NCBI RefSeq assembly: GCF_900087015.1
Contig: NZ_FLKP01000002.1
Location: forward strand, 1,302,001-1,366,000
Length of the DNA stretch: 64,000 nucleotides
Direction: 5' to 3'
Origin: Christensenella timonensis
GTDB taxonomy: Bacteria; Bacillota; Clostridia; Christensenellales; Christensenellaceae
How positions within the stretch are numbered: the first letter of the stretch is position 1; every line of letters starts with the position of its first letter. Shown piece after piece: positions 1-64,000 of this stretch. A program made the position numbers and the translations under genes. A model generated the notes under the pieces. The model did not search any database. It saw nothing but the letters and a program-made list of their open reading frames with translations, and was not told the origin of the DNA.

Positions 1-2
1 CG

Positions 3-2051
3 AATATGCTTTATTCCGGCTGCTTTATTACGGGAGGAAGCGGTGTGATGGTCGTGACCGCGGTGGGCGACCAAACAGAATTTGGCAAGATCGCGCAGGA
101 ATTATCGGACACACAAAAGGCAAGCACGCCCCTGCAGGAAAAGCTGGCAAAACTCGGTAAGACGATCACCATACTGGGCGCTGCCGCCGCGGCCGTGGTA
201 TTCGCGATACAGGTCATTATTTTCCTGACCAACGGCACCGCTTCGCTCGATACGGTGTCTAGTGCGTTTATCACAAGCATCGTGCTGATCGTCGCGGCAG
301 TGCCGGAAGGCCTGCCGACCATTGTAGCGGTGTCGCTTGCCCTGAATATCATCAAGATGGCAAAGCAGAACGCACTGGTCAAAAAGATGGTGGCCTGTGA
401 AACGGTTGGGTGTGTAAGCATTATTTGTTCGGATAAGACGGGTACGCTTACACAAAACCGGATGACGGTATTGGCGGTGGGAACCAAAGAGGGGGTCGTG
501 AGGCCGGAGGAACTTACCGATGGGGCGATCCTGCGCAATTTTTGTATCAACGGCACGGCGGACTTAAGCTGTTCCGCTTCGGCGGATTTTATTGGGAATC
601 CAACGGAATGCGCGCTTCTGGTCGCGGCGCAAAAGGCGGGGCAGGATTACAGGCAAATGCGTGCCGCCAAGGAGATTGCATGCGTGTTCCCATTCAGCTC
701 GGAGACCAAAAACATGACCACGATCGTTTTGGAAGAGGGGCGGCATATCGCATATACAAAGGGCAGCCCCGAAAAAGTGCTGGCCATGTGTGCTTTGGAT
801 GAAGCGCGCAGGAGGCAGGCCGAAGCGGATATGCTTTCTTACCAGGAAAAAAGCTGCCGTGTGATCGCTTTTGCACATAAGGGACTTGCGGATATGAAAG
901 ACTATGAAAGCGGCAGGCAGGAAATCGAAAGCGGTATGGTGTACGACGGGTTCGCAGCGATCGCCGACCCTCTGCGGGAGGATGTGTTTGCCGCGGTAGG
1001 GCGCTGCCGCAGCGCGGGGATCGACCTGAAAATATTGACGGGGGATAACCTTGTGACGGCAACCGCCATTGCCGGGGAGCTTGACCTTTTAGGGGACGGG
1101 CATATTGCCGTGGAAGCCAATATGTTGGAAGGCTTGAGCGACGAACAGCTGCTTAAGGCGCTTCCCAAAATACGCGTGATTGCGCGCAGTACGCCAGGGC
1201 TGAAAATGCGCGTGGTGAATGCGCTCAAAGCGAATGGGGATGTGGTTGCGGTCACGGGCGACGGTATTAACGACGCGCCTGCCCTGAAAAACGCGGACGT
1301 GGGGATTGCGATGGGCATATCGGGCACAGAGGTTTCCAAGGAGGCGAGCGATATTGTGCTGCTGGATGATTCGTTTTCCACGATCGTCAAGGCGGTGCAG
1401 TGGGGACGGGGAATATACGAGAATTTCCAGAGGTTTATCCAGTTCCAGCTAACGGTCAACCTGTCGTCGGTGGTCGTCGTGCTGTGCTCGATCCTGATGG
1501 GCTTTGTTTCCCCGTTCTCCGCGCTGCAGCTTTTGTGGATCAATATCATCATGGACGGGCCGCCGGCCCTGACGCTGGGCCTGGAGCCTATCCGCGAGGA
1601 CCTGATGAAGCGCACGCCGATCGCGCGCGATAAAAGTATTGTGACCAAGGGAATGCTCGGACGAATCGCCTTTAACGGAATTTTTATTTCAGCCGTATTC
1701 ATGGCGCAGCATACGTGGAACTTTTTGGGCGCGGCGCCGCAGCAGACGGCGACAGTCCTGTTCACCCTATTTGTGGTATTCCAGCTTTTCAATGCTTTTA
1801 ACAGCCGCGAGCTTTCGGATGTGAGCATGTTCAAAAATATCGGCAATAACAAACTGATGCTGCTCGTGTTCCTGGTAACGTTTGCGCTGCAGGTAGTGAT
1901 CACCCAGTTTGGCGGCGCGTTTTTCGGTACGGTGCCGCTGCAGCTTGAGATGTGGATGAGGATCATTCTTTGCGCGCTTTCCGTCATTGCGGCATCCGAG
2001 CTGTTTAAGCTTGCAAAGCGCGCTTTGCTAAAAGCGAAACGCATTGCCTAG
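3..2051 (+). CDS. P-type Ca2+-transporting ATPase, 5' end outside window
   Basis: ATP-driven cation pump of the inner membrane, most like the P2-type calcium ATPases. Counting from the first visible Met, the phosphorylation motif DKTGTLT has its Asp at residue 143, the M4 ion-binding motif PEGLP is at 100-104, the TGDGIND hinge follows the nucleotide-binding domain, and M6 carries NIIMDGPPALTLG, a form common in bacterial Ca2+ pumps. The frame is open to the window edge and the first residues match the end of the actuator domain, so roughly the first 200 residues (M1, M2 and the TGES loop) lie upstream. The C-terminal transmembrane block is complete. Calcium is inferred from the M4/M6 motifs; Mn2+ or another divalent ion is possible. 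Confidence 0.9.
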   Translation, partial: NMLYSGCFITGGSGVMVVTAVGDQTEFGKIAQELSDTQKASTPLQEKLAKLGKTITILGAAAAAVVFAIQVIIFLTNGTASLDTVSSAFITSIVLIVAAVPEGLPTIVAVSLALNIIKMAKQNALVKKMVACETVGCVSIICSDKTGTLTQNRMTVLAVGTKEGVVRPEELTDGAILRNFCINGTADLSCSASADFIGNPTECALLVAAQKAGQDYRQMRAAKEIACVFPFSSETKNMTTIVLEEGRHIAYTKGSPEKVLAMCALDEARRRQAEADMLSYQEKSCRVIAFAHKGLADMKDYESGRQEIESGMVYDGFAAIADPLREDVFAAVGRCRSAGIDLKILTGDNLVTATAIAGELDLLGDGHIAVEANMLEGLSDEQLLKALPKIRVIARSTPGLKMRVVNALKANGDVVAVTGDGINDAPALKNADVGIAMGISGTEVSKEASDIVLLDDSFSTIVKAVQWGRGIYENFQRFIQFQLTVNLSSVVVVLCSILMGFVSPFSALQLLWINIIMDGPPALTLGLEPIREDLMKRTPIARDKSIVTKGMLGRIAFNGIFISAVFMAQHTWNFLGAAPQQTATVLFTLFVVFQLFNAFNSRELSDVSMFKNIGNNKLMLLVFLVTFALQVVITQFGGAFFGTVPLQLEMWMRIILCALSVIAASELFKLAKRALLKAKRIA

Positions 2052-2072
2052 AAGGTGGGAATGACGTATAAT
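2044..2072 (+). promoter_or_regulatory. candidate promoter of the phosphoglycerate mutase gene
   Basis: TTGCCT at 2044-2049 and TATAAT at 2067-2072 are 17 bp apart. The -35 overlaps the end of the ATPase gene, so the mutase gene can be transcribed independently although it follows closely. Confidence 0.55.
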
Positions 2073-2111
2073 AGGGATGTAAAAGGATTTTGCATAAGAG
2101 AGGACGAGGAC

Positions 2112-3257
2112 ATGAAAAAGATTACACTGGTACTGGACGGCTCGGCAGACAGGCCGAATGCCGCGCTCGGTCATAAAACACCGCTGGAATATGCCAGCAC
2201 GCCCAATTTGGACGCGCTGTATAAAAAGTCTTTGAGCGGGACGTGCCTGACGATCCCGCAGGGGTTGGAGGTCGGCAGCGCGGTAGCGAATTTAAGCCTT
2301 TTAGGTTTTGATCCATATACCTATCGTGGGCGCTCGATCATCGAAGCGGCAGGGTTGGGCCTGCCGATGAATGATAATGATTTATATATCCGTTGCAATT
2401 TGGTGGCGTTCGAGGGGGATTCTTTTGAGACGAGCCGTATCAAAAGCTACAGCGCGTACGACATCGCAACGGATGTCGCGGAGCCTGTGATGAAGGAGCT
2501 TGCGGCGGCGGTGTTTGACGACGATTATAAGCTTGTATACTGCGGCTCGTTCCGCAATACGCTGATCGTGAAAAACGGAAAAGACCTGTACCCGTTGAAC
2601 CTGGAGCCTGCGCATGACATTATCGGGCAGGATATCGCGCCGTTTATCAAAACGGGCGGCAAACAGGCAAAGTTTTTCGAGTTGATGAAAGCGTCGTACG
2701 ATTTTATGCAGGATAAAGGAATCGCTGCCAACGGGCTGTGGTTTTGGGGAGATTCCATCATGCCGGAAATCAAAGGCGATACAAGGGGGCGCGTCGCGCT
2801 CAGCGAAACGCTGCTCATGGACGGTATCACGACCATAGCGAATTTGCCGAATATCGGAACGAAGCGCGAGGGGCGCAGTTTTGATGATTTTCTCGCGGAG
2901 AAGCTGGAAAAAGCGCTGAAAGCGGTCAGGGAATACGACGATATTTATGTGCACATCCAGGAAACGGACGATCTTTCGCACGAGCTTGAGCCGGTGGAAA
3001 AAATGCAGGCGATCGAATCCATCGACCGTGTGTTTTTAAAGGATTTTCTTGCCGGGATCGGGGGCGATTATACGCTTTCCGTCGCTTCCGACCATTTTAC
3101 GTTTTCGGATACGGGCGCGCACGGCGGGGAGAGCGTTCCCTTCCTGTTTTACGATTCCACAAACGAGCGGGAGCAGGATGGGCGTTTTACGGAGCAGGAC
3201 TGCCGCGATAAAAATTACCGGATTACGGCGGCAGAATTAAAAGCGATGCAAAAGTAA
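2112..3257 (+). CDS. apgM: 2,3-bisphosphoglycerate-independent phosphoglycerate mutase, archaeal (ApgM) type
   Basis: Interconverts 3- and 2-phosphoglycerate in glycolysis and gluconeogenesis. The N-terminus LDGSADRPN, followed by TPLEYASTPNLD and GLEVGSAVANLSLLG, is the ApgM signature within the alkaline phosphatase superfamily; SDH and HGG near the C-terminus supply metal ligands. At 381 residues it is close to the ApgM norm and shorter than the roughly 510-residue GpmI enzymes. I chose ATG 2112 because a purine-rich site (GAGGACGAGG) precedes it; an in-frame start at 2055 has no ribosome binding site. The next feature downstream is a strong promoter, so the gene is probably monocistronic. 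No intrinsic terminator is obvious. Confidence 0.9.
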   Translation: MKKITLVLDGSADRPNAALGHKTPLEYASTPNLDALYKKSLSGTCLTIPQGLEVGSAVANLSLLGFDPYTYRGRSIIEAAGLGLPMNDNDLYIRCNLVAFEGDSFETSRIKSYSAYDIATDVAEPVMKELAAAVFDDDYKLVYCGSFRNTLIVKNGKDLYPLNLEPAHDIIGQDIAPFIKTGGKQAKFFELMKASYDFMQDKGIAANGLWFWGDSIMPEIKGDTRGRVALSETLLMDGITTIANLPNIGTKREGRSFDDFLAEKLEKALKAVREYDDIYVHIQETDDLSHELEPVEKMQAIESIDRVFLKDFLAGIGGDYTLSVASDHFTFSDTGAHGGESVPFLFYDSTNEREQDGRFTEQDCRDKNYRITAAELKAMQK

Positions 3258-3266
3258 CAGTTTCGC

Positions 3267-3295
3267 TTGACATCCTAAAAAGCGTCTGTTATAAT
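3267..3295 (+). promoter_or_regulatory. consensus sigma-A promoter of the T-box leader
   Basis: TTGACA at 3267-3272 and TATAAT at 3290-3295 with a 17-bp spacer: a perfect match to the vegetative consensus. Control must therefore act after initiation, at the T-box. Confidence 0.85.
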
Positions 3296-3309
3296 ACGGA
3301 ATCATAAAT

Positions 3310-3590
3310 AAGAAAACCAACGATTCGGAGGAGTAACCGGGAAAACCGCTTTTGAGAGAGCGATGGATGGTGTGATCATCGCAGCACAGGATTTTCGGCG
3401 AATGGACTGATGAGGGCAGGGAGAAAGGCCATGGGCCAAGTAATACCTGACGGAATCCCACCGTTATGAGGGACAGCAGTTGATAGACTGTGATGAGTGG
3501 GCGCTCATGCGTCAATTTAGGTGGCACCGCAGAAGTGTTATAAGCTTTTGTCCTAGGAAAACTGGGATAAAAGCTTTTTTTATCCCTGGA
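3310..3590 (+). promoter_or_regulatory. tryptophan T-box leader with terminator
   Basis: tRNA-sensing leader RNA that permits read-through when tRNA-Trp is uncharged. Visible parts are the AGTA element near 3336, the GATGGTGTGA bulge motif at about 3366-3375, the specifier loop GAATGGAC with codon TGG (Trp) at 3403-3405, and the T-box AGGTGGCACCGC at 3519-3530. Within it, UGGC would pair with the acceptor end of tRNA-Trp, whose discriminator base in bacteria is G, so specifier and acceptor agree. The terminator is an inverted repeat around 3542-3576 followed by a T run to about 3582. The downstream gene encodes a TrpB-like enzyme, which independently supports Trp specificity. Confidence 0.92.
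3542..3582 (+). terminator. T-box-controlled intrinsic terminator
   Basis: AAGCTTTTGTCCTAG pairs with CTGGGATAAAAGCTT around a short A-rich loop and is followed by seven T residues. It directly follows the T-box sequence, with which part of its 5' side must compete. Confidence 0.88.
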
Positions 3591-3597
3591 AACAGAA

Positions 3598-3633
3598 AGC
3601 CGCGTCCGCCGCATACATTGTGGGCGGACGGCT
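3598..3633 (+). other. GC-rich hairpin between T-box terminator and start codon
   Basis: CGTCCGCC (3603-3610) pairs with GGCGGACG (3623-3630); flanking AGC and GCT extend the stem past a two-base bulge. There is no T run, so it is not a terminator. It lies about 15 bases before the ribosome binding site of the TrpB2 gene. It could protect the processed mRNA or form part of a translational control. Confidence 0.6.
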
Positions 3634-3662
3634 CAATACAAATTTGAAGGGAGAACAAGACA

Positions 3663-5030
3663 ATGGTAAAAGTTCCGCACAGACTCTATTTAACAGAAGA
3701 CGAGATGCCCAAACAGTGGTATAACCTGCGCGCAGATATGAAAGAGCTGCCGGATCCGATGATCAATCCGGGAACCATGCAGCCGGCAACGGAAGAAGAC
3801 CTCTATCCGGTGTTCTGCACAAAGCTCGCGCACCAGGAAATGGATAACGAAACGCGGTATGTGGATATTCCCGAAGAAGTACTGGAGATGTACAAGATCT
3901 ACCGTCCGTCCCCGCTGATCCGTGCGTATAACCTGGAAAAGGAACTGGATACGCCCGCCAAGATCTATTACAAATTCGAGGGCAACAATACGTCGGGCAG
4001 CCACAAGCTGAACTCGGCGATCGCCCAGGCGTATTACGCAAAGGAGCAGGGCCTTAAGGGGCTGACGACAGAAACGGGCGCAGGCCAATGGGGTACGGCG
4101 CTGGCGGAAGCGTGCTCATACTTCGGGCTGCCGCTGACGGTATTCATGGTAAAGGTATCCTACCAGCAAAAGCCGTTCCGCAAGGCGGTCATGCAAACGT
4201 TCGACGCGGACGTGATCGCCAGCCCGAGCGCCACGACGCAGGTCGGCAGGAAGATCCTTGCTGAAAACCCGGAAACGGGCGGAAGCCTCGGATGCGCGAT
4301 TTCCGAAGCGGTGGAAAAAGCAGTGGGATCGGAAGGTTACCGTTATGTGCTCGGTTCGGTGCTGAACCAGGTACTGCTGCACCAGTCGATCATCGGGCTG
4401 GAATCCAAGATCGCGATGGAAAAGCTGGATGAATATCCGGACGTCGTCATCGGCTGCGCGGGCGGCGGCTCCAACCTCGGCGGCCTGATCGCACCGTTTA
4501 TGCAGGACAAGCTGCAGGGCAGGGCAAACCCGCGGATCACAGCGGTCGAGCCTGCCTCCTGCCCGTCCTTGACGCGCGGGAAGTACGCGTACGATTTTTG
4601 CGATACGGGCAAGATCACGCCCATGGCCAGGATGTATACACTGGGCAGCGGCTTCATGCCTTCGGCAAACCACGCGGGCGGGCTGCGCTACCACGGGATG
4701 TCGCCCATCCTATCCAAGCTCTACCATGACGGGTATATGGACGCGGTTGCCGTGGAACAGAGTAAGGTATTTGAAGCGGCGGTATTGTTTGCCAAAAAAG
4801 AAACGATCCTGCCCGCGCCGGAATCCGCCCATGCGATCCGCGAGGCGATCGACGAAGCGCTGAGGTGCAAGGAATCGGGCGAAGCAAAAACGATCCTTTT
4901 CGGGCTCACGGGTACAGGCTACTTTGATATGACGGCATATGAAGCGTTCCATGACGGGAAGATGAGCGATTATATCCCCACGGACGAAGAGCTTGCGAAA
5001 GGGTTTGACAGCCTGCCGCAGATGCCGTAA
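3663..5030 (+). CDS. trpB2: TrpB2-type tryptophan synthase beta-like PLP enzyme
   Basis: Pyridoxal-phosphate enzyme expected to condense L-serine with indole to give L-tryptophan. The long N-terminal extension (PHRLYLTEDEMP, MQPATEEDLYPVF) marks the TrpB2 subfamily rather than canonical TrpB1. The PLP lysine is in GSHKLNS at K115, the catalytic glutamate in ETGAGQWG at E137, and the phosphate-binding loop is GCAGGGSN. The 455-residue length is typical of TrpB2. It is preceded by a Trp T-box and followed by a second, TrpB1-type gene; no trpA or other trp gene is in the window. TrpB2 proteins are known to act without a tight TrpA complex, so use of free indole is plausible. Other substrates, such as phosphoserine reported for some TrpB2 proteins, cannot be excluded. 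Confidence 0.92.
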   Translation: MVKVPHRLYLTEDEMPKQWYNLRADMKELPDPMINPGTMQPATEEDLYPVFCTKLAHQEMDNETRYVDIPEEVLEMYKIYRPSPLIRAYNLEKELDTPAKIYYKFEGNNTSGSHKLNSAIAQAYYAKEQGLKGLTTETGAGQWGTALAEACSYFGLPLTVFMVKVSYQQKPFRKAVMQTFDADVIASPSATTQVGRKILAENPETGGSLGCAISEAVEKAVGSEGYRYVLGSVLNQVLLHQSIIGLESKIAMEKLDEYPDVVIGCAGGGSNLGGLIAPFMQDKLQGRANPRITAVEPASCPSLTRGKYAYDFCDTGKITPMARMYTLGSGFMPSANHAGGLRYHGMSPILSKLYHDGYMDAVAVEQSKVFEAAVLFAKKETILPAPESAHAIREAIDEALRCKESGEAKTILFGLTGTGYFDMTAYEAFHDGKMSDYIPTDEELAKGFDSLPQMP

Positions 5031-5055
5031 GCAAAGGAACACGAAACGCCGGGTG

Positions 5056-5084
5056 TTTACAAACAGGGGCAGTATGGTTATAAT
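5056..5084 (+). promoter_or_regulatory. candidate promoter of the TrpB1 gene
   Basis: TTTACA at 5056-5061 and TATAAT at 5079-5084, spacer 17 bp. It lies in the gap between the two trpB-like genes, so the second can be made independently of the T-box. Confidence 0.65.
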
Positions 5085-5092
5085 AAATAAAG

Positions 5093-5155
5093 TCGGACAA
5101 AGGCCGATATAGAATAGAGGGGAAACGGTTCCCCTACGAGAACGGGCAGACGCCC
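5093..5155 (+). other. three small hairpins in the TrpB1 leader
   Basis: TCGG/CCGA (5093-5107), AGGGGAA/TTCCCCT (5118-5135, a perfect 7-bp stem with a 4-base loop) and GGGC/GCCC (5144-5155) occur in series between the promoter and the start codon. None has a T run. I recognise no riboswitch class; only the middle hairpin is strong. Confidence 0.45.
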
Positions 5156-5181
5156 ATAGATTAGGAATGGAGAGAATAGAG

Positions 5182-6396
5182 ATGGATTACAGAACCTATT
5201 TGAAAAATTACCCGGATGAAAATGGAAAATTTGGCGAATATGGCGGGGCGATTTTGCCGCCGGAGCTTGTGCCCGCGTTTGAGGAAATAACAGAGGCATA
5301 TGAAACGATATGCAATTCCGCGCAGTTTATAAGCGAGCTTAGGCGTATCCGCCGTGAGTTCCAGGGACGTCCTACGCCGGTGTACCATTGCGAACGCCTG
5401 TCGAGGATGCTGGGCAGGGTGCAGATATACTTGAAGCGCGAGGACTTAAACCATACGGGCGCGCACAAGCTGAATCATTGCATGGGCGAGGGCCTGCTTG
5501 CCAAATATATGGGCAAGAAAAAGCTGATCGCGGAAACGGGCGCGGGGCAGCACGGCGTTGCCCTCGCTACGGCGGCGGCTTTCTTCGGCCTTGAATGTGA
5601 AATCCATATGGGAGAGGTCGATATCGCTAAACAGGCGCCCAACGTGACGCGCATGAAGATATTGGGCGCGAAGGTCGTGCCGGTATCGCGCGGGGCGGCG
5701 ACCTTGAAGGAAGCGGTGGATTCGGCCTTTGAAGCATATGCGCGGGATTATAAGGACGCGATCTATTGCATCGGCAGTGCGGTCGGGCCGCACCCGTTCC
5801 CTATGATGGTACGCGATTTCCAGATGGTCGTCGGACAGGAAGCGCGCGAGCAGTTCCTGGAAATGACGGGCAACCTGCCGGACGCGATCTGCGCGTGCGT
5901 GGGCGGCGGCAGTAATTCGCTGGGGTTGTTCACACCTTTCCTCGATGATCCGGTGGAAATCTATGGCGTGGAACCGATGGGACGGGGCAAAGAAGTGGGC
6001 GAGCACGCAGCGACCATCACGTATGGCAAAAAAGGGACGCTGCATGGTTTTGAAAGCTACCTTTTGCAGGACGAAGCGGGCGAGGCGGCGCCGGTCTATT
6101 CCGTGGCCAGCGGTCTCGATTACCCGTCGGTAGGGCCGGAGCACGCATTTTTACATGACCTTGGGCGCGTGCATTATGTAACGGCGACAGACGACGAAAC
6201 GATGGAGGCGTTCTTCAAGCTTTCGCGCTATGAAGGGATCATTCCCGCGATCGAAAGCGCACACGCCATTGCCTACGCAATGAAGTACGCGAAGGAAAAC
6301 AAGAAGGGCTCGATTCTCGTGAATTGCAGCGGCAGGGGCGATAAGGACATCGACTATGTCGTCGAAAAATATGGGTACGGCGAACAATATAAATAA
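5182..6396 (+). CDS. trpB: tryptophan synthase beta chain, TrpB1 type
   Basis: Beta-subunit fold that makes tryptophan from indole and serine with PLP. The N-terminus GKFGEYGG, the [15 protein letters not shown] block with PLP lysine K96, catalytic E118 in [15 protein letters not shown] and CVGGGSN follow classical TrpB closely, including the COMM-domain region that contacts TrpA. Start ATG 5182 has GGAGAG seven bases upstream; an in-frame ATG at 5167 has its purine stretch too close. No trpA accompanies it. Length (404 residues) is normal. Following a TrpB2 gene, it may use free or scavenged indole, or an alpha subunit coded elsewhere. Confidence 0.93.
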
Positions 6397-6406
6397 GGAA
6401 GAAACG

Positions 6407-6439
6407 AAAAGGCCGCGCGAAGGATGTGCGGCCTTTTTT
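6407..6439 (+). terminator. intrinsic terminator after TrpB1
   Basis: AAAAGGCCGC pairs with GCGGCCTTTT around a loop, ending in six T residues. It closes the Trp module. Confidence 0.88.
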
Positions 6440-6509
6440 GTTATACATTGCAAAGAAAGGGGTTTTGACGTAAAATAGTTGCAGGTAAGAATTACACGAG
6501 GTGGGATGC

Positions 6510-8045
6510 ATGAAGAAAATTTTGAGCTTTTTTACCAGCCGGCTGTTCATCGTATTTGCCCTGATCGGCATCCAGGCGCTTATTATCATCAGTATCTTCT
6601 ATTATTTTGACGATGAATCGCAGACGCTGCAAACCATCTTTTTTGTATTGAGCCTGTTCATGGCGCTTTATATCGTGAACAAGCGCCAGAACGCATCGTA
6701 TAAGCTGGCGTGGATTATCCCTGTGCTGGTACTGCCGCTGTTGGGCATTTTACTGTATATCTTTTTCAGCCAGCGCAAACTCTCGAAAAAAATGCGCCTC
6801 AAGGCAAAGGGCATCTATGAAAAGACAAATTGCCTGTTGCAGCAGGATACTGGCGTCATGCAGCGGTTGGAAGAGGAAAACCGGGGCGCGCTGAGGCAGG
6901 CTGATTATATCCGCCGCTGTAACATGTTTCCGGTGTGGGAGAAAACGCAGACACAATATTTTCCGAGCGGGGAAGCGTTTTTTGAGCAGTTGAAGGCAGA
7001 GCTTGAAAAAGCAGAACGCTATATTTTTATGGAATATTTCATTGTGCAGAAGGGCGTGATGTGGGACAGCATCCTCGATATCCTGAAGCGCAAAGCGGAA
7101 GCGGGGGTCGACGTGCGGTTTATGTACGACGACATGGGGTGCGCGCGCACGCTGCCGTTCCAGTATTATAAAAAGCTGCGGGAGATGGGGATCAAGTGTG
7201 TGGTATTCAACACCTTAAAGCCCGAGCTTTCCTCCATTTTCAATAACCGCGACCATAGGAAAATCACGGTAATCGACGGCCATACGGCCTTTTGCGGGGG
7301 TGCAAACCTCGCGGACGAATATATCAATGAAATCGAAAAATTCGGACACTGGAAAGACGCGTCCGTGATGCTGAAAGGGCAGGCGGCTTGGTCGTTTGCC
7401 ATGATGTTTTTGCAGTCATGGGATTTTATGGTCGGCGGCGACAACGATTGCAGCGCGTTTTTGCCGGAGCAAAAGTATGCGCAGGCGTTCCGGACGGATG
7501 GCTTCGTACAGCCGTACTGCAACGACCCGATGGACGACGAATATATCAGTGAAAATGTTTATCTCAATATGATCACGCGGGCGGAGAAATACCTGTATAT
7601 CAATACGCCGTACCTGATTTTAGACAATGAGCTGATGGCGGCGCTCACCAATGCTGCAAAGAGCGGCGTTGACGTCCGCATCACGACGCCGCACATCCCG
7701 GATAAAAAGATGGTGTTTTTGTTGACGCGCGCCTATTATGAACAGCTTTTGGAGGCGGGGGTGCGTATTTACGAATATACGCCCGGTTTTATCCATTCCA
7801 AAACCTTTGTATGCGACGACAAGCTTTCGATCGTGGGGACGATCAACCTCGACTACCGGAGCCTGTTTTTACACTACGAGTGCGGCGTATGGATGTACGG
7901 GGCACAGGCTGTGATGCAGGTGAAGCAAGATTATCTGGATACGATGCCCCTGTGCGAGGAAGTCGATTATGAACAGGTGCGCAGGCGGAAATGGTATATC
8001 CGGCTGATGCAGGCGGTGCTGCGCGTGTTTGCGCCGCTTATGTAG
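6510..8045 (+). CDS. cls: cardiolipin synthase (phospholipase D family)
   Basis: Membrane enzyme that joins two phosphatidylglycerols, or a related pair, into cardiolipin. Two N-terminal hydrophobic segments (about residues 8-30 and 40-85) precede two HKD motifs: HRKITVID with H249, K251 and D256, and HSKTFVCD with H429, K431 and D436, each followed by the usual GG.N or GT.N box. Length of 511 residues fits bacterial Cls. ATG 6510 is favoured over an in-frame GTG at 6501, because the GAGGTGGG site at 6498-6505 overlaps that GTG. It stands alone between two terminators. Confidence 0.92.
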   Translation: MKKILSFFTSRLFIVFALIGIQALIIISIFYYFDDESQTLQTIFFVLSLFMALYIVNKRQNASYKLAWIIPVLVLPLLGILLYIFFSQRKLSKKMRLKAKGIYEKTNCLLQQDTGVMQRLEEENRGALRQADYIRRCNMFPVWEKTQTQYFPSGEAFFEQLKAELEKAERYIFMEYFIVQKGVMWDSILDILKRKAEAGVDVRFMYDDMGCARTLPFQYYKKLREMGIKCVVFNTLKPELSSIFNNRDHRKITVIDGHTAFCGGANLADEYINEIEKFGHWKDASVMLKGQAAWSFAMMFLQSWDFMVGGDNDCSAFLPEQKYAQAFRTDGFVQPYCNDPMDDEYISENVYLNMITRAEKYLYINTPYLILDNELMAALTNAAKSGVDVRITTPHIPDKKMVFLLTRAYYEQLLEAGVRIYEYTPGFIHSKTFVCDDKLSIVGTINLDYRSLFLHYECGVWMYGAQAVMQVKQDYLDTMPLCEEVDYEQVRRRKWYIRLMQAVLRVFAPLM

Positions 8046-8056
8046 CAAGGAAAAGC

Positions 8057-8087
8057 AAAGGCGCTTCTTTTTCAAGAAGCGCCTTTT
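8057..8087. terminator. bidirectional terminator between cls and the small membrane peptide gene
   Basis: AAAGGCGCTTCTT pairs with AAGAAGCGCCTTT around a short loop, with A and T runs on the two sides. It can serve cls on the plus strand and the short gene on the minus strand. Confidence 0.85.
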
Positions 8088-8119
8088 AGAAAATAAAAAC
8101 GTGGAGAGAAAAGAAAAAG

Positions 8120-8269
8120 CTATTTGGCCGTTTCGCTTTGGCTTGCAAAACTGTCCTGGATCAACTGGACAGGAAGCGGCGCGGAGCCAAATCCAAAGGC
8201 AAGGATCGTTATTCCAAGCGCGATCACAGCCCCTAATGCAATAAATTGACGAACCATTTTAGCTACCAT
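8120..8269 (-). CDS. 49-residue predicted single-pass membrane peptide
   Basis: A short frame with a good ribosome binding site (GGAAAGGAAGTG, about 6 bases before ATG) and a terminator just downstream. The product begins MVAKMVRQFIALG, continues through one hydrophobic segment of about 20 residues (roughly 8-29) and ends in a polar tail with SQSETAK. The basic N-terminus predicts N-in orientation. I recognise no family. It lies divergent to the pyrBI leader. Possibilities are a regulatory small protein for a membrane complex or a type I toxin-like peptide; no antisense RNA was identified, so the toxin idea is only a guess. Confidence 0.55.
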   Translation of the reverse strand: MVAKMVRQFIALGAVIALGITILAFGFGSAPLPVQLIQDSFASQSETAK

Positions 8270-8376
8270 CGTTTACACTTCCTTTCCCAAGTATTTGCTA
8301 CTGATTGTTACTTTTAATGTAGACCTGGCCCGGACGGTATAAACATTAAAACATAAAAAAAATTGGGGATTTTATA

Positions 8377-8405
8377 TTGCTATCGTAAAAAATGTGTAGT
8401 AGAAT
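8377..8405 (+). promoter_or_regulatory. candidate promoter of pyrBI
   Basis: TTGCTA at 8377-8382 and TAGAAT at 8400-8405, spacer 17 bp. Transcription would begin about ten bases before the PyrR-type hairpin. Confidence 0.6.
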
Positions 8406-8420
8406 AAGTAAAGCATAAAG

Positions 8421-8514
8421 AACCTTTAAATTGGTACAGAGAGGCTGATAAGGTTTGGGCATATTGTCACGCGTTGATCCCGTCTTTCTGTCAAGTGCAG
8501 GAAGACGTTTTTTT
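8421..8514 (+). promoter_or_regulatory. PyrR-type attenuator upstream of pyrBI
   Basis: The RNA segment 8421-8455 carries CAGAGAGGCTGATAAGG within a stem formed by AACCTT and AAGGTT. This matches the conserved PyrR-binding anti-antiterminator (AGAGAGGCU then AAGG) known from Bacillus pyr leaders. It is followed by an intrinsic terminator at 8481-8514. In the known mechanism, PyrR with UMP stabilises this hairpin and allows termination, so pyrBI is off when pyrimidines are plentiful. No pyrR gene is in the window. Confidence 0.82.
8481..8514 (+). terminator. attenuator terminator of pyrBI
   Basis: CGTCTTTCTG pairs with CAGGAAGACG (one wobble pair) around a 7-base loop and is followed by seven T residues, 30 bases before the pyrB start. 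Confidence 0.85.
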
Positions 8515-8544
8515 GTGCAGAATGGAAAGGAACAGGGGAAAAAC

Positions 8545-9465
8545 ATGAAACATTTACTGGATCCAATGGACATTACGACAGAAGAGATCGACGAGCTGCT
8601 CGACCTGGCGGACGAGATCATCAAGAATCCGGAAAAGTACAGGGAAGTGTGCCGGTATAAGAAGCTGGCTACACTTTTTTTTGAGCCTTCTACAAGGACG
8701 CGCTTAAGCTTTGAGGCGGCGATGCATGAATTGGGCGGGGACGTGATCGGTTTTGCGGGCGCGGATAACAGCTCGGCTTCAAAGGGGGAAAGCGTAGCGG
8801 ACACCGTACGTACGGTGGAATGTTATGCGGACATCATCGCGATGCGCCACCCAAAGGAAGGGGCCGCGATGGTGGCTTCACAAAACGTCGATATCCCGAT
8901 TATCAATGCGGGTGACGGCGGCCACCAACACCCTACACAGACCCTGACCGACCTGCTGACGATCCGCTCTTTGAAGGGGCGGCTTAATAACCTGACGATC
9001 GGCCTGTGCGGGGATTTGAAGTTTGGACGCACGGTACATTCGCTGATCCGTGCGCTGTCGCGCTATAAGAATATCAAATTTGTGCTCATCTCGCCGATGG
9101 AACTGAAGGTGCCGCGCTATGTAAAGGAAGACGTGCTGAAAAACAATGAGAACGTCACCTATGTACAGTATGAGCGCCTGGAAGAGATTATATCAGAACT
9201 CGATATCCTTTATATGACGCGTGTACAGCGTGAACGCTTCTTTAACGAAGAAGACTATATTCGTTTGCGCGACAGCTACATCCTCGATACGGACAAGATG
9301 AAAAAGGCAAAGGACGACATGATCGTCATGCACCCGCTGCCAAGGGTCAACGAAATCTCGGTGGAGGTGGACAAGGATCCGCGCGCCGCGTATTTCAAGC
9401 AAGCGAAGTTTGGCAAGTATGTCCGTATGGCTCTGATCATGACGATGTTGGGGGTAAATGCGTAA
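8545..9465 (+). CDS. pyrB: aspartate carbamoyltransferase catalytic subunit
   Basis: Joins carbamoyl phosphate to aspartate, the committed step of pyrimidine synthesis. The carbamoyl-phosphate loop [10 protein letters not shown] has S49, T50, R51, T52 and R53; [12 protein letters not shown] begins at H129; MHPLPR lies in the C-terminal aspartate domain. The 306-residue length is exact for PyrB. ATG 8545 follows AGGGG with good spacing; the open frame upstream runs through the attenuator and is not coding. Its stop overlaps the start of pyrI, as expected for subunits made in balance. Confidence 0.96.
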
Positions 9466-9887
9466 TGTTAAGTATCGATAGTGTGGAAAGAGGCGTGGTC
9501 ATAGATCATATCGAGGCCGGAAAAGCCATGAGCATCTATAACTATTTGGGATTGGATAAGCTCGACTGTGCCGTGGCGATCATCAAGAACGTCAAGAGCA
9601 ACCGTATGGGCAAGAAGGATATCATCAAGATCGAGAACGAGATCGAGACCGACCTTGAGATGCTCGGCTTCATCGACCCGAATATCACGGTCAACATCAT
9701 CGATGGCGGGAAGATCATCAAAAAGATGAATTTAACGCTGCCCGAGCGCGTCGTCAATATCGTAAAATGCAAGAACCCGCGCTGTATTACGGCGGTCGAA
9801 CAGGAATTGCCACACGTTTTTAAGCTGACGGACAAGGAGCGCGGCGTATACCGCTGCGCATACTGCGAGCAGCAGGCGGAGAGATAA
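9465..9887 (+). CDS. pyrI: aspartate carbamoyltransferase regulatory subunit
   Basis: Binds nucleotide effectors and zinc and holds catalytic trimers in the PyrB6-PyrI6 holoenzyme. The N-terminal allosteric domain (GVVIDHIEAGKA) is followed by a C-terminal zinc domain with CKNPRC and CAYC, the four expected cysteines. ATG overlaps the pyrB stop codon by one base, indicating translational coupling. The gene adds feedback on enzyme activity to the transcriptional control by the leader. At 140 residues it is slightly shorter than the E. coli protein. Confidence 0.95.
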   Translation: MLSIDSVERGVVIDHIEAGKAMSIYNYLGLDKLDCAVAIIKNVKSNRMGKKDIIKIENEIETDLEMLGFIDPNITVNIIDGGKIIKKMNLTLPERVVNIVKCKNPRCITAVEQELPHVFKLTDKERGVYRCAYCEQQAER

Positions 9888-9895
9888 AAAAGATA

Positions 9896-9924
9896 TTGCA
9901 TAAATATTCATTTTGATGTATAAT
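9896..9924 (+). promoter_or_regulatory. argF promoter
   Basis: TTGCAT at 9896-9901 and TATAAT at 9919-9924, spacer 17 bp, directly after pyrI. argF is therefore not merely read through from pyrBI. Confidence 0.75.
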
Positions 9925-9930
9925 TATACT
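9897..9930 (+). promoter_or_regulatory. two ArgR (ARG box) operators over the argF promoter
   Basis: TGCATAAATATTCA (9897-9910) differs in one base from the ARG-box core TGAAT-N4-ATTCA. TGTATAATTATACT (9917-9930) is a weaker second copy. Their centres are 20 bp apart, close to the 21 bp seen for paired ARG boxes. They cover the -35 and -10 elements respectively, so an arginine-bound ArgR hexamer should block RNA polymerase. Confidence 0.75.
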
Positions 9931-9956
9931 ATTGAAATGGAAATGAGGGTTTTGTT

Positions 9957-10862
9957 ATGAAGCATTTACTGAAAATGAGCGATCTTTCAAAGGACGAGAT
10001 CATCTCGATCCTGGACCTTGCGGATCAGCTTAAGGACGAAAATAAAAAAGGGATCAAGCATCCTATCCTTGCGGGAAAAACACTGGGCATGATCTTCCAG
10101 AAATCGTCAACGCGCACGCGCGTATCTTTTGAGGTGGGGATGTACCAGCTCGGCGGATATCCGTTGTTCCTGTCGTCAAACGATTTGCAGATCGGCAGGG
10201 GCGAGCCGGTGGAGGATACGGCACGTGTTTTGTCGCGGTATTTGGATGGAATCATGATCCGTACCTATGCGCAAAAAGAGGTGGAAGACCTGGCGGAATA
10301 CGGCAGCATCCCGATCATCAACGGGCTGACGGACTATGCGCACCCGTGCCAGGTGCTGGCAGACCTGATGACGATCCGCGAATACAAAAAGAGTTTTGAC
10401 GGCCTTAAGATGGCGTACATCGGCGATGGGAACAATATGGCGAATTCTCTGATCGTGGGCGGGCTTACGGTCGGGATGGAGGTTGCCTGCGCGATCCCCA
10501 AGGATTATCGGCCCGATCCGCAGGTGCTGGAGTTTGCGCAGGGAAATCCGAAGTTTTCTATCTCGGACGATATTTATGCCGCGGCTAAGGATGCGGACGT
10601 ATTGTTTACGGACGTATGGGCATCTATGGGCCACGAGGCGCAGGTGGAAGCGCGGAAAAAGGCCTTTGCGGGAATACAGATCAACGGCGATGTCATGGCG
10701 GCCGCGCGGCCGGACGCGATGGTGCAACACTGCCTGCCCGCGCACAGGGAAGAGGAAATCACCACGGATGTATTCGAGGCGCACGCACGGGAGATTTTCG
10801 ATGAAGCGGAAAACCGTATGCATGCGCAGAAAGCCGTTATGGTCAAGCTGATGGGCAACTAA
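9957..10862 (+). CDS. argF: ornithine carbamoyltransferase
   Basis: Makes citrulline from ornithine and carbamoyl phosphate, in arginine synthesis or, in reverse, in arginine breakdown. The motifs are KSSTRTR (residues 49-55), HPCQ (129-132), the ornithine loop WASMG (221-225) and HCLPAHR (258-264). Length is 301 residues. GAGGG lies seven bases before ATG. The upstream ArgR boxes point to the biosynthetic role. It sits after pyrBI, so the two consumers of carbamoyl phosphate are adjacent but separately regulated. Confidence 0.95.
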   Translation: MKHLLKMSDLSKDEIISILDLADQLKDENKKGIKHPILAGKTLGMIFQKSSTRTRVSFEVGMYQLGGYPLFLSSNDLQIGRGEPVEDTARVLSRYLDGIMIRTYAQKEVEDLAEYGSIPIINGLTDYAHPCQVLADLMTIREYKKSFDGLKMAYIGDGNNMANSLIVGGLTVGMEVACAIPKDYRPDPQVLEFAQGNPKFSISDDIYAAAKDADVLFTDVWASMGHEAQVEARKKAFAGIQINGDVMAAARPDAMVQHCLPAHREEEITTDVFEAHAREIFDEAENRMHAQKAVMVKLMGN

Positions 10863-10876
10863 TCAAAAACACCGTT

Positions 10877-10903
10877 AAAAAGGCGGAAAAAATCCGCCTT
10901 TTT
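10877..10903. terminator. bidirectional terminator after argF
   Basis: AAAAAGGCGGA pairs with TCCGCCTTTTT around a 5-base A loop. It can stop argF and the converging lipoprotein gene. Confidence 0.88.
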
Positions 10904-10942
10904 GTTTGCATTTTTCTGTGCGCGGATCTATGCTTCCGCCGA

Positions 10943-11686
10943 TCACATGGTATCGCCAAGGTTATTTGTCCCGGCATCGTGGATCACGATTTTTTGCGCG
11001 GAGGACTGCGGCGGGATAGAAAAGGTTGCGATCCCGTTTGTGGTCACTGTTACCTCGTCGCCGACCTGGAGCTCCTCAGACGTAAGGCCGCTCACTTCCC
11101 GCTGTTCAGAAATGATCTTTGTATCGCTGGAAACGACCGCGCGCAGATCGTCTAAAGGACCGCCATTCTCCTCTTTTTGGACATAAACGAGATAGTATTC
11201 GCCGTCAGGAGTGATTTCTGTGATCTTGCCTTCGTATTCTGTCTTTACATCGGCAGGCCCGGAAGCGCCCGCGGCAGGGGAACCCTCGGCTTCGCGCTCG
11301 GTAACGACGACCTTGACGGGCGTTGCCTGCGGCGGTTCGGAAGCCGTAACAGGCGTGTTCGGGGCGAGGTATATTTCCACTTCGTCGCCAACGCTTAGGG
11401 AACCGTCGGTATAAGCGGACGCATTGCCGTTGTCGATGACGGGCGTTTCGCCTGTCAGGTGCGCGACCAACAGCTTATAGGTCGCGTTTGAATCCGTATC
11501 GTCGCCATCTACGGTGATGCTTGTTGTGTCGCCGGATGTTTCGATATGGGTGACCTCTCCTTTGGCCGCCAAAATGAGGTCGTTGCCCGAGGGCTGCATA
11601 CCCGTGGCCGGCGCAGGGGCACAGGATGCAAGTAAGAATATGGAACAGATGGCTGCCGCCAGCGTCCCTACAACATTTTTTTTCAT
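10943..11686 (-). CDS. lipoprotein with two similar beta-rich halves, function unknown
   Basis: A signal peptide with lipobox LLASC (Cys22) predicts export and lipid anchoring. Two stretches resemble each other: residues about 42-110 (KGEVTHIE ... VGDEVEIYL) and 152-217 (EGKITEIT ... VGDEVTVTT), joined by a low-complexity Pro/Ala/Gly linker. Each looks like a small beta-barrel of the kind seen in secreted Gram-positive proteins. I chose the internal ATG encoding MKKNVV; the earlier in-frame ATG overlaps the GGAGG ribosome binding site. No function can be assigned. Confidence 0.8.
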   Translation of the reverse strand: MKKNVVGTLAAAICSIFLLASCAPAPATGMQPSGNDLILAAKGEVTHIETSGDTTSITVDGDDTDSNATYKLLVAHLTGETPVIDNGNASAYTDGSLSVGDEVEIYLAPNTPVTASEPPQATPVKVVVTEREAEGSPAAGASGPADVKTEYEGKITEITPDGEYYLVYVQKEENGGPLDDLRAVVSSDTKIISEQREVSGLTSEELQVGDEVTVTTNGIATFSIPPQSSAQKIVIHDAGTNNLGDTM

Positions 11687-11719
11687 AAGAATCGTTTCCT
11701 CCACATAAATTACTGTACG

Positions 11720-11748
11720 ATATTAATACACATTTTGCCTGTCTGCAA
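11720..11748 (-). promoter_or_regulatory. candidate promoter of the lipoprotein gene
   Basis: Read on the minus strand, TTGCAG and TAATAT are 17 bp apart, about 34 bp before the start codon. Confidence 0.5.
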
Positions 11749-11773
11749 AACGCGGCCAAGAGCAAAAAGAGCG

Positions 11774-11803
11774 CTGACAGTATCCCGGGCTTTATGGTAT
11801 AAT
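11774..11803 (+). promoter_or_regulatory. candidate promoter of the dGTPase-like gene
   Basis: CTGACA at 11774-11779 and TATAAT at 11798-11803, spacer 18 bp, divergent from the lipoprotein promoter. Confidence 0.6.
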
Positions 11804-11828
11804 ACAGGGGAAAAGGACGGCAGACGTT

Positions 11829-13073
11829 ATGGATGGCAAGAAAAAATATCTGGAACTGGATCCTGCGGTCAGGCAGGCGGTCTACGACGACCTTAAAAGG
11901 AAGCAGGACGAATTGTGCCCGTATGCAACGCGGGACCAGTATTGCCTGCGGCGTGCAAAGGAAAACTTCCGCGTACAGCGGCCCAATTTTGCCAAAGATT
12001 GCGAGCGCATCCTTTACTGCCGCTATTTTAACCGTTATGCGGACAAGACGCAGGTGTTCTCCCTTTATAAAAACGATGATATCACGCGCCGCATTTTGCA
12101 TGTGCAGCTCGTTTCGCGCATTGCGCGCAATATTGGACGGATGCTCAATTTGAACCTTGACCTGATCGAGGCGATCTCGCTCGGGCACGACCTTGGGCAT
12201 ACGCCGTTCGGGCATGCGGGAGAGCGCTTTTTATCGGCGATCTACAAAGAAAATACGGGCCGGTATTTTAACCATAACGTGCACAGCGCACGGATTTTGG
12301 ACAAGGTACTTTCGCTGAACTTAAGTTTACAGGTCTTAAACGGGATACTGTGCCACAATGGGGAAAAGGTGAGCGGGGAATATCGTCCGAACCCGTATAC
12401 ATCCAAGGACGCAGAAGGAATGTTTTTGGAGTTTGACCGCCAGATGGAGGAATGTTATACGGATGAAGCGGCGACGGGCTCGCTCGTGCCGGCGACGCTG
12501 GAAGGCTGTGTGGTACGGCTGTCGGACGTGATCGCATACCTTGGAAAAGACAGGCAGGACGCGCAGATCCTTAAGATCGGCGTACATGAACCGTTTTCTG
12601 AAAACAATGTATTGGGCTCCACCAATTCGGATTTTATCAATAACATCATCACCAATGTAGTATCCAATAGTTATGGGAAGCCATATATCAAGCTGGATGA
12701 GGAATATGCGGATGCGCTTGCATATGAAAAACAGGTGAATTTCAAGCGGATCTATGAGCTGCAGGACAAAAACGAGCCTTATCCGACGATCCGCAAGATG
12801 TTTGAGCAGGTGTACGAAAAGCTACTGGAGGATTTTGTAGACAACAATGAGCGTTCGCCGATCTACCGCCACCATATCAACCATGTTTTCAGCGGTTTTT
12901 CGCGGGCGGCGGCGCTGAAGGAACAATATTTGAAAGAAGAACCGAACCAGGTGGTCGTGGATTATATCGCAAGTATGACGGACGATTATTTTATGGATCT
13001 GTATGAATACCTGTTTCCGGGACAGCAGCACCTGAGTTATCAATCTTATTTTTCTTCCAGAAATGAGAAATAG
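11829..13073 (+). CDS. HD-domain dNTP triphosphohydrolase (dGTPase-like)
   Basis: Expected to cleave a deoxynucleoside triphosphate into deoxynucleoside and tripolyphosphate, a control on dNTP pools. The HD metal site is complete: H91 (RILHVQ), H120-D121 in GHDLGHTPFGHAGE, and D233 (VRLSDVIAYLGKD). The pattern GHDLGHTPFGHAGE is diagnostic of this family. The 414-residue length and the absence of other domains fit. It may prefer another dNTP than dGTP, so no symbol is given. It stands as a single gene between a divergent lipoprotein and desulfoferrodoxin. Confidence 0.88.
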   Translation: MDGKKKYLELDPAVRQAVYDDLKRKQDELCPYATRDQYCLRRAKENFRVQRPNFAKDCERILYCRYFNRYADKTQVFSLYKNDDITRRILHVQLVSRIARNIGRMLNLNLDLIEAISLGHDLGHTPFGHAGERFLSAIYKENTGRYFNHNVHSARILDKVLSLNLSLQVLNGILCHNGEKVSGEYRPNPYTSKDAEGMFLEFDRQMEECYTDEAATGSLVPATLEGCVVRLSDVIAYLGKDRQDAQILKIGVHEPFSENNVLGSTNSDFINNIITNVVSNSYGKPYIKLDEEYADALAYEKQVNFKRIYELQDKNEPYPTIRKMFEQVYEKLLEDFVDNNERSPIYRHHINHVFSGFSRAAALKEQYLKEEPNQVVVDYIASMTDDYFMDLYEYLFPGQQHLSYQSYFSSRNEK

Positions 13074-13169
13074 CGTTTACCTTATTGGCGCGGCGTTTAT
13101 GAATAACATAAGGTGTGCCGTTGGGTTTATGGACATCCTATTATTTTATATTATGAGAGGTGGTATATT

Positions 13170-13544
13170 ATGAAAGAAAAAGCGAATTTCTACAGATGCG
13201 AGCTGTGTGGTAATATTGTCGGACTCATCAAGGACGGTGGCGGCCAGCTGGTTTGCTGTGGGAAACCGATGGTGAAGCTCGTTCCTAACACTGTGGATGC
13301 GGCACAGGAAAAGCACGTTCCCGTTTATGAGAGGGATGGCAATCAATTAAAGGTACAGATCGGAAGCGTAGAGCATCCGATGACGGAAGAACATTATATT
13401 GAATGGATCGCGGTGGAAACACCTAAGCTGATGCAGCGGCACGTACTGGAGCCGGGCGAAGCGCCGAGGGCGGAATTCACTGTGGACAGCGACGACATCG
13501 AAGTATTTGCTTACTGCAACCTGCATGGTTTGTGGAAAGGCTGA
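13170..13544 (+). CDS. dfx: desulfoferrodoxin (superoxide reductase, two-iron type)
   Basis: Reduces superoxide to hydrogen peroxide without releasing oxygen, a typical defence of strict anaerobes. An N-terminal desulforedoxin domain holds Fe with C10, C13, C29 and C30. The neelaredoxin domain supplies H49 (in EKHVP, with E47 and K48), H69, H75, C116 and H119 for the catalytic iron. All ligands are present. The start is chosen at ATG 13170 with GAGAGGTGG upstream; the in-frame ATG at 13113 would add 19 residues not found in the family. Monocistronic, with its own terminator. Confidence 0.95.
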   Translation: MKEKANFYRCELCGNIVGLIKDGGGQLVCCGKPMVKLVPNTVDAAQEKHVPVYERDGNQLKVQIGSVEHPMTEEHYIEWIAVETPKLMQRHVLEPGEAPRAEFTVDSDDIEVFAYCNLHGLWKG

Positions 13545-13560
13545 GCAATTTCAAGCGAAC

Positions 13561-13598
13561 AAAAAACCGGCGTCTTTGGAAGAAGGTGCCGGTTTTTT
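13561..13598. terminator. terminator after desulfoferrodoxin
   Basis: AAAAAACCGGC and GCCGGTTTTTT form an inverted repeat. It can also serve the converging membrane-protein gene. Confidence 0.85.
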
Positions 13599-13704
13599 GT
13601 TTCGGTATAGACATTCAGAGGTACACATAAAACCTCTTACTTATTTATATGCGGCCAGCATACAAAATATTCCTGCATTTTGCATATTTATTTTTTACGG
13701 TCTG

Positions 13705-14262
13705 TTATGAAACGGGGAAGCCGAATATACCGGACTCCGAATCCTGGAACAGCGGGATGTGCGGCGGCATAGCGGTGAACGCCAGCTCCATGACCAGGAT
13801 GGCGGCAAACAATATGATGATCAGGATAAAGAGGCTGCCGAAATCGCGGCCGGAACGATAGAGCCGGTAGGAAATATAAAATACGAGGATCGTCAGTACA
13901 AAGGTAAAGACAATATCCACGTCCAGCGACTCTATGCCGAACATGCCGGAATAGGTGTAAAAGAACGTGATCATCAAAAGCAGGATCAGCGACATAGAGA
14001 TCGTTTTTGCGGCAAAGAAACGGCTGAAATCAGGCTTTACAATAAAATATTCGGCAATGGTATAAAATAGAAATGGAAAATAAACGATTTTGGTATGTTC
14101 CCAGACGCTTTCGTTGACGGCGGCAAAAATCCCTACGAAGTGGTTGTTGCCCGACCATGCGAACAGAAAATGAAAGACAGGGGCAAGGATGCATACGACG
14201 ATGGCTCCGATGATCTCATACCGCAAAAGATAGCGGTCGCGGTCACGCGACAGGTAATTCAT
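13705..14262 (-). CDS. polytopic membrane protein of unknown function
   Basis: 185 residues with five or six hydrophobic segments. A conserved-looking motif, SGNNHFVGIFAAVNESVWEHTK, here given only as SGNN...NESVWEHTK, lies after the first segment. I believe it belongs to a DUF family of small Clostridia membrane proteins (perhaps DUF6512) but cannot confirm this. AAAGGAGGG lies about eight bases before ATG. It ends near the terminator at 13561-13598. No functional clue comes from the neighbours. Confidence 0.8.
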   Translation of the reverse strand: MNYLSRDRDRYLLRYEIIGAIVVCILAPVFHFLFAWSGNNHFVGIFAAVNESVWEHTKIVYFPFLFYTIAEYFIVKPDFSRFFAAKTISMSLILLLMITFFYTYSGMFGIESLDVDIVFTFVLTILVFYISYRLYRSGRDFGSLFILIIILFAAILVMELAFTAMPPHIPLFQDSESGIFGFPVS

Positions 14263-14400
14263 GGATGAGCCCTCCTTTTTTGTGATAATTCATTAATACA
14301 CATTTTGACTGATGATTATTCAGGATTGTCGTAGCATTGGAAAAAGATTTAAGATATAATAAGTTTATGGAAAAATCAGTATGGCATAAGGGAGAGAGCA

Positions 14401-15651
14401 ATGGGAAAACTGGCTGAAAAGTGTAGGGATGGCGTTTTATTGTACGATGGCTCCAAGGGCGTGATGCTCCAGCAAAGGGGACTTTCGGGCGGGCAGAGCG
14501 CGGAGGAATGGAACCTACTTGAACCGGATAAGGTGCGCGACGTATATATGAGCTATATCGACGCGGGATCGGATGTGATCCAGACAAATACATTTTGCGG
14601 CAACGGGCCGCAGCTTTCGTCGCACGGCCTGGAAGAAAAGCTGTATGAGATCAACTATGAAGGCGCGAAACTGGCGCTTTCGTGCGCTAAGGGCAGGGAA
14701 GTAATGGTGGCCGCGTCGCTTGGGCCGACCGGTTTGTTTTTCGAGCCGGCTGGGGAGATGAAATTTGAGACTGCGGTAGAGTATTTCAAACAACAGCTGC
14801 TGCCTTTGAAGGAGGCGGGAATCGGTATCGTCAACTTTGAAACGTTCACAGATTTAAGCGAAATGCGGGCGGGCGTTGTGGCGGCACAGGAACTCGGCGG
14901 ATTTGAGATTGTTGCAAACATGACATATGAAAACGGCTATACGATGTCGGGAAATACGCCGGACGTATGCGCTGCCGTCTTGAGCGCGTTGGGAGCGACG
15001 CTGGTCGGGGCGAATTGCTCCGGCGGCCCTGAAAGCCTGCTGGGGCCTGTAAAGGCAATGGGAGAGATCGCGCCGATGCTGTGCGTAAAGCCAAATGCCG
15101 GATTGCCGGAAATGGAAGACGGCGTTGCGGTCTTTCGGCAAAAGCCGCAGGATTTTGCACAGATGGCGCAGGGGTTTATCGATTGCGGCGTGCGGCTTTT
15201 AGGCGGCTGCTGCGGCAGTAGTGAAAAGCATATCGCGGCCTTGAGAAAAGCGATCGACGAGGCAAGCATACCCACTGTGCGGGAGGAAAAGCCGCAGAGG
15301 CTGGCATCCGCCTATATGAGCTTGGTGTGGAACAAAGATACACGTATCGCTGAAATGGACATATGCACGGATGCGGTGGTATCGGGAATCCGGGGAGGGG
15401 ATTATTACTGCCTGATGGACGCTATTCCCGCAGATGAAGCGGAAGCGGACGTTGTGGCGTTAGATTTTCGCAGTATGGATTTTGATTTCGATATGTGGAG
15501 TTTTGTATCCACGCTTTCCATGTTCGTCAAAAAGCCGGTGATCGTCAAGGCGGAAAACGAGGAACTTATAACCGCATTTTTGCGCTGTTATGCGGGACGC
15601 GCGGGCGTTGCGGATCAGCAGGCGGCAGGCTATGGAGCGCTGCTGGTATAA
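14401..15651 (+). CDS. homocysteine S-methyltransferase family protein with remnant pterin-binding domain
   Basis: Residues 1 to about 290 form the zinc-dependent homocysteine methyltransferase barrel seen at the N-terminus of MetH: GSKGVMLQ, QTNTF and the zinc cysteines C206 (GANCSGG), C270 and C271 (GGCCGS) are all there. The last 75 residues (about 345-416) look like a piece of the pterin-binding barrel (DVVALDF ... KKPVIVKAENEELITAFLRCYAG), far too short to be complete. There are no cobalamin or reactivation domains. The methyl donor is unknown: a separate corrinoid protein, S-methylmethionine or another donor. AGGGAGAG precedes ATG. The gene stands alone. Confidence 0.85.
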   Translation: MGKLAEKCRDGVLLYDGSKGVMLQQRGLSGGQSAEEWNLLEPDKVRDVYMSYIDAGSDVIQTNTFCGNGPQLSSHGLEEKLYEINYEGAKLALSCAKGREVMVAASLGPTGLFFEPAGEMKFETAVEYFKQQLLPLKEAGIGIVNFETFTDLSEMRAGVVAAQELGGFEIVANMTYENGYTMSGNTPDVCAAVLSALGATLVGANCSGGPESLLGPVKAMGEIAPMLCVKPNAGLPEMEDGVAVFRQKPQDFAQMAQGFIDCGVRLLGGCCGSSEKHIAALRKAIDEASIPTVREEKPQRLASAYMSLVWNKDTRIAEMDICTDAVVSGIRGGDYYCLMDAIPADEAEADVVALDFRSMDFDFDMWSFVSTLSMFVKKPVIVKAENEELITAFLRCYAGRAGVADQQAAGYGALLV

Positions 15652-15674
15652 ATTCAAGCGATAAAAGAAAAGAG

Positions 15675-15720
15675 GCTGCCGCACCAGAGGTGGAAATATA
15701 AAGATGCGGCAGTCTTTTTT
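15675..15720 (+). terminator. terminator after the homocysteine methyltransferase gene
   Basis: GCTGCCGCA pairs with TGCGGCAGT around a 21-base loop and is followed by six T residues. The stem resembles that of the terminator at 16612-16661. Confidence 0.78.
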
Positions 15721-15824
15721 ATATACCTGGAATTATTTTTATAAAATGACTGAAACGTTTTAAAATTAGCGAAAAAGTGATATAATATAAGATTATAATT
15801 TAATGAAAAAGGGGTGTAGTAGAT

Positions 15825-16586
15825 ATGAAACGACTTGAAGGGAAAACGGCGCTCATCACAGGCGGTAATTCCGGAGTGGGGGAAGCCACGGCAATTTTGT
15901 TTGCGCGGGAGGGAGCTAACGTAATCATTACGGCGCGCCGCGAAAAACAATTGAAGGTAGTGGCTGCAAAAATCCAGGCGGAAGGCGGCTTAGCGCTGGC
16001 AATATGCGGGGATGTCTCCAGGCCGGAGGACAGCGTGATGCTGGTAGCCAAGGCGGTGGAAACATTTGGGAGACTGGATATCCTGGTGAATAATGCGGGA
16101 GTCAGAGACAAGTGCCTCATGCCTGTGGACAAAGTGGCCGATAGCGAGATCGACCGCGTCGTAGATATCAATACCAAAGGGACTATATATTGTATTCGCG
16201 CAGCGCTCAAAGAGATGTTAAAGAACAAGAAAGGTTCCATTATTAATGTGGCGAGCAGCGCTGCCATCAACGGTGGGGGCGGATCCGCCTATGTGACATC
16301 CAAGGCAGCTGTTCTGGGGATCACCAAACATACAGCGATGCGATGCGCAAAGAGCGGCGTGCGCTGCAACGCGCTTTGCCCCAGCTCGATTAAGACCCCC
16401 ATGGCTTCAACGGCCGGAGAGGTTATGGATTCGGATATGATGGGAGCTATAGAGGCTCACTCGGATCTGACTCTTCCTATCTGCAGCGCGGAAGATGTCG
16501 CAAACAGCATTCTTTTCCTTGCCAGTGACGAGGCGGCCCCAATAACGGGCCAGTGCATCGCCCTGGATTACGGCTCCAATTTGTAA
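15825..16586 (+). CDS. short-chain dehydrogenase/reductase (SDR) family oxidoreductase
   Basis: NAD(P)-dependent oxidoreductase of 253 residues. It shows the Rossmann motif TGGNSGVG (T12-G19), NNAG (89-92) and the catalytic set S144, Y156 and K160 (YVTSK), with the classic C-terminal P..GQ..ALDYG. The arginine in ARRE (about 38-40) after the second strand hints at NADPH. The substrate cannot be read from sequence; 3-oxoacyl-ACP reductase and sugar or steroid alcohol dehydrogenases are all possible. AAGGGGTG precedes ATG. The gene is alone and flanked by two similar GC-rich hairpins. Confidence 0.88.
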   Translation: MKRLEGKTALITGGNSGVGEATAILFAREGANVIITARREKQLKVVAAKIQAEGGLALAICGDVSRPEDSVMLVAKAVETFGRLDILVNNAGVRDKCLMPVDKVADSEIDRVVDINTKGTIYCIRAALKEMLKNKKGSIINVASSAAINGGGGSAYVTSKAAVLGITKHTAMRCAKSGVRCNALCPSSIKTPMASTAGEVMDSDMMGAIEAHSDLTLPICSAEDVANSILFLASDEAAPITGQCIALDYGSNL

Positions 16587-16611
16587 TTTTGTTTTGACAA
16601 GCAAAAAAACT

Positions 16612-16661
16612 GGGACTGCCGCACAAGGGTTTAAACGACCGAGCGTGCGGCACTCCCTTTT
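16612..16661. terminator. terminator between the SDR gene and pfkA
   Basis: GGGACTGCCGCAC pairs with GTGCGGCACTCCC (one mismatch) around a 19-base loop. It is flanked by A-rich and short T-rich sequence and lies between converging genes. Confidence 0.75.
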
Positions 16662-16672
16662 ATGAACGCTGC

Positions 16673-17749
16673 TCAGTCGCCAAAGCACAGGCCCATGTTT
16701 TTGGCGATGCGCACCATATCGTCGGCCGGAGCAACAAGCTTTGTCTTGCCGGCAACGTCCTTTAACGGGTTCTGGGTCAGCTTACTCTTTTGCAACGCGA
16801 CCGTGCAGCCGAATTTTTTCCGGTAAATGAGCTCCGCCGCCTGTACGCCGAACTGCGTTGCAAGGATGCGGTCGTAAGCGCTTGGGCTTCCGCCGCGCTG
16901 GATATGGCCGGGGACAACGACGCGCGTTTCCGCACCGGTGGCGGATTCGATGGCATGGGCAAGACGGTCGGAAACGCTGCGGTAGCCTTCCCCTGCAAGC
17001 TTTTTGGTGATCTCTTTGCGCTTCATACCTGCTTCGTCGTTGCGCAGGGCGCCCTCGGCAAGCGCGATGATGGAGAAGGCTTTTCCACGCTCGGCACGTT
17101 TGGTGACGGCCTCGATGACTGCGCCGCGATCGTAGGGCATTTCAGGAATGAGGACTACGTCCGCACCGCCTGCGATCCCTGCGTACAGGGTGAGCCAGCC
17201 AGCCTTGTTGCCCATGACTTCCACGATCATGACACGCCCATGGCTGGCGGCGGTCGTATGGATGCGGTCGATCACGTCCGTTGCGATATCCACGGCCGTG
17301 TGGAAACCAAAGGTCACATCCGTCCCCCAGATGTCGTTATCGATGGTCTTGGGCAGGCCAATGATATTGAGTCCCTCTTCTGAGAGCAGGTTTGCCGTTT
17401 TATGCGTCCCGTTCCCGCCGAGGGTGCATAGGCAGTCCAGCTTCATGGATTCGTAATTCCTGACCATGCTTGCGACCTTGTCGACATTATCGTCGCCGAT
17501 CTTGCGCATGTCTTTAAAAGGCGTACGCACTGTACCGAGGATCGTACCGCCCAGCGTCAATATGCCGGAAAATTCATCCTGCTTCATCAGGCGGTACTGC
17601 CCATTGATAAGGCCGGAAAAACCATCCATCACACCGATGATCTCCACATTTTCCATACGTTCGTAAGCGGCTTTTGCCACACCGCGTATTGCCGCGTTAA
17701 GGCCCGGGCAATCGCCGCCGCTTGTCAAGATGCCGATTCTCTTTGTCAT
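16673..17749 (-). CDS. pfkA: 6-phosphofructokinase
   Basis: Phosphorylates fructose 6-phosphate in glycolysis. SGGDCPGLNA, PKTIDNDI (catalytic base D137) and GHIQRGGSP are canonical. Two donor-site residues are mixed: GGNGT at 111-115 has Gly114 as in ATP enzymes but Asn113 where E. coli has a Mg-binding Asp, and K134 in PKTIDND replaces the Gly of ATP enzymes and is the residue found in PPi enzymes. Gly at 104 (E. coli numbering) argues for ATP, but the donor should be tested. Length is 358 residues. The start ATG overlaps the upstream thioesterase stop as ATGA, so the two genes are translationally coupled. Confidence 0.93.
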   Translation of the reverse strand: MTKRIGILTSGGDCPGLNAAIRGVAKAAYERMENVEIIGVMDGFSGLINGQYRLMKQDEFSGILTLGGTILGTVRTPFKDMRKIGDDNVDKVASMVRNYESMKLDCLCTLGGNGTHKTANLLSEEGLNIIGLPKTIDNDIWGTDVTFGFHTAVDIATDVIDRIHTTAASHGRVMIVEVMGNKAGWLTLYAGIAGGADVVLIPEMPYDRGAVIEAVTKRAERGKAFSIIALAEGALRNDEAGMKRKEITKKLAGEGYRSVSDRLAHAIESATGAETRVVVPGHIQRGGSPSAYDRILATQFGVQAAELIYRKKFGCTVALQKSKLTQNPLKDVAGKTKLVAPADDMVRIAKNMGLCFGD

Positions 17750-18498
17750 CTCCTGATCCCCCCAATATTGTTCTTCCATTCGATGGCTGCGTCAAACACG
17801 GTGTGCCCGTTGCGTTTGCCGCATACCAATGTGGTGTTTTCAAGCTGCTTGCAATAGATATCGACGACATCGTCCATATAGGTTTCCGCGATATAATTGA
17901 TACGCAAATCTGCCATCTGGTCATTTTTCAGGGTGTCCGGTGAAAAGAGCTCGCAGATCCAATCCGCATATTTGGCGTTGTTCATATGCCCGTTCATGTC
18001 CGTATCGCTGTACATGACGATGCGGCGTGCAAGATGCTCCATGTTGTCCGGCATTTTGATCTTGGTAGGTTCGGCAAGGGCCGTCCCGTGCGCGAGGTCG
18101 TAGGGATAGTTTTCGCCGATCTCGCCCGTGCGGCACAGATACCGCTCACGGATATTGAAAAGCACCCAAAGGGAAGTGGCGCGTCCCAGTTCTTCTCCCG
18201 CCTCGCTTAGAAACATCGTATGGCGGATAAAAAACAGCTTGGTCGGCTTGCCCGGCCAGGTCACGACTTTGATGTTTTCCGTTAAGGCGGGGTATTTGGT
18301 CATCTTGAGGTGCAGGCGCGTGAGCATCCACGCGAGTCCTTTCTCGTCCACGAGGTCAGCGCGTCCCGCACCTACGGCGATCGCATGATCCTCGGCGATC
18401 TCCTGCATACGCGTCAGGACGGCGGACGGCCGCCATACGCCCTTTAAATCCACATCGAGTGCGCGTATCGTATAATCCTGTTCCAGTTTTGTAATCAT
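17746..18498 (-). CDS. acyl-ACP thioesterase (FatA/FatB-type double hotdog)
   Basis: Releases fatty acid from acyl carrier protein. Residues 1-130 form a first hotdog domain (RALDVDLKGVWRP, MLTRLHLKM) and 150-250 a second carrying DTDMNGHMNNAKYADW around D165-H171, the usual active-site region of this family. At 250 residues it matches bacterial acyl-ACP thioesterases. GGAGG lies about eight bases before ATG. Its stop codon overlaps the pfkA start, an odd pairing of lipid and glycolytic genes. Chain-length preference cannot be read from the sequence. Confidence 0.88.
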   Translation of the reverse strand: MITKLEQDYTIRALDVDLKGVWRPSAVLTRMQEIAEDHAIAVGAGRADLVDEKGLAWMLTRLHLKMTKYPALTENIKVVTWPGKPTKLFFIRHTMFLSEAGEELGRATSLWVLFNIRERYLCRTGEIGENYPYDLAHGTALAEPTKIKMPDNMEHLARRIVMYSDTDMNGHMNNAKYADWICELFSPDTLKNDQMADLRINYIAETYMDDVVDIYCKQLENTTLVCGKRNGHTVFDAAIEWKNNIGGIRR

Positions 18499-18573
18499 AT
18501 GCCAGCCCTCCGAACATTCCAGTCAATCTTTCCTGCTAATAGTATCTTAACACTTCAAAAAAGAAAAGAAAAC

Positions 18574-18599
18574 AAAAGGCGGATAAAAATCCGCCTTTT
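18574..18599 (-). terminator. terminator after the ribokinase-family gene
   Basis: On the minus strand AAAAGGCGGAT pairs with ATCCGCCTTTT and leads into a T-rich tract, separating the transporter operon from the thioesterase gene. Confidence 0.85.
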
Positions 18600-18615
18600 C
18601 TGTGATGCCAGATTG

Positions 18616-19503
18616 CTATTTTTCCTGTGCGAGCACCATATCGAGCGTGGGGATGGAGCCAGCCGCCCCCTTTTTGGAGACCGTGATGGAGGAGGCGCGC
18701 GCCGCCAGCCTGAGCGTATCTTCTATGGCAAGCCCGCTTGAAATCCCGTAGACAAAGTATCCGAGGAAGGTATCGCCCGCGGCGGTCGTATCCACTGCCT
18801 TGACAGGGAAGATGCCTTGCGTATACGTTTGGTTGCCGTCGTAATAGCGCGAGCCTTCCGAACCCAGGGTCATCAGGATGTTGGCATACGGATATTTTTG
18901 CGCGATCGCAGGGATAATGTCGTCAATGACATCCGTTCCCGCGATTTGGGCGCCTTCGATCTCGTTGACGATAAAATACTTCACTTTTTCCAAAGGAAGG
19001 CCATTGATCGAGGCATCGATGGGGGAAGGGTTCAAAACGATGTGCATGCCTTTTTCATACGCCTGGTCGATCAGGTAACCGATGTCGTTTAATTCGTTCT
19101 GTAAAAGAAGAAAGTCGCCCGCTTCAAAGTGCGCAAGCGTTTCGTCCATCTGCCCTTTGGGGATCTGGCGGTTGGTACCGCCGAATACGATGATGCAGTT
19201 TTGGCCGTTGGGGTCGACCTGGATGACAGTATGGCCGGAGGGAGCATCGTCCCGCTTTACCACATAATCGCTGTTCACACCTGCTTCCCGAAGGGCCTTA
19301 AGCAGGATATCGCCATCGCTGCCCACGCTGCCCGCATGGTATACGTCCCCGCCGGCTTTTTTGGTGGCGATGGACTGGTTGAGCCCTTTGCCGCCGGCAA
19401 AGATACCGCGTGCAAAGGAAGTGATGGTTTCCCCGGGCGTGACAAAATGGGGAACATCGTATACATAATCCACATTCAGTGATCCGAAATTCAACACCTT
19501 CAT
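18616..19503 (-). CDS. PfkB-family carbohydrate kinase, ribokinase-like
   Basis: ATP-dependent sugar or nucleoside kinase. The two PfkB signatures are present: GGKGLNQSIA near the N-terminus and DTTAAGDTFLGYF near the C-terminus, with the catalytic Asp in the latter. The form closely resembles ribokinase, but the substrate is not certain. Start ATG 19503 follows TGAGGT; the upstream in-frame start adds six residues without a better site. It is the last gene of an amino-acid transporter operon, ten bases after the ATPase gene, which is an unexpected partner. Confidence 0.88.
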   Translation of the reverse strand: MKVLNFGSLNVDYVYDVPHFVTPGETITSFARGIFAGGKGLNQSIATKKAGGDVYHAGSVGSDGDILLKALREAGVNSDYVVKRDDAPSGHTVIQVDPNGQNCIIVFGGTNRQIPKGQMDETLAHFEAGDFLLLQNELNDIGYLIDQAYEKGMHIVLNPSPIDASINGLPLEKVKYFIVNEIEGAQIAGTDVIDDIIPAIAQKYPYANILMTLGSEGSRYYDGNQTYTQGIFPVKAVDTTAAGDTFLGYFVYGISSGLAIEDTLRLAARASSITVSKKGAAGSIPTLDMVLAQEK

Positions 19504-19513
19504 AGCGCTTACC

Positions 19514-20275
19514 TCACACACTTAATAATTTATTGAGAAATGCTTTGATCCGATCCTCTTTAGGATTGAGCAAGAGCTCTTCCGGCGTACCCCGGTCGAG
19601 CACCCGTCCGTCATCCATAAAGACCACGCTGCTTGCGACCTCTTTGGCAAAGCCCATCTCATGCGTGACGATGAGCATAGTCATGTGCTCGGCCGCCAGT
19701 TCTTTGATGACCTGCAATACCTCGCCCGTAAGCTCGGGGTCGAGCGCGGAGGTCGGTTCGTCGAAGCAAAGGATGTCGGGATCCATGGCGAGCGCCCGCG
19801 CGATCGCAACGCGCTGGCTTTGTCCTCCCGAAAGCTCGCAGGGATAAGCCTCGGCGCGGTCCATCAGGCCAACCTTCCCCAGCAATTCAAAGGCCTCGGT
19901 TTCGGCCTGTTCCTTTGGTTTCTTATCGACGCTCATGGGGGCGAGCGTTAAATTTTGCAGTACGTTTAAGTGCGGGAAGAGGTTGAAATTTTGAAAAACC
20001 ATACCAAGGTGCAGCCGCGCTTTGGTCAGTTCCTCTTCGGGCAGGTAAACGGTAGAACCGTTTTTTTCTTCGGCGATGGTGATCCCATCCAATATGATCG
20101 TGCCTTTTTCCGCGCGCTCCAGGCAGTTGATACAGCGCAAAAGCGTACTTTTGCCCGAACCGGACGGCCCGATGATAGCTGTCGTTTCGCCTTTTTCAAG
20201 GGAAAGGCCGATATTTTTCAGAACTTCGGCCTTGCCGAAGCTTTTATACAGATTTTTAACTTCCAATATGCTCAT
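19514..20275 (-). CDS. polar amino acid ABC transporter ATP-binding protein
   Basis: Energises uptake by the permease encoded just upstream. Walker A GPSGSGKST, the Q-loop MVFQNFNLFPH, signature LSGGQSQR, Walker [15 protein letters not shown] and the H-loop (VTHEM) are intact. The pattern is that of the GlnQ/HisP subfamily. Length is 253 residues. It lies between the permease (11-base gap) and the sugar-kinase gene (10-base gap), consistent with one transcript. Confidence 0.95.
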   Translation of the reverse strand: MSILEVKNLYKSFGKAEVLKNIGLSLEKGETTAIIGPSGSGKSTLLRCINCLERAEKGTIILDGITIAEEKNGSTVYLPEEELTKARLHLGMVFQNFNLFPHLNVLQNLTLAPMSVDKKPKEQAETEAFELLGKVGLMDRAEAYPCELSGGQSQRVAIARALAMDPDILCFDEPTSALDPELTGEVLQVIKELAAEHMTMLIVTHEMGFAKEVASSVVFMDDGRVLDRGTPEELLLNPKEDRIKAFLNKLLSV

Positions 20276-20286
20276 TTGCGCTGCTC

Positions 20287-20961
20287 CTATATCCTGTAAT
20301 AATCCATACGCTTCTCAATTTTTTGCAATATGGCGGAAACGATCGCATTGATGATCAGGTAGAAGACCATCGCCACAACCAAAGGCATGATGGACACTTC
20401 GCGTGTGGATGCCGAGTAGGCGATTTGCAACAGGTCGCCCAAGGCGATGATGCTGACAAGTGCGGTGTCCTTTACGAGGGTGATCACTTCATTGCCGAGG
20501 GAGGGCATGACGATTTTAAAAACCTGCGGAACGACGATCTTGCGCATGGTCACGCCTTTGGAAAGCCCAAGTACCGAAGCGGCCTCATATTGCCCGCGGT
20601 TAAGCGACTGGACGCCGCCGCGGAAAATTTCGCTGAAATAGGCGGTGTAGTTGAGGGCAAAGGAGATGAGGGCGGATTCAAAACGTCCCAGCCGAAAGAC
20701 GCTGGCAGGTACGTTCAGAGCGGTCAGCAGCAAATTGATGCCGAAAAACAAAAAGGCGACCTGCAGGATAAGAGGCGTACCGCGCATGATGATCAAATAA
20801 ACATTGTAGATCCCACGGCCAAATTTATTTTTGGCATACAGGCTGACCTGCGACCCGAGAAAACCGAGTGGGATAGCGATCACGAGCGTCAGGGCAAACA
20901 GGGCGAGCGTAATACCGAGGCCTTGTGCAAGCTCGACAGACAAACTCAATACTTTTTCCAT
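20287..20961 (-). CDS. polar amino acid ABC transporter permease
   Basis: Membrane subunit of the HisM/GlnP type, 224 residues with about five transmembrane segments. It carries GITLALFAL and MRGTPLILQ near the N-terminus and the EAA loop YEAASVLGLSKGVTMRKIVVPQ that contacts the ATPase. ATG 20961 is preceded by AGGAG at a good distance; the longer in-frame start lies in the intergenic hairpin region and is unlikely. One permease gene suggests a homodimer. Confidence 0.93.
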   Translation of the reverse strand: MEKVLSLSVELAQGLGITLALFALTLVIAIPLGFLGSQVSLYAKNKFGRGIYNVYLIIMRGTPLILQVAFLFFGINLLLTALNVPASVFRLGRFESALISFALNYTAYFSEIFRGGVQSLNRGQYEAASVLGLSKGVTMRKIVVPQVFKIVMPSLGNEVITLVKDTALVSIIALGDLLQIAYSASTREVSIMPLVVAMVFYLIINAIVSAILQKIEKRMDYYRI

Positions 20962-20992
20962 AGGTAATGACTCCTGATTATTGAATAATAAC

Positions 20993-21030
20993 AAAAAACC
21001 GGGCAGTATATCAAACACTGCCCGTTTTTT
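20993..21030 (-). terminator. intra-operon terminator between binding protein and permease genes
   Basis: On the minus strand AAACGGGCAGTG pairs with a CTGCCCGG arm ending in six T residues, directly after the binding-protein stop. Partial termination here would give more binding protein than membrane complex, a common arrangement in ABC importers. Confidence 0.8.
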
Positions 21031-21045
21031 GAAAAGCTGGCCTGT

Positions 21046-21921
21046 TTAGAAGGTGGTAACGTCCTTACCAAACCATTTCTGGCTGATTTCGGCCGCCGTA
21101 CCGTCTTCCTTCATTTGTTTGAGCGCATCCATGACAGCGTTCATAAAAGACTCTTCACCTTTACGAAAGCCGATGCCGTATTCTTCCGGCGCAAGTGTTT
21201 CTTCCAGTATAACATATTCGCCGGGCGTTTTGGCAAGATAATAATTCGCAACCACGGAATCGACCGCGAGAGCATCGACAGTGCCCGTCTTAACATCCAT
21301 AAGCGCGGTTACGTTATCTTTGAAATCTACCTGCTCGCCGATGGAATCGGAAAGCTCCTTATTCTCTGAAATCGCGATTTGGGCGGAGGAACCATCCTGT
21401 ACCGCAAGCTTTTTGCCCGCAAGGTCTGAGAGCTTGGTGATGGGGGAATCCGCCGTGACCACGACCACCTGCGTGTTTTCCATGTAAGGATCGCTCATCA
21501 GGAGCTTTTCCTTGCGCTCGTCCGTGATCGTAAAACCGTTCCACAGCAGGTCGACGGTTCCAGAGCTCAATTCCATGATGTTGGAGCTCCAGTCGATGGG
21601 CTGGAATACGACCTTCACACCCATGTGGTCGGCAACGGCCTGCGCCATTTCCACGTCGAAGCCGGTGATGTTCCCGCTTTCGTCCTTAAAGCCCATGGGC
21701 GGGAAGCTGACGTCCATACCCATAATGAATTCGCCTTTGTCTTTGATCTTCTGCAGGGAATCGTCGCTGGCGGCAGCCGCGCTTTCATCCGCAGGCGCAG
21801 AAGCGCTGCCCGCATCGGACGCAGATGCGGATTCACTGGGAGCCTCTGCCTGGGGCGCGCAGCCAATCAGGCACGCTGCGGCAAGAACAGCAACAAGGGC
21901 AAAAAGCAATATTTTTTTCAT
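21046..21921 (-). CDS. amino acid ABC transporter substrate-binding lipoprotein
   Basis: Extracellular binding protein anchored through Cys21 of the lipobox LIGC. A Ser/Ala/Glu-rich linker (about 22-52) leads to a type 3 solute-binding fold: MGMDVSFPPMGFKDESGNITGFDVE, DLLWNGFTITDERK and the second lobe at AVQDGSSAQ. The Arg in ERK and the following SDPY are the usual amino-acid carboxylate-binding region, so an amino acid ligand is expected, though which one is not clear. First gene of the four-gene minus-strand operon. Confidence 0.93.
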   Translation of the reverse strand: MKKILLFALVAVLAAACLIGCAPQAEAPSESASASDAGSASAPADESAAAASDDSLQKIKDKGEFIMGMDVSFPPMGFKDESGNITGFDVEMAQAVADHMGVKVVFQPIDWSSNIMELSSGTVDLLWNGFTITDERKEKLLMSDPYMENTQVVVVTADSPITKLSDLAGKKLAVQDGSSAQIAISENKELSDSIGEQVDFKDNVTALMDVKTGTVDALAVDSVVANYYLAKTPGEYVILEETLAPEEYGIGFRKGEESFMNAVMDALKQMKEDGTAAEISQKWFGKDVTTF

Positions 21922-21962
21922 AACATTTCTCTCCTGCTTATAAATTTTATCACAATACTGGT

Positions 21963-21991
21963 ATTATAATTCATTGTGCTAAATTAGTAAA
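21963..21991 (-). promoter_or_regulatory. promoter of the amino acid transporter operon
   Basis: On the minus strand TTTACT and TATAAT are 17 bp apart, some 40 bp before the start codon. The -10 lies within the imperfect inverted repeat CACAAT...ATTGTG (21951-21978), a possible operator. Confidence 0.65.
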
Positions 21992-22018
21992 GGGGTAACC
22001 GGAGAAATAATATGGCGA

Positions 22019-22054
22019 CAAAAAACGCGACCCTTATGACTGGGCCGCGCTTTT
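22019..22054 (-). terminator. terminator after the CofE-like gene
   Basis: On the minus strand a GCGCGGCCC arm pairs with GGGTCGCG (with mismatch) and ends in six T residues, just before the next operon's promoter. Confidence 0.7.
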
Positions 22055-22064
22055 ACCGTTTGCT

Positions 22065-23267
22065 TTAGATTTCGTCGGAATAGTTATCGAAGTAGCCCTG
22101 TACGAATACGACGGGAGTGCCCTTATCGCCGCTGCCCGAAGTCAGGTCGCACAGCGAACCGATCAGGTCTGTTAGCTGCCGGGGGGTCGTGCCCTGCGAG
22201 GCCATCGACCCCTTCAGGTCGGCATCCTTTTTTTGGATGTGTGCGGTGATCGCTTTTTGCAGCTCCGCGCCGGAAAGCCCGGCGAAGTCGTTATCCGCTA
22301 AGTATTTGAGCTTCAATTCGTTGGGAACGCCTTCGAGCCCGGAGGTATAGCCGGGGGAGACGACCGGGTCTGCAAGCTCCCAGATTTTTCCGACCGGGTC
22401 TTTGAACGCGCCGTCGCCATAGACCATGACTTCCACGGTTTTGCCCGTCGCATCCTTCATTTTTTGCTGTACGCTGGCGACGAATTGATCGCAGTCGCGC
22501 GGGAACAGTTTTACCGTCGATTCTGTGGATTTGTTGGAACCCAGCAGGCCGTAATCGGGATTGTAGCCGCTCCCGTTTACCGGCTTGTTTAAGATGTCGC
22601 AGAGCGTATAGACTTTCTGTGCGCCTGCGTTAAGTAATTTACGCTTGCTGCGCTCGCGCGTATGTATATCGCAGCACAGCACGTTTTTGGTATAATCGAG
22701 GATCACGGTCGGGTTGTTCGCAAATACGAATTCGACTTCCGCGCCTTCTTCGTTGATCACAGAGGCGTAATATTCGACATAATCCATGCCTGTGAAGGGA
22801 TGGAGGTTCACGCCGAACAGCTCCCGGTATTTTTTGAGGTCGAGCACGTCCGTCCACGGGTTCACGCCTTTTTCATCCAGTTGGTCTAAAGAAATCAGGT
22901 GATTGCCTACTTCATCAGCCGGATAGGAGAGCATCATGACGATCTTTTTCGCGCCGCGCGCAATACCGCGCAGGCAGATTGCGAAACGGTTGCGGCTGGT
23001 GATGGGGAAAATAAGGCCGACCGTTTCATCGCCAAATTTTTCCCTGACATCGGCGGCGATATCGTCAACAGAGGCGTAATTCCCCTGCGCACGCGCTACC
23101 ACAGCTTCCGTTACCGCGATGACGTCACGGTCGTGTATCGCAAAACCGCCGTCAAAAGCGTTTGCAGCTTCCAGGATGGAGTCGGCCACCATCTGGGCCA
23201 GGTCGTCGCCCTGGCGGATGATCGGGGTACGGATCCCCCGGGAAATGGTTCCTACTAATCTAGACAT
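22065..23267 (-). CDS. CofE-like protein (coenzyme F420-0:L-glutamate ligase family)
   Basis: 400 residues related to the F420-0:gamma-glutamyl ligase family. Recognisable segments are RGIRTPIIRQGDDL at the start, HDRDVIAVTEAVVARAQG, and LIFPITSRNRFAICLRGIARGAKK. In methanogens and actinobacteria CofE adds glutamate to F420-0. Bacteria of the type suggested here are not known to make F420 and no cof or fbi gene lies nearby, so another amide-ligase substrate is likely. ATG 23267 follows GGTGGG; the frame continues upstream for 63 codons but without family resemblance or a ribosome binding site. Divergent from the hexokinase-family gene. Confidence 0.75.
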   Translation of the reverse strand: MSRLVGTISRGIRTPIIRQGDDLAQMVADSILEAANAFDGGFAIHDRDVIAVTEAVVARAQGNYASVDDIAADVREKFGDETVGLIFPITSRNRFAICLRGIARGAKKIVMMLSYPADEVGNHLISLDQLDEKGVNPWTDVLDLKKYRELFGVNLHPFTGMDYVEYYASVINEEGAEVEFVFANNPTVILDYTKNVLCCDIHTRERSKRKLLNAGAQKVYTLCDILNKPVNGSGYNPDYGLLGSNKSTESTVKLFPRDCDQFVASVQQKMKDATGKTVEVMVYGDGAFKDPVGKIWELADPVVSPGYTSGLEGVPNELKLKYLADNDFAGLSGAELQKAITAHIQKKDADLKGSMASQGTTPRQLTDLIGSLCDLTSGSGDKGTPVVFVQGYFDNYSDEI

Positions 23268-23456
23268 AAAAAATCCCACCTTTGGTACACATCGCAAAAG
23301 ATATGCTTTTTTGGAATAAACCTTAAGTATTATAGCAGAAAAAGGAAAAAGGCTCAACCCATGTCGGAAAAAAGGAAAACGGGGCAGATGACGGCTATGC
23401 AAGCATGTGTTTTTTTTGTATAATAAAGATGGCCGAATTTTGATAAAGGAGTACAT

Positions 23457-24710
23457 GTGTTGAAAGCTAAAGAATTTTTACAAAATCACCGGATGGGATT
23501 TGAGACCATCGTACTGGAAGACGAGATCGACCAATATATCGACGAGATGAAAAAAGGGTTATGCGGGCAGCCGAGTTCGCTGCTGATGCTGCCTTCCTAT
23601 ATTGCTTTAAAGGACGACGTACAGCGGAAGAAGCCTGTATTGTGCGTGGATGCGGGGGGAACGAACCTGCGCATTACGGTGGCGCAATTTGATGCGGAGG
23701 GGCATTTTTGTACGGGGGAAGTGTTCCGCTATATTATGCCCGGCGTGGAGAGGGAGCTTAGTGCACAGGAATTCTTTGATACGCTGGCGGGACTGATTTT
23801 CCCGCTCACAAGCATCACAAAGGATATCGTGATTTCGTTTGCCTACCGGGCAAGGACGCTCCCCAACATCGACAGCGAGATCGTGGACATCACAAAGGAA
23901 GTCAAGGTGAGGGGAGCGGAAGGGAAACTGCTGGGAAAAGAGATATGCGCAAGCCTGGCCGCCCTCGGTGCGCAGGATTGCAGCGTGATCGTTTTAAACG
24001 ATTCGGTCGCTACGGCGCTGGCCGGAAAAGCGGAAAAATTAGTGGAAGGATACGGTTCTTTCACTGGAACGATCCTTGGTACGGGCAGCAACAGCTGCTA
24101 TATGGAATCCATCGGGAATATCAAAAAAATGAACGGACACGACGCGGAGGGCGTGACAGTCGTCAATGCGGAAGCGGGAAGCTATAATAAGGTTCCGCGC
24201 AGCGATATCGACATCGCCTTTGACAACAGCCTGCAAAACCCCGGCGTGGGCGTATTTGAAAAGATGACGAGCGGCGGTTATCTGGGGAGCCTGTGCGGAT
24301 TTACCCTGCGCGTTGCCAGTGCGGAGGGTGTATTTCAAAAGTCTTTTGACGCACAGCTTGATACTATGCAGGTAAATGAATTCCTAACAGACCGTGCGGG
24401 TTTCATTGCGGAATATTTTACGGATGAAAGCGACGCGGGAGAAGCGTACGAGATATTGCTCAACCTGACAAAACGGGCGGGCAGGCTGCTTGCGCTGCAG
24501 ATGGCGGCGATGGCAGTAAAAGCATGCAAAGCCAACCACCGCGTTTGCATGACGATCGAGGGCACGACATATGAAAAAATGTTTGGTTTAAAGCATGAGG
24601 CGTTGATCACGCTGCTGCCGTTCTTGCAGGGCAGGGAGATCGAGGCGGATGTGATCAGTGTGGATATGGCTGTATTAAAAGGCTGTGCGATCGCCGGGTT
24701 ATCCAGATAA
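23457..24710 (+). CDS. hexokinase family protein (eukaryotic-type fold signature)
   Basis: Probable ATP-dependent hexose kinase. LMLPSYI before DAGGTNLR (D65-R72) and LNDSVATALAG resemble the conserved blocks of the eukaryotic hexokinase family, not the ROK or Glk glucokinases. LGTGSNSCY matches the sugar-site loop, and EGTTYEK near the C-terminus is the adenosine-binding region. Length is 417 residues. The start is ambiguous: AAAGGAG lies five bases before GTG 23457 and eight before TTG 23460. A -10 TATAAT at 23419-23424 has only a weak -35. The next gene downstream is hydE, separated by an attenuator-like leader. The sugar substrate is unknown. Confidence 0.85.
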   Translation: MLKAKEFLQNHRMGFETIVLEDEIDQYIDEMKKGLCGQPSSLLMLPSYIALKDDVQRKKPVLCVDAGGTNLRITVAQFDAEGHFCTGEVFRYIMPGVERELSAQEFFDTLAGLIFPLTSITKDIVISFAYRARTLPNIDSEIVDITKEVKVRGAEGKLLGKEICASLAALGAQDCSVIVLNDSVATALAGKAEKLVEGYGSFTGTILGTGSNSCYMESIGNIKKMNGHDAEGVTVVNAEAGSYNKVPRSDIDIAFDNSLQNPGVGVFEKMTSGGYLGSLCGFTLRVASAEGVFQKSFDAQLDTMQVNEFLTDRAGFIAEYFTDESDAGEAYEILLNLTKRAGRLLALQMAAMAVKACKANHRVCMTIEGTTYEKMFGLKHEALITLLPFLQGREIEADVISVDMAVLKGCAIAGLSR

Positions 24711-24761
24711 AATCAGGATTACCGGGCGCGCAAAGCGGGTATCTATATTATTAGGAAAGAC

Positions 24762-24853
24762 TTCTGACCGCAAGGAATGATTCTGAACGGAAGGACGGCT
24801 GATAAGACAATGGTTTTGTGCTGTTCTTTTGCGTTCAAAAGGACAGCATTTTT
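24762..24853 (+). promoter_or_regulatory. attenuator-like leader of the hydE-hydG-hydF operon
   Basis: Two imperfect 15-base direct repeats, TTCTGACCGCAAGGA (24762-24776) and TTCTGAACGGAAGGA (24781-24795), precede an intrinsic terminator at 24819-24853 that lies only 15 bases before the hydE start. A terminator here makes sense only if read-through is regulated or if it closes the hexokinase transcript. I do not recognise a known riboswitch class. Confidence 0.5.
24819..24853 (+). terminator. intrinsic terminator before hydE
   Basis: TGCTGTTCTTTTG pairs with CAAAAGGACAGCA (one G-U pair) around the four-base loop CGTT, followed by five T residues. The hydE ribosome binding site follows at once. 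Confidence 0.85.
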
Positions 24854-24867
24854 ATTGGGGAGAAAAT

Positions 24868-25860
24868 ATGGCAAAATACGAATTTGGAAAATATCGTCTG
24901 GATACGGAGAAGCCGGACGCGACGGCCATTGCCGCAATATTGGCGGATGGGTCAACTGACGATATATTATTTGCAGCAGCGAACGCAGTGAAAGCAAGGG
25001 AGTATGGAAACCTTGTTTTTGTACGCGGGATCATTGAGTTTTCAAACTATTGCAGGTGCAGCTGCGCGTATTGCGGCCTTAATGCCGGTATGAAAATGAC
25101 GCGTTACCGGATGACGCCGGACGAACTGGTGGAGGCGGCGGTGGAAACGGCCAGGGTATACCGCACGGTCATCCTGCAAAGCGGCGAGGACCTTTATTAC
25201 ACGGCGGATATGCTGGCGGATATCGTGGCGCGTATCAAAGCGCGCGCGAATTGTGCGGTGACGCTTTCCATCGGGGAACGGTCGCTGGAAGAATATAAGA
25301 AAATCCGTGAAGCGGGAGGAGACCGTTTTTTGTTGAAGCATGAAACGGCGGATGCGGCCCTTTACCAGTCGCTGCACGGCGTGCTGCTTGATAGCAGGCT
25401 GCAGGCGCAGCGCATGTTAAAGGCGCTGGGGTTTGAACTGGGGGGCGGCTTTATGGTAGGGCTTCCGGGGCAAACGGACATGACGCTGGCAAACGACCTG
25501 TTGACGCTCAGGAGGGAAGGGGTGGTGATGGCCGGGATCGGGCCGTTTATCGCCCATCCGGACACCTCGATCGGGCAGGCGGCGGATGGGGACGCACACA
25601 AGACGCTCAAAGTGCTGGCGCTGGCGCGGCTTTTACTGCCGCGGTGCCATTTGCCGTCGACGACGGCGCTCAATGTAAAAGGCGGGATGAAGGATGCGCT
25701 TTTGTGCGGTGCGAACGTCATCATGCAAAAGGCGACGCCTTATGAATACAGGAAGCTTTATGATATCTATCCGGGCAGGGACGCAAAGGACGTGCCGCTT
25801 AAGGAGCAGTTTGAGGAACTTGAGCAAAGGCTTGCGGGGCTTGGGCTCCGCGCGGAATGA
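24868..25860 (+). CDS. hydE: [FeFe]-hydrogenase maturase HydE, radical SAM
   Basis: Radical SAM enzyme of H-cluster assembly, acting with HydG to build the diiron subcluster. The SAM-cluster motif is C62-x3-C66-x2-C69 (CRCSCAYCGL). EFSNYC ahead of it, LQSGED, SIGERS, LLKHETAD and GGGFMVGLPGQT are all typical of HydE. Start ATG 24868 has GGGGAGA upstream. hydG follows after 12 bases. Length is 330 residues, slightly shorter than the structurally characterised homologues of about 350. Confidence 0.95.
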   Translation: MAKYEFGKYRLDTEKPDATAIAAILADGSTDDILFAAANAVKAREYGNLVFVRGIIEFSNYCRCSCAYCGLNAGMKMTRYRMTPDELVEAAVETARVYRTVILQSGEDLYYTADMLADIVARIKARANCAVTLSIGERSLEEYKKIREAGGDRFLLKHETADAALYQSLHGVLLDSRLQAQRMLKALGFELGGGFMVGLPGQTDMTLANDLLTLRREGVVMAGIGPFIAHPDTSIGQAADGDAHKTLKVLALARLLLPRCHLPSTTALNVKGGMKDALLCGANVIMQKATPYEYRKLYDIYPGRDAKDVPLKEQFEELEQRLAGLGLRAE

Positions 25861-25872
25861 GGGGAGAGTAAA

Positions 25873-27279
25873 ATGGCTTACGACAGAAAAGGTATGACGG
25901 CAGCGGAGTTTATGGATCAGGGAGAGATCGAGCGCACGCTTGCCGCAGCGAAAGAAAAGGCACAGGACAAAGGGGAAGTTGCACGTATCATTGCAAAGGC
26001 GCGGGAATTCAAGGGACTGACACACGAGGAAGCGTCCGTTTTGAGCTTTGTTACGGACAAAGAGCTGTTAGAGGAGATGTTTGCCGTTGCAATGGAGATC
26101 AAAAAGCACATCTACGGCAACCGTATCGTGATGTTTGCGCCGCTTTATTTGTCGGATTACTGCGTGAATGAATGCCGGTATTGCGGATATCACCATTCGT
26201 CCTGCATGGAGCGTAAAAAGCTGACGCAGGAAGAAATCGTACAGGAAGTAAAAGCGCTGGAAAAGATGGGTCACAAACGGCTGGCCCTGGAAACGGGCGA
26301 GGACCCGGTCAACAATACGATGGAATATTTGCTGGAAAGCATCAAGACCATTTATTCCATCCATTTTGATAACGGCGCCATCCGCCGTGTGAACGTCAAC
26401 ATCGCGGCAACGACGGTGGAAAACTATAAAAAGCTTAAGGACGCGGGCATCGGCACGTATATCCTGTTCCAGGAAACGTACCACAAACCGACGTACGAAT
26501 ACCAGCATCCCAAGGGGCCGAAGAGCAACTATGAATACCATACGACGGCGCACGACCGCGCGATGGAGGCAGGGATCGACGACGTGGGGCTGGGCGTTTT
26601 ATACGGGCTTTACGACTGGCACTACGACCTTGTGGGACAGATCATGCATGCGGAGCACCTAGAAGCGGTATTCGGCGTAGGGCCGCACACGCTGTCCATG
26701 CTGCGTATCCGCGATGCGGGCGATGTGAAGAAAACGGACTATGAGCACGCGGTCAGCGACGATGATTTTAAGAAGATCGTGGCCATCCTGCGCATGACCG
26801 TGCCGTATACTGGCATGATCCTTTCCACACGCGAGGGTGGAAAGTTCAGGGACAGCGTGATTAAGCTGGGGATTTCGCAGGTGAGCGCAGGCAGTGCGAC
26901 GGGTGTAGGCGGCTACACAATGGGAACGCAGCAGCCGCAGTTTGAGATCGAAGACCACCGCAGCCCCATTGAAATGACAAAGGAGCTGATCCGCGACGGT
27001 TATATCCCCAGCTTCTGCACGGCATGCTACCGCCAGGGCAGGACGGGCGACCGCTTTATGCGCCTTGCAAAGACCGGGCAGATCAGCAATATCTGCCAGC
27101 CGAACGCGCTCATTACGCTGAAGGAATACGCGACGGATTATGGCGACGAGGAGTTCAAGCAGATGGCAAACGAGTTGATCGAGCAGCAGCTCAAGCAGAT
27201 ACCAAACGATACGGTGCGTGAAAAGGCGCGTGAGTATATCGCAAAGATCGAAGCAGGCGAACGCGATTTTCGATTCTAA
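25873..27279 (+). CDS. hydG: [FeFe]-hydrogenase maturase HydG, radical SAM tyrosine lyase
   Basis: Splits tyrosine to p-cresol and dehydroglycine and from this makes the CO and CN ligands of the H-cluster. The N-terminal SAM cluster uses C97, C101 and C104 (CVNECRYCGY). The C-terminal auxiliary cluster uses C382, C385 and C408 (CTAC ... ICQPN), which distinguishes HydG from ThiH. Length of 468 residues is normal. GGGGAG lies upstream of ATG. Middle gene of hydE-hydG-hydF. Confidence 0.97.
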   Translation: MAYDRKGMTAAEFMDQGEIERTLAAAKEKAQDKGEVARIIAKAREFKGLTHEEASVLSFVTDKELLEEMFAVAMEIKKHIYGNRIVMFAPLYLSDYCVNECRYCGYHHSSCMERKKLTQEEIVQEVKALEKMGHKRLALETGEDPVNNTMEYLLESIKTIYSIHFDNGAIRRVNVNIAATTVENYKKLKDAGIGTYILFQETYHKPTYEYQHPKGPKSNYEYHTTAHDRAMEAGIDDVGLGVLYGLYDWHYDLVGQIMHAEHLEAVFGVGPHTLSMLRIRDAGDVKKTDYEHAVSDDDFKKIVAILRMTVPYTGMILSTREGGKFRDSVIKLGISQVSAGSATGVGGYTMGTQQPQFEIEDHRSPIEMTKELIRDGYIPSFCTACYRQGRTGDRFMRLAKTGQISNICQPNALITLKEYATDYGDEEFKQMANELIEQQLKQIPNDTVREKAREYIAKIEAGERDFRF

Positions 27280-27289
27280 GGAGAAAAAG

Positions 27290-28468
27290 ATGTCTGGATT
27301 CAATGAAACGCCGCGCGCCAACCGGCTGCATATCGCGTTTTTCGGCAAGACGAACGCGGGAAAATCAAGCGTGATCAACGCGATCACCGGGCAGGATATC
27401 GCCTTGGTATCGAACGTCGCTGGTACGACGACAGACCCGGTCTACAAGGCGATGGAGCTTTTGCCTGTGGGGCCTGTCGTGTTCATTGACACGGCGGGGC
27501 TTGACGACCGGACAGAGCTGGGGCGGGCGCGCATCAAAAAAACGGATGAAGTGACCGATAAAACGGATGTCGCAGTATTTGTGATCCGCTGCGGGGACAC
27601 AGACCTTGGCGTAGAACGCGAATATATGCGGAAGCTGGAAGAAAAAAAGACCCCGGTACTTGTGGCTTACAATATGTTTGAAGAAAACGGGGCGCAGGCA
27701 GCGGCGCCGGTCGGCGAAAAGTCGGTCGTTGTCAATGCAAAGACGGGCGAAGGGATCGACCGATTGAAACAGCTGATCATCGACAATGCACAGGAATCGG
27801 AGCAGCCGACGATCACCGGGGACTTGGCAGGCGAAGGGGACGTGGTCATATTGGTCATGCCGCAGGATATCCAGGCGCCCAAAGGCAGGCTGATTTTACC
27901 GCAGGTGCAGGTTACGCGGGATTTGCTGGACAACGGATGCAGGGTGGTTTCGATCAAGACGGAGGATCTTGAATCCATGTTGGGAGAGCTTAAACATCCG
28001 CCCAAGCTGGTGATCACGGATTCGCAGGTGTTCGGATATGTAAACGAACATTTGGACAAGGAGATCCCGCTGACTTCCTTTTCCATGCTGATGGCAAAAA
28101 GCAAGGGGGATATCGGGGAATTTGTCAAAGGAGCGCGGGCGATCGCACGTTTAAAGCCAGGCGACCGTGTGTTGATCGCGGAGTCGTGTACGCACCATGC
28201 CCAGAAAGGTGATATCGCACGTGAGAAGCTGCCAAAATGGCTCAATGATTATGCAGGCGGAGGGCTGGTGATCGAAAACACGGCCGGGCATGGCTTTTTG
28301 GATGATCTCTCCAAATATAAGCTGGTCGTCCACTGCGGCGGATGTATGGTCAACCGCAAAAATATGCTCTCCAGGATCGAGCAGGCAAAAAAAGCAGGAG
28401 TCCCGATTACAAATTTTGGCGTGGCTATCGCTTTTTTAAATTCGATGCTGGATCGCGTGATTTGGTAA
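27290..28468 (+). CDS. hydF: [FeFe]-hydrogenase maturation GTPase HydF
   Basis: Scaffold on which the diiron cluster is completed and handed to apo-HydA. An N-terminal GTPase domain has the P-loop GKTNAGKSS (19-27) and DTAGLDD. The C-terminal cluster domain carries C300-x-H302 and H348-C349-x2-C352, the expected [4Fe-4S] ligands. ATG 27290 has AAGGAG directly upstream, ten bases after the hydG stop. No hydrogenase structural gene (hydA) is in the window, so it must lie elsewhere if the system works. Confidence 0.96.
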   Translation: MSGFNETPRANRLHIAFFGKTNAGKSSVINAITGQDIALVSNVAGTTTDPVYKAMELLPVGPVVFIDTAGLDDRTELGRARIKKTDEVTDKTDVAVFVIRCGDTDLGVEREYMRKLEEKKTPVLVAYNMFEENGAQAAAPVGEKSVVVNAKTGEGIDRLKQLIIDNAQESEQPTITGDLAGEGDVVILVMPQDIQAPKGRLILPQVQVTRDLLDNGCRVVSIKTEDLESMLGELKHPPKLVITDSQVFGYVNEHLDKEIPLTSFSMLMAKSKGDIGEFVKGARAIARLKPGDRVLIAESCTHHAQKGDIAREKLPKWLNDYAGGGLVIENTAGHGFLDDLSKYKLVVHCGGCMVNRKNMLSRIEQAKKAGVPITNFGVAIAFLNSMLDRVIW

Positions 28469-28496
28469 ACAAATGTTTAAAATTGTGGGCGTACGG

Positions 28497-28525
28497 TTTA
28501 CAAATGTTATGGAATGCCTTATAAT
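28497..28525 (+). promoter_or_regulatory. promoter of the cyclophilin gene
   Basis: TTTACA at 28497-28502 and TATAAT at 28520-28525, spacer 17 bp, just after hydF. Confidence 0.75.
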
Positions 28526-28581
28526 GAATGGCATAAATCGGGTGCGCCTACTTGCGCCCGGAAACCGGGAGGCATAAGAAA

Positions 28582-29058
28582 ATGGTTCTTATGAAGATCA
28601 AAGGCGGCGGGACGATTAAAATCAAACTCGACGAGAATGCTGCCCCGAAAACAGTAGAAAATTTCAAGAAACTCGTGTCAGAGGGCTTCTATGACGGACT
28701 TACGTTCCACCGGGTCATCAAAGGATTCATGATACAGGGCGGCTGCCCAAACGGAACGGGAACAGGCGGCCCCGGATATTCGATCGAAGGCGAATTCGCC
28801 TCCAATGGAGTCGAAAATCCTTTGAAGCACAAGCGTGGCGTGATCTCTATGGCGCGCAGCATGGATCCGAATTCGGCGGGATCACAGTTTTTTATCATGC
28901 ATGCTGACGCACCCCACCTGGACGGTCAATATGCGGCGTTTGGCAAGGTGACGGAAGGCATGGACATCGTAGATGAGATCGCTTCCATGAAAACGGATTT
29001 TTCCGATAAACCCCTTGCCGATATCGTGATCGAAAAAGTGACTCTGGAAGAAGAATAA
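28582..29058 (+). CDS. peptidyl-prolyl cis-trans isomerase, cyclophilin type
   Basis: Cytoplasmic protein-folding catalyst: no signal peptide. The catalytic FHRVIKGFMIQGG, the SMARSMDPNSAGSQFFI stretch (Arg and Gln-Phe-Phe core) and LDGQYAAFGKV are typical. At 158 residues it is a minimal single-domain cyclophilin. ATG 28582 has GGGAGG nine bases upstream. It is flanked by its own promoter and a strong terminator, so it is monocistronic. Confidence 0.95.
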   Translation: MVLMKIKGGGTIKIKLDENAAPKTVENFKKLVSEGFYDGLTFHRVIKGFMIQGGCPNGTGTGGPGYSIEGEFASNGVENPLKHKRGVISMARSMDPNSAGSQFFIMHADAPHLDGQYAAFGKVTEGMDIVDEIASMKTDFSDKPLADIVIEKVTLEEE

Positions 29059-29077
29059 GACGACGATATGACACATT

Positions 29078-29108
29078 AAAAGAACCGTCCTAAGGACGGT
29101 TCTTTTTT
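29078..29108 (+). terminator. terminator after the cyclophilin gene
   Basis: AAAAGAACCGTCC pairs with GGACGGTTCTTTT around a three-base loop, followed by T residues. Confidence 0.9.
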
Positions 29109-29228
29109 ATTTTGTAAATACATGGAAAAGCGCGTTCAGAGTGAAAAACAAGACCAGACAAGTCATATTAAAAAGTGGGGGACGAACGTCAAAAAGCATG
29201 CTAAATATTAAAATAAAATCAATAAAAC

Positions 29229-29257
29229 TTTACAAATATTACACTTTGTGGTAAAAT
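29229..29257 (+). promoter_or_regulatory. promoter of the glucosaminidase-like gene
   Basis: TTTACA at 29229-29234 and TAAAAT at 29252-29257, spacer 17 bp. The AT-rich stretch 29109-29228 ahead of it shows nothing else I can support. The leader after it (about 29262-29290) forms a GC-rich hairpin, CGTTGGCC with GGCCGGCG, including two G-T pairs. Confidence 0.65.
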
Positions 29258-29320
29258 CAGACGCGTTGGCCTGCTTTCGGGGCCGGCGGACAGAAATTTG
29301 AATATAGAAAGACTGGTGAT

Positions 29321-30136
29321 TTGTTGAGTACCACAAAATGGATGAAGAATGGATTGATCCTTTTGGGAACATTCTTCTTGATCACGATTCTAATGCTGGG
29401 CATGGCCACTCCGGCCTATGCGGAAGAACTGCCGGAAGCGGCAGGGACGGCAACGGAAGAAGAGCATGTGGAAGGACAAACAATTGAAACGCGGCAAAGC
29501 ATGACAATCATGAAGACGGAAGTGAAAGATATCCCGGCAGAAAACGGCGAGACGGTGACGGTCCTGGCATCGGGAGCGGAGATCGGCGTATATATGACGG
29601 ATGTGAACGACAGCTGGGACGCGATCCTGCTCGATGGGGAGATCAGGTACATTCCCGCAGCAAACGCAGCCCTGACAGCTTCTGCCTATGAGTATGAATA
29701 TGGATCGAACCTGACGAGGCTGACGGCGTACAGCCCGGAACAGCTGGAGCAATTGCTGGACGGGACAGAGCTATCCGGACTGGGAACAACGTTTGCGGAG
29801 ATGGAAAGTAAATATGGCGTGAACGCGCTGTTCCTGATCAGTATCACAAAGCAGGAAAGCGGAAGCGGATCGAGCTCGCTCGCCCGCAGGCAAAACAACC
29901 TGGGCGGTTTGAAAAACGGACGCGGGGGATATATGGCCTTTGACACCAAGGCGGACTGCGTAGACTATATGGCGCAGCTGCTGGGGTCGAAATATCTGAC
30001 GGAAGGCGGAAGGCTGTATTCCGGGACATCGGTAAAAGATGTTGCACGCCGGTACTGCGAGCAGTCCTCATCCTGGACGGCAGCAATCGAAAACCTGATG
30101 AAGGAAGGCTACAATAAGATTATCAAAACAGCATAA
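29321..30136 (+). CDS. secreted glucosaminidase-domain protein
   Basis: Probable peptidoglycan hydrolase. An N-terminal hydrophobic segment ending ATPAYAEE predicts secretion with cleavage near the Ala-Tyr-Ala site. Residues about 50-125 may form a small SH3-like beta domain. The C-terminal 140 residues match the glucosaminidase family: ELSGLGTTFAEMESKYGVNALFLISITKQESG is the helix bearing the catalytic Glu (E in KQES), and NNLGG follows. The start is uncertain: TTG codons at 29321 and 29324 sit near a weak GGTG site, and an ATG at 29342 has none. Flanked by its own promoter and terminator. Confidence 0.8.
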   Translation: MLSTTKWMKNGLILLGTFFLITILMLGMATPAYAEELPEAAGTATEEEHVEGQTIETRQSMTIMKTEVKDIPAENGETVTVLASGAEIGVYMTDVNDSWDAILLDGEIRYIPAANAALTASAYEYEYGSNLTRLTAYSPEQLEQLLDGTELSGLGTTFAEMESKYGVNALFLISITKQESGSGSSSLARRQNNLGGLKNGRGGYMAFDTKADCVDYMAQLLGSKYLTEGGRLYSGTSVKDVARRYCEQSSSWTAAIENLMKEGYNKIIKTA

Positions 30137-30147
30137 TGATAGGATGG

Positions 30148-30184
30148 AAAAGCCAGTGGCGCACACTTGCCACTGGCTTTTTTT
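30148..30184 (+). terminator. terminator after the glucosaminidase-like gene
   Basis: AAAAGCCAGTGGC pairs with GCCACTGGCTTTT around an 8-base loop, followed by seven T residues. Confidence 0.9.
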
Positions 30185-30230
30185 GTAGTATCCTGATACA
30201 AAACACATAAAAGGAAAAAAAGGGAAAAAG

Positions 30231-31679
30231 ATGATTCGCAAAATACGGTTTTTGGAGCCGGGGAACCTTCCTTACAGGGTCTCTTTAAAAAATCTGTACA
30301 CCTATGATAAATATATCCGCACGCCGGGCACGGGGCTGATGACGCTGGCTACGATTGCCCGTTCCCTTGTTGCGGATACCTTGATGTACAGCGAATCTAT
30401 TTCCAAAATCAAATGGGCGGACGTCCTTGATGCAGATATTGTATTGATTGGCGTCTTTACGTTCAATGCGAACCGGGGGTATGAGCTTGCACGTTACGTC
30501 AGGCAGAATTCCCATGCGCTTGTCGTACTGGGAGGGCTGCACGCTTCCATGAATTACCCGGAGGCCGTTAAGTACTGCGATTATGTGCTGCTCGGGGAAG
30601 GTGACGAATCCATCCTTGAACTGATCCGTGCGGCAAACGACGGAAAGCCCATGGATTTTCCAGGACTCGCATATTTCAAAGACGGCAAGGCCGTTTGTAC
30701 GGGAAAGCGCGAGCCGCCTGAAAACATCGATACCGTGCCTGACCGCAATATTTTGTACCGCTACCATAAAATGGCATGGCACCTTACCATTTGGCCGCAG
30801 GTGCACGCTTTCCGCGGATGTCCGCACAACTGCAATTATTGTGCGCTCGTGCGCCATTTCGGCAGGCGCGTGCGTACGCGGTCGCCGCAAAGCGTGATAG
30901 AGGATATCAAACAGGCGATCGCTTTCCATGCCCCCAAAGGGCTGCGATGGATCCGGCATGTATTGTGGATCACGGACGACAATTTTTTCGCGGAACGGGA
31001 TTGGGCGATTTCCGTGCTTAACGCGATCATCGACAGTGGGATCAAGTATTATTTTACGATACAGGCACGCTTTGAAGTTGGATTTGACGATGAAATGCTG
31101 GTGCTGCTCCGCAAGGCGGGCGTGATCGAGTTATCCATGGGTATCGAATTTTTGGAAGACGAAGCGTTTGAAACATACCATAAAAAGAGTACGCGGGAAG
31201 ATATCATACGTTCCATCAAAAATATACAGCGCCATGGAATCTCTGTGCGCGGGCTGTTTATTTTTGGAGCGGACAACCATACGCGCGGCGTGGGAAAACG
31301 CCTTGCCGAGTTTGTGATCGAAAACAAAATCAACGGTATGCTCATCCAGTCCATGTGTTTTGTGCCTGGAACCCCTGTGTATGAGCAGGATAAGGAACGC
31401 CTGATCCATGAGGACTGGTCGAAATACAACGGGAATGTGGTGCATTACCCAAAGAAGATCACGCCGTATGAGCTCCAGCAGGAAATCGTTGATGCGTCAA
31501 ACCGTGTGTACACAAAAAGGAGGCTGCTGCATGCCCTGTTCCATGGGTTCTGGATCCATCGTATCCAGTTTTTGGGGGAGTATTTCTGGCAGAAAAGTAT
31601 TTGCCGCGATCTAAAACAGGAGCTGCCTTACTTAAAGGAAGTATCCCGCCGGCAGGAGGAGCCTGCGGAAAGCCATTGA
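30231..31679 (+). CDS. radical SAM protein with B12-binding-like N-terminal domain, substrate unknown
   Basis: 482 residues. Residues about 55-140 look like a Rossmann cobalamin-binding-type domain (DIVLIGVFTFN, VVLGGLHAS, DYVLLGEGDES), but the base-off DxHxxG motif is absent. The radical SAM cluster is C197-x3-C201-x2-C204 (CPHNCNYC). SMGIEFLEDE and GLFIFGAD fit the B12-radical-SAM class. A C-terminal tail of about 100 residues is rich in aromatic and basic residues. Such proteins methylate or rearrange lipids, tetrapyrroles or natural products; nothing nearby names the substrate. It stands alone with its own terminator. Confidence 0.85.
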   Translation: MIRKIRFLEPGNLPYRVSLKNLYTYDKYIRTPGTGLMTLATIARSLVADTLMYSESISKIKWADVLDADIVLIGVFTFNANRGYELARYVRQNSHALVVLGGLHASMNYPEAVKYCDYVLLGEGDESILELIRAANDGKPMDFPGLAYFKDGKAVCTGKREPPENIDTVPDRNILYRYHKMAWHLTIWPQVHAFRGCPHNCNYCALVRHFGRRVRTRSPQSVIEDIKQAIAFHAPKGLRWIRHVLWITDDNFFAERDWAISVLNAIIDSGIKYYFTIQARFEVGFDDEMLVLLRKAGVIELSMGIEFLEDEAFETYHKKSTREDIIRSIKNIQRHGISVRGLFIFGADNHTRGVGKRLAEFVIENKINGMLIQSMCFVPGTPVYEQDKERLIHEDWSKYNGNVVHYPKKITPYELQQEIVDASNRVYTKRRLLHALFHGFWIHRIQFLGEYFWQKSICRDLKQELPYLKEVSRRQEEPAESH

Positions 31680-31712
31680 CGGAAAGACGAGCGCATATGC
31701 TGTAAAATATTG

Positions 31713-31741
31713 GCCGTTGCTTTTAAGAGCAGCGGCTTTTT
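31713..31741 (+). terminator. terminator after the radical SAM gene
   Basis: GCCGTTGCT pairs with AGCAGCGGC around a six-base loop and is followed by five T residues, immediately before the Pho box. Confidence 0.85.
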
Positions 31742-31742
31742 C

Positions 31743-31797
31743 TTTTACATGGATTTTACATAACATGCGTTGTGATTTTACATTGACCCTTTATAAT
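31743..31797 (+). promoter_or_regulatory. Pho box and promoter of the pst operon
   Basis: TTTTACAT occurs exactly at 31743, 31754 and 31776: offsets of 11 and 22 bp, with a degenerate copy (ATGCGTTG) in the missing register at 31765. Direct repeats of TT(A/T/C)ACA with an 11-bp period are the known PhoP-binding pattern in Gram-positive bacteria. TATAAT at 31792-31797 with a poor -35 (TTGTGA, 31770-31775) suggests an activator-dependent promoter. The phoP/phoR pair is at the end of the same cluster. Confidence 0.85.
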
Positions 31798-31850
31798 GCA
31801 AATATGTTGAAACGTTAATCTTTTATAAATTTAACATAAGGAGAACGAAA

Positions 31851-32744
31851 ATGAAAAAACTAATTATGGTAACAGCTTTGGCACTTGCGTCTGTATTGGC
31901 CCTCGTAGGATGCGGCGGGAACCCCGCAGCCCAGCAGCCTTCCCAAGCTGCAAGCGAATCCGCTGCGGCATCCGAGCCGGCAGTGCCGTCGGAATCCGCC
32001 GCAGCGCCGGACGAGGCGGTTTCCGGTAAGGTACAGATGTCCGGTTCCACATCGATGGAAACGATCGCCAATGCTTTAAAAGAAGCGTTCATGGACAAAT
32101 ACCCCGATGTGACAGTGGATGTACAGCTGGGCGGTTCTTCGGTAGGCGTGAAGGATGTGCAGGAAGGCAAATCGGATATCGGCAACGTCTCCAGGGCATT
32201 AAAAGCAGATGAGACAGGGCTGAAGGAAAACAAAATGGCAATCGACGGGATCGCGATCGTGGTCAACCCTGCAAACAAGGTAACGGAAATCAGCAAGGAA
32301 GACCTCGCAAAGGTATATACCGGTGAGATCAACAACTGGAAGGACTTAGGCGGTGACGACCAGCCGATCGTAGTGATCGGCCGTGAAGCATCCTCCGGTA
32401 CGCGCGGCGCGTTCGAGGAGCTGCTCGATGTGGCGGAAAAGTGCAAATATGCGCAGGAATTGAATGAGACAGGCGCAGTTAAGACGGCGGTATCCGCAAC
32501 GCCGGCCGCAATTGGATATGTGTCGCTCGAGGCGCTCGACGATACGGTGACCGCCCTCAATGTCGACGGTGCGCCGGCGACGGAAGAAGCGATCAAAGCA
32601 AACGAATACCCGCTTTCGAGGCCGTTCCTCATGGTGACGGCGGAAGGTGAACTCCGTCCCGAAGTACAGGCATTCCTCGACTTTGTCATGGGAGAAGAGG
32701 GACAGGCGATCGTAGCGGACAATAAGTTGATCACGATTTCATAA
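31851..32744 (+). CDS. pstS: phosphate ABC transporter substrate-binding lipoprotein
   Basis: High-affinity extracellular phosphate receptor. Lipobox LVGC gives lipidated Cys21, followed by a Ser/Ala/Pro/Glu-rich linker. The binding lobe has SGSTSMETIANAL (the usual SGST phosphate loop), GGSSVGVKDVQ and REASSGTRGAFEE, all hallmarks of PstS. Length is 297 residues. AAGGAG lies nine bases before ATG. First gene of pstSCAB-phoU, transcribed from the Pho-box promoter. Confidence 0.96.
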   Translation: MKKLIMVTALALASVLALVGCGGNPAAQQPSQAASESAAASEPAVPSESAAAPDEAVSGKVQMSGSTSMETIANALKEAFMDKYPDVTVDVQLGGSSVGVKDVQEGKSDIGNVSRALKADETGLKENKMAIDGIAIVVNPANKVTEISKEDLAKVYTGEINNWKDLGGDDQPIVVIGREASSGTRGAFEELLDVAEKCKYAQELNETGAVKTAVSATPAAIGYVSLEALDDTVTALNVDGAPATEEAIKANEYPLSRPFLMVTAEGELRPEVQAFLDFVMGEEGQAIVADNKLITIS

Positions 32745-32772
32745 AACTTTTCCTCTTAGGTTTTTACCTGAA

Positions 32773-32797
32773 GGGGCGCCGGGAAACCCAGCGCCTC
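32773..32797 (+). other. hairpin between pstS and pstC
   Basis: GGGCGC and GGG arms pair with CCC and GCGCCTC around a small loop, with only three T residues after. It may act as a weak terminator or 3' stabiliser that raises pstS over the membrane genes. Confidence 0.6.
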
Positions 32798-32834
32798 TTT
32801 AGGCGGTTATAAGCGACCTTATAAGGAGCATCGT

Positions 32835-33767
32835 ATGGAACATATCACAATCATGGGCGGCAGGAAGACGAAAAGCGCCCTTGAAAAAACAATGAAGGGC
32901 GTATTTATCGTTTGCGGCGCCTTTGCCGTAGTGGCAGTCCTTGTGATCACGATCTACATGATCATTTCCGGTGCGCCGGCGATGTTTACGATCGGCCTGA
33001 AGGATTTTTTGTTTGGGACGCAGTGGGCGCCGACGGCGGCAGATCCGAAATTCGGCATATTGCCGATGATCTTAACGTCGCTGGTGGGAACGGGGATCAC
33101 GATTTTGATCGGCGTACCCATTGCGCTGATGGCGGCGGTGTTTGTGTCGGAGGTGGCGCATAAAAAGCTTGCTGGTATCGTAAAACCCGCGATCGAGCTT
33201 TTGGCGGGCATTCCTTCCGTGGTATACGGGCTTTTGGGTATGATCCTGCTGGTACCGCAGATCGCCAAGCTGGAAACGCTTTTATACGCAAACGACCCGA
33301 CGCATACCTTTACGGGCGGTGCAAACATGCTTTCAGGCATCATCGTGCTGACGATCATGATCCTGCCGACGGTCGTCAATATCAGTATCACGTCCCTGAA
33401 GGCCGTACCGCGTGAATATATGGAGGCTTCGCTTGCCACGGGGGCGACGAAGATGCAGACGATATTCAAGGTACAGATCCCGGCGGCAAAGTCGGGGATT
33501 ATTACGGGGGTAGTGCTGGGGATCGGCCGCGCACTGGGCGAAGCGATGGCGATTATCCTGGTGTCCGGTAATGTGGTCAATATGCCGGGGCTGTTTCACA
33601 GCGTACGTTTTTTGACCACGGGCATCGTATCTGAAATGAGCTATGCTTCGGGGTTGCACAGGGAAGCGCTTTTTTCCATCGGACTCGTTTTGTTTATCTT
33701 TATCATGGTGATCAACGTCCTGCTGAATACGATACTGAAAAAGGAGGCGGCAAGCAATGAGAAGTAG
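32835..33767 (+). CDS. pstC: phosphate ABC transporter permease PstC
   Basis: Inner-membrane channel subunit, 310 residues with six predicted transmembrane segments. LAGIPSVVYGLLG and the cytoplasmic loop TSLKAVPREYMEASLATGATKMQTI (EAA motif) are characteristic. AAGGAG precedes ATG. It overlaps pstA by 11 bases, so the two permease subunits are coupled in translation. Confidence 0.95.
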   Translation: MEHITIMGGRKTKSALEKTMKGVFIVCGAFAVVAVLVITIYMIISGAPAMFTIGLKDFLFGTQWAPTAADPKFGILPMILTSLVGTGITILIGVPIALMAAVFVSEVAHKKLAGIVKPAIELLAGIPSVVYGLLGMILLVPQIAKLETLLYANDPTHTFTGGANMLSGIIVLTIMILPTVVNISITSLKAVPREYMEASLATGATKMQTIFKVQIPAAKSGIITGVVLGIGRALGEAMAIILVSGNVVNMPGLFHSVRFLTTGIVSEMSYASGLHREALFSIGLVLFIFIMVINVLLNTILKKEAASNEK

Positions 33768-34644
33768 CATGGAAAAGCTGTCCAACAATATCAGTATCAT
33801 GAAAAGAAAACGCCGCCCCAAAGACGGCGCGCAGATTTTTGCGATCTATGCCTGCGCGATCCTCACGGTCGTGATCCTGTTTTACCTGCTGGCCTACATT
33901 ATGGTGCGCGGACTGCCGCAGATAAGCTGGGAGTTCTTATCCACTGCGCCAAGCGCCCTCAATAAGACGGTGGGGATACTGCCCAGCATATTGAATACAT
34001 TGTATATGATCGGCATCACTTTGCTGATCGCAACACCTGTTGGGGTGGGGGCGGCGATCTACCTGAACGAATACGCGAAGCGCGGGAAAATTGTGCGCGT
34101 GATCGAATTTACGACGGAAACGCTGGCGGGTATCCCGTCGGTACTGTATGGATTGTTTGGCGCGGTATTTTTCGGCATGACGTTGCAGCTGGGATATTCT
34201 ATCCTTGCAGGCGCATTGACGCTGGTGCTGATGATCCTGCCAATCATTGTACGCACGACGCAGGAGGCGCTGAAGACGGTGCCCAATGAATACCGCGAAG
34301 GGGCGCTGGGGATCGGAACAACGAAATGGCACATGATCCGCACGATCATCCTCCCTGGTGCGATCCCGGGAATCATTACCGCAATCATTTTAGCGATCGG
34401 CAGGATCGTAGGGGAATCGGCGGCGCTGTTGTTTACATCCGGCATCGGCACAAATATGCCGGGCAACTTCTTTGGGCATATGATGGAATCGGGGGCGACG
34501 CTTACCGTACAGCTGTACACCTATGCGGCAAAGGGCCAAAATGACGCGGCCTTTGGTATCGCCGCGGTACTGGTCGTGATCGTGCTGGTGATCAACCTAC
34601 TGACCAATTATTTGAGCAAGCGCTTTTCTAACAGGAATAAGTGA
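33757..34644 (+). CDS. pstA: phosphate ABC transporter permease PstA
   Basis: Second channel subunit, 295 residues. ETLAGIPSVLYGLFG and EALKTVPNEYREGALGIGTTKWHMI (EAA loop) parallel PstC but group with PstA. The ATG lies inside the end of pstC with a GGAGG about nine bases ahead. A second in-frame ATG four codons on (33769) is an alternative. The gap to pstB is 16 bases. Confidence 0.95.
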   Translation: MRSSMEKLSNNISIMKRKRRPKDGAQIFAIYACAILTVVILFYLLAYIMVRGLPQISWEFLSTAPSALNKTVGILPSILNTLYMIGITLLIATPVGVGAAIYLNEYAKRGKIVRVIEFTTETLAGIPSVLYGLFGAVFFGMTLQLGYSILAGALTLVLMILPIIVRTTQEALKTVPNEYREGALGIGTTKWHMIRTIILPGAIPGIITAIILAIGRIVGESAALLFTSGIGTNMPGNFFGHMMESGATLTVQLYTYAAKGQNDAAFGIAAVLVVIVLVINLLTNYLSKRFSNRNK

Positions 34645-34660
34645 CGGGGGGGACTGAAAC

Positions 34661-35416
34661 TTGGGTATTAAAATCGAAACAAAAAACCTGGATTTATATT
34701 ATGGGCAAAACCACGCCCTGCAAAATATCAATATGGATATCGAGGAAGGGAAGATCACGGCGCTGATCGGCCCGTCCGGCTGTGGAAAGTCTACCTACCT
34801 GAAAACATTGAACCGTATGAACGACCTGATCGACGGCGTGAAGATCACGGGGGAGGTTCTTCTTGACGGGGAAAACATTTATGACCCGAAGGTGGATGTG
34901 ACCATTCTCCGGAAAAAGGTGGGCATGGTTTTCCAGAAACCAAATCCCTTTCCCATGAGCATTTACGATAATATCGCCTATGGGCCGCGTATCCACGGGA
35001 TCAAAAACCGCTTAGATCTCGACGGCATCGTGGAGAGCAGCCTGAAAGGGGCGGCATTGTGGGACGAAGTACGCGACCGGCTGAAAAAGAGCGCGCTCGG
35101 TTTGTCGGGCGGACAGCAGCAGCGGCTGTGTATTGCGCGGGCCATCGCCGTTTCACCGGAGGTCATATTGATGGACGAGCCGACATCTGCACTGGATCCG
35201 ATCTCCACGACCAAGATCGAGGATTTGATGAGCGAGCTCAAGAAAAAATACACGGTCGTCATCGTCACGCACAATATGCAGCAGGCGGTGCGTATTTCCG
35301 ACCGTACGGCATTTTTCCTCTTGGGGGAAATGATCGAATACGCAAAGACAGAAGACCTGTTCAGTATGCCGAAGGACAAACGGACGGAGGATTACATCAC
35401 CGGGCGCTTCGGATGA
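34661..35416 (+). CDS. pstB: phosphate ABC transporter ATP-binding protein PstB
   Basis: ATPase of the Pst importer. It shows Walker [28 protein letters not shown] (the PstB-type Q-loop), signature LSGGQQQR, Walker [14 protein letters not shown] and VTHNMQQA. Translation starts at TTG 34661 behind GGGGGG. Length is 251 residues. phoU follows after 18 bases, as is usual, because PstB and PhoU together signal phosphate status to PhoR. Confidence 0.97.
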
Positions 35417-35434
35417 CGGAAGAAAGGAAAACGT

Positions 35435-36091
35435 ATGAGAAATAAATTTGATGTGGAACTGGAAAATTTGAACCTTGACCTGATACGAATGGGCGCGATG
35501 GCGGAAGAAACGATCACAAAGGTTTTGAGCGTCATTGAAGAATGTGATATGGCCGGCGCGCGGGAGATCATCGAGGACGACGATTTGGTGGATGCGATGG
35601 CACGGCAGATCGAGAGCCGCTCCATGAAACTGATCATGAAGCAGCAGCCGGTCGCCAAGGACTTGCGCATGATATCGACGGCCCTGAAAATGATTACGGA
35701 TATCGAGCGGATATGCGACCAGGCAGCGGATATTTCTGAAATCACGCTCACGATCTGCAAGAACCTGACGATCGACCGGCCGCAGCATATACAGAAGATG
35801 GGGAAGCGGGCGGCGCAGATGGTACATATGGCGGTCGATTCGTACGTGCACCGCGATATGGAGCTGGCGGAACAGGTGATCGAGCTCGACAACGAAGTAG
35901 ACCGCCTGTACGATGTGGTCAAAAATGAGCTGTTGCAGATGGCGATCGAAGACCAGGAAAAGATCGACCAGATCGTTGACTTCCTGATGATCGCAAAGTA
36001 TCTGGAACGCATCGGCGACCACGCGGAAAATATCGCGGAGTGGGCGATGTTCTCGGAAACGGGCGTGCACAAGGACAAACGGATCCTGTAA
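35435..36091 (+). CDS. phoU: phosphate signalling protein PhoU
   Basis: Two three-helix repeats of about 100 residues form a cytoplasmic regulator that connects the Pst transporter with PhoR and lowers Pho signalling when phosphate is ample. The metal-binding motifs are visible as DLRMISTALKMITDIERICDQAADI (about 76-100) and FLMIAKYLERIGDHAENIAEW (about 186-206). Length is 218 residues. AAAGGAAAA lies upstream of ATG. A TATAAT sits 20 bases after its stop, so the regulator genes may have an additional weak promoter. Confidence 0.95.
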   Translation: MRNKFDVELENLNLDLIRMGAMAEETITKVLSVIEECDMAGAREIIEDDDLVDAMARQIESRSMKLIMKQQPVAKDLRMISTALKMITDIERICDQAADISEITLTICKNLTIDRPQHIQKMGKRAAQMVHMAVDSYVHRDMELAEQVIELDNEVDRLYDVVKNELLQMAIEDQEKIDQIVDFLMIAKYLERIGDHAENIAEWAMFSETGVHKDKRIL

Positions 36092-36125
36092 GGCTGTGGT
36101 ATAATAAAACCGAGGTGAAACGTTT

Positions 36126-36809
36126 ATGGCTTTTGTATCGGTAGTCGAAGACGACGCGGCGGTAAGGGAACTGATAACCTGTACGCTGCAATCGGCAGGA
36201 TTTGATGTGCATGCGTATGCATGCGGCGAGGATATGCTGCGCGAATATGGCAGGATGGAAACACCGCAGGCGATCCTGCTGGATATCATGCTGCCAGGCA
36301 TAGACGGTTTTGAAACGCTTCGCCGGCTGCGTGAAAAAGAGGACTTTGCGGTACCGGTGATATTCCTCACCGCACGTACGACCGAAGTGGATAAAGTGTC
36401 GGGGCTCAACCAAGGGGCGGACGACTATATCACCAAGCCGTTCGGCGTATTGGAACTCATTGCGCGCGTCAACGCCGTGATACGGCGTGCGGGCCAGCGG
36501 ACGGGGAAGCCGGGGGTGCAGGCCATGGAGCAGGGCGGCCTTGTGATGGACACAACGGGACATATCCTGTATGTGGACGGAAAAAAGACGGAGCTGACAT
36601 ATAAAGAATTTGAGATGCTGCGGTATTTTATGAAAAATACGGGCATGGTACTGACGCGGGAAATGCTGCTCAACAAGATCTGGGGGATCGAGGCGGATAT
36701 CGAGACGCGTACGGTGGATATGCACATCAAAACGCTGAGAAAGAAGCTGGGGCGCTGCGGCGATTATATCAAGACCGTCCGCGGCGTGGGCTATCGCTTT
36801 GAGGTATGA
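36126..36809 (+). CDS. phoP: PhoP/PhoB-type response regulator
   Basis: OmpR-family transcription factor, 227 residues. The receiver domain has the acidic pair around E8-D10, phospho-acceptor D53 (LLDIMLPG), T82 and K104 (TKPFG). The C-terminal winged helix shows LTYKEFEMLRYF, TREMLLNKIWG and RTVDMHIKTLRKKLG. It is expected to bind the Pho box at 31743-31783. The gene follows phoU and is followed by the kinase gene with a three-base gap. Position and family make the Pho assignment strong, though sequence alone does not prove the stimulus. Confidence 0.92.
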   Translation: MAFVSVVEDDAAVRELITCTLQSAGFDVHAYACGEDMLREYGRMETPQAILLDIMLPGIDGFETLRRLREKEDFAVPVIFLTARTTEVDKVSGLNQGADDYITKPFGVLELIARVNAVIRRAGQRTGKPGVQAMEQGGLVMDTTGHILYVDGKKTELTYKEFEMLRYFMKNTGMVLTREMLLNKIWGIEADIETRTVDMHIKTLRKKLGRCGDYIKTVRGVGYRFEV

Positions 36810-36812
36810 TAC

Positions 36813-38543
36813 GTGAAAAAGAAAATTGTATTATTTATGACCTGCATGCTGGTGGTCGCGCTTGTGGTGACGGTGTTTGTATCAACATTTAGCTTCCGCG
36901 GGACATATGCAAACGACATGGTGGACGTGCTCAAAGGCAATGTGAACGCGATCGCGCTGGCAGTCGGAGACGAGCAAAGCCCGGATTACCAAACGATCGC
37001 GGATAAATACCAGCAGGCGTATGGACAGAACAACCGCGTGACTTTTATCGCGCCCGACGGCAGTGTGCTCGCGGACGCGCCCGAAGGGGACGAACCGCTC
37101 CAGAACCATCTGGATCGTCCGGAAATCAAAGAGGCGATCAACGGCTCGTTTGGTTATGAGGTGCGGTATTCCCAGACAAAGGGATATGAGATGGTCTACG
37201 TTGCAAAACAACTGCCGGATGGCGTGATCGTACGCAACGCGATGCCGCTCGCCAATGTGGGTAACATCATCAACCAGACATTGCCGGTCATCATTATGAT
37301 GTTTATTGTCCTGGTCGTGATCGCCGTAATTTTTTCCGGCAGGTTTGCGCAGAGCATCCTGCGGCCGTTCGGAAGGTTGTATGAGTCCATCCAGGCATAT
37401 GTCGGCGGGAAAAGCAAAAAACTGGAGGTGCAGAGCGCATATCCGGAATTTGAGGATATCACACGCGCCTTTACGCGCCTTGCACAGCGGTTGAACCGTT
37501 ATATCGAGCGGGTCAAGGCGGAAAACAAGAAGACGTCGCTCATCATCGACAGCCTGAGCGAGGGGCTGCTCATTGTGGATGAAAAGATGGATGTGCTGCT
37601 CATCAATGCGGCGGCAAAAGAAATATTGGGCGCGGGTGAAGATGTCGGCAGCGAAAATATCCTGCATTTTATCCGCAGGCAGGATGTCGTCAAAAAGCTG
37701 GAAAAGTCGATGGCGCAGAAAAAGAACAAGCGTTTTGAGGTGCGCGACGAATTGAACAACAGGGTGTACCGTTTTTATACCAGTATCGTGGCGGACAGTT
37801 CGTTTGCGGGCAGCAATGGGTACGGTATGCTGGTGTTGATCAGCGACGTGACGGATATTGAAAAATCCGAGCGCATCCGCAGGGATTTCGCGGCAAACGT
37901 GTCGCATGAGCTGAAGACGCCGCTCACCTCCATCAACGGGTTTGCGCAGCTGATCGAAAACGGTATGGTGGACGATCCGCAAAAAACGGCGGAATATGCA
38001 AAACGGATCACGGAGGAATCTGACCGGCTTATGGGGCTGATCAATGATACGCTGCAGCTATCCGAACTGGAACAGATCACCATCGACGAAAGTGTGGAAA
38101 GCGTGGAGCTGGAAACGATCGCGCAGGATGTGCTGCATCTTTTGGAAAACAAGATCCAGAAAGGCGGCATAGAAACAGGGGTGGAAGGGCACGCGGAGAT
38201 CAGGGCGAACAAAGCCCGTATGAAGGAACTGATCCTGAACCTGTGCGATAATGCCGTGAAATACAGCCAGCGGGGCGGGCATGTCACAATCCGGCTGGAG
38301 GAAGATGCGGAAAACGCATATATCCATGTGCGCGACGACGGTATCGGTATTCCAGAGGAAGAAGCGGATCGGATATTCGAGAGGTTCTACAGGGCAAAAA
38401 ATTCGGGCGCGGGCGCAGTCAGCGGTACGGGCCTCGGGCTTGCGATCGCAAAGCACATCACGTCGCTGTATGACGGCGAGCTTACGGTGGTCAGCGAGCT
38501 TGGAAAGGGGAGCGAATTCACCGCCCGCCTGAAAAAAGAATAA
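36813..38543 (+). CDS. phoR: PhoR-type sensor histidine kinase
   Basis: Membrane kinase of 576 residues. One transmembrane helix at about 5-27, an extracytoplasmic region to about 150, and a second helix at about 155-177 are followed by HAMP-like and PAS segments (SLIIDSLSEGLLIVDEK). The dimerisation box FAANVSHELKTPLTSI has the phosphorylated H365. The N box (LNLCDNAVKYS), G1 (VRDDGIGIP) and G2 (GTGLGLAI) complete the ATPase. GTG start. It ends at a strong terminator shared with the converging phosphoglucomutase gene. Confidence 0.92.
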   Translation: MKKKIVLFMTCMLVVALVVTVFVSTFSFRGTYANDMVDVLKGNVNAIALAVGDEQSPDYQTIADKYQQAYGQNNRVTFIAPDGSVLADAPEGDEPLQNHLDRPEIKEAINGSFGYEVRYSQTKGYEMVYVAKQLPDGVIVRNAMPLANVGNIINQTLPVIIMMFIVLVVIAVIFSGRFAQSILRPFGRLYESIQAYVGGKSKKLEVQSAYPEFEDITRAFTRLAQRLNRYIERVKAENKKTSLIIDSLSEGLLIVDEKMDVLLINAAAKEILGAGEDVGSENILHFIRRQDVVKKLEKSMAQKKNKRFEVRDELNNRVYRFYTSIVADSSFAGSNGYGMLVLISDVTDIEKSERIRRDFAANVSHELKTPLTSINGFAQLIENGMVDDPQKTAEYAKRITEESDRLMGLINDTLQLSELEQITIDESVESVELETIAQDVLHLLENKIQKGGIETGVEGHAEIRANKARMKELILNLCDNAVKYSQRGGHVTIRLEEDAENAYIHVRDDGIGIPEEEADRIFERFYRAKNSGAGAVSGTGLGLAIAKHITSLYDGELTVVSELGKGSEFTARLKKE

Positions 38544-38551
38544 GATGTATG

Positions 38552-38582
38552 AAAAAGCCGCCCCAAAAAAGGCGGCTTTTTT
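38552..38582. terminator. bidirectional terminator between phoR and the phosphoglucomutase gene
   Basis: AAAAAGCCGCC pairs with GGCGGCTTTTT around an A-rich loop, with T runs on both strands. Confidence 0.9.
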
Positions 38583-38593
38583 ATGTAATTACC

Positions 38594-40315
38594 TCAGTCG
38601 GTCAATTTTTCGATGAGCGCGACGGCATCCTCTTTTAACTTGCCGAGCAGGTATTTTGCTTCCGATTTGTCGGCGGAAGAAGCGGAAAGGTAGGATTTCA
38701 ATTTGGGCTCCGTACCGGACGGGCGGATGATGAAACGCGCGCCGTCAAGTTCAAAATACAGTACATTGGACTTTTCCATGGGAATGGGCGTCTTATCGCC
38801 GGTGCGCATGTCGGTACGCTCCTGCTTTAAATAATCCCGTACCGCGAGTACGTCAAAACTGCCGATCCTGGCAGGATAGCCTGCACGCAATGCTTTGACG
38901 GCGTTCTGTATTTTCTCGATTCCTTCTTTTCCGTAAAGGGTCTTGGATACGACTAGTTCCTCGAACCAGCCGTATTTCTCATACATGGCGATCACCGCCT
39001 GGTATAATGTTATCCCTTTGGAAGCATACCAGCAGGCGGCCTCTGCTACCATCATGGCAGCCTGTACCGCGTCCTTGTCGCGCACGAACGTACCCTGCAG
39101 GAAGCCGTAGCTCTCCTCGTAACCAAACAGGAATTTGCCTTTTCCCGTTTGCTCGGACAGCTTAATCTGCTCTGCGATAAACTTGAAACCAGTGAACACG
39201 CTGCGAAGCTTTACGCCGTAATGTGCGGCGATCACGTCTGCAAGGTCTGTGGAAACAATGGATTTGACGACGAATTCATCGCCCGTAAAGGACGGCTGCT
39301 TCTGGAAAAGGACATAATCCATCAGCAGGCAGCCAATCTCGTTACCGGAAAGAATGGTGAAATCGTTGCTGTCGTCACGCACGGCAACGCCGAGGCGGTC
39401 GCTGTCCGGGTCGGTCGCCAATATCAAATCGGCATTTTTCTGGTTGGCAAGCGCCATTGCCAGGTCAAAACACTGTCGTTCCTCCGGGTTAGGCGCTTTG
39501 ACGGTGGGAAAGGCCGGGTCAGGATACTCCTGCAGCGGCACAACATGGATATTTTTGTATCCAAGGTCTTTTAAGACCCGGCGTACGGGGATATTGCCCG
39601 TACCGTGCAGGGGCGTGTAGACGATATTGAGCGTATCTGCCTGCTGTTTCACGATGTCGGGGATCAGGCACAGGTCTTCTACCTTTTTGAAATATATCTC
39701 GTCGAGCTTGTCGCCGATATAGGTGAGCAGACCCGTCCGCTCCGCTTCGTCCAGGGGCATGGAATCGATGTGGAACATATCGTCGATCCGGCTGATGTAC
39801 TCCGTGATGCGGTCGGAATCCGCCACGGGGCACTGCCCGCCGTCTTCACCATATACCTTATATCCGTTGTATTCCGGCGGGTTATGGCTGGCGGTGATGA
39901 CCACGCCTGCCGTAGTCTTGAGCTCCAAAATGGTGAAAGAAAGCTGCGGTACGCTGTGCGGCGTATCGTACATGAATACATGGATGCCGTTTTGGCATAA
40001 TACCCCCGCGGTTTCGCGCGCGAAAAGGTCGCTGTTCCTGCGTGTATCATACGCGATGGCGACGCCCGCCTCGGGATCGCCGTTTTTCAAGATATTGTTG
40101 GCAAGCGCTTGTGTCGCACGCCTGACCGTAAAGACATTCATGCGGTTGCGCCCTAAGCCGATAATGCCGCGCATACCTGCCGTACCGAATTCCATTTCCT
40201 TATAAAAACTATCCTGCAGGGTATCGCCGTCCGCCGCCATAGCAAGAAGCTCGGCTTCGTATTCGCTGCCTGCAAGAGCACTTTTCCATTGTTCATAGCT
40301 TTGCTGGTATGTCAT
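38594..40315 (-). CDS. pgcA: alpha-phosphoglucomutase / phosphomannomutase
   Basis: Interconverts glucose 1- and 6-phosphate for glycogen, cell-wall and glycolipid sugar supply. GTAGMRGIIG at the N-terminus, the phosphoserine loop TASHNPPEYNGYK with S143, the metal loop DPDSDR and the phosphate-binding RPSGTEPK near the C-terminus are all present. At 573 residues it is the long form found in Bacillota (PgcA-like). It follows the LUD gene after 38 bases on the same strand, so the two may be co-transcribed. Confidence 0.94.
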   Translation of the reverse strand: MTYQQSYEQWKSALAGSEYEAELLAMAADGDTLQDSFYKEMEFGTAGMRGIIGLGRNRMNVFTVRRATQALANNILKNGDPEAGVAIAYDTRRNSDLFARETAGVLCQNGIHVFMYDTPHSVPQLSFTILELKTTAGVVITASHNPPEYNGYKVYGEDGGQCPVADSDRITEYISRIDDMFHIDSMPLDEAERTGLLTYIGDKLDEIYFKKVEDLCLIPDIVKQQADTLNIVYTPLHGTGNIPVRRVLKDLGYKNIHVVPLQEYPDPAFPTVKAPNPEERQCFDLAMALANQKNADLILATDPDSDRLGVAVRDDSNDFTILSGNEIGCLLMDYVLFQKQPSFTGDEFVVKSIVSTDLADVIAAHYGVKLRSVFTGFKFIAEQIKLSEQTGKGKFLFGYEESYGFLQGTFVRDKDAVQAAMMVAEAACWYASKGITLYQAVIAMYEKYGWFEELVVSKTLYGKEGIEKIQNAVKALRAGYPARIGSFDVLAVRDYLKQERTDMRTGDKTPIPMEKSNVLYFELDGARFIIRPSGTEPKLKSYLSASSADKSEAKYLLGKLKEDAVALIEKLTD

Positions 40316-40353
40316 GTTAGGGTTCCTCCCGGAATTATATTTAGGATAAGGTA

Positions 40354-40968
40354 TTAATAACCCAGATTTTCATTGATTAAAAGGATATGGATATCTTTGC
40401 CCTTAGGCGGATACTGGATACGCACTGTGACATTGCACATACGCTGCCCTGTGCACTCCTCGCACTTACCGGTTTTTGCACAAGGCGTATCGAGACCTAA
40501 ACGCCGCGCGTTTTTGGGACAGGCCTCCTTCTTGATGCGGGCGATCGCATCGTGCGGCCCTTTGGTGACCTTGTTGACGCCGCACACGACAATGACCTTG
40601 TCCGGCCCGAAAAACATGGCCGCAGCGCGGTTACCGTTCCCATCGATATTGATCAGGTCGCCCTGCTGCGTCAGCGCGTTGGTGGACGTCAGGTATACAT
40701 CCGCATTCATCGCGTTCCGCCATATCGTTTTCACATCAGGGTTTTCCTTTTGGCGTTCAAGCACCTGGGAATAGATTTCCTTGCCGGTCGCCACGACTGC
40801 GTCAAAAATGCCCGTCTCATTAAGGGTAACGCTTCCGCCGATGCCGACGGACTGTGCACCGGAAAGCAATTTCAGGACAGCTTCCTTTGCTGAAGCAGCA
40901 TTTTCAAAGAATTCCGCGTGAAATCCTTTTTGATTCAGAAGGCCGATCAGTTCATCATATTGGCTCAT
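40354..40968 (-). CDS. LUD-domain (lactate utilisation, LutC-like) protein
   Basis: 204 residues of the LUD family. SVGIGGSVTLNETGIFDAV and STNALTQQGDLINIDGNGNR are the conserved segments. A Cys-rich C-terminal segment (CPKNARR, CAKTGKCEECTGQRMC) could bind an iron-sulphur cluster, unlike simple LutC. In many Clostridia this stand-alone form is annotated only as lactate utilisation protein; its reaction is unknown. A TATAAT lies upstream on the minus strand (41004-41009). Confidence 0.82.
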   Translation of the reverse strand: MSQYDELIGLLNQKGFHAEFFENAASAKEAVLKLLSGAQSVGIGGSVTLNETGIFDAVVATGKEIYSQVLERQKENPDVKTIWRNAMNADVYLTSTNALTQQGDLINIDGNGNRAAAMFFGPDKVIVVCGVNKVTKGPHDAIARIKKEACPKNARRLGLDTPCAKTGKCEECTGQRMCNVTVRIQYPPKGKDIHILLINENLGY

Positions 40969-41043
40969 TGCAAGACCCCTCGCTTTCCTCGATCCTTTTT
41001 TTCATTATAGCACATTTCGGTTAGCGGATGCGCAGGAATTTTA

Positions 41044-41072
41044 TTGCATTTTAAGCCGTATTTTCGTATGAT
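41044..41072 (+). promoter_or_regulatory. candidate promoter of lepA-hemW
   Basis: TTGCAT at 41044-41049 and TATGAT at 41067-41072, spacer 17 bp. Confidence 0.55.
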
Positions 41073-41101
41073 ATATCTTGGAATACTTTTGAGGTGGATA
41101 A

Positions 41102-42904
41102 ATGAGCAACGACTATCAAAAAAACATACGGAATTTTTGTATCATAGCACATATAGACCATGGCAAATCGACGCTGTCGGACAGGTTGATCGAGATGACG
41201 GGCACGGTCGCGAGCAGGGACTTAAAGGAACAGCTGCTCGATACGATGGATTTGGAGCGTGAGCGCGGGATCACGATCAAATCGCAGGCGGTACGCATGC
41301 TCTACGAAAAGGACGGCCAGGAGTACGAGCTGAACCTGATCGATACGCCCGGGCATGTGGATTTTACCTATGAGGTGTCGCGTTCCTTGGCGGCGTGCGA
41401 GGGCGCTGTACTCGTCGTGGACGCGAGCCAGGGGATCGAGGCGCAGACGCTGGCGAACGTCTATCTTGCGATGGACAATAACCTGGAGATTATTCCGGTG
41501 ATCAACAAGGTAGACCTGCCGAGCGCCCGCCCGGATGAGATCGCCGCCGAAATCGAGGATGTGCTGGGGCTGGACGCTTCGGATGCGCCGCGCGTGAGCG
41601 CGAAAAGCGGCGAGAATGTAGAACAGGTCTTAGAAGCGATCGTAGACAAGCTGCCGCCGCCGTCCGGGGATGAAAACGCGCCGCTCAAGGCATTGGTTTT
41701 TGATTCGTATTACGATAATTATAAGGGCGCGATCAGCTATGTGCGCGTGATGGACGGAACCGTATCCGAAGATACGGAGATCAAATTCATGGCTTCCGGC
41801 AGGACGTTCGACGTGACGGAAGTCGGGGTGTTTGCACCGGAGCTGATCCCGGCAAAGGAGCTGAAAGCAGGCGACGTAGGGTACATCGCCGCGAGCATCA
41901 AAAATGTTGCGGACACGCGCGTGGGCGATACGGTGACGGACGTTGCACATCCGGCAAAAGAGCCGCTGCCCGGTTACAAAAAGATCACGCCGATGGTATA
42001 CTGCGGTATTTATCCCGCGGACGGCGCGAAATATGACGACCTGCGCGACGCGCTCGAAAAACTGCAATTAAACGACGCATCGCTGCTGTACGACCCGGAG
42101 GTTTCCGTGGCGCTGGGGTTTGGTTTCCGCTGCGGATTTTTGGGATTGCTGCATATGGAGATCATCCAGGAGCGTTTGGAGCGTGAGTTTGATTTGGATC
42201 TTGTGACCACGGCGCCCAGCGTTTCTTACCGTGTGCACCTGATGAGCGGGGAGGAGATCGAGATCGAGAACCCGACCAACCTGCCGGATGTTTCGATGAT
42301 CGAATATATGGAAGAACCTGTCGCCAAGGTAAGCGTGATGACGCCGGATACCTATGTGGGCGCGGTCATGGAGTTGTGCCAGGAAAAGCGCGGTACGTTC
42401 AAGAACATGGAATACATCGAGGCGACGCGTGTATTGCTGCATTATGAAATACCGCTGAATGAGATCATTTACGACTTTTTCGACAACTTAAAATCGCGGA
42501 CGCGCGGGTATGCGTCTATGGATTATGAGGTAAAGGGGTACGAGAAGAGCGAGCTCGTGAAGCTGGACATCCTCTTAAACGGGGAGATGTGCGACGCGCT
42601 TTCGCTGATCGTACACAAAGACCGTGCTTATGCGCGCGGCAGGATCATCGCTGAAAAGCTGAAGGAAGTGATCCCGCGCCAGATGTTCGAGATCCCGATC
42701 CAGGCGGCGATCGGCGGCAAGATCATTGCGCGTGAGACCGTCAAGGCGCTTAGGAAAGACGTGCTTGCCAAATGCTACGGCGGCGATATCTCACGTAAAA
42801 AAAAGCTGCTTGAAAAGCAAAAAGAGGGTAAGAAACGCATGCGCCAGGTGGGAAGCGTAGAAGTCCCGTCCGAGGCATTCATGAGCGTTCTCAAGATGGA
42901 TTAG
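41102..42904 (+). CDS. lepA: elongation factor 4 (LepA)
   Basis: Ribosome-associated GTPase. G1 AHIDHGKST, the switch stretch [22 protein letters not shown] and NKVDLPSA identify the GTPase. [17 protein letters not shown] and the C-terminal [25 protein letters not shown] region (here only noted by its CYGGD start) are specific to LepA. Length of 600 residues is standard. GAGGTGG lies upstream of ATG. hemW follows after four bases, a frequent pairing in Bacillota. Confidence 0.97.
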
Positions 42905-42908
42905 GGCT

Positions 42909-44039
42909 ATGCTGGGACTGTATTTTCACATACCGTTTTGCATCAAAAAATGCGCATATTGTGATTTTGTATCGACGGGGCAGCAAAGCAAGATCGCCCC
43001 GTATATGCACGCGCTCCAAAAAGAAACGGAGCTCATCGGCGGAATGTACAACAAGGCCGTGGATTCCGTATTTTTTGGCGGGGGAACGCCTTCGCTGATC
43101 GATGAGGATTATATCGGCCGGATCATGGATACGGTGCGGCGGCTTTTCAAATTCCGGGAGGATGCGGAGGTGACGCTGGAAGCGAATCCGTGCTCGCTGA
43201 CGCCGGGAAAATTGGCGGCCTATCAAAAGGCGGGCATCAACCGATTGAGTATCGGCTTGCAGGCGGCGCAGGATCAACATTTGAAAACGCTGGGACGGCA
43301 GCATACGGTTGCGATGTTCGATGAAGCGTTTGGGATGGCGCGGGAAGCAGGCTTTGAGAACATCAATGTCGATGCGATCTATGCGCTGCCGGGGCAGGAG
43401 CTTGCGGAATGGGAGGAAACGCTGTTCCATATCCTGCATAAAAAACCCGAGCACGTTTCCGCATATGCCTTGAAGATCGAGCAGGGAACGCCTATGGCGC
43501 GTATGGTAGCGGACGGGGAGATCACGCCAGCCGACGAGGACACGGATGTGCGCATGTACCATATGGCGCAAGCGATCCTGGGCAACAAAGGCTATACAAA
43601 TTACGAGATATCGAATTTTGCGATCGCCGGGTATGAATGTGCGCACAACCTGAAATATTGGAACTTAAAGGATTATATCGGTCTCGGTGTTTCCGCGCAT
43701 TCGTGTATCGAGCGCCTGCGTTTTGCGAACACGGAAAACATCGACGGGTATATCAAAAATATGGGTAAGGGGGCCCTGCGTTATGAACAGTCCGACTTTA
43801 TCGACGATACGGAGCGCAAGGTCGAATATATCATGCTCAAGCTGCGCCTGAAAAAAGGGTTTTTGCTTTATGACTACAAGAGCCGTTTTGGCGAGGATTT
43901 TTTGCTGACGCATGCGCAGGAGCTGAAAAAAGCGTGCAGCGAAGGGCTTTGCGTGGTGAAGGATGATTGCGTCATGCCTACAAAAAGAGGATTTGACCTG
44001 CAAAACAGGCTGGTTTCGATCCTGATTGAGAATATGTGA
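42909..44039 (+). CDS. hemW: HemW-type radical SAM heme chaperone
   Basis: Formerly annotated as oxygen-independent coproporphyrinogen oxidase; HemW proteins bind heme and deliver it to target enzymes. The cluster motif is C11-x3-C15-x2-C18 in HIPFCIKKCAYCDF, the HemW form, and FFGGGTPSL follows. Length is 376 residues. It lies four bases after lepA. No heme-synthesis gene accompanies it. Whether this organism has heme is not known. Confidence 0.9.
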   Translation: MLGLYFHIPFCIKKCAYCDFVSTGQQSKIAPYMHALQKETELIGGMYNKAVDSVFFGGGTPSLIDEDYIGRIMDTVRRLFKFREDAEVTLEANPCSLTPGKLAAYQKAGINRLSIGLQAAQDQHLKTLGRQHTVAMFDEAFGMAREAGFENINVDAIYALPGQELAEWEETLFHILHKKPEHVSAYALKIEQGTPMARMVADGEITPADEDTDVRMYHMAQAILGNKGYTNYEISNFAIAGYECAHNLKYWNLKDYIGLGVSAHSCIERLRFANTENIDGYIKNMGKGALRYEQSDFIDDTERKVEYIMLKLRLKKGFLLYDYKSRFGEDFLLTHAQELKKACSEGLCVVKDDCVMPTKRGFDLQNRLVSILIENM

Positions 44040-44091
44040 CCGCTATTCACAATAAGTTCATGAACAGTCGCTATAATTTTATCAATCGAAC

Positions 44092-44120
44092 TTGACAACC
44101 ACCGCGTGCGGTGGTATCTT
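44092..44120 (+). promoter_or_regulatory. promoter of the hrcA operon with a palindrome in its spacer
   Basis: TTGACA at 44092-44097 and TATCTT at 44115-44120, spacer 17 bp. The palindrome CCACCGCGTGCGGTGG occupies 44099-44114, almost the whole spacer. CIRCE follows the -10. Confidence 0.75.
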
Positions 44121-44131
44121 TATATCAAGGA

Positions 44132-44158
44132 TTAGCACTCGACGTTGATGAGTGCTAA
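44132..44158 (+). promoter_or_regulatory. CIRCE element (HrcA operator)
   Basis: TTAGCACTC, nine bases, GAGTGCTAA: a perfect CIRCE inverted repeat. It starts 12 bp after the -10, so it overlaps the start of the transcript and serves as the operator for HrcA, the first gene of this operon. Confidence 0.98.
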
Positions 44159-44160
44159 CA

Positions 44161-44183
44161 AATCGGTTTGAGACCGGTTTTTT
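44161..44183 (+). other. short terminator-like hairpin after CIRCE
   Basis: AATCGGT pairs with ACCGGTT (one wobble) around TTGAG, with six T residues in the region. The stem has only seven pairs, so it may be a weak attenuator or have no function. Confidence 0.4.
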
Positions 44184-44214
44184 GTGTATACAAATAAGGA
44201 AAGGAGTGTGCGGC

Positions 44215-45252
44215 ATGGAATTATCGGATAGAAAACTGAAGATATTAAAGGCCATTATCGATGATTATATCGATACGGGTATTCCTGTCGGTTCGCGCAC
44301 GCTTTCCAAAAAACCGGATCTTGACTACAGCCCGGCGACGATACGGAATGAGATGGCTGACCTTGAAGATATGGGTTTTTTAGACCAGCCCCATACTTCA
44401 GCGGGAAGGACACCCAGCGACAAGGCGTACAGGCTCTATGTAGACCGGATGATGCACATCGGCCGTGTCACCAAGGACGAGGCGCTTTTCATCCGCCACT
44501 ATTTTGACGCGCGCATTGGTGAGATCGGCGAGGTTCTGGAATCGGCGGCCAAAGCGCTTTCGGACGCGACCAAGCACATTTCCATGGTGACTGCGCCCAA
44601 TCTGGAAAGTGTAAAACTGCGCCGCATCCAGCTTGTAAAGATTACGGAAACAAAGGCGATGCTGATCTTCGTAACGGACAACGGCATTGTGCAGGACCAG
44701 ATGATTACTGTGCCCGCAGGAATGGACGCGCACCAGATGGAGCTCCTTTCCAATATGCTGACAGACAAGGTGCAGAACGCTTCCCTAAAGGAGGCGGGCG
44801 GGATTATCGAGGGCATATGCAAAGATACGCTTGAAGAACAGCGCGTCATTATGGATAAGGTGCTGGAAGCGATCAATTTGAGCCGCGAAAAAAAGGAAAT
44901 GGTTTTTGGCGGGGCGCAGAACATTTTCAATTACCCGGAATATAAGGACGTTTCAAAAGCGCAGCATTTCTTGCAGCTTTTGGAGACCAAGGACATGCTC
45001 TACCAGGTGATGTCAAATGCAACGGATCTGGAATTTTCAATCCGCATCGGCAGGGAGAACCCGTATGACGACTTTAAGGATATGAGTATCGTGACGGCGA
45101 CATATAAGATTGGCGGGGAGAAGATTGGGTCGTTTGGTGTGATCGGACCGACACGTATGGATTATGCCCGCGTGCTCTCCGTCCTTAATTATGTCGGAAT
45201 GAGTTTGAGCGATATCCTATCGTGTTTGCTGGAAACAGACGATAAGAAATAA
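44215..45252 (+). CDS. hrcA: heat-inducible transcription repressor HrcA
   Basis: Represses this operon through CIRCE; its folding depends on GroEL, which ties repression to chaperone supply. The N-terminal winged helix (LSDRKLKILKAIIDDYI, PVGSRTLSKK, SPATIRNEMADLEDMG) and PHTSAGRTPSDKAYRLYVD are diagnostic. Length is 345 residues. ATG 44215 has AAGGAG eight bases ahead; an in-frame start at 44152 would lie in the CIRCE element. Confidence 0.97.
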   Translation: MELSDRKLKILKAIIDDYIDTGIPVGSRTLSKKPDLDYSPATIRNEMADLEDMGFLDQPHTSAGRTPSDKAYRLYVDRMMHIGRVTKDEALFIRHYFDARIGEIGEVLESAAKALSDATKHISMVTAPNLESVKLRRIQLVKITETKAMLIFVTDNGIVQDQMITVPAGMDAHQMELLSNMLTDKVQNASLKEAGGIIEGICKDTLEEQRVIMDKVLEAINLSREKKEMVFGGAQNIFNYPEYKDVSKAQHFLQLLETKDMLYQVMSNATDLEFSIRIGRENPYDDFKDMSIVTATYKIGGEKIGSFGVIGPTRMDYARVLSVLNYVGMSLSDILSCLLETDDKK

Positions 45253-45271
45253 ATAAGGCAGGTACAGGAAA

Positions 45272-45868
45272 TTGGCACAAAAAAAACATACGCAGGCAAA
45301 AGAACAGGAAAAAACCAAGCAGGAACCCGACTTGAAAGAGAAGGAAGCCGAAACGGATCAGGAAGAAGGCTCTGGACAGGAAGAAAAAGCATGTGAGGCA
45401 GGGGCCGACGAAAGCAAGGAAGACAAATTAAGCGAGCAGTTAAAGGCGCTGGAGGCGGAAAAAGACGAATATGTGAATGCGCTGATCCGTGAACGGGCGG
45501 ATTTTGAGAACTATAAAAAACGCAACGCGGATTTGTCCGCAAATTCTTACCAGAACGGCGTTGCGGATGCGGCAACGGCAATGCTGCCCGTGCTCGATAA
45601 TTTTGAACGGGCGTTGGCAACAGAGTGCGGCGACCAGGCTTTTTTGGACGGCGTGGGCATGATTATGCGGCAGTTCCAGGAGGCGCTCAAGAACCTGGGG
45701 GTAGAGGAGATCGCCGCCGACGGACAGTTTGACCCGGAATTCCACAATGCGGTGATGCAGGTGGAAGAGGAGGGGCGTGAGCCCAACAGCATCGTGGAGG
45801 TGCTGCAAAAAGGATATATCCTCAAAGGGAAGGTGTTGCGGCACACGATGGTAAAAGTAGCGAAGTAA
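45272..45868 (+). CDS. grpE: nucleotide exchange factor GrpE
   Basis: Releases ADP from DnaK. The first 55 residues are highly charged and disordered. The long helix follows (LKALEAEKDEYVNALIRERADFENYKKR), then the C-terminal beta domain with MPVLDNFERAL-like MLPVLDNFERAL and GYILKGKVLRHTMVKV. Length is 198 residues. Translation starts at TTG 45272 behind ACAGGAAA, which should keep its level below that of DnaK. Confidence 0.95.
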   Translation: MAQKKHTQAKEQEKTKQEPDLKEKEAETDQEEGSGQEEKACEAGADESKEDKLSEQLKALEAEKDEYVNALIRERADFENYKKRNADLSANSYQNGVADAATAMLPVLDNFERALATECGDQAFLDGVGMIMRQFQEALKNLGVEEIAADGQFDPEFHNAVMQVEEEGREPNSIVEVLQKGYILKGKVLRHTMVKVAK

Positions 45869-45931
45869 AACGCATACAGCGTTTTGCAATAAATTGTAAA
45901 AATGGAAATCATATTTAGGAGGACGAAATAA

Positions 45932-47824
<1,893 letters not shown>

Positions 47825-47849
47825 TCATAATATCAATAGAAAACTTCCT

Positions 47850-47880
47850 GAAAAGCCAGAGCGGTAAGCTTTGGCTTTTC
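47850..47880 (+). other. stem-loop between dnaK and dnaJ
   Basis: GAAAAGCCAGAGC pairs with GCTTTGGCTTTTC (one G-U pair) around GGTAA: 13 base pairs with no T run after it. It probably protects dnaK mRNA or marks a processing point, which would lower dnaJ relative to dnaK. Confidence 0.65.
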
Positions 47881-47915
47881 GGAGGTTAGGAATCTTTGGG
47901 AGAGGTATATGACAC

Positions 47916-49028
47916 TTGGCTAAGGACTATTATGAAACACTGGGCGTTGACAAAAACGCCAGTGCAGACGAAATCAAAAGTGCATACAGGAAACTGGCAA
48001 AGCAGTATCACCCGGATATGAACAAGGGCGACGAGGGTGCGGCGCAGAAATTCAAGGAAGTGAACGAAGCTTATCAGGTTTTAAGCGACGACCAGAAGCG
48101 CCAGCAGTACGACACGTTCGGCACTGCGGACATGGGCGGCGCCGGGGGTTACGGCGGTCAGGGCGGCTTTGGCGGGTTTGAAGGCTTCGGCGGCTTTGGC
48201 GATATTTTCGACAACATTTTTGGCGGAGGAATGCGCCAGCAAAGGGGTGGCCCGCAGCGGGGCAGCGATATCCGCGTGAATATGCGCATCAGCTTTGAGC
48301 AGGCCGCAAACGGGCTGAAAGAAGAAATCAACGTCAATCGTCTGGAAAAATGCGATACCTGCAGCGGAACGGGAGCAAAGCCAGGTACGCAGAGACGTAC
48401 CTGCCCGACGTGCAACGGAACGGGGCAGCAAAGGGTGCAGCAGCAGACGATGTTCGGCAATTTTGTCAACGTACAGACTTGCCCGACCTGCGGCGGAGAA
48501 GGAACCATTGTGGATTCTCCCTGCGAAGACTGCAAGGGGAAAGGTACCAAACAAAAGCAGCGCACAATCATGGTCAATGTCCCGGCAGGGATCGACAACG
48601 GCCAGGTGCTGACCATGCGCGGGGAAGGAAATGCGGGAAAGCACGGCGGCCCTGCCGGCGACCTGCAGATCGTGATCTCCGTAAAACCGCATAAGCTGTT
48701 TGAACGCCTGGGGTACGATCTTTACCTCGATATGAACATCAACATGATGCAGGCGGCGCTCGGCGACGAGATCGAGGTACCGGTGCTGGACGGTAAGGTG
48801 CGCTATAAGGTGGAGCCGGGGACACAGCCGGGTACGGTATTCCGCTTGAAGGGCAAAGGGATCAAATACCTGAACAGTAACCGCACGGGGGATCTTTATG
48901 TACGCGCAAATGTGCAAATTCCCAAGAAATTGAGCGAGAAACAGAAGAAGATATTGCGCGATTTTGGAGATAAGGCCAAGGCAAAGGATCGTGAGGCTGA
49001 GTTTGTAAAACCAAAGGACGCGTTTTAA
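47916..49028 (+). CDS. dnaJ: molecular chaperone DnaJ (Hsp40)
   Basis: DnaK co-chaperone. The J domain has HPD (in KQYHPDM) at about residues 32-34, then a Gly/Phe-rich linker (70-110). Four zinc repeats [24 protein letters not shown] and CEDCKGKG make it a type I DnaJ, and the C-terminal substrate domains follow. Length is 370 residues. Translation begins at TTG 47916. Last gene of the operon; no clear terminator was found before the next promoter. Confidence 0.97.
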
Positions 49029-49073
49029 AAGCAGGCGGCATTGTAAAAATCGCAAGATATTGTGCCTTTCAAG

Positions 49074-49102
49074 TTGACAGGTTCATGAAAATTGGATATA
49101 AT
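49074..49102 (+). promoter_or_regulatory. consensus promoter of the 89-residue membrane protein gene
   Basis: TTGACA at 49074-49079 and TATAAT at 49097-49102, spacer 17 bp: a perfect sigma-A match. Confidence 0.85.
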
Positions 49103-49108
49103 GTGCTT

Positions 49109-49124
49109 GGTCACATATGTGACC
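49109..49124 (+). other. perfect 16-bp palindrome at the transcription start
   Basis: GGTCACATATGTGACC begins seven bases after the -10. It could be a repressor operator, or it could fold in RNA as a 5' end hairpin (six pairs, loop ATAT) that protects the message. Confidence 0.65.
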
Positions 49125-49153
49125 GAAAATGAAAGAGGAGGAATTTATACATT

Positions 49154-49423
49154 ATGACAGCATTAATTCTCGGAATCATAGCAGCCGTATGCACAGGTCT
49201 TTCCTTCGCACAGATCCCATTCGTAGGCTTTATCGGTATCGTTCTCGGTATCGTTGCGTGGGTAATGGGTGCGAAAGCGGTCAAAGCGAATCCGGCTGAC
49301 GGACAGGCAAAGGCTGGTAAAATCCTGGGCATGATCGTAACGATCCTGGCAATCATTTCGGTTATTATTGTAGCAGTTGCAGCGGCAGCGCTGGTTGGTA
49401 CAATGATGGGCGCGATGATGTAA
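49154..49423 (+). CDS. small two-helix membrane protein, unknown function
   Basis: 89 residues with two hydrophobic helices (about 3-42 with a break at PFVGF, and 56-85) joined by a polar loop KAVKANPADGQAKAG. The layout resembles DUF4190-like small membrane proteins. AGAGGAGGA precedes ATG with good spacing. Codon choice is like that of well expressed genes. Its promoter and ribosome binding site are among the strongest in the window, which implies abundance, but no function can be named. Confidence 0.8.
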   Translation: MTALILGIIAAVCTGLSFAQIPFVGFIGIVLGIVAWVMGAKAVKANPADGQAKAGKILGMIVTILAIISVIIVAVAAAALVGTMMGAMM

Positions 49424-49441
49424 TCACCGGCATACAAAGAC

Positions 49442-49476
49442 AAAAAAGATCCTGCCAGGCGGCAGGATCTTTTTTA
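49442..49476 (+). terminator. terminator after the small membrane protein gene
   Basis: AAAAAAGATCCTGCC pairs with GGCAGGATCTTTTTT around AGGC. Confidence 0.92.
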
Positions 49477-49585
49477 TTGTTTCAAACGTCATGTAAACTT
49501 CAGCCTGCCCTAACAATATGTACATGTGGATTTCACACTGGACAGCCATACTGAAAATATCATAGCGGAAAGGAAAGCACAGGTG

Positions 49586-50656
49586 ATGAAAAAAATGATG
49601 GCAGTCATATTGACGGTTTTGCTGTCCGCGGCAGTCGTTAGCTGCAGCAGTAAGGAAGTAGAGGGCGTAATGCAAAATGTAAGTTCCGCCGATGTGGTAT
49701 CGACCATTACAGATACACCGGACGGGACGGCTATAACGCTTAAGGAGAGTGACACACAGATCAGTGGAGCGGGAGCACAGGCCGACGGCGCGGACGTCAC
49801 GATCTCATCGGCAGGGACTTACAATATATCTGGTGAGACAACGGACGGGACGGTCACGGTCGATGCGCCGGGAGGGGAAGTCGTCCTGATCTTGAACGGG
49901 GTATCAATCAAGAGCGCCTCCGGGCCTGCGATCCTCATAAAGGATGCGGGTAGCGTGACGGTAACATTGGCGGATGGGACGGTCAATACTTTGGAGGATG
50001 CAGGGGAAAGCAATTATGACGGTGCGCTTTATGGATGTATCTCTTATACGATCAACGGCGAAGGGACGCTGGTCGTGAATGGGACGGCAGAAGAAGGTAT
50101 CGCGAGCGAGATGCACTTGACGATCGAAAGCGGTACTATCGAAATCACAGCTTCTGACGACGGAATCAACGCCAACAACGACGGTGTGAGCGAGATCATC
50201 ATCAATGGGGGCACGATCTATATCAACGCAGGAGGCGATGGGATCGATTCCAACGGCTCTATCGAAATGAACGGGGGTACGGTCGTGACCTTCGGGGCGG
50301 TAAACGACGCAAACGGCGGCCTCGATGCAGACAGCGGTATCACCATGAACGGAGGAACAGTGCTGGCCACGGGTGCGAACATCTCTACCCCGTCGGGGGG
50401 TGCGCAAAAATATATCGTGGCAAGCGTAAACGGCCAGGCGGGCGATACAGTCTCGATCGGCGCAAACGGTGCGGAACTCTTTTCGGCAGAGCTTGCACAG
50501 ACATGCCGGATGATCTTGTATTCCAGTCCGGATATCGAAGAGGGCGCCGTTTATGATGTGTCCCTCAACGGGACGGTGCAGGCGAGCGTGACCACGGATG
50601 ACGTGAACGCTGCAGGTGGTCCGGGAGGCGGTAAACAGCCGATGCCAATGAACTGA
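49586..50656 (+). CDS. secreted lipoprotein with parallel beta-helix carbohydrate-binding-like domain
   Basis: Signal peptide with lipobox VVSC near residue 20. From about residue 90 onward, repeating short strands (GTYNISGETTDG, GTLVVNGTAEEGI, GTIEITASDDGINANND, GTIYINAGGDGIDSNG, GGTVVTFGAVN) build a right-handed beta-helix with Asp/Asn-Gly turns. This resembles the Cthe_2159 type of polysaccharide-binding protein (DUF4353). The Asp-rich turns could bind calcium. ATG 49586 is chosen with AGGAAAG upstream; a longer in-frame start lacks a signal. The C-terminus is Gly/Pro/Met rich. Confidence 0.82.
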   Translation: MKKMMAVILTVLLSAAVVSCSSKEVEGVMQNVSSADVVSTITDTPDGTAITLKESDTQISGAGAQADGADVTISSAGTYNISGETTDGTVTVDAPGGEVVLILNGVSIKSASGPAILIKDAGSVTVTLADGTVNTLEDAGESNYDGALYGCISYTINGEGTLVVNGTAEEGIASEMHLTIESGTIEITASDDGINANNDGVSEIIINGGTIYINAGGDGIDSNGSIEMNGGTVVTFGAVNDANGGLDADSGITMNGGTVLATGANISTPSGGAQKYIVASVNGQAGDTVSIGANGAELFSAELAQTCRMILYSSPDIEEGAVYDVSLNGTVQASVTTDDVNAAGGPGGGKQPMPMN

Positions 50657-50664
50657 AAATGCCG

Positions 50665-50701
50665 AAAGCCGGAGTCCTGGTGCGGGATCTCCGGCTTTTT
50701 T
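50665..50701 (+). terminator. terminator after the beta-helix lipoprotein gene
   Basis: AAAGCCGGAG pairs with CTCCGGCTTT around a 14-base loop, with six T residues. Confidence 0.88.
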
Positions 50702-50771
50702 GTATATTTGCATTCGGGCCGGGTTTATGGGTATAATAAAAAGAATAAATATTTTAGGAGAGCAGTGGAGC

Positions 50772-51713
50772 ATGGATTGGTTAAAGATCAGTGTTTTTAC
50801 GCAAAAGGAAGCGGAAGAGATCGTTACGGCGCTGTTGATGGAGGCCGGCGCGCACGGCGTATCCGTCGAAGGGGACAACGAAGCGTGTGCGAAAGGCGGA
50901 TTGCCGTGGGACTATCTTTCTGACGAGGTCACGAAAAAGGCGCCGTTTTGCGTGGCGGCTTTTTTCCCGTGCGACGGCAATGAAGGGGCCGTACTGGACG
51001 ATATCCAACGCAGGATCGGCGATGTACGCAGCATGAACCTGGGCCTGCCGCTGGGGACGCTGGAAGTAAAAACAGACGTGGTGTATGAACAGGACTGGGA
51101 GAATGCGTGGAAGGCGTATTTCAAACCGGCCAAGATTTCCGATTTTTTTGTCATCAAACCGACATGGGAGGATTATGAGGCGAAAAAGGACGAGATCATC
51201 ATCGAGATCGATCCGGGGATGGCCTTTGGCACGGGCAACCACGAAACCACGCGTATGTGCGTACACCTGCTGGAAGAATATATGGAGCCGGGCATGACGG
51301 TCATTGACGCGGGATGCGGCAGCGGTATCCTTTCCATTGCCGCGGCGAAGCTGGGGGCTCAGAAAATATATGCGCTTGATTTAGACCCGGTCGCCGTCGA
51401 GGTAACGAGTGAAAATGCGGCGCTTAACGGATGTGAAGATGTGATCGGGGCGCAAAAATCCGACTTGCTTTCTGAAGTGCCGGAAGGGGAAAAGGCGGAT
51501 ATCGTTGTGGCAAACATCATCGCAGACGTGGTGATCAGCTTGAACAGTATTGCAAAGCATTACCTGAAGGTAGGCGGTATGTATGTTTGCTCGGGCATCA
51601 TCGATTCGCGCCTGGGGGATGTACGCAAGTCCATCGAAGGGGAAGGCTATAAGGTCATTCAGATTTTAGAGGATGGGGAATGGCGGGCGATCGCCTGTAA
51701 GTACAGAGGATGA
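50772..51713 (+). CDS. prmA: ribosomal protein L11 methyltransferase
   Basis: SAM-dependent methylation of ribosomal protein L11. The N-terminal substrate domain (about 1-120) is followed by a Rossmann methyltransferase with FGTGNHETTRM and DAGCGSGILSIAA, and then NIIADV. Length is 313 residues. ATG 50772 has GGAGAGCAGTGGAG upstream. The stop overlaps the rsmE start as ATGA. In Bacillota prmA often follows dnaJ; here two genes intervene. Confidence 0.95.
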   Translation: MDWLKISVFTQKEAEEIVTALLMEAGAHGVSVEGDNEACAKGGLPWDYLSDEVTKKAPFCVAAFFPCDGNEGAVLDDIQRRIGDVRSMNLGLPLGTLEVKTDVVYEQDWENAWKAYFKPAKISDFFVIKPTWEDYEAKKDEIIIEIDPGMAFGTGNHETTRMCVHLLEEYMEPGMTVIDAGCGSGILSIAAAKLGAQKIYALDLDPVAVEVTSENAALNGCEDVIGAQKSDLLSEVPEGEKADIVVANIIADVVISLNSIAKHYLKVGGMYVCSGIIDSRLGDVRKSIEGEGYKVIQILEDGEWRAIACKYRG

Positions 51714-52450
51714 AAAGGTTTTTTACACAGCAGGTCACGGATGGTGTGGCCTGCGTCACAGGGGGCGAAGCAAAGCATATTTCGCGCGTCCTTCGGATGG
51801 AGGCAGGGGATATGCTTATTCTCTTTGACGGCAGCGGGGCCGATTATACCGGAAAGATCAAGGCGGTCACGGCAGAAGCGGTAGAGATCGAGATATTGGG
51901 TAAACGGGAGGCGGGAAACGAACCGCGTGCGCGCATCCATATCTGCCAGGCGGTCATCAAAAGCGACCATCTGGATTATGTGGTACAAAAGTGTACGGAG
52001 ATGGGCGCGTATGATTTCATACCTTTTTTGAGCGAACGGTGCGTCAAGCGGCCGGATGAAAAATCTGCTGTTAAACTGGTAGAGCGTGAACGCAGGATCG
52101 CAATGGAAGCGGCGAAACAATGCGGAAGGTCACGCGTGCCCGGTGTGGACGGGATCGTGACGATTAGGGAATTGTCGGCGTGCTTGAAAGAAGCAAACGG
52201 ACTGGTGTTGCTGGCGTATGAGGATGAAAAAAGGACGCAGATCCGGCAGGTACTGGAGGCAAACCCGGACGAGAAGGATATCTATGTGGTTATCGGCCCG
52301 GAAGGCGGCTTCGCCAAAGAGGAAGCCGATATGTTGAAAGAGGCGGGCGCAAAGGTTTGCAGCCTGGGAAAGCTGATCCTGCGCAGCGAAACGGCGGGAT
52401 TGGCAGCTGCGGCGATGATCGGTTACCACCTGATGGGGGACGGCGTATGA
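51710..52450 (+). CDS. rsmE: 16S rRNA (uracil-1498-N3)-methyltransferase
   Basis: SPOUT-fold methyltransferase, 246 residues. An N-terminal PUA-like domain (HISRVLRMEAGD) leads to the knot with VVIGPEGGFAKEEADML and LGKLILRSETAG, the SAM-binding signatures of RsmE. Both its ends overlap neighbours by four bases (ATGA with prmA and with mtaB), so the three modification genes are translationally coupled. Confidence 0.96.
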   Translation: MKRFFTQQVTDGVACVTGGEAKHISRVLRMEAGDMLILFDGSGADYTGKIKAVTAEAVEIEILGKREAGNEPRARIHICQAVIKSDHLDYVVQKCTEMGAYDFIPFLSERCVKRPDEKSAVKLVERERRIAMEAAKQCGRSRVPGVDGIVTIRELSACLKEANGLVLLAYEDEKRTQIRQVLEANPDEKDIYVVIGPEGGFAKEEADMLKEAGAKVCSLGKLILRSETAGLAAAAMIGYHLMGDGV

Positions 52451-53727
52451 GGGTAGCGGCATATACGCTGGGCTGCAAGGTCAACCAGTACGATACCAAC
52501 GCCATGGTAGAGCTGCTTTTGCACGCAGGGTTTACGCAGGTGGGATTTGGGCAGGAAGCAGAGGTGTACCTGGTCAATACCTGCACAGTCACGAATATGG
52601 CGGACAAAAAATCGCGGAATATGATACGGCGTATCCACCACCGGTATCCGCATACAATCATTTGCGTATGCGGCTGCTTGGCGCAGCGCGACAGCGAAGA
52701 GGTCAGCAGGATAGAAGGCGTGAGCGCAGTGGTCGGCACGGAGGACAGGAGGAATATCGTCTCTGTGATCAATGCGTGCCTGAATGGTGGGAAAACCTGT
52801 CGGGTGCGTGAGATCAATAGCGGGGAAACCTTTGAGGAATTGAGCGTGCAAACCAGCGGGGAGCTTGAGCGCGGCTATATCAAGATACAGGAGGGCTGTA
52901 ATAATTTTTGCAGCTATTGCATCATCCCGTATGTGAGGGGGCGGGTGCGTTCCCGCGGAAGGCAGGATATCTTAAAGGAAGCCCGCGCGCTGGCATCCTC
53001 GGGGGTGCAGGAGATCGTACTCACGGGCATCCATATTTCCTCCTATGGACAGGAGAACGGGGAACCGTTGATCGGGATGCTGCAGGATTTGAATGCGCTC
53101 AGAGGGATCAGGCGCATTCGTTTGGGATCGCTCGAGCCGCATATCCTGGAACAACCGTTTTTGCAGGAATTATATGGGCTCAAGAAAATCTGCCCGCATT
53201 TTCATGTGTCGCTGCAAAGCGGCTGTGACAGCGTACTTTCGCGCATGAACCGTAAATATACTGCGGAGGAATTTGCGCAATATATCGAAAATGTCAGGAG
53301 GATTTATGAGGATCCTGCGGTGACGACGGACGTGATCACCGGCTTTCCGGGAGAAACAGAAGAGGATTTTGAAGAGACCGTGCGGTTTATAAAGCAAGTG
53401 GGATTTTCGCGTATGCATGTATTTCCCTATTCGGAACGGGAAGGGACGCCGGCGGCGGCTATGGGAGGCTCCGTCCCCATGCAATTGCGCAGGGAACGGG
53501 CGAACAGGCTGATCGATGCGGGGAAAAACATGGAAAAGGAATATGCCCTGCGGTTTTTGGACACTGTGCAGGAAGTGCTGTTCGAGCAGGAGGCAAAAGA
53601 CGGACTGGCGGAAGGGTATACGGATCGTTACCTGCGTGTACATGCAAAGGGGCGTCCGGGGATGCTTGAAAGGATTCTATTGAACCGTTATGAAGACGGT
53701 ATATTGTATGGAGAACAGGTAAGATAG
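52447..53727 (+). CDS. mtaB: tRNA t6A37 methylthiotransferase MtaB
   Basis: Adds a methylthio group to t6A37 of tRNAs reading ANN codons. The N-terminal cluster uses C10 (GCKVNQYD), C46 (NTCTVTN) and C77. The radical SAM cluster is C151-x3-C155-x2-C158 (CNNFCSYC), and a C-terminal TRAM-like domain follows. GCKVNQ rather than GCQMN separates MtaB from MiaB. ATG 52447 overlaps the rsmE stop. Length is 426 residues. Confidence 0.95.
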   Translation: MRVAAYTLGCKVNQYDTNAMVELLLHAGFTQVGFGQEAEVYLVNTCTVTNMADKKSRNMIRRIHHRYPHTIICVCGCLAQRDSEEVSRIEGVSAVVGTEDRRNIVSVINACLNGGKTCRVREINSGETFEELSVQTSGELERGYIKIQEGCNNFCSYCIIPYVRGRVRSRGRQDILKEARALASSGVQEIVLTGIHISSYGQENGEPLIGMLQDLNALRGIRRIRLGSLEPHILEQPFLQELYGLKKICPHFHVSLQSGCDSVLSRMNRKYTAEEFAQYIENVRRIYEDPAVTTDVITGFPGETEEDFEETVRFIKQVGFSRMHVFPYSEREGTPAAAMGGSVPMQLRRERANRLIDAGKNMEKEYALRFLDTVQEVLFEQEAKDGLAEGYTDRYLRVHAKGRPGMLERILLNRYEDGILYGEQVR

Positions 53728-53739
53728 GAGAGTATGGAA

Positions 53740-54084
53740 ATGGAAGATTGTTTATTCTGCAAGATCATCGCGGGGGACATCCCCTCAAACAAAGTATATG
53801 AAGACGACATGGTATATGCCTTTTACGATATCGAGCCGCAGGCTCCCGAGCATATCCTGATCATCCCCAAAAAGCATTTTGACAGCATCCTTAGCGTAGC
53901 GGGAAAAGATTTTGAATATGTGGACCGTATGATAGAGGCGGCGCAAAAGCTTGCCAAAGAAAAAGGCTTTGAAAAAGATGGATTCAGGCTGGTATTCAAT
54001 ACGGGCAAAGACGGAGGGCAGACCGTGCAGCACCTGCACATGCACCTGCTGGGAGGGCGGAGCCTCCAGTGGCCTCCGGGCTGA
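53740..54084 (+). CDS. HIT-family nucleotide-binding protein
   Basis: Purine nucleotide phosphoramidase or hydrolase of the HINT type. CLFCKIIAGDIPSNKVYEDD at the start and the histidine triad HLHMHLLGG at the end, with QTVQ before it, are the family marks. AGGAG lies nine bases before ATG 53740; an ATG two codons earlier (53734) is closer to the site than usual. Length is 114 residues. Last part of the prmA-rsmE-mtaB run, or co-transcribed with the acetyltransferase 15 bases on. Confidence 0.92.
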   Translation: MEDCLFCKIIAGDIPSNKVYEDDMVYAFYDIEPQAPEHILIIPKKHFDSILSVAGKDFEYVDRMIEAAQKLAKEKGFEKDGFRLVFNTGKDGGQTVQHLHMHLLGGRSLQWPPG

Positions 54085-54099
54085 CGGGGAAAGGCGTAT

Positions 54100-54642
54100 A
54101 TGGAACTGAAAACAACACAGGCGGGAGATATCCCGGCCTTTCGCAGGCTTTACGAGAAAGCTTTCCCCAAAAACGAAAAATTTCCTTTCCGCGCTCTTTT
54201 AAAGCGATTCCGGAAGGGTAATATCGAGTTCCTTTCGATCGTGGACGGCGGGATGTTTGCGGGACTGATGATCCTGGCCGAAGACAGCGGTAAAGCATTG
54301 CTGAATTATTTTGCCATCGATGAGGCGAACAGGGGAAAAGGATATGGCAGCAAGGCGCTGGCGCTGTTAAAGGAGCGTATCGGCAGCCGTGAGCTTTTTT
54401 TGGATATCGAGCTTGTCATGCCCGGGGTTCCGAACGCGGCGCAGAGGGAAAAGCGTAAGGCGTTTTACCTGCGCAATGGGTTTACAGAAGCGGGCCTGCG
54501 CTTTAAAATGTTTGGCGACAGTTTCGAGATGCTGTCGAGCGGCGCCGCCATGGATATGGATACGCTGCGTGCGATGCTGGGCCGGATTTACGGGAAACCG
54601 GCGGAATTGATCATGAAAATCGTTCTGAAGCCTTTGAAATAG
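54100..54642 (+). CDS. GNAT-family N-acetyltransferase
   Basis: 180 residues with the acetyl-CoA loop in NRGKGYGSKALALL (R/Q-x2-G-x-G) and a preceding strand LLNYFAID. The N-terminus ELKTTQAGDIPAFRRLYEKAFPKNE is a common GNAT opening. The acceptor substrate is unknown; small molecules or proteins are both possible. It lies just before the strong rpsU promoter. Confidence 0.85.
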   Translation: MELKTTQAGDIPAFRRLYEKAFPKNEKFPFRALLKRFRKGNIEFLSIVDGGMFAGLMILAEDSGKALLNYFAIDEANRGKGYGSKALALLKERIGSRELFLDIELVMPGVPNAAQREKRKAFYLRNGFTEAGLRFKMFGDSFEMLSSGAAMDMDTLRAMLGRIYGKPAELIMKIVLKPLK

Positions 54643-54645
54643 CTG

Positions 54646-54674
54646 TTGACATCATGGGCGGTTTTGACTATAAT
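54646..54674 (+). promoter_or_regulatory. consensus promoter of rpsU
   Basis: TTGACA at 54646-54651 and TATAAT at 54669-54674, spacer 17 bp, beginning just after the acetyltransferase stop. Confidence 0.88.
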
Positions 54675-54742
54675 ACAGTGGTATGAAATAACTCCCAGTT
54701 CTTGTTTTGAAACGGGGACAGAGTACGGGAGGAGGGGAGATA

Positions 54743-54916
54743 ATGTCTGAGATACGCGTAGGCGAAAACGAAACACTGGAAAGTGCTCTTCGGAGATTCA
54801 AGCGCAAATGTGCAAGAGCCGGAGTTCTGGCTGAAATCAGGAAACGTGAGCATTATGAAAAACCCAGCGTAAAGAGAAAGAAAAAAGCTGAGGCTGCAAG
54901 GAAGAGAAAACACTAA
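54743..54916 (+). CDS. rpsU: 30S ribosomal protein bS21
   Basis: 57-residue basic ribosomal protein. [15 protein letters not shown] and the Lys/Arg-rich tail are diagnostic. ATG 54743 has GGAGGGGAG upstream; the earlier in-frame ATG would add 12 residues not found in bS21. It has its own consensus promoter and terminator. Confidence 0.97.
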
Positions 54917-54927
54917 GCAGGGAAACG

Positions 54928-54961
54928 AAACGGGCCGGTTATTGTGATTGGCCCGTTTTTT
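54928..54961 (+). terminator. terminator after rpsU
   Basis: AAACGGGCC pairs with GGCCCGTTT around a 13-base loop, with six T residues. Confidence 0.9.
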
Positions 54962-55065
54962 ATTGTAACAAAATTACCTTTTGTGGTGTTTTAAGGGAAA
55001 ATATGGTATGATCTATTTGTTATTCTGGCAATCGTATAGACAAACACAGTTGGAGGATAGAAAGC

Positions 55066-56049
55066 TTGGCGGAAAAGCAAACGAATATAGACGTTTCTTT
55101 TGACAGCATGGATCAGATGTCCGGCGTTTTTGGAAGCTTTGACGAAAATATCAACATCATTTCGGCGCAGACGGGGACGACGATCCGGGCTACGGAACAT
55201 GGTATTTGTATTTCGGGTACGCAAAAGGCGGCGCAGGAAGCGGCGGACATCATCGAAGTGCTGAAAAAGATGTACAATAAAAACGAGACGATCGGCGAAA
55301 GCACTATCGGTTATGCGATGGAGTTGGTGAGCGAAGGGCATCAGGAAATGGTAAACGAAATGATGTCCGATGTGGTGGCGATTACCTCGCGCGGCAAACA
55401 GATCAAATGCAAATCGTACGGACAAAAGGAATATATCAAGTCGATTAAGGATAATACGGTCGTGATTTGCGTAGGCCCTGCGGGAACGGGCAAAACGTAT
55501 CTGGCGATGGCGATGGCCGTAGTCGCGCTGAAAAATAAACAGATATCGCGTATTATCCTGACGCGCCCGGCTGTGGAAGCAGGCGAAAAGCTTGGGTTTT
55601 TGCCGGGCGACCTGCAAAACAAGGTGGATCCGTATCTGCGTCCGCTTTATGACGCGCTTTACGATTTCATGGGGGCGGAGGCATACGCGCGCCTTTCCGA
55701 AAAAGGCGTGATCGAGGTAGCGCCGCTCGCCTATATGCGCGGGCGCACCTTAAACGATGCCTTTATTATTCTGGATGAGGCGCAGAACTGTACGATGGAG
55801 CAGATGAAGATGTTCCTGACACGGTTCGGCGAAAACTCCAAGGTCGTCGTCACAGGCGATATCACGCAGATCGACCTTCCGAAGGAGCGCTCGTCAGGCC
55901 TGAAAAAGGTGACGTCGATCCTGAAAAATATCGACCATATCGGGATCGTGAACCTCACGAACAAAGACGTTGTACGGCATCCGTTGGTCAAGAATATCGT
56001 CAAGGCATTTGAAAAGTATGAAAACAGGCGGGGAAATACGATCGTATAG
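55066..56049 (+). CDS. phoH: PhoH family ATPase
   Basis: Predicted RNA-related ATPase, 327 residues. An N-terminal KH-like region (about 15-70) precedes the P-loop GPAGTGKTYLAMA. RPAVEAGEKLGFLPGDL, a Walker B-type IILDEAQNCT and VTGDITQIDLP complete the PhoH domain. Translation starts at TTG 55066 with GGAGGA ahead. It heads the phoH-pgpH-ybeY-dgkA-era-recO run, an order conserved in Bacillota and linked to ribosome maturation. Confidence 0.94.
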   Translation: MAEKQTNIDVSFDSMDQMSGVFGSFDENINIISAQTGTTIRATEHGICISGTQKAAQEAADIIEVLKKMYNKNETIGESTIGYAMELVSEGHQEMVNEMMSDVVAITSRGKQIKCKSYGQKEYIKSIKDNTVVICVGPAGTGKTYLAMAMAVVALKNKQISRIILTRPAVEAGEKLGFLPGDLQNKVDPYLRPLYDALYDFMGAEAYARLSEKGVIEVAPLAYMRGRTLNDAFIILDEAQNCTMEQMKMFLTRFGENSKVVVTGDITQIDLPKERSSGLKKVTSILKNIDHIGIVNLTNKDVVRHPLVKNIVKAFEKYENRRGNTIV

Positions 56050-56070
56050 CAAAAGTGGTTAGGGGATTTT

Positions 56071-58341
56071 ATGGCTTTTAAAAACGAGAGAAATAAAAAA
56101 GCATTTGTAAATTTGCTGATGGCTGTCGGCTCGCTTGGCGTATGTATCGCGATCGCGCTTGTTTCGATCACCCCGCAGACATACGATATTTCCGTAGGAG
56201 AGATATCAAGCCAGACGATCACCGCGCCCAAAGACGTGGTGGACGAGGTCACGACGCAGGCAAAGATCGAGGAAGCACAGGCGCAGGTGGGGCCGTCTTA
56301 TAAAAAGGACGCGGATATCACCCAGCAGGTAAATAAAAAGATCAGCGAAGATTTCGCGGCCTTTGAAAGGGCACGCGCGCAGGCGCAAAGTATATACGAT
56401 CAGAAAGAACAGGAAAAGGCTGATGCGGTGCAAAAAGAGATCGATAAGGTGCAGCAGGAAAATGCAGGATTGACCGATCCCGCTGCGTCCCCCGCGCCGC
56501 TGCCCACGCCGTATGCGGCTGCCACGCTCGACCCGGCGGCAATGCAATGGGACAGCTTGCTGACGCAGGAGCAGATCACGGAACTAAAAGATATGCTGCC
56601 CGATTATATTGACAATACCCAGTTTTACCATATTCTCTCGCTGACGGCAAAGCAGTTGTCCAACCTGCAGGAGGCTGTGTCGGGCGAAATCGAGAACCTG
56701 CTTTCCAAGGGCATCGGAAACGATGAGCTGGATCAGATGAAAAGCGACGCAATCCAGACGATCGAGGAAAAGCTGGATTTGAACGAAGCGATGCGTAGCC
56801 TGCTGGTGGCGGTGGTGTCCAACGACCTCGCATCAAATGTGGTCTTTGATGAAGCGGCGACAAAAGAAGCGCGCGATAAGGCGGCGGAGCTGGTGACCCC
56901 CAAAATATACAAAAGCGGGCAGAACATCGTTGTGAAAGGCGAGATCGTCGGGGATGCGGAATATAACGTTTTGAAATCCCTGGGGCTTTTGAGTACGGAA
57001 TCCACTTCGGTACGGCCATACCTTGGCATCATTATTTATATCGTATTGGCTTACGTGCTGTATGCGGTTTTCCTGGCGGTGTTTAACCGGCGGCTGTTGA
57101 TGAATACCAAAAAGATAGCGATTCTAGCGATACTGACGGCCGTTGCCTATGGGGCGACGACCCTCGCGCAGCTGGTGGCGATCCATGTATTCCCGATTTT
57201 CCTCTTCGTCATACTGGGGGCGGTGTTATTGTCGCCCAAAAATGCGCTGATATACAGCGTGTTCCTCTCGCTGCTGCTGGTGAGCGTGACGACGGGGGGA
57301 CAGGAAATGTTCAGCGAGGCTTCTCTGATGCTGTTGCTGATTATGATGATGGGGAGCTTTTTTGCGGTATATACGCTAAAGGATATGCGTTACCGTTCCC
57401 GGCTTGTCCTGGGGGGGCTTACTGCCGCGATACCGGGGGTTGTGGTCGTGCTGATCATATGGATGCTGCAGGTTCCGGTACTGGGAGACCAAGCGCCGAG
57501 TATGCAGCAGATGTTTAACGGCATGGCCATGATCGTGATCAGCGGGGTCATGTGCGGGATCGTCAGTATCGGCGTGCTTCCGCTTTTGGAAAACGCGTTC
57601 AAGCTGACGACGCCGACCAAGCTTTTGGAGCTCTCCGACCCGACGCATCCGCTGACCAAGCGGCTGATGATCGAGGCGCCGGGAACGTATCACCACAGTA
57701 TTTTAGTGGCGAACCTGGCGGAGGCAGGGTGCAACGCAGTGGGGGGATTTTCGCTGTTGGCAAGGGTCGGCGCATATTTCCACGATGTGGGAAAAGTGGA
57801 AAACCCGATGTTTTTCAAAGAAAACCAGAGAAACAACGTGAACCCGCATGACAAGCTCGATCCTAAGGAAAGCGCAGAAATCATCAGGAAGCACGTGCCG
57901 GATGGCGTAGCGATGCTGAAAAAATATAAAATGCCGAGCGAGATCATCGATATTGTCCGTAACCACCACGGAAACGGGACGGTCGGATATTTCTATTATG
58001 AGGCGCTGAAACAGGACGAAAATACGGATGTGGAAGATTTCAGTTATGCGGGCAATCCTCCGGACACCAAGGAAGGCGCGATCGTCATGCTGGCGGATAT
58101 CGTAGAGGCGGCCGTGAGGAGCCTGGACGACCCGAGCAGGGAAGAGATATCCGATATGGTACATAAACTGATCAAAGCGAGGTACGACGAAGGCCTGCTG
58201 GATCGTGCTCCGCTCAATAGGCGTGACCTGCGTGATATCGCGGAGGCGTTCATCAATGTTTTCGACGGTGTGTACCACCAGCGGATCAAGTACCCGGAGA
58301 TCAAAATACATGGAGCAGACGATGAAGATAATATTCTCTGA
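56071..58341 (+). CDS. pgpH: 7TM-HD phosphohydrolase, PgpH-type c-di-AMP phosphodiesterase
   Basis: 756 residues. One N-terminal transmembrane helix (about 12-34), a long extracytoplasmic 7TMR-HDED domain (to about 310), seven transmembrane segments (about 315-500), then a cytoplasmic HD domain with HHSILVANLAE and YFHDVGKVENP. PgpH of this architecture cleaves cyclic di-AMP. It overlaps ybeY by 20 bases. An acidic/Pro-rich insert (PAASPAPLPTPYAA) in the outer domain is unusual but lies in a variable region. Confidence 0.93.
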   Translation: MAFKNERNKKAFVNLLMAVGSLGVCIAIALVSITPQTYDISVGEISSQTITAPKDVVDEVTTQAKIEEAQAQVGPSYKKDADITQQVNKKISEDFAAFERARAQAQSIYDQKEQEKADAVQKEIDKVQQENAGLTDPAASPAPLPTPYAAATLDPAAMQWDSLLTQEQITELKDMLPDYIDNTQFYHILSLTAKQLSNLQEAVSGEIENLLSKGIGNDELDQMKSDAIQTIEEKLDLNEAMRSLLVAVVSNDLASNVVFDEAATKEARDKAAELVTPKIYKSGQNIVVKGEIVGDAEYNVLKSLGLLSTESTSVRPYLGIIIYIVLAYVLYAVFLAVFNRRLLMNTKKIAILAILTAVAYGATTLAQLVAIHVFPIFLFVILGAVLLSPKNALIYSVFLSLLLVSVTTGGQEMFSEASLMLLLIMMMGSFFAVYTLKDMRYRSRLVLGGLTAAIPGVVVVLIIWMLQVPVLGDQAPSMQQMFNGMAMIVISGVMCGIVSIGVLPLLENAFKLTTPTKLLELSDPTHPLTKRLMIEAPGTYHHSILVANLAEAGCNAVGGFSLLARVGAYFHDVGKVENPMFFKENQRNNVNPHDKLDPKESAEIIRKHVPDGVAMLKKYKMPSEIIDIVRNHHGNGTVGYFYYEALKQDENTDVEDFSYAGNPPDTKEGAIVMLADIVEAAVRSLDDPSREEISDMVHKLIKARYDEGLLDRAPLNRRDLRDIAEAFINVFDGVYHQRIKYPEIKIHGADDEDNIL

Positions 58342-58804
58342 CGAACAGGAAAAAATAGCATTCTCAGACGAGATCCGTACGGCGATCGAAAAAGCGCTTC
58401 AGGCGGCGGAGCGGGAAGCCGGGATGCCGTGCTGCCTCAATATCATGCTGACGGATGGCGAGGGCATACGGGAACTCAACCGGGAGTTCCGGGGGATCGA
58501 CAAAGAAACGGACGTCCTTTCCTTTCCGGCTTACGAGCTTAGCGGATTATTCGCGCAGACCGCGGGCGGGATCGACCTGGAATATGTCGATGGGGATGTG
58601 TTTTTGGGAGATATCGCGATCTCGCTGGAACGCGCGCAGGAGCAGGCGGAAGAATATGGACATTCCCTCGTGCGGGAAGCGGCTTTTTTGGCGCTGCATG
58701 GGACGCTGCACCTTCTGGGATACGACCATATGTCGCCGGAAGAGGAAGAGCGCATGACGGGCAGGCAGGAAGAGATTTTGAATTCGGTCAATATTGGCAG
58801 GTAA
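58322..58804 (+). CDS. ybeY: endoribonuclease YbeY
   Basis: Single-strand endoribonuclease of 16S rRNA 3' maturation and ribosome quality control. The zinc site is H126, H130 and H136 in HGTLHLLGYDH. ETDVLSFP and LGDIAIS are conserved. ATG 58322 has GGAG at six bases, inside the end of pgpH. An in-frame ATG at 58310 is the alternative. Length is 160 residues. Confidence 0.95.
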   Translation: MKIIFSDEQEKIAFSDEIRTAIEKALQAAEREAGMPCCLNIMLTDGEGIRELNREFRGIDKETDVLSFPAYELSGLFAQTAGGIDLEYVDGDVFLGDIAISLERAQEQAEEYGHSLVREAAFLALHGTLHLLGYDHMSPEEEERMTGRQEEILNSVNIGR

Positions 58805-58808
58805 GGGA

Positions 58809-59558
58809 ATGGACGAAAAGGAAAGCGGAAAAAAATACAGGCCAAAAAAATCATTGATGAGCAGCTTCAACCATGCGATCAATGGTTTTTTACAGTCGTT
58901 CAAGCTGGAACGCAACATGAAGATACACATTGCGCTTGCCGTGGTGGTCATTGTCGCGGCGCTGGTCACACAGGTGACGCGCTTTGAAATGATGGCCCTG
59001 GTGCTTTCCATTGCCTTTGTGATCTTTGCGGAGCTGATGAATACTGCGGTGGAGGCGGCGGTGGATATTGCCACGCATAACCAGTATAACGAGCTGGCGC
59101 GCCTTGCTAAGGATGTGAGCGCGGGGGCTGTGTTTGTAGCGGCGATGAGCGCCCTGGTCATTGGGTACCTCGTGTTTTTCCGTAAGCTGTATACGTATTC
59201 CTATCTTTCGGTCAATTATATCAATAACATATCAGGGTATATTACTTTTGCGGCGCTCGTATTGGTTTTTATTGCCGTGATTATCTTAAAATCACGTTCC
59301 ATGAAAAAAGGCGGGAACTATGTGCAGGGCGGCATGCCGAGCGGGCATACTGCATTTGCATTCGCGCTTTTTACGGCGATCGCATTTGTTTCGGGCGATC
59401 CGGTCACTTCTACGTTTGCGGCCGTTTTGGCGCTGATCGTGGCGGAAAGCCGCATGGAAACAAAGGTGCACACGTTCGCGGAAGTTTTGGTGGGCGCGTT
59501 TATGGGTATCGGTATTACGGTTATAGTCTTTGAGCTCGCAGAATTGTTTGTGTTTTAG
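58809..59558 (+). CDS. DgkA-PAP2 fusion: undecaprenol/diacylglycerol kinase plus phosphatase-like domain
   Basis: Residues 15-125 are a Gram-positive DgkA (undecaprenol kinase) with FAELMNTAVEAAVD (E75, N78, E82). Residues 140-249 form a PAP2-like membrane domain with PSGH (177-180) and SR-x5-H (S214, R215, H221); the first PAP2 motif, K-x6-RP, is not evident. In isolation DgkA makes lipid phosphate and PAP2 removes it, so the fusion could cycle the lipid carrier. ATG 58809 follows AGGTAAGGG. Length is 249 residues, about twice a plain DgkA. Confidence 0.88.
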   Translation: MDEKESGKKYRPKKSLMSSFNHAINGFLQSFKLERNMKIHIALAVVVIVAALVTQVTRFEMMALVLSIAFVIFAELMNTAVEAAVDIATHNQYNELARLAKDVSAGAVFVAAMSALVIGYLVFFRKLYTYSYLSVNYINNISGYITFAALVLVFIAVIILKSRSMKKGGNYVQGGMPSGHTAFAFALFTAIAFVSGDPVTSTFAAVLALIVAESRMETKVHTFAEVLVGAFMGIGITVIVFELAELFVF

Positions 59559-59570
59559 GAAAGGGGTCAA

Positions 59571-60461
59571 ATGGAATTCAAATCAGGATTTATTGCACTG
59601 CTTGGCAGCCCCAATGTCGGAAAGTCGACGCTGCTTAACGCGCTGGTCGGGACGAAGATCGCTATCGTATCCAAAAAACCGCAGACCACGCGCAACCGCA
59701 TCACCGGCGTTCTGACAAAAGAGGACTACCAAATGATTTTTATGGACACGCCGGGATTGCATACGCCTAAAAACAAGCTGGGCGAATTTATGGTCAAAAC
59801 GGCGGAACAGGCGGCGCGCGATGTGGACGCGGTGCTTTTTGTAGTGGATGCGAAAGTGGGTGCGCGGGAACGCGACATGGAAATACTGGCCAGACTGGCA
59901 AAGCAAAAGGATGTCCCGCTGGTCATTGCCATCAACAAGATCGACGCAGTGGATGAGGAACGTGTGGCAGAGGTGGAGGATTCCTTACAGCCCTTTGGAA
60001 AAAAGATGATCCGTATTTCTGCGGCGCAGGGGATCGGCCTTCCTGCACTGATCGAGGAATTGAAGGGATACCTGGTGGAGGGGCCGATGTACTATCCGGC
60101 GGATATGGTCTCCGACCAGCCGGAACGGGTGATCGCCGGGGAGCTGATCCGCGAGAAGGCGTTAAAAAGTATTGGCAAGGAAATCCCGCACGGGATCGGT
60201 GTGGAGATCGAGAAGATGCAGTATGACGGGGAAAAGGAAATCCTCAATATTGACGCTGTGATCTATTGCGAAAAGGATTCCCATAAGGGGATCATCATCG
60301 GCGCGGGCGGCAGGATGCTCAAGAAGATCGCCTCTGCGGCGCGCGAGGATATGCAGATGTTGTTTGATTCCAAAGTGTTCCTGCAGGTTTGGGTCAAGGT
60401 AAAGCCGGATTGGCGGAACAAGATTTCCGTGCTGCGTACGCTTGGATACCGGGACGCCTGA
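59571..60461 (+). CDS. era: GTPase Era
   Basis: GTPase that binds the 3' end of 16S rRNA during 30S assembly. G1 GSPNVGKSTLLNAL, DTPGLHTPK, NKIDAVDEE and the C-terminal KH domain (GIIIGAGGRMLKKI) are typical. Length is 296 residues. AAAGGGG lies before ATG. recO starts immediately after the stop codon. Confidence 0.97.
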   Translation: MEFKSGFIALLGSPNVGKSTLLNALVGTKIAIVSKKPQTTRNRITGVLTKEDYQMIFMDTPGLHTPKNKLGEFMVKTAEQAARDVDAVLFVVDAKVGARERDMEILARLAKQKDVPLVIAINKIDAVDEERVAEVEDSLQPFGKKMIRISAAQGIGLPALIEELKGYLVEGPMYYPADMVSDQPERVIAGELIREKALKSIGKEIPHGIGVEIEKMQYDGEKEILNIDAVIYCEKDSHKGIIIGAGGRMLKKIASAAREDMQMLFDSKVFLQVWVKVKPDWRNKISVLRTLGYRDA

Positions 60462-61202
60462 ATGGAAAAGCATTACTGCATCGTACTGCGCAGTACGGAT
60501 TATAAGGATTACGACAAGATCCTCACGCTCTTTTCGCGCACCGGCGGAAGGATCAACGCACAGGCGCGTGGGGCACGCAAGATAAAAAGCGAGGTCGCTT
60601 CGGCTTCGCAGGTGCTCTCATGCGGGGAATATGAATTTTATAAGAAGGGCGATAAGCTCTTTTTGACCAATGCGCTTTTGCGTCAGGAATTTTTCCGCGT
60701 GCAAAACGATTACGATGCCTATTCCGCGGCATGCGTGATGTTGGAGCTGGCGGATAAGCTTTTGCAGCACACGACCGAATATGAAGATTTGTTCCTGACG
60801 TTGATCTATGCGCTGTATGCGATGGAAACAGCGCAGCTCCTGCCTATGCAGTCGCTGGCGTATTTTTTTGCCCGCATTACCTCGCTGATGGGAATTTTCC
60901 CGTCCATAGGGGAATGCGCGACGTGCGGCGGGGAAGCGGCAAGCGATCCGGCATGCTTTTCCCTTGCGGAGGGCGGGGAAGTGTGCGCGTCGTGTGCGCC
61001 TCATGTCAGGACGATAAAGGTCCCGCGCAGCGTGCTGCAAAATATGTGTGTTTTGAGCGGTTTAAAACCAAAACAGGTATCGGAAGCACAGACAAAAGGG
61101 GAGGATGCCAAAGGGATCGTCTTATTGTTGTCAAAATATCTGGATTCCATGATGGAAATCCACCTGAAAACAATGAAGTTTTTGAATGAAAATTCTTTGT
61201 AA
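60462..61202 (+). CDS. recO: DNA repair protein RecO
   Basis: Recombination mediator that loads RecA with RecR. The N-terminal OB fold (IVLRSTDYKDYDKILTLFSR ... INAQARGARKIKS) and the zinc module CATCGG ... CASC near residues 152-187 are recognisable. Length is 246 residues. It directly follows era with no gap, the usual Bacillota arrangement. Confidence 0.93.
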   Translation: MEKHYCIVLRSTDYKDYDKILTLFSRTGGRINAQARGARKIKSEVASASQVLSCGEYEFYKKGDKLFLTNALLRQEFFRVQNDYDAYSAACVMLELADKLLQHTTEYEDLFLTLIYALYAMETAQLLPMQSLAYFFARITSLMGIFPSIGECATCGGEAASDPACFSLAEGGEVCASCAPHVRTIKVPRSVLQNMCVLSGLKPKQVSEAQTKGEDAKGIVLLLSKYLDSMMEIHLKTMKFLNENSL

Positions 61203-61207
61203 AGTTG

Positions 61208-61236
61208 TTGTTTTATGAAAGGCGTTCATGTATAAT
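61208..61236 (+). promoter_or_regulatory. candidate promoter of ppdK
   Basis: TTGTTT at 61208-61213 and TATAAT at 61231-61236, spacer 17 bp. The 80-base leader after it shows no clear structure. Confidence 0.7.
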
Positions 61237-61317
61237 ATACGTTGGATTCTATTAAACGGCTACTCTATTTTGCGTAAAGTTTTTAAATAATATTATTATC
61301 CAGGAGGAGTTTTAAGA

Positions 61318-63945
61318 ATGGCTAACAAGTATGTATACCTTTTCAAAGAAGGTGACGCGTCCATGAGAAACCTTTTGGGCGGCAAAGGCGCGAACTTGGC
61401 GGAAATGACCAAGCTGGGCCTGCCGGTTCCACAAGGTTTTATTGTTTCTACGGAAGCTTGCACGAAGTACTACGAAGACGGCAAAGTGATTGCTGACGAA
61501 GTGGTGAACCAGATCTACGATGCAATGGCGAAAACGGAAGAAGTGACCGGAAAGAAATTCGGCGATCCCGAAAACCCGTTCCTCGTATCTGTCCGCAGCG
61601 GCGCGCGCGCTTCCATGCCCGGCATGATGGACACGATCCTGAACCTCGGTCTCAATGATATCGCGGTGGAAGGCGTGGCGAAGAAGTCCGGCAATCCTCG
61701 TTTTGCGTACGACAGCTACAGGAGATTCATCCAGATGTTCTCCGACGTTGTTATGTGTATCGATAAAGAAAAATTCGAGCACGAGCTGCAGGCAATGAAA
61801 GACGCTAAAGGCGTGAAACTCGATACGGAGCTTGATGCTGACGATCTGAAAGAGCTCGTAGCAAAATACAAAGCGATCTATAAGCAGGAAATGGGCAAAG
61901 ATTTCCCGCAGGATGCAAAAGAACAGCTTTTAGAGTCCGTTACGGCAGTGTTCCGTTCGTGGGACAACCCGAGGGCGATCGTATATCGCCGCATGAACGA
62001 TATCCCGGCCAGCTGGGGTACGGCGGTAAACGTGCAGGCAATGGTATTCGGCAACATGGGCGACGATTGCGGTACGGGCGTTGCGTTTACGAGAAACCCC
62101 TCCACAGGCGAAAAGAAACTGTATGGCGAATACCTGATGAATGCACAGGGCGAAGACGTTGTTGCAGGGATCAGGACGCCGCAGCCGATTTCCCATCTGG
62201 CTGACCAGATGCCGGAAGTTTATGAGCAGTTCGCGAAAATCGCGCAGTCTTTGGAAGACCATTACAAAGATATGCAGGATATGGAATTCACGATCGAGGG
62301 CGGCAAGCTCTACATGCTGCAGACAAGAAACGGTAAGAGAACGGCTCCGGCGGCCCTTAAGATCGCCGTTGACCTGGTGGATGAAGGCAAGCTGACGAAA
62401 GAAGAAGCGATCCTCAAGGTTGAGCCGAAGCAGCTCGATTCGCTGCTGCACCCAATGTTCAACGCAGACGCCCTTAAGAAAGCAAAACCGATCGCAAAGG
62501 GCCTTCCGGCATCCCCGGGCGCCGCTTGCGGTAAACTTTACTTCACGGCTGACGATGCTACGGCTGCTGCTGCGAAGGGCGAAAAGGTCGTCCTTGCAAG
62601 ACAGGAAACTTCCCCGGAAGATATCGAAGGCATGTATGCTTCCGAAGGCATCCTGACAGCCCGCGGCGGTATGACATCCCACGCAGCTGTTGTTGCCCGC
62701 GGTATGGGTACATGCTGTGTAGCAGGCTGCGGCGAATTGAAGATCGCAGAATGTGCTAAAACGATGACGACAGCGGATGGTACCGTCTACAAAGAAGGGG
62801 ACTATATCTCCCTGGACGGCTCTACAGGTAACGTATATGGCGAAGCGATCGAAACACAGGAAGCTCAGGTAACGGGCGATTTTGCTACCGTTATGGGTTG
62901 GGCAGATTCGATCAGGAGACTGAAAGTCAGAACGAATGCAGATACGCCGCACGATGCGGAGCAGGCGATCGAGTTCGGTGCGGAAGGTATCGGCCTGTGC
63001 CGTACGGAGCACATGTTCTTCGCGGAAGACAGGATCGCTGCCATGCGTGAAATGATCGTTTCCAAGACGGTCGAACAGAGGGAAAAAGCTCTCAGCAAGC
63101 TTCTGCCGATGCAGAAGGAAGACTTCAAGGGCATCTATAAGGCAATGAAGGGCAATCCGGTTACGATCCGCTTCCTGGATCCGCCGCTGCATGAATTCCT
63201 GCCCACGGCTGCTGACGACATCGCGGCCCTTGCAAAAGAGATGAATATGAGCGTTGACGACCTGCAGGGCATCATCGACAGCCTGCACGAGTTCAACCCG
63301 ATGCTGGGACACCGTGGCTGCCGTCTGGCGGTTACATTCCCGGAAATCGCTGTGATGCAGACAAGGGCGGTCATGGAAGCTGCGATCGAAACGATCAATG
63401 AAACCGGCTATGACATCGTTCCGGAAATCATGATCCCGCTCGTCGGCGACGTGAAGGAACTGAAGTATGTCAAAGACTTTGTCGTTGAAACAGCTGAAAA
63501 GGTTATGGAAGAAAAAGGCAAGAAGATCGACTATAAGGTCGGTACGATGATCGAAGTGCCGAGAGCTGCTGTAACGGCTGATGAGATCGCGAAGGAAGCG
63601 GAGTTCTTCTCGTTTGGCACGAATGACCTGACGCAGATGACGTTTGGCTTCAGCCGTGACGACGCCGGCAAGTTCCTTGACGATTATTATACGAAGAAAA
63701 TCTACGAATCCGATCCGTTTGCCAAACTGGATCAGGACGGCGTAGGTAAGCTCGTGAAGATGGCTGTTGAACTGGGCCGGAAGACAAGACCCGATATCAA
63801 ACTTGGGATCTGCGGTGAGCACGGCGGAGACCCGTCCACTGTTGAATTCTGCGACAGCTTAGGCCTCAACTATGTGTCCTGCTCGCCGTTCCGCGTACCG
63901 ATCGCGAGACTGGCTGCGGCACACGCGGTTGTAAAGTCCAAATAA
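61318..63945 (+). CDS. ppdK: pyruvate, phosphate dikinase
   Basis: Interconverts pyruvate + ATP + phosphate and phosphoenolpyruvate + AMP + pyrophosphate; in anaerobes often used in glycolysis to save ATP. GGKGANLAEM and SVRSGARASMPGMMDT mark the ATP-grasp domain. The swivelling domain carries the phosphohistidine H455 in GGMTSHAAVVARG, the same number as in the Clostridium symbiosum enzyme. The PEP barrel ends with GICGEHGGDP, whose Cys is residue 832. Length is 875 residues. GGAGGAG precedes ATG. Codon choice, with many GCT and AGA codons, differs from its neighbours and suggests strong expression. Confidence 0.97.
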   Translation: MANKYVYLFKEGDASMRNLLGGKGANLAEMTKLGLPVPQGFIVSTEACTKYYEDGKVIADEVVNQIYDAMAKTEEVTGKKFGDPENPFLVSVRSGARASMPGMMDTILNLGLNDIAVEGVAKKSGNPRFAYDSYRRFIQMFSDVVMCIDKEKFEHELQAMKDAKGVKLDTELDADDLKELVAKYKAIYKQEMGKDFPQDAKEQLLESVTAVFRSWDNPRAIVYRRMNDIPASWGTAVNVQAMVFGNMGDDCGTGVAFTRNPSTGEKKLYGEYLMNAQGEDVVAGIRTPQPISHLADQMPEVYEQFAKIAQSLEDHYKDMQDMEFTIEGGKLYMLQTRNGKRTAPAALKIAVDLVDEGKLTKEEAILKVEPKQLDSLLHPMFNADALKKAKPIAKGLPASPGAACGKLYFTADDATAAAAKGEKVVLARQETSPEDIEGMYASEGILTARGGMTSHAAVVARGMGTCCVAGCGELKIAECAKTMTTADGTVYKEGDYISLDGSTGNVYGEAIETQEAQVTGDFATVMGWADSIRRLKVRTNADTPHDAEQAIEFGAEGIGLCRTEHMFFAEDRIAAMREMIVSKTVEQREKALSKLLPMQKEDFKGIYKAMKGNPVTIRFLDPPLHEFLPTAADDIAALAKEMNMSVDDLQGIIDSLHEFNPMLGHRGCRLAVTFPEIAVMQTRAVMEAAIETINETGYDIVPEIMIPLVGDVKELKYVKDFVVETAEKVMEEKGKKIDYKVGTMIEVPRAAVTADEIAKEAEFFSFGTNDLTQMTFGFSRDDAGKFLDDYYTKKIYESDPFAKLDQDGVGKLVKMAVELGRKTRPDIKLGICGEHGGDPSTVEFCDSLGLNYVSCSPFRVPIARLAAAHAVVKSK

Positions 63946-63962
63946 ATTAAAGTAACATCATC

Positions 63963-63995
63963 AAAAGACGCGTTATGCAAATAACGCGTCTTTTT
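63963..63995 (+). terminator. terminator after ppdK
   Basis: AAAAGACGCGTTAT pairs with ATAACGCGTCTTTT around GCAA. Confidence 0.93.
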
Positions 63996-64000
63996 GCGTG

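Follow-up and report, generated by a model that had tools for sequence, protein, structure and literature searches.

In RNA antiterminators of the LicT/SacY type, a hairpin overlaps the 5' arm of a terminator, and binding to the hairpin prevents termination. The ANTAR target RNA is composed of two tandem hairpins whose hexaloops carry A1 and G4, a kink-turn has a three-nucleotide bulge beside tandem G.A pairs, and glycine riboswitches are found in tandem copies. The window analysed here, a stretch of 64,000 nucleotides from Christensenella timonensis, contains a leader in front of the hydrogenase maturation genes hydE, hydG and hydF. This leader very probably belongs to a conserved family of cis-regulatory RNAs, as yet without a name, that serves the H-cluster maturation genes and switches them by the mechanism described below.

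A preliminary description of the locus was aware of no riboswitch or attenuator described for such genes, and this agrees with our searches: the loci scanned match no family in Rfam 15, and there is no such element among the literature matches listed. At the gathering cut-offs of Rfam 15, the only match in the window was an unrelated T-box leader at 3311-3558, which barely exceeds its gathering score (93.9 vs 93), and nothing was found at the hydE leader. At E <= 10, the leader produced nine matches far below the cut-offs (PyrR, for example, at 16.2 bits vs 54), and five further hyd loci had no match in Rfam 15. RNA-level control of H-cluster assembly is not described in the best literature matches listed, and the word 'hydrogenase' is absent from the main text of PMC2864571, PMC6429828, PMC8632094, PMC11109978, PMC7266159 and PMC2965389. 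It is possible that the element is listed without a name in the supplements of a paper.

The leader in front of hydE

The features of the locus are as follows.

24746..24751, + strand: possible -10 element TATTAT, read from the sequence, which would put the transcription start near 24758
24762..24776, + strand: repeat 1, the 5' strand of the hairpin, UCU GA CCGC AA GGA (TTCTGACCGCAAGGA)
24781..24795, + strand: repeat 2, the 3' strand of the hairpin, UCU GA ACGG AA GGA (TTCTGAACGGAAGGA)
24763..24795, + strand: conserved regulatory hairpin, the proposed sensor domain (pair counts, covariance models R1-R3)
24788..24799, + strand: putative switching strand, either the 3' side of the hairpin or an antiterminator strand pairing with 24820-24831 (folding, duplex test)
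24818..24849, + strand: intrinsic terminator stem-loop of 14 pairs, -17.4 kcal/mol
from 24850, + strand: U-rich tract TTTTATTGGG after the terminator stem, the tail of the terminator
24857..24862, + strand: Shine-Dalgarno-like GGGGAG ahead of hydE, read from the sequence
24868..25860, + strand: hydE with its ATG at 24868 (TIGR03956, 281.7 bits vs a cut-off of 254.6)
25873..27279, + strand: hydG (TIGR03955, 716.8 bits vs 312.15)
27290..28468, + strand: hydF (TIGR03918, 534.9 bits vs 325.55)

The preliminary description had named a hydE-hydG-hydF operon preceded by a strong intrinsic terminator and by two 15-base imperfect repeats with a spacing of 19. All three genes are indeed above the NCBIfam equivalog cut-offs, the terminator has the stem and U-rich tail listed above, and both repeats were located, identical at 13 of 15 positions and spaced 19 from start to start. 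The proposal was that these parts form an attenuator whose read-through depends on an RNA element or on a repeat-binding protein. The comparative analysis supports an attenuator with a conserved RNA element, with one correction. The repeats are not two separate sites: each supplies one strand of the same pseudo-symmetric hairpin, the 3' strand of which would double as the antiterminator.

The gene upstream of the leader, on the same strand and ending at 24710, is a hexokinase (Pfam). It adjoins a gene on the minus strand, 22068-23270, for an F420-0:gamma-glutamyl ligase domain protein (PF01996) that scores under the NCBIfam CofE cut-offs.

When folded from 24758, the leader is more stable than all of its 200 dinucleotide shuffles (z -3.36). 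The 157 nt that begin at 24711 stand out less, with a z of -2.09 and 6/200 shuffles as good.

Structure and distribution of the hairpin

The covariance analysis of leaders in relatives, which the preliminary description had called for, was carried out, and the central helix covaries. As judged from this comparison of sequences, the hairpin is a conserved pseudo-two-fold RNA structure. It has the form YCU-GA-helix-AA-GGR-loop-YCU-GA-helix'-RA-GGR, or in short CUGA-helix-RARG-loop-CUGA-helix'-RARG, and is at times present in tandem. The eight sequences of the family are built of a UCU/GGA pairing, a purine internal loop, a central helix CCRC/RYGR, a second purine loop and a GGA/UCU pairing. The R-Y pair of the central helix is G-C in four of the eight and A-U in the other four, and one central pair of the window's copy is C.A. 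The loop between the repeats is of the GNRA type in six of these sequences and closed by an A-U pair in the other two. Among all four-base loops, 17/42 are GNRA; the internal loops carry conserved purines and are symmetric two-by-two in the consensus. Two local hairpins or kissing loops would use the same bases, but the GNRA-type and A-U closed loops favour one hairpin.

In the alignment of 68 sequences, 166 cells change on both sides of a pair and still pair, compared with 50.3 in shuffles, none of 500 of which reached this count (alignment A5 was fitted to the structure, and several of the sequences are close relatives). Pairing registers slid along the same sequences gave at most 53 such cells. 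The MAFFT alignment of 21 sequences had 44 double-change cells vs 11.7 in shuffles; this alignment (A4) consists of 21 of the 28 rows of A3, 7 rows came from a descriptor that demands a paired central helix, and the 7 rows of A3 with three-pair helices were left out because MAFFT misaligned them. Two of the five covariation measures showed no excess on the 68 sequences, namely how many pairs show a double change (6 vs 5.6 in shuffles) and how many further pair types occur (22 vs 24.0), and the same two were also not above shuffles for the eight- and 21-sequence alignments.

A pattern without any pairing requirement, CT[GA]A-n-[AG]A[AG]G...CTGA-n-[AG]A[AG]G, drawn up after earlier matches had been seen, matched 28 times in 109 loci and not once in the reversed sequences. 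The centre was fully paired (G-U allowed) in 22 of these 28 matches, whereas the calculated expectation for random centres is about 2% for four bases and about 5% for three. Some loci with the pattern are close relatives, so the pairing events are fewer than these counts.

Within the genus, a repeat block of about 37 bases before hydE is kept in all six genomes searched (G000-G005) and the noncoding flanks drift. The same block is located before hydG in 2 of 12 other genomes of the family that were searched. The hairpin and the terminator are kept together in eight genomes, in two of which hydG comes first. A scan for the strict form of the pattern in a collection of 84,980 species, from which records near the window may be left out, returned five contigs, all from Christensenellaceae.

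Three covariance models were built, from eight (R1), 21 (R2) and 68 (R3) sequences. Over 396 genomes of the order, R1 found the eight and two chance matches inside open frames of coding sequence (G245, G312). Over 398 genomes of the phylum, it found three new weak matches, all ahead of maturation genes and with different, largely complementary central helices. The hydG gene is present in 223/398 of these genomes at E <= 1e-60 (213 above the cut-off). In 80 hydG regions, searches with R1, the descriptor and then R2 detected the element in many. Several score-6 matches of the descriptor are probably due to chance, and its reversed control gave 2. R2 produced 37 matches at E <= 0.05, of which 27 had not been used in model building and 10 were training rows. 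All 37 are on the same strand, 18-336 nt upstream of a match to HydE, HydG or TM1266, a family of small, NikR-C/ACT-like proteins (TIGR03959, PF21699, PDB 2NZC) annotated as 'putative iron-only hydrogenase system regulator'. The context table left out 5/62 matches (E >= 2.5) and 9/29 matches (E >= 0.17).

With R3 at E <= 0.03 and strict filters, we found 104 copies in 86/398 phylum genomes. Of these, 89 are at hydE/G/F or TM1266, 7 precede importer genes and 5 are chance matches, with three (G638, G498, G611) not inspected. Seventy share the strand of a listed hydG and are at most 6 kb upstream of it, as placed by coordinates and in some cases seen also in the fetched loci. The other 34 include 17 at hyd genes or TM1266, the 7 before importers and the 5 inside coding sequence; two copies, one before TM1266 (G561) and one just behind it (G584), were placed by coordinates only. 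With a match in 86 genomes and hydG in 223, the element is common, but not universal, among hydG genomes. A laxer search of 40 genomes chosen as bearers gave 52 matches at E <= 0.3, one of the unlinked ones inside coding sequence. Besides G245 and G312, the matches inside open frames that count as chance are G754:C35, the sole match of G629, the second matches of G672, G547, G739 and G696, and those of G421, G443, G617, G521 and G757:C139. The window's genome has no copy besides that of hydE at E <= 0.5 with R3; R1 gave one further match, at E 1.8.

Tandem copies at hyd genes are mostly 45-60 nt apart, for example in L153, L128 and L159 and, in weaker form, in L162 and L152. One locus (L160, genome G762) has two complete copies, 5307-5352 and 5763-5809, each with its own terminator, one ahead of TM1266 and one ahead of hydG. 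In five genomes of one family (G432, G510, G544, G621, G645), the element precedes a gene for an ECF substrate-specific component (ECF-S) of 163-164 residues. A Liv-type ABC importer follows in four of them; in G432, nothing but fragments of an ATPase gene is seen after ECF-S. Three of the ECF-S proteins were scanned and matched PF12822 at 33, 30.9 and 29.6 bits (cut-off 30.7). The element also precedes ECF-S alone (G669 and, by eye at E 0.19, G416), TM1266 together with ECF-S (G596, G693) and, as tandem copies, an SsuA-type importer (G542). With importers among the targets, what is sensed is plausibly a substance that the cell takes up for H-cluster assembly or uses in it. The element is linked to a family of ECF-S-like membrane proteins in L250, L251, L252, L258, L260, L261, L267, L268 and L287, and the substrate of this family may be part of H-cluster metabolism. 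In G438, a weak copy (E 0.105) is located ahead of a second HydG-like gene; in L254, a second HydG-like radical SAM protein is encoded about 127 nt behind the start of the weak motif copy. Some loci (L270, L271, also L269) have a gene of 102-126 residues between hydG and hydE, and at E <= 0.05 neither Pfam nor NCBIfam gave a match for the protein of L271.

Proposed coupling of the hairpin to expression

Among 80 chosen copies, 59 have an accepted terminator downstream (65 were called and 6 set aside; tandem loci are usually represented by one copy). At least 12 others overlap the ribosome-binding site, the hairpin ending in the Shine-Dalgarno sequence and the start codon following within about 20 nt. 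The duplex of the switching strand with the 5' arm of the terminator is better than that with 95% of shuffled arms in 26/59 copies, compared with 9/59 for the 5' strand of the hairpin. The test in which terminator arms were swapped with those of other loci was weak, with 6/59 copies at <= 0.05 and 29/59 at <= 0.2. For the window's own copy, the switching-strand duplex beats 97% of the shuffled arms.

In the minimum-energy fold of 24758-24867, a 12-bp helix joins 24788-24799 to 24820-24831. For this RNA, the antiterminator is predicted at -33.0 kcal/mol vs -29.7 kcal/mol for the hairpin plus terminator, a difference of 3.3 kcal/mol. If the terminator is enforced, the folding program itself returns the proposed hairpin, and in a nascent RNA that extends to 24835, before the 3' arm of the terminator, the antiterminator is the best fold. 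However, the best fold of an RNA starting at 24711 (-41.4 kcal/mol) has the terminator together with a register-shifted pairing of the repeats. Hence, the balance between ON and OFF depends on the transcription start, which is unmapped, as the fold from 24711 favours the terminator and that from 24758 the antiterminator. TATAAT-like boxes upstream of 79 copies (34/79 vs 31% in shuffles) were not clearly above the background.

This anatomy suggests the following scheme. In the absence of a binder, the 3' strand of the hairpin would pair with the 5' arm of the terminator, forming an antiterminator, and the genes would be ON. A binder that holds the hairpin would take the 3' strand away, the terminator would form and hydEGF would be OFF. 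With a start near 24758, the default state would be ON and the bound hairpin OFF. Elsewhere in the phylum, it is the Shine-Dalgarno sequence that this 3' strand overlaps, and the control would have the same sign at the level of translation. Because the 3' strand can usually pair with a terminator arm or overlaps the ribosome-binding site, a formed hairpin would mean OFF in both designs.

Candidate binders and comparison with known systems

The first candidate for the binder of the hairpin is TM1266, an assignment that we make tentatively and less firmly than that of the switching scheme. In this reading, TM1266 would signal how much is present of a small molecule or metal that the H-cluster requires, and the occurrence of the element at importer genes would also be explained. 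In many cases TM1266 is the first to follow the element. It has a match in 20/20 motif-bearing genomes of one set, with 19 of the matches exceeding the cut-off (a 21st genome in this set, G006, is without the motif), and in 34/35 of a second count, where the sole bearer without it (G661) is an assembly of 130 contigs with 94% completeness. Among hydG-bearing genomes without an R3 match, TM1266 is present in 26/44, and 4 of the 18 without it have only sub-cut-off hydG matches. A laxer search of 34 of these 44 genomes recovered a credible copy in 5/21 with TM1266 (G416, G418, G427, G462, G757) and in 0/13 without it, which is a small difference. TM1266 co-occurs with hyd genes anyway, and its co-occurrence with the element may reflect common descent.

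TM1266 proteins have an invariant arginine in a GRMG motif and further conserved basic positions. Those from 13 loci without a match show no visible difference at the basic positions, and no residues were seen to distinguish motif-bearing loci from the others. The TM1266 gene of the window's genome is at G000:C2:805433-805660 (L205), far from the hyd operon, with no element ahead of it at E <= 10 (R3). None of the literature matches listed reports a regulatory target of TM1266, and to our knowledge RNA binding is not known for this family.

A close rival, which we consider nearly as likely though still doubtful, is that a small molecule or metal of H-cluster synthesis, such as an imported precursor, is bound by the hairpin directly, and that TM1266 is merely co-regulated. 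The element would then possibly represent a new riboswitch class, in which a two-fold hairpin directly senses an H-cluster building block or intermediate and controls the maturases, TM1266 and dedicated ECF/ABC uptake. The conserved purines of the internal loops, the tandem copies at hyd genes and the copies before importers agree with direct sensing, the latter comprising ECF-S in five genomes of one family (with the Liv-type importer next in four), ECF-S alone or TM1266 with ECF-S elsewhere, and the tandem before the SsuA-type importer. However, the element has few conserved positions, its pseudo-two-fold symmetry fits a dimeric protein, and it co-occurs with TM1266.

Two other readings are very improbable. 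The terminator might be the mere end of the hexokinase transcript, with the hydE promoter elsewhere, as the position of this gene upstream on the same strand would permit; but the element with its terminator also follows different upstream genes (L088, L089) and occurs where hydG or TM1266 is the leading gene, the roughly 15 nt from the U-tract to the ATG leave little room for a promoter, and the hairpin covaries as RNA. It is just as hard to credit that a transcription factor uses the repeats as its operator in the DNA, with the RNA fold incidental. Direct repeats spaced 18-19 bp do lie close to the presumed promoter, but a direct-repeat operator explains neither the complementary changes of the variable central bases, nor the 17/42 GNRA loops, nor the match of the 3' strand to terminator arms or a ribosome-binding site.

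The preferred reading, a switching hairpin with TM1266 as its candidate binder, would have several consequences. An RNA element shared across many families of the phylum would provide a regulator for H-cluster assembly and a testable role for TM1266, which is annotated as a regulator. Through the importers that bear the element, a substrate or precursor used in the maturation pathway might be identified, and the element itself could serve as a control part in hydrogenase production.

Compared with the protein-controlled attenuators LicT/SacY, PyrR and ANTAR, the element is similar in being a short hairpin, with two internal loops and a terminator as its competitor, that is possibly read by a dimeric protein. 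Its geometry is opposite to that of LicT/SacY: the 3' strand is complementary to the 5' arm of the terminator, so binding should favour termination, and the element does not belong to the LicT/SacY type. Nor is it an ANTAR target, as there is one hairpin with a central helix that covaries between the repeats, and the would-be G4 of the first loop is A in 4/8 family sequences. The features of PyrR are not present, and the symmetric two-by-two internal loops of the consensus differ from a kink-turn. The candidate binder also differs from those of the three attenuators, being a TM1266 family protein; this family shows a genetic association both with the hyd genes and with the element, almost all tested bearers encode it, and we infer that it binds RNA.

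The other comparison is with OFF-type riboswitches that terminate transcription. These differ from our element, which is one short pseudo-two-fold hairpin with neither a known ligand nor an Rfam 15 match in the loci scanned. As far as sequence and folding can tell, the leader nevertheless has the makeup of a riboswitch, a conserved sensor joined to an expression platform. It shares with the OFF-type riboswitches this conserved sensor, a predicted antiterminator and terminator that are mutually exclusive, a translational version in other species, tandem copies, and a set of targets that combines importer with biosynthesis genes.
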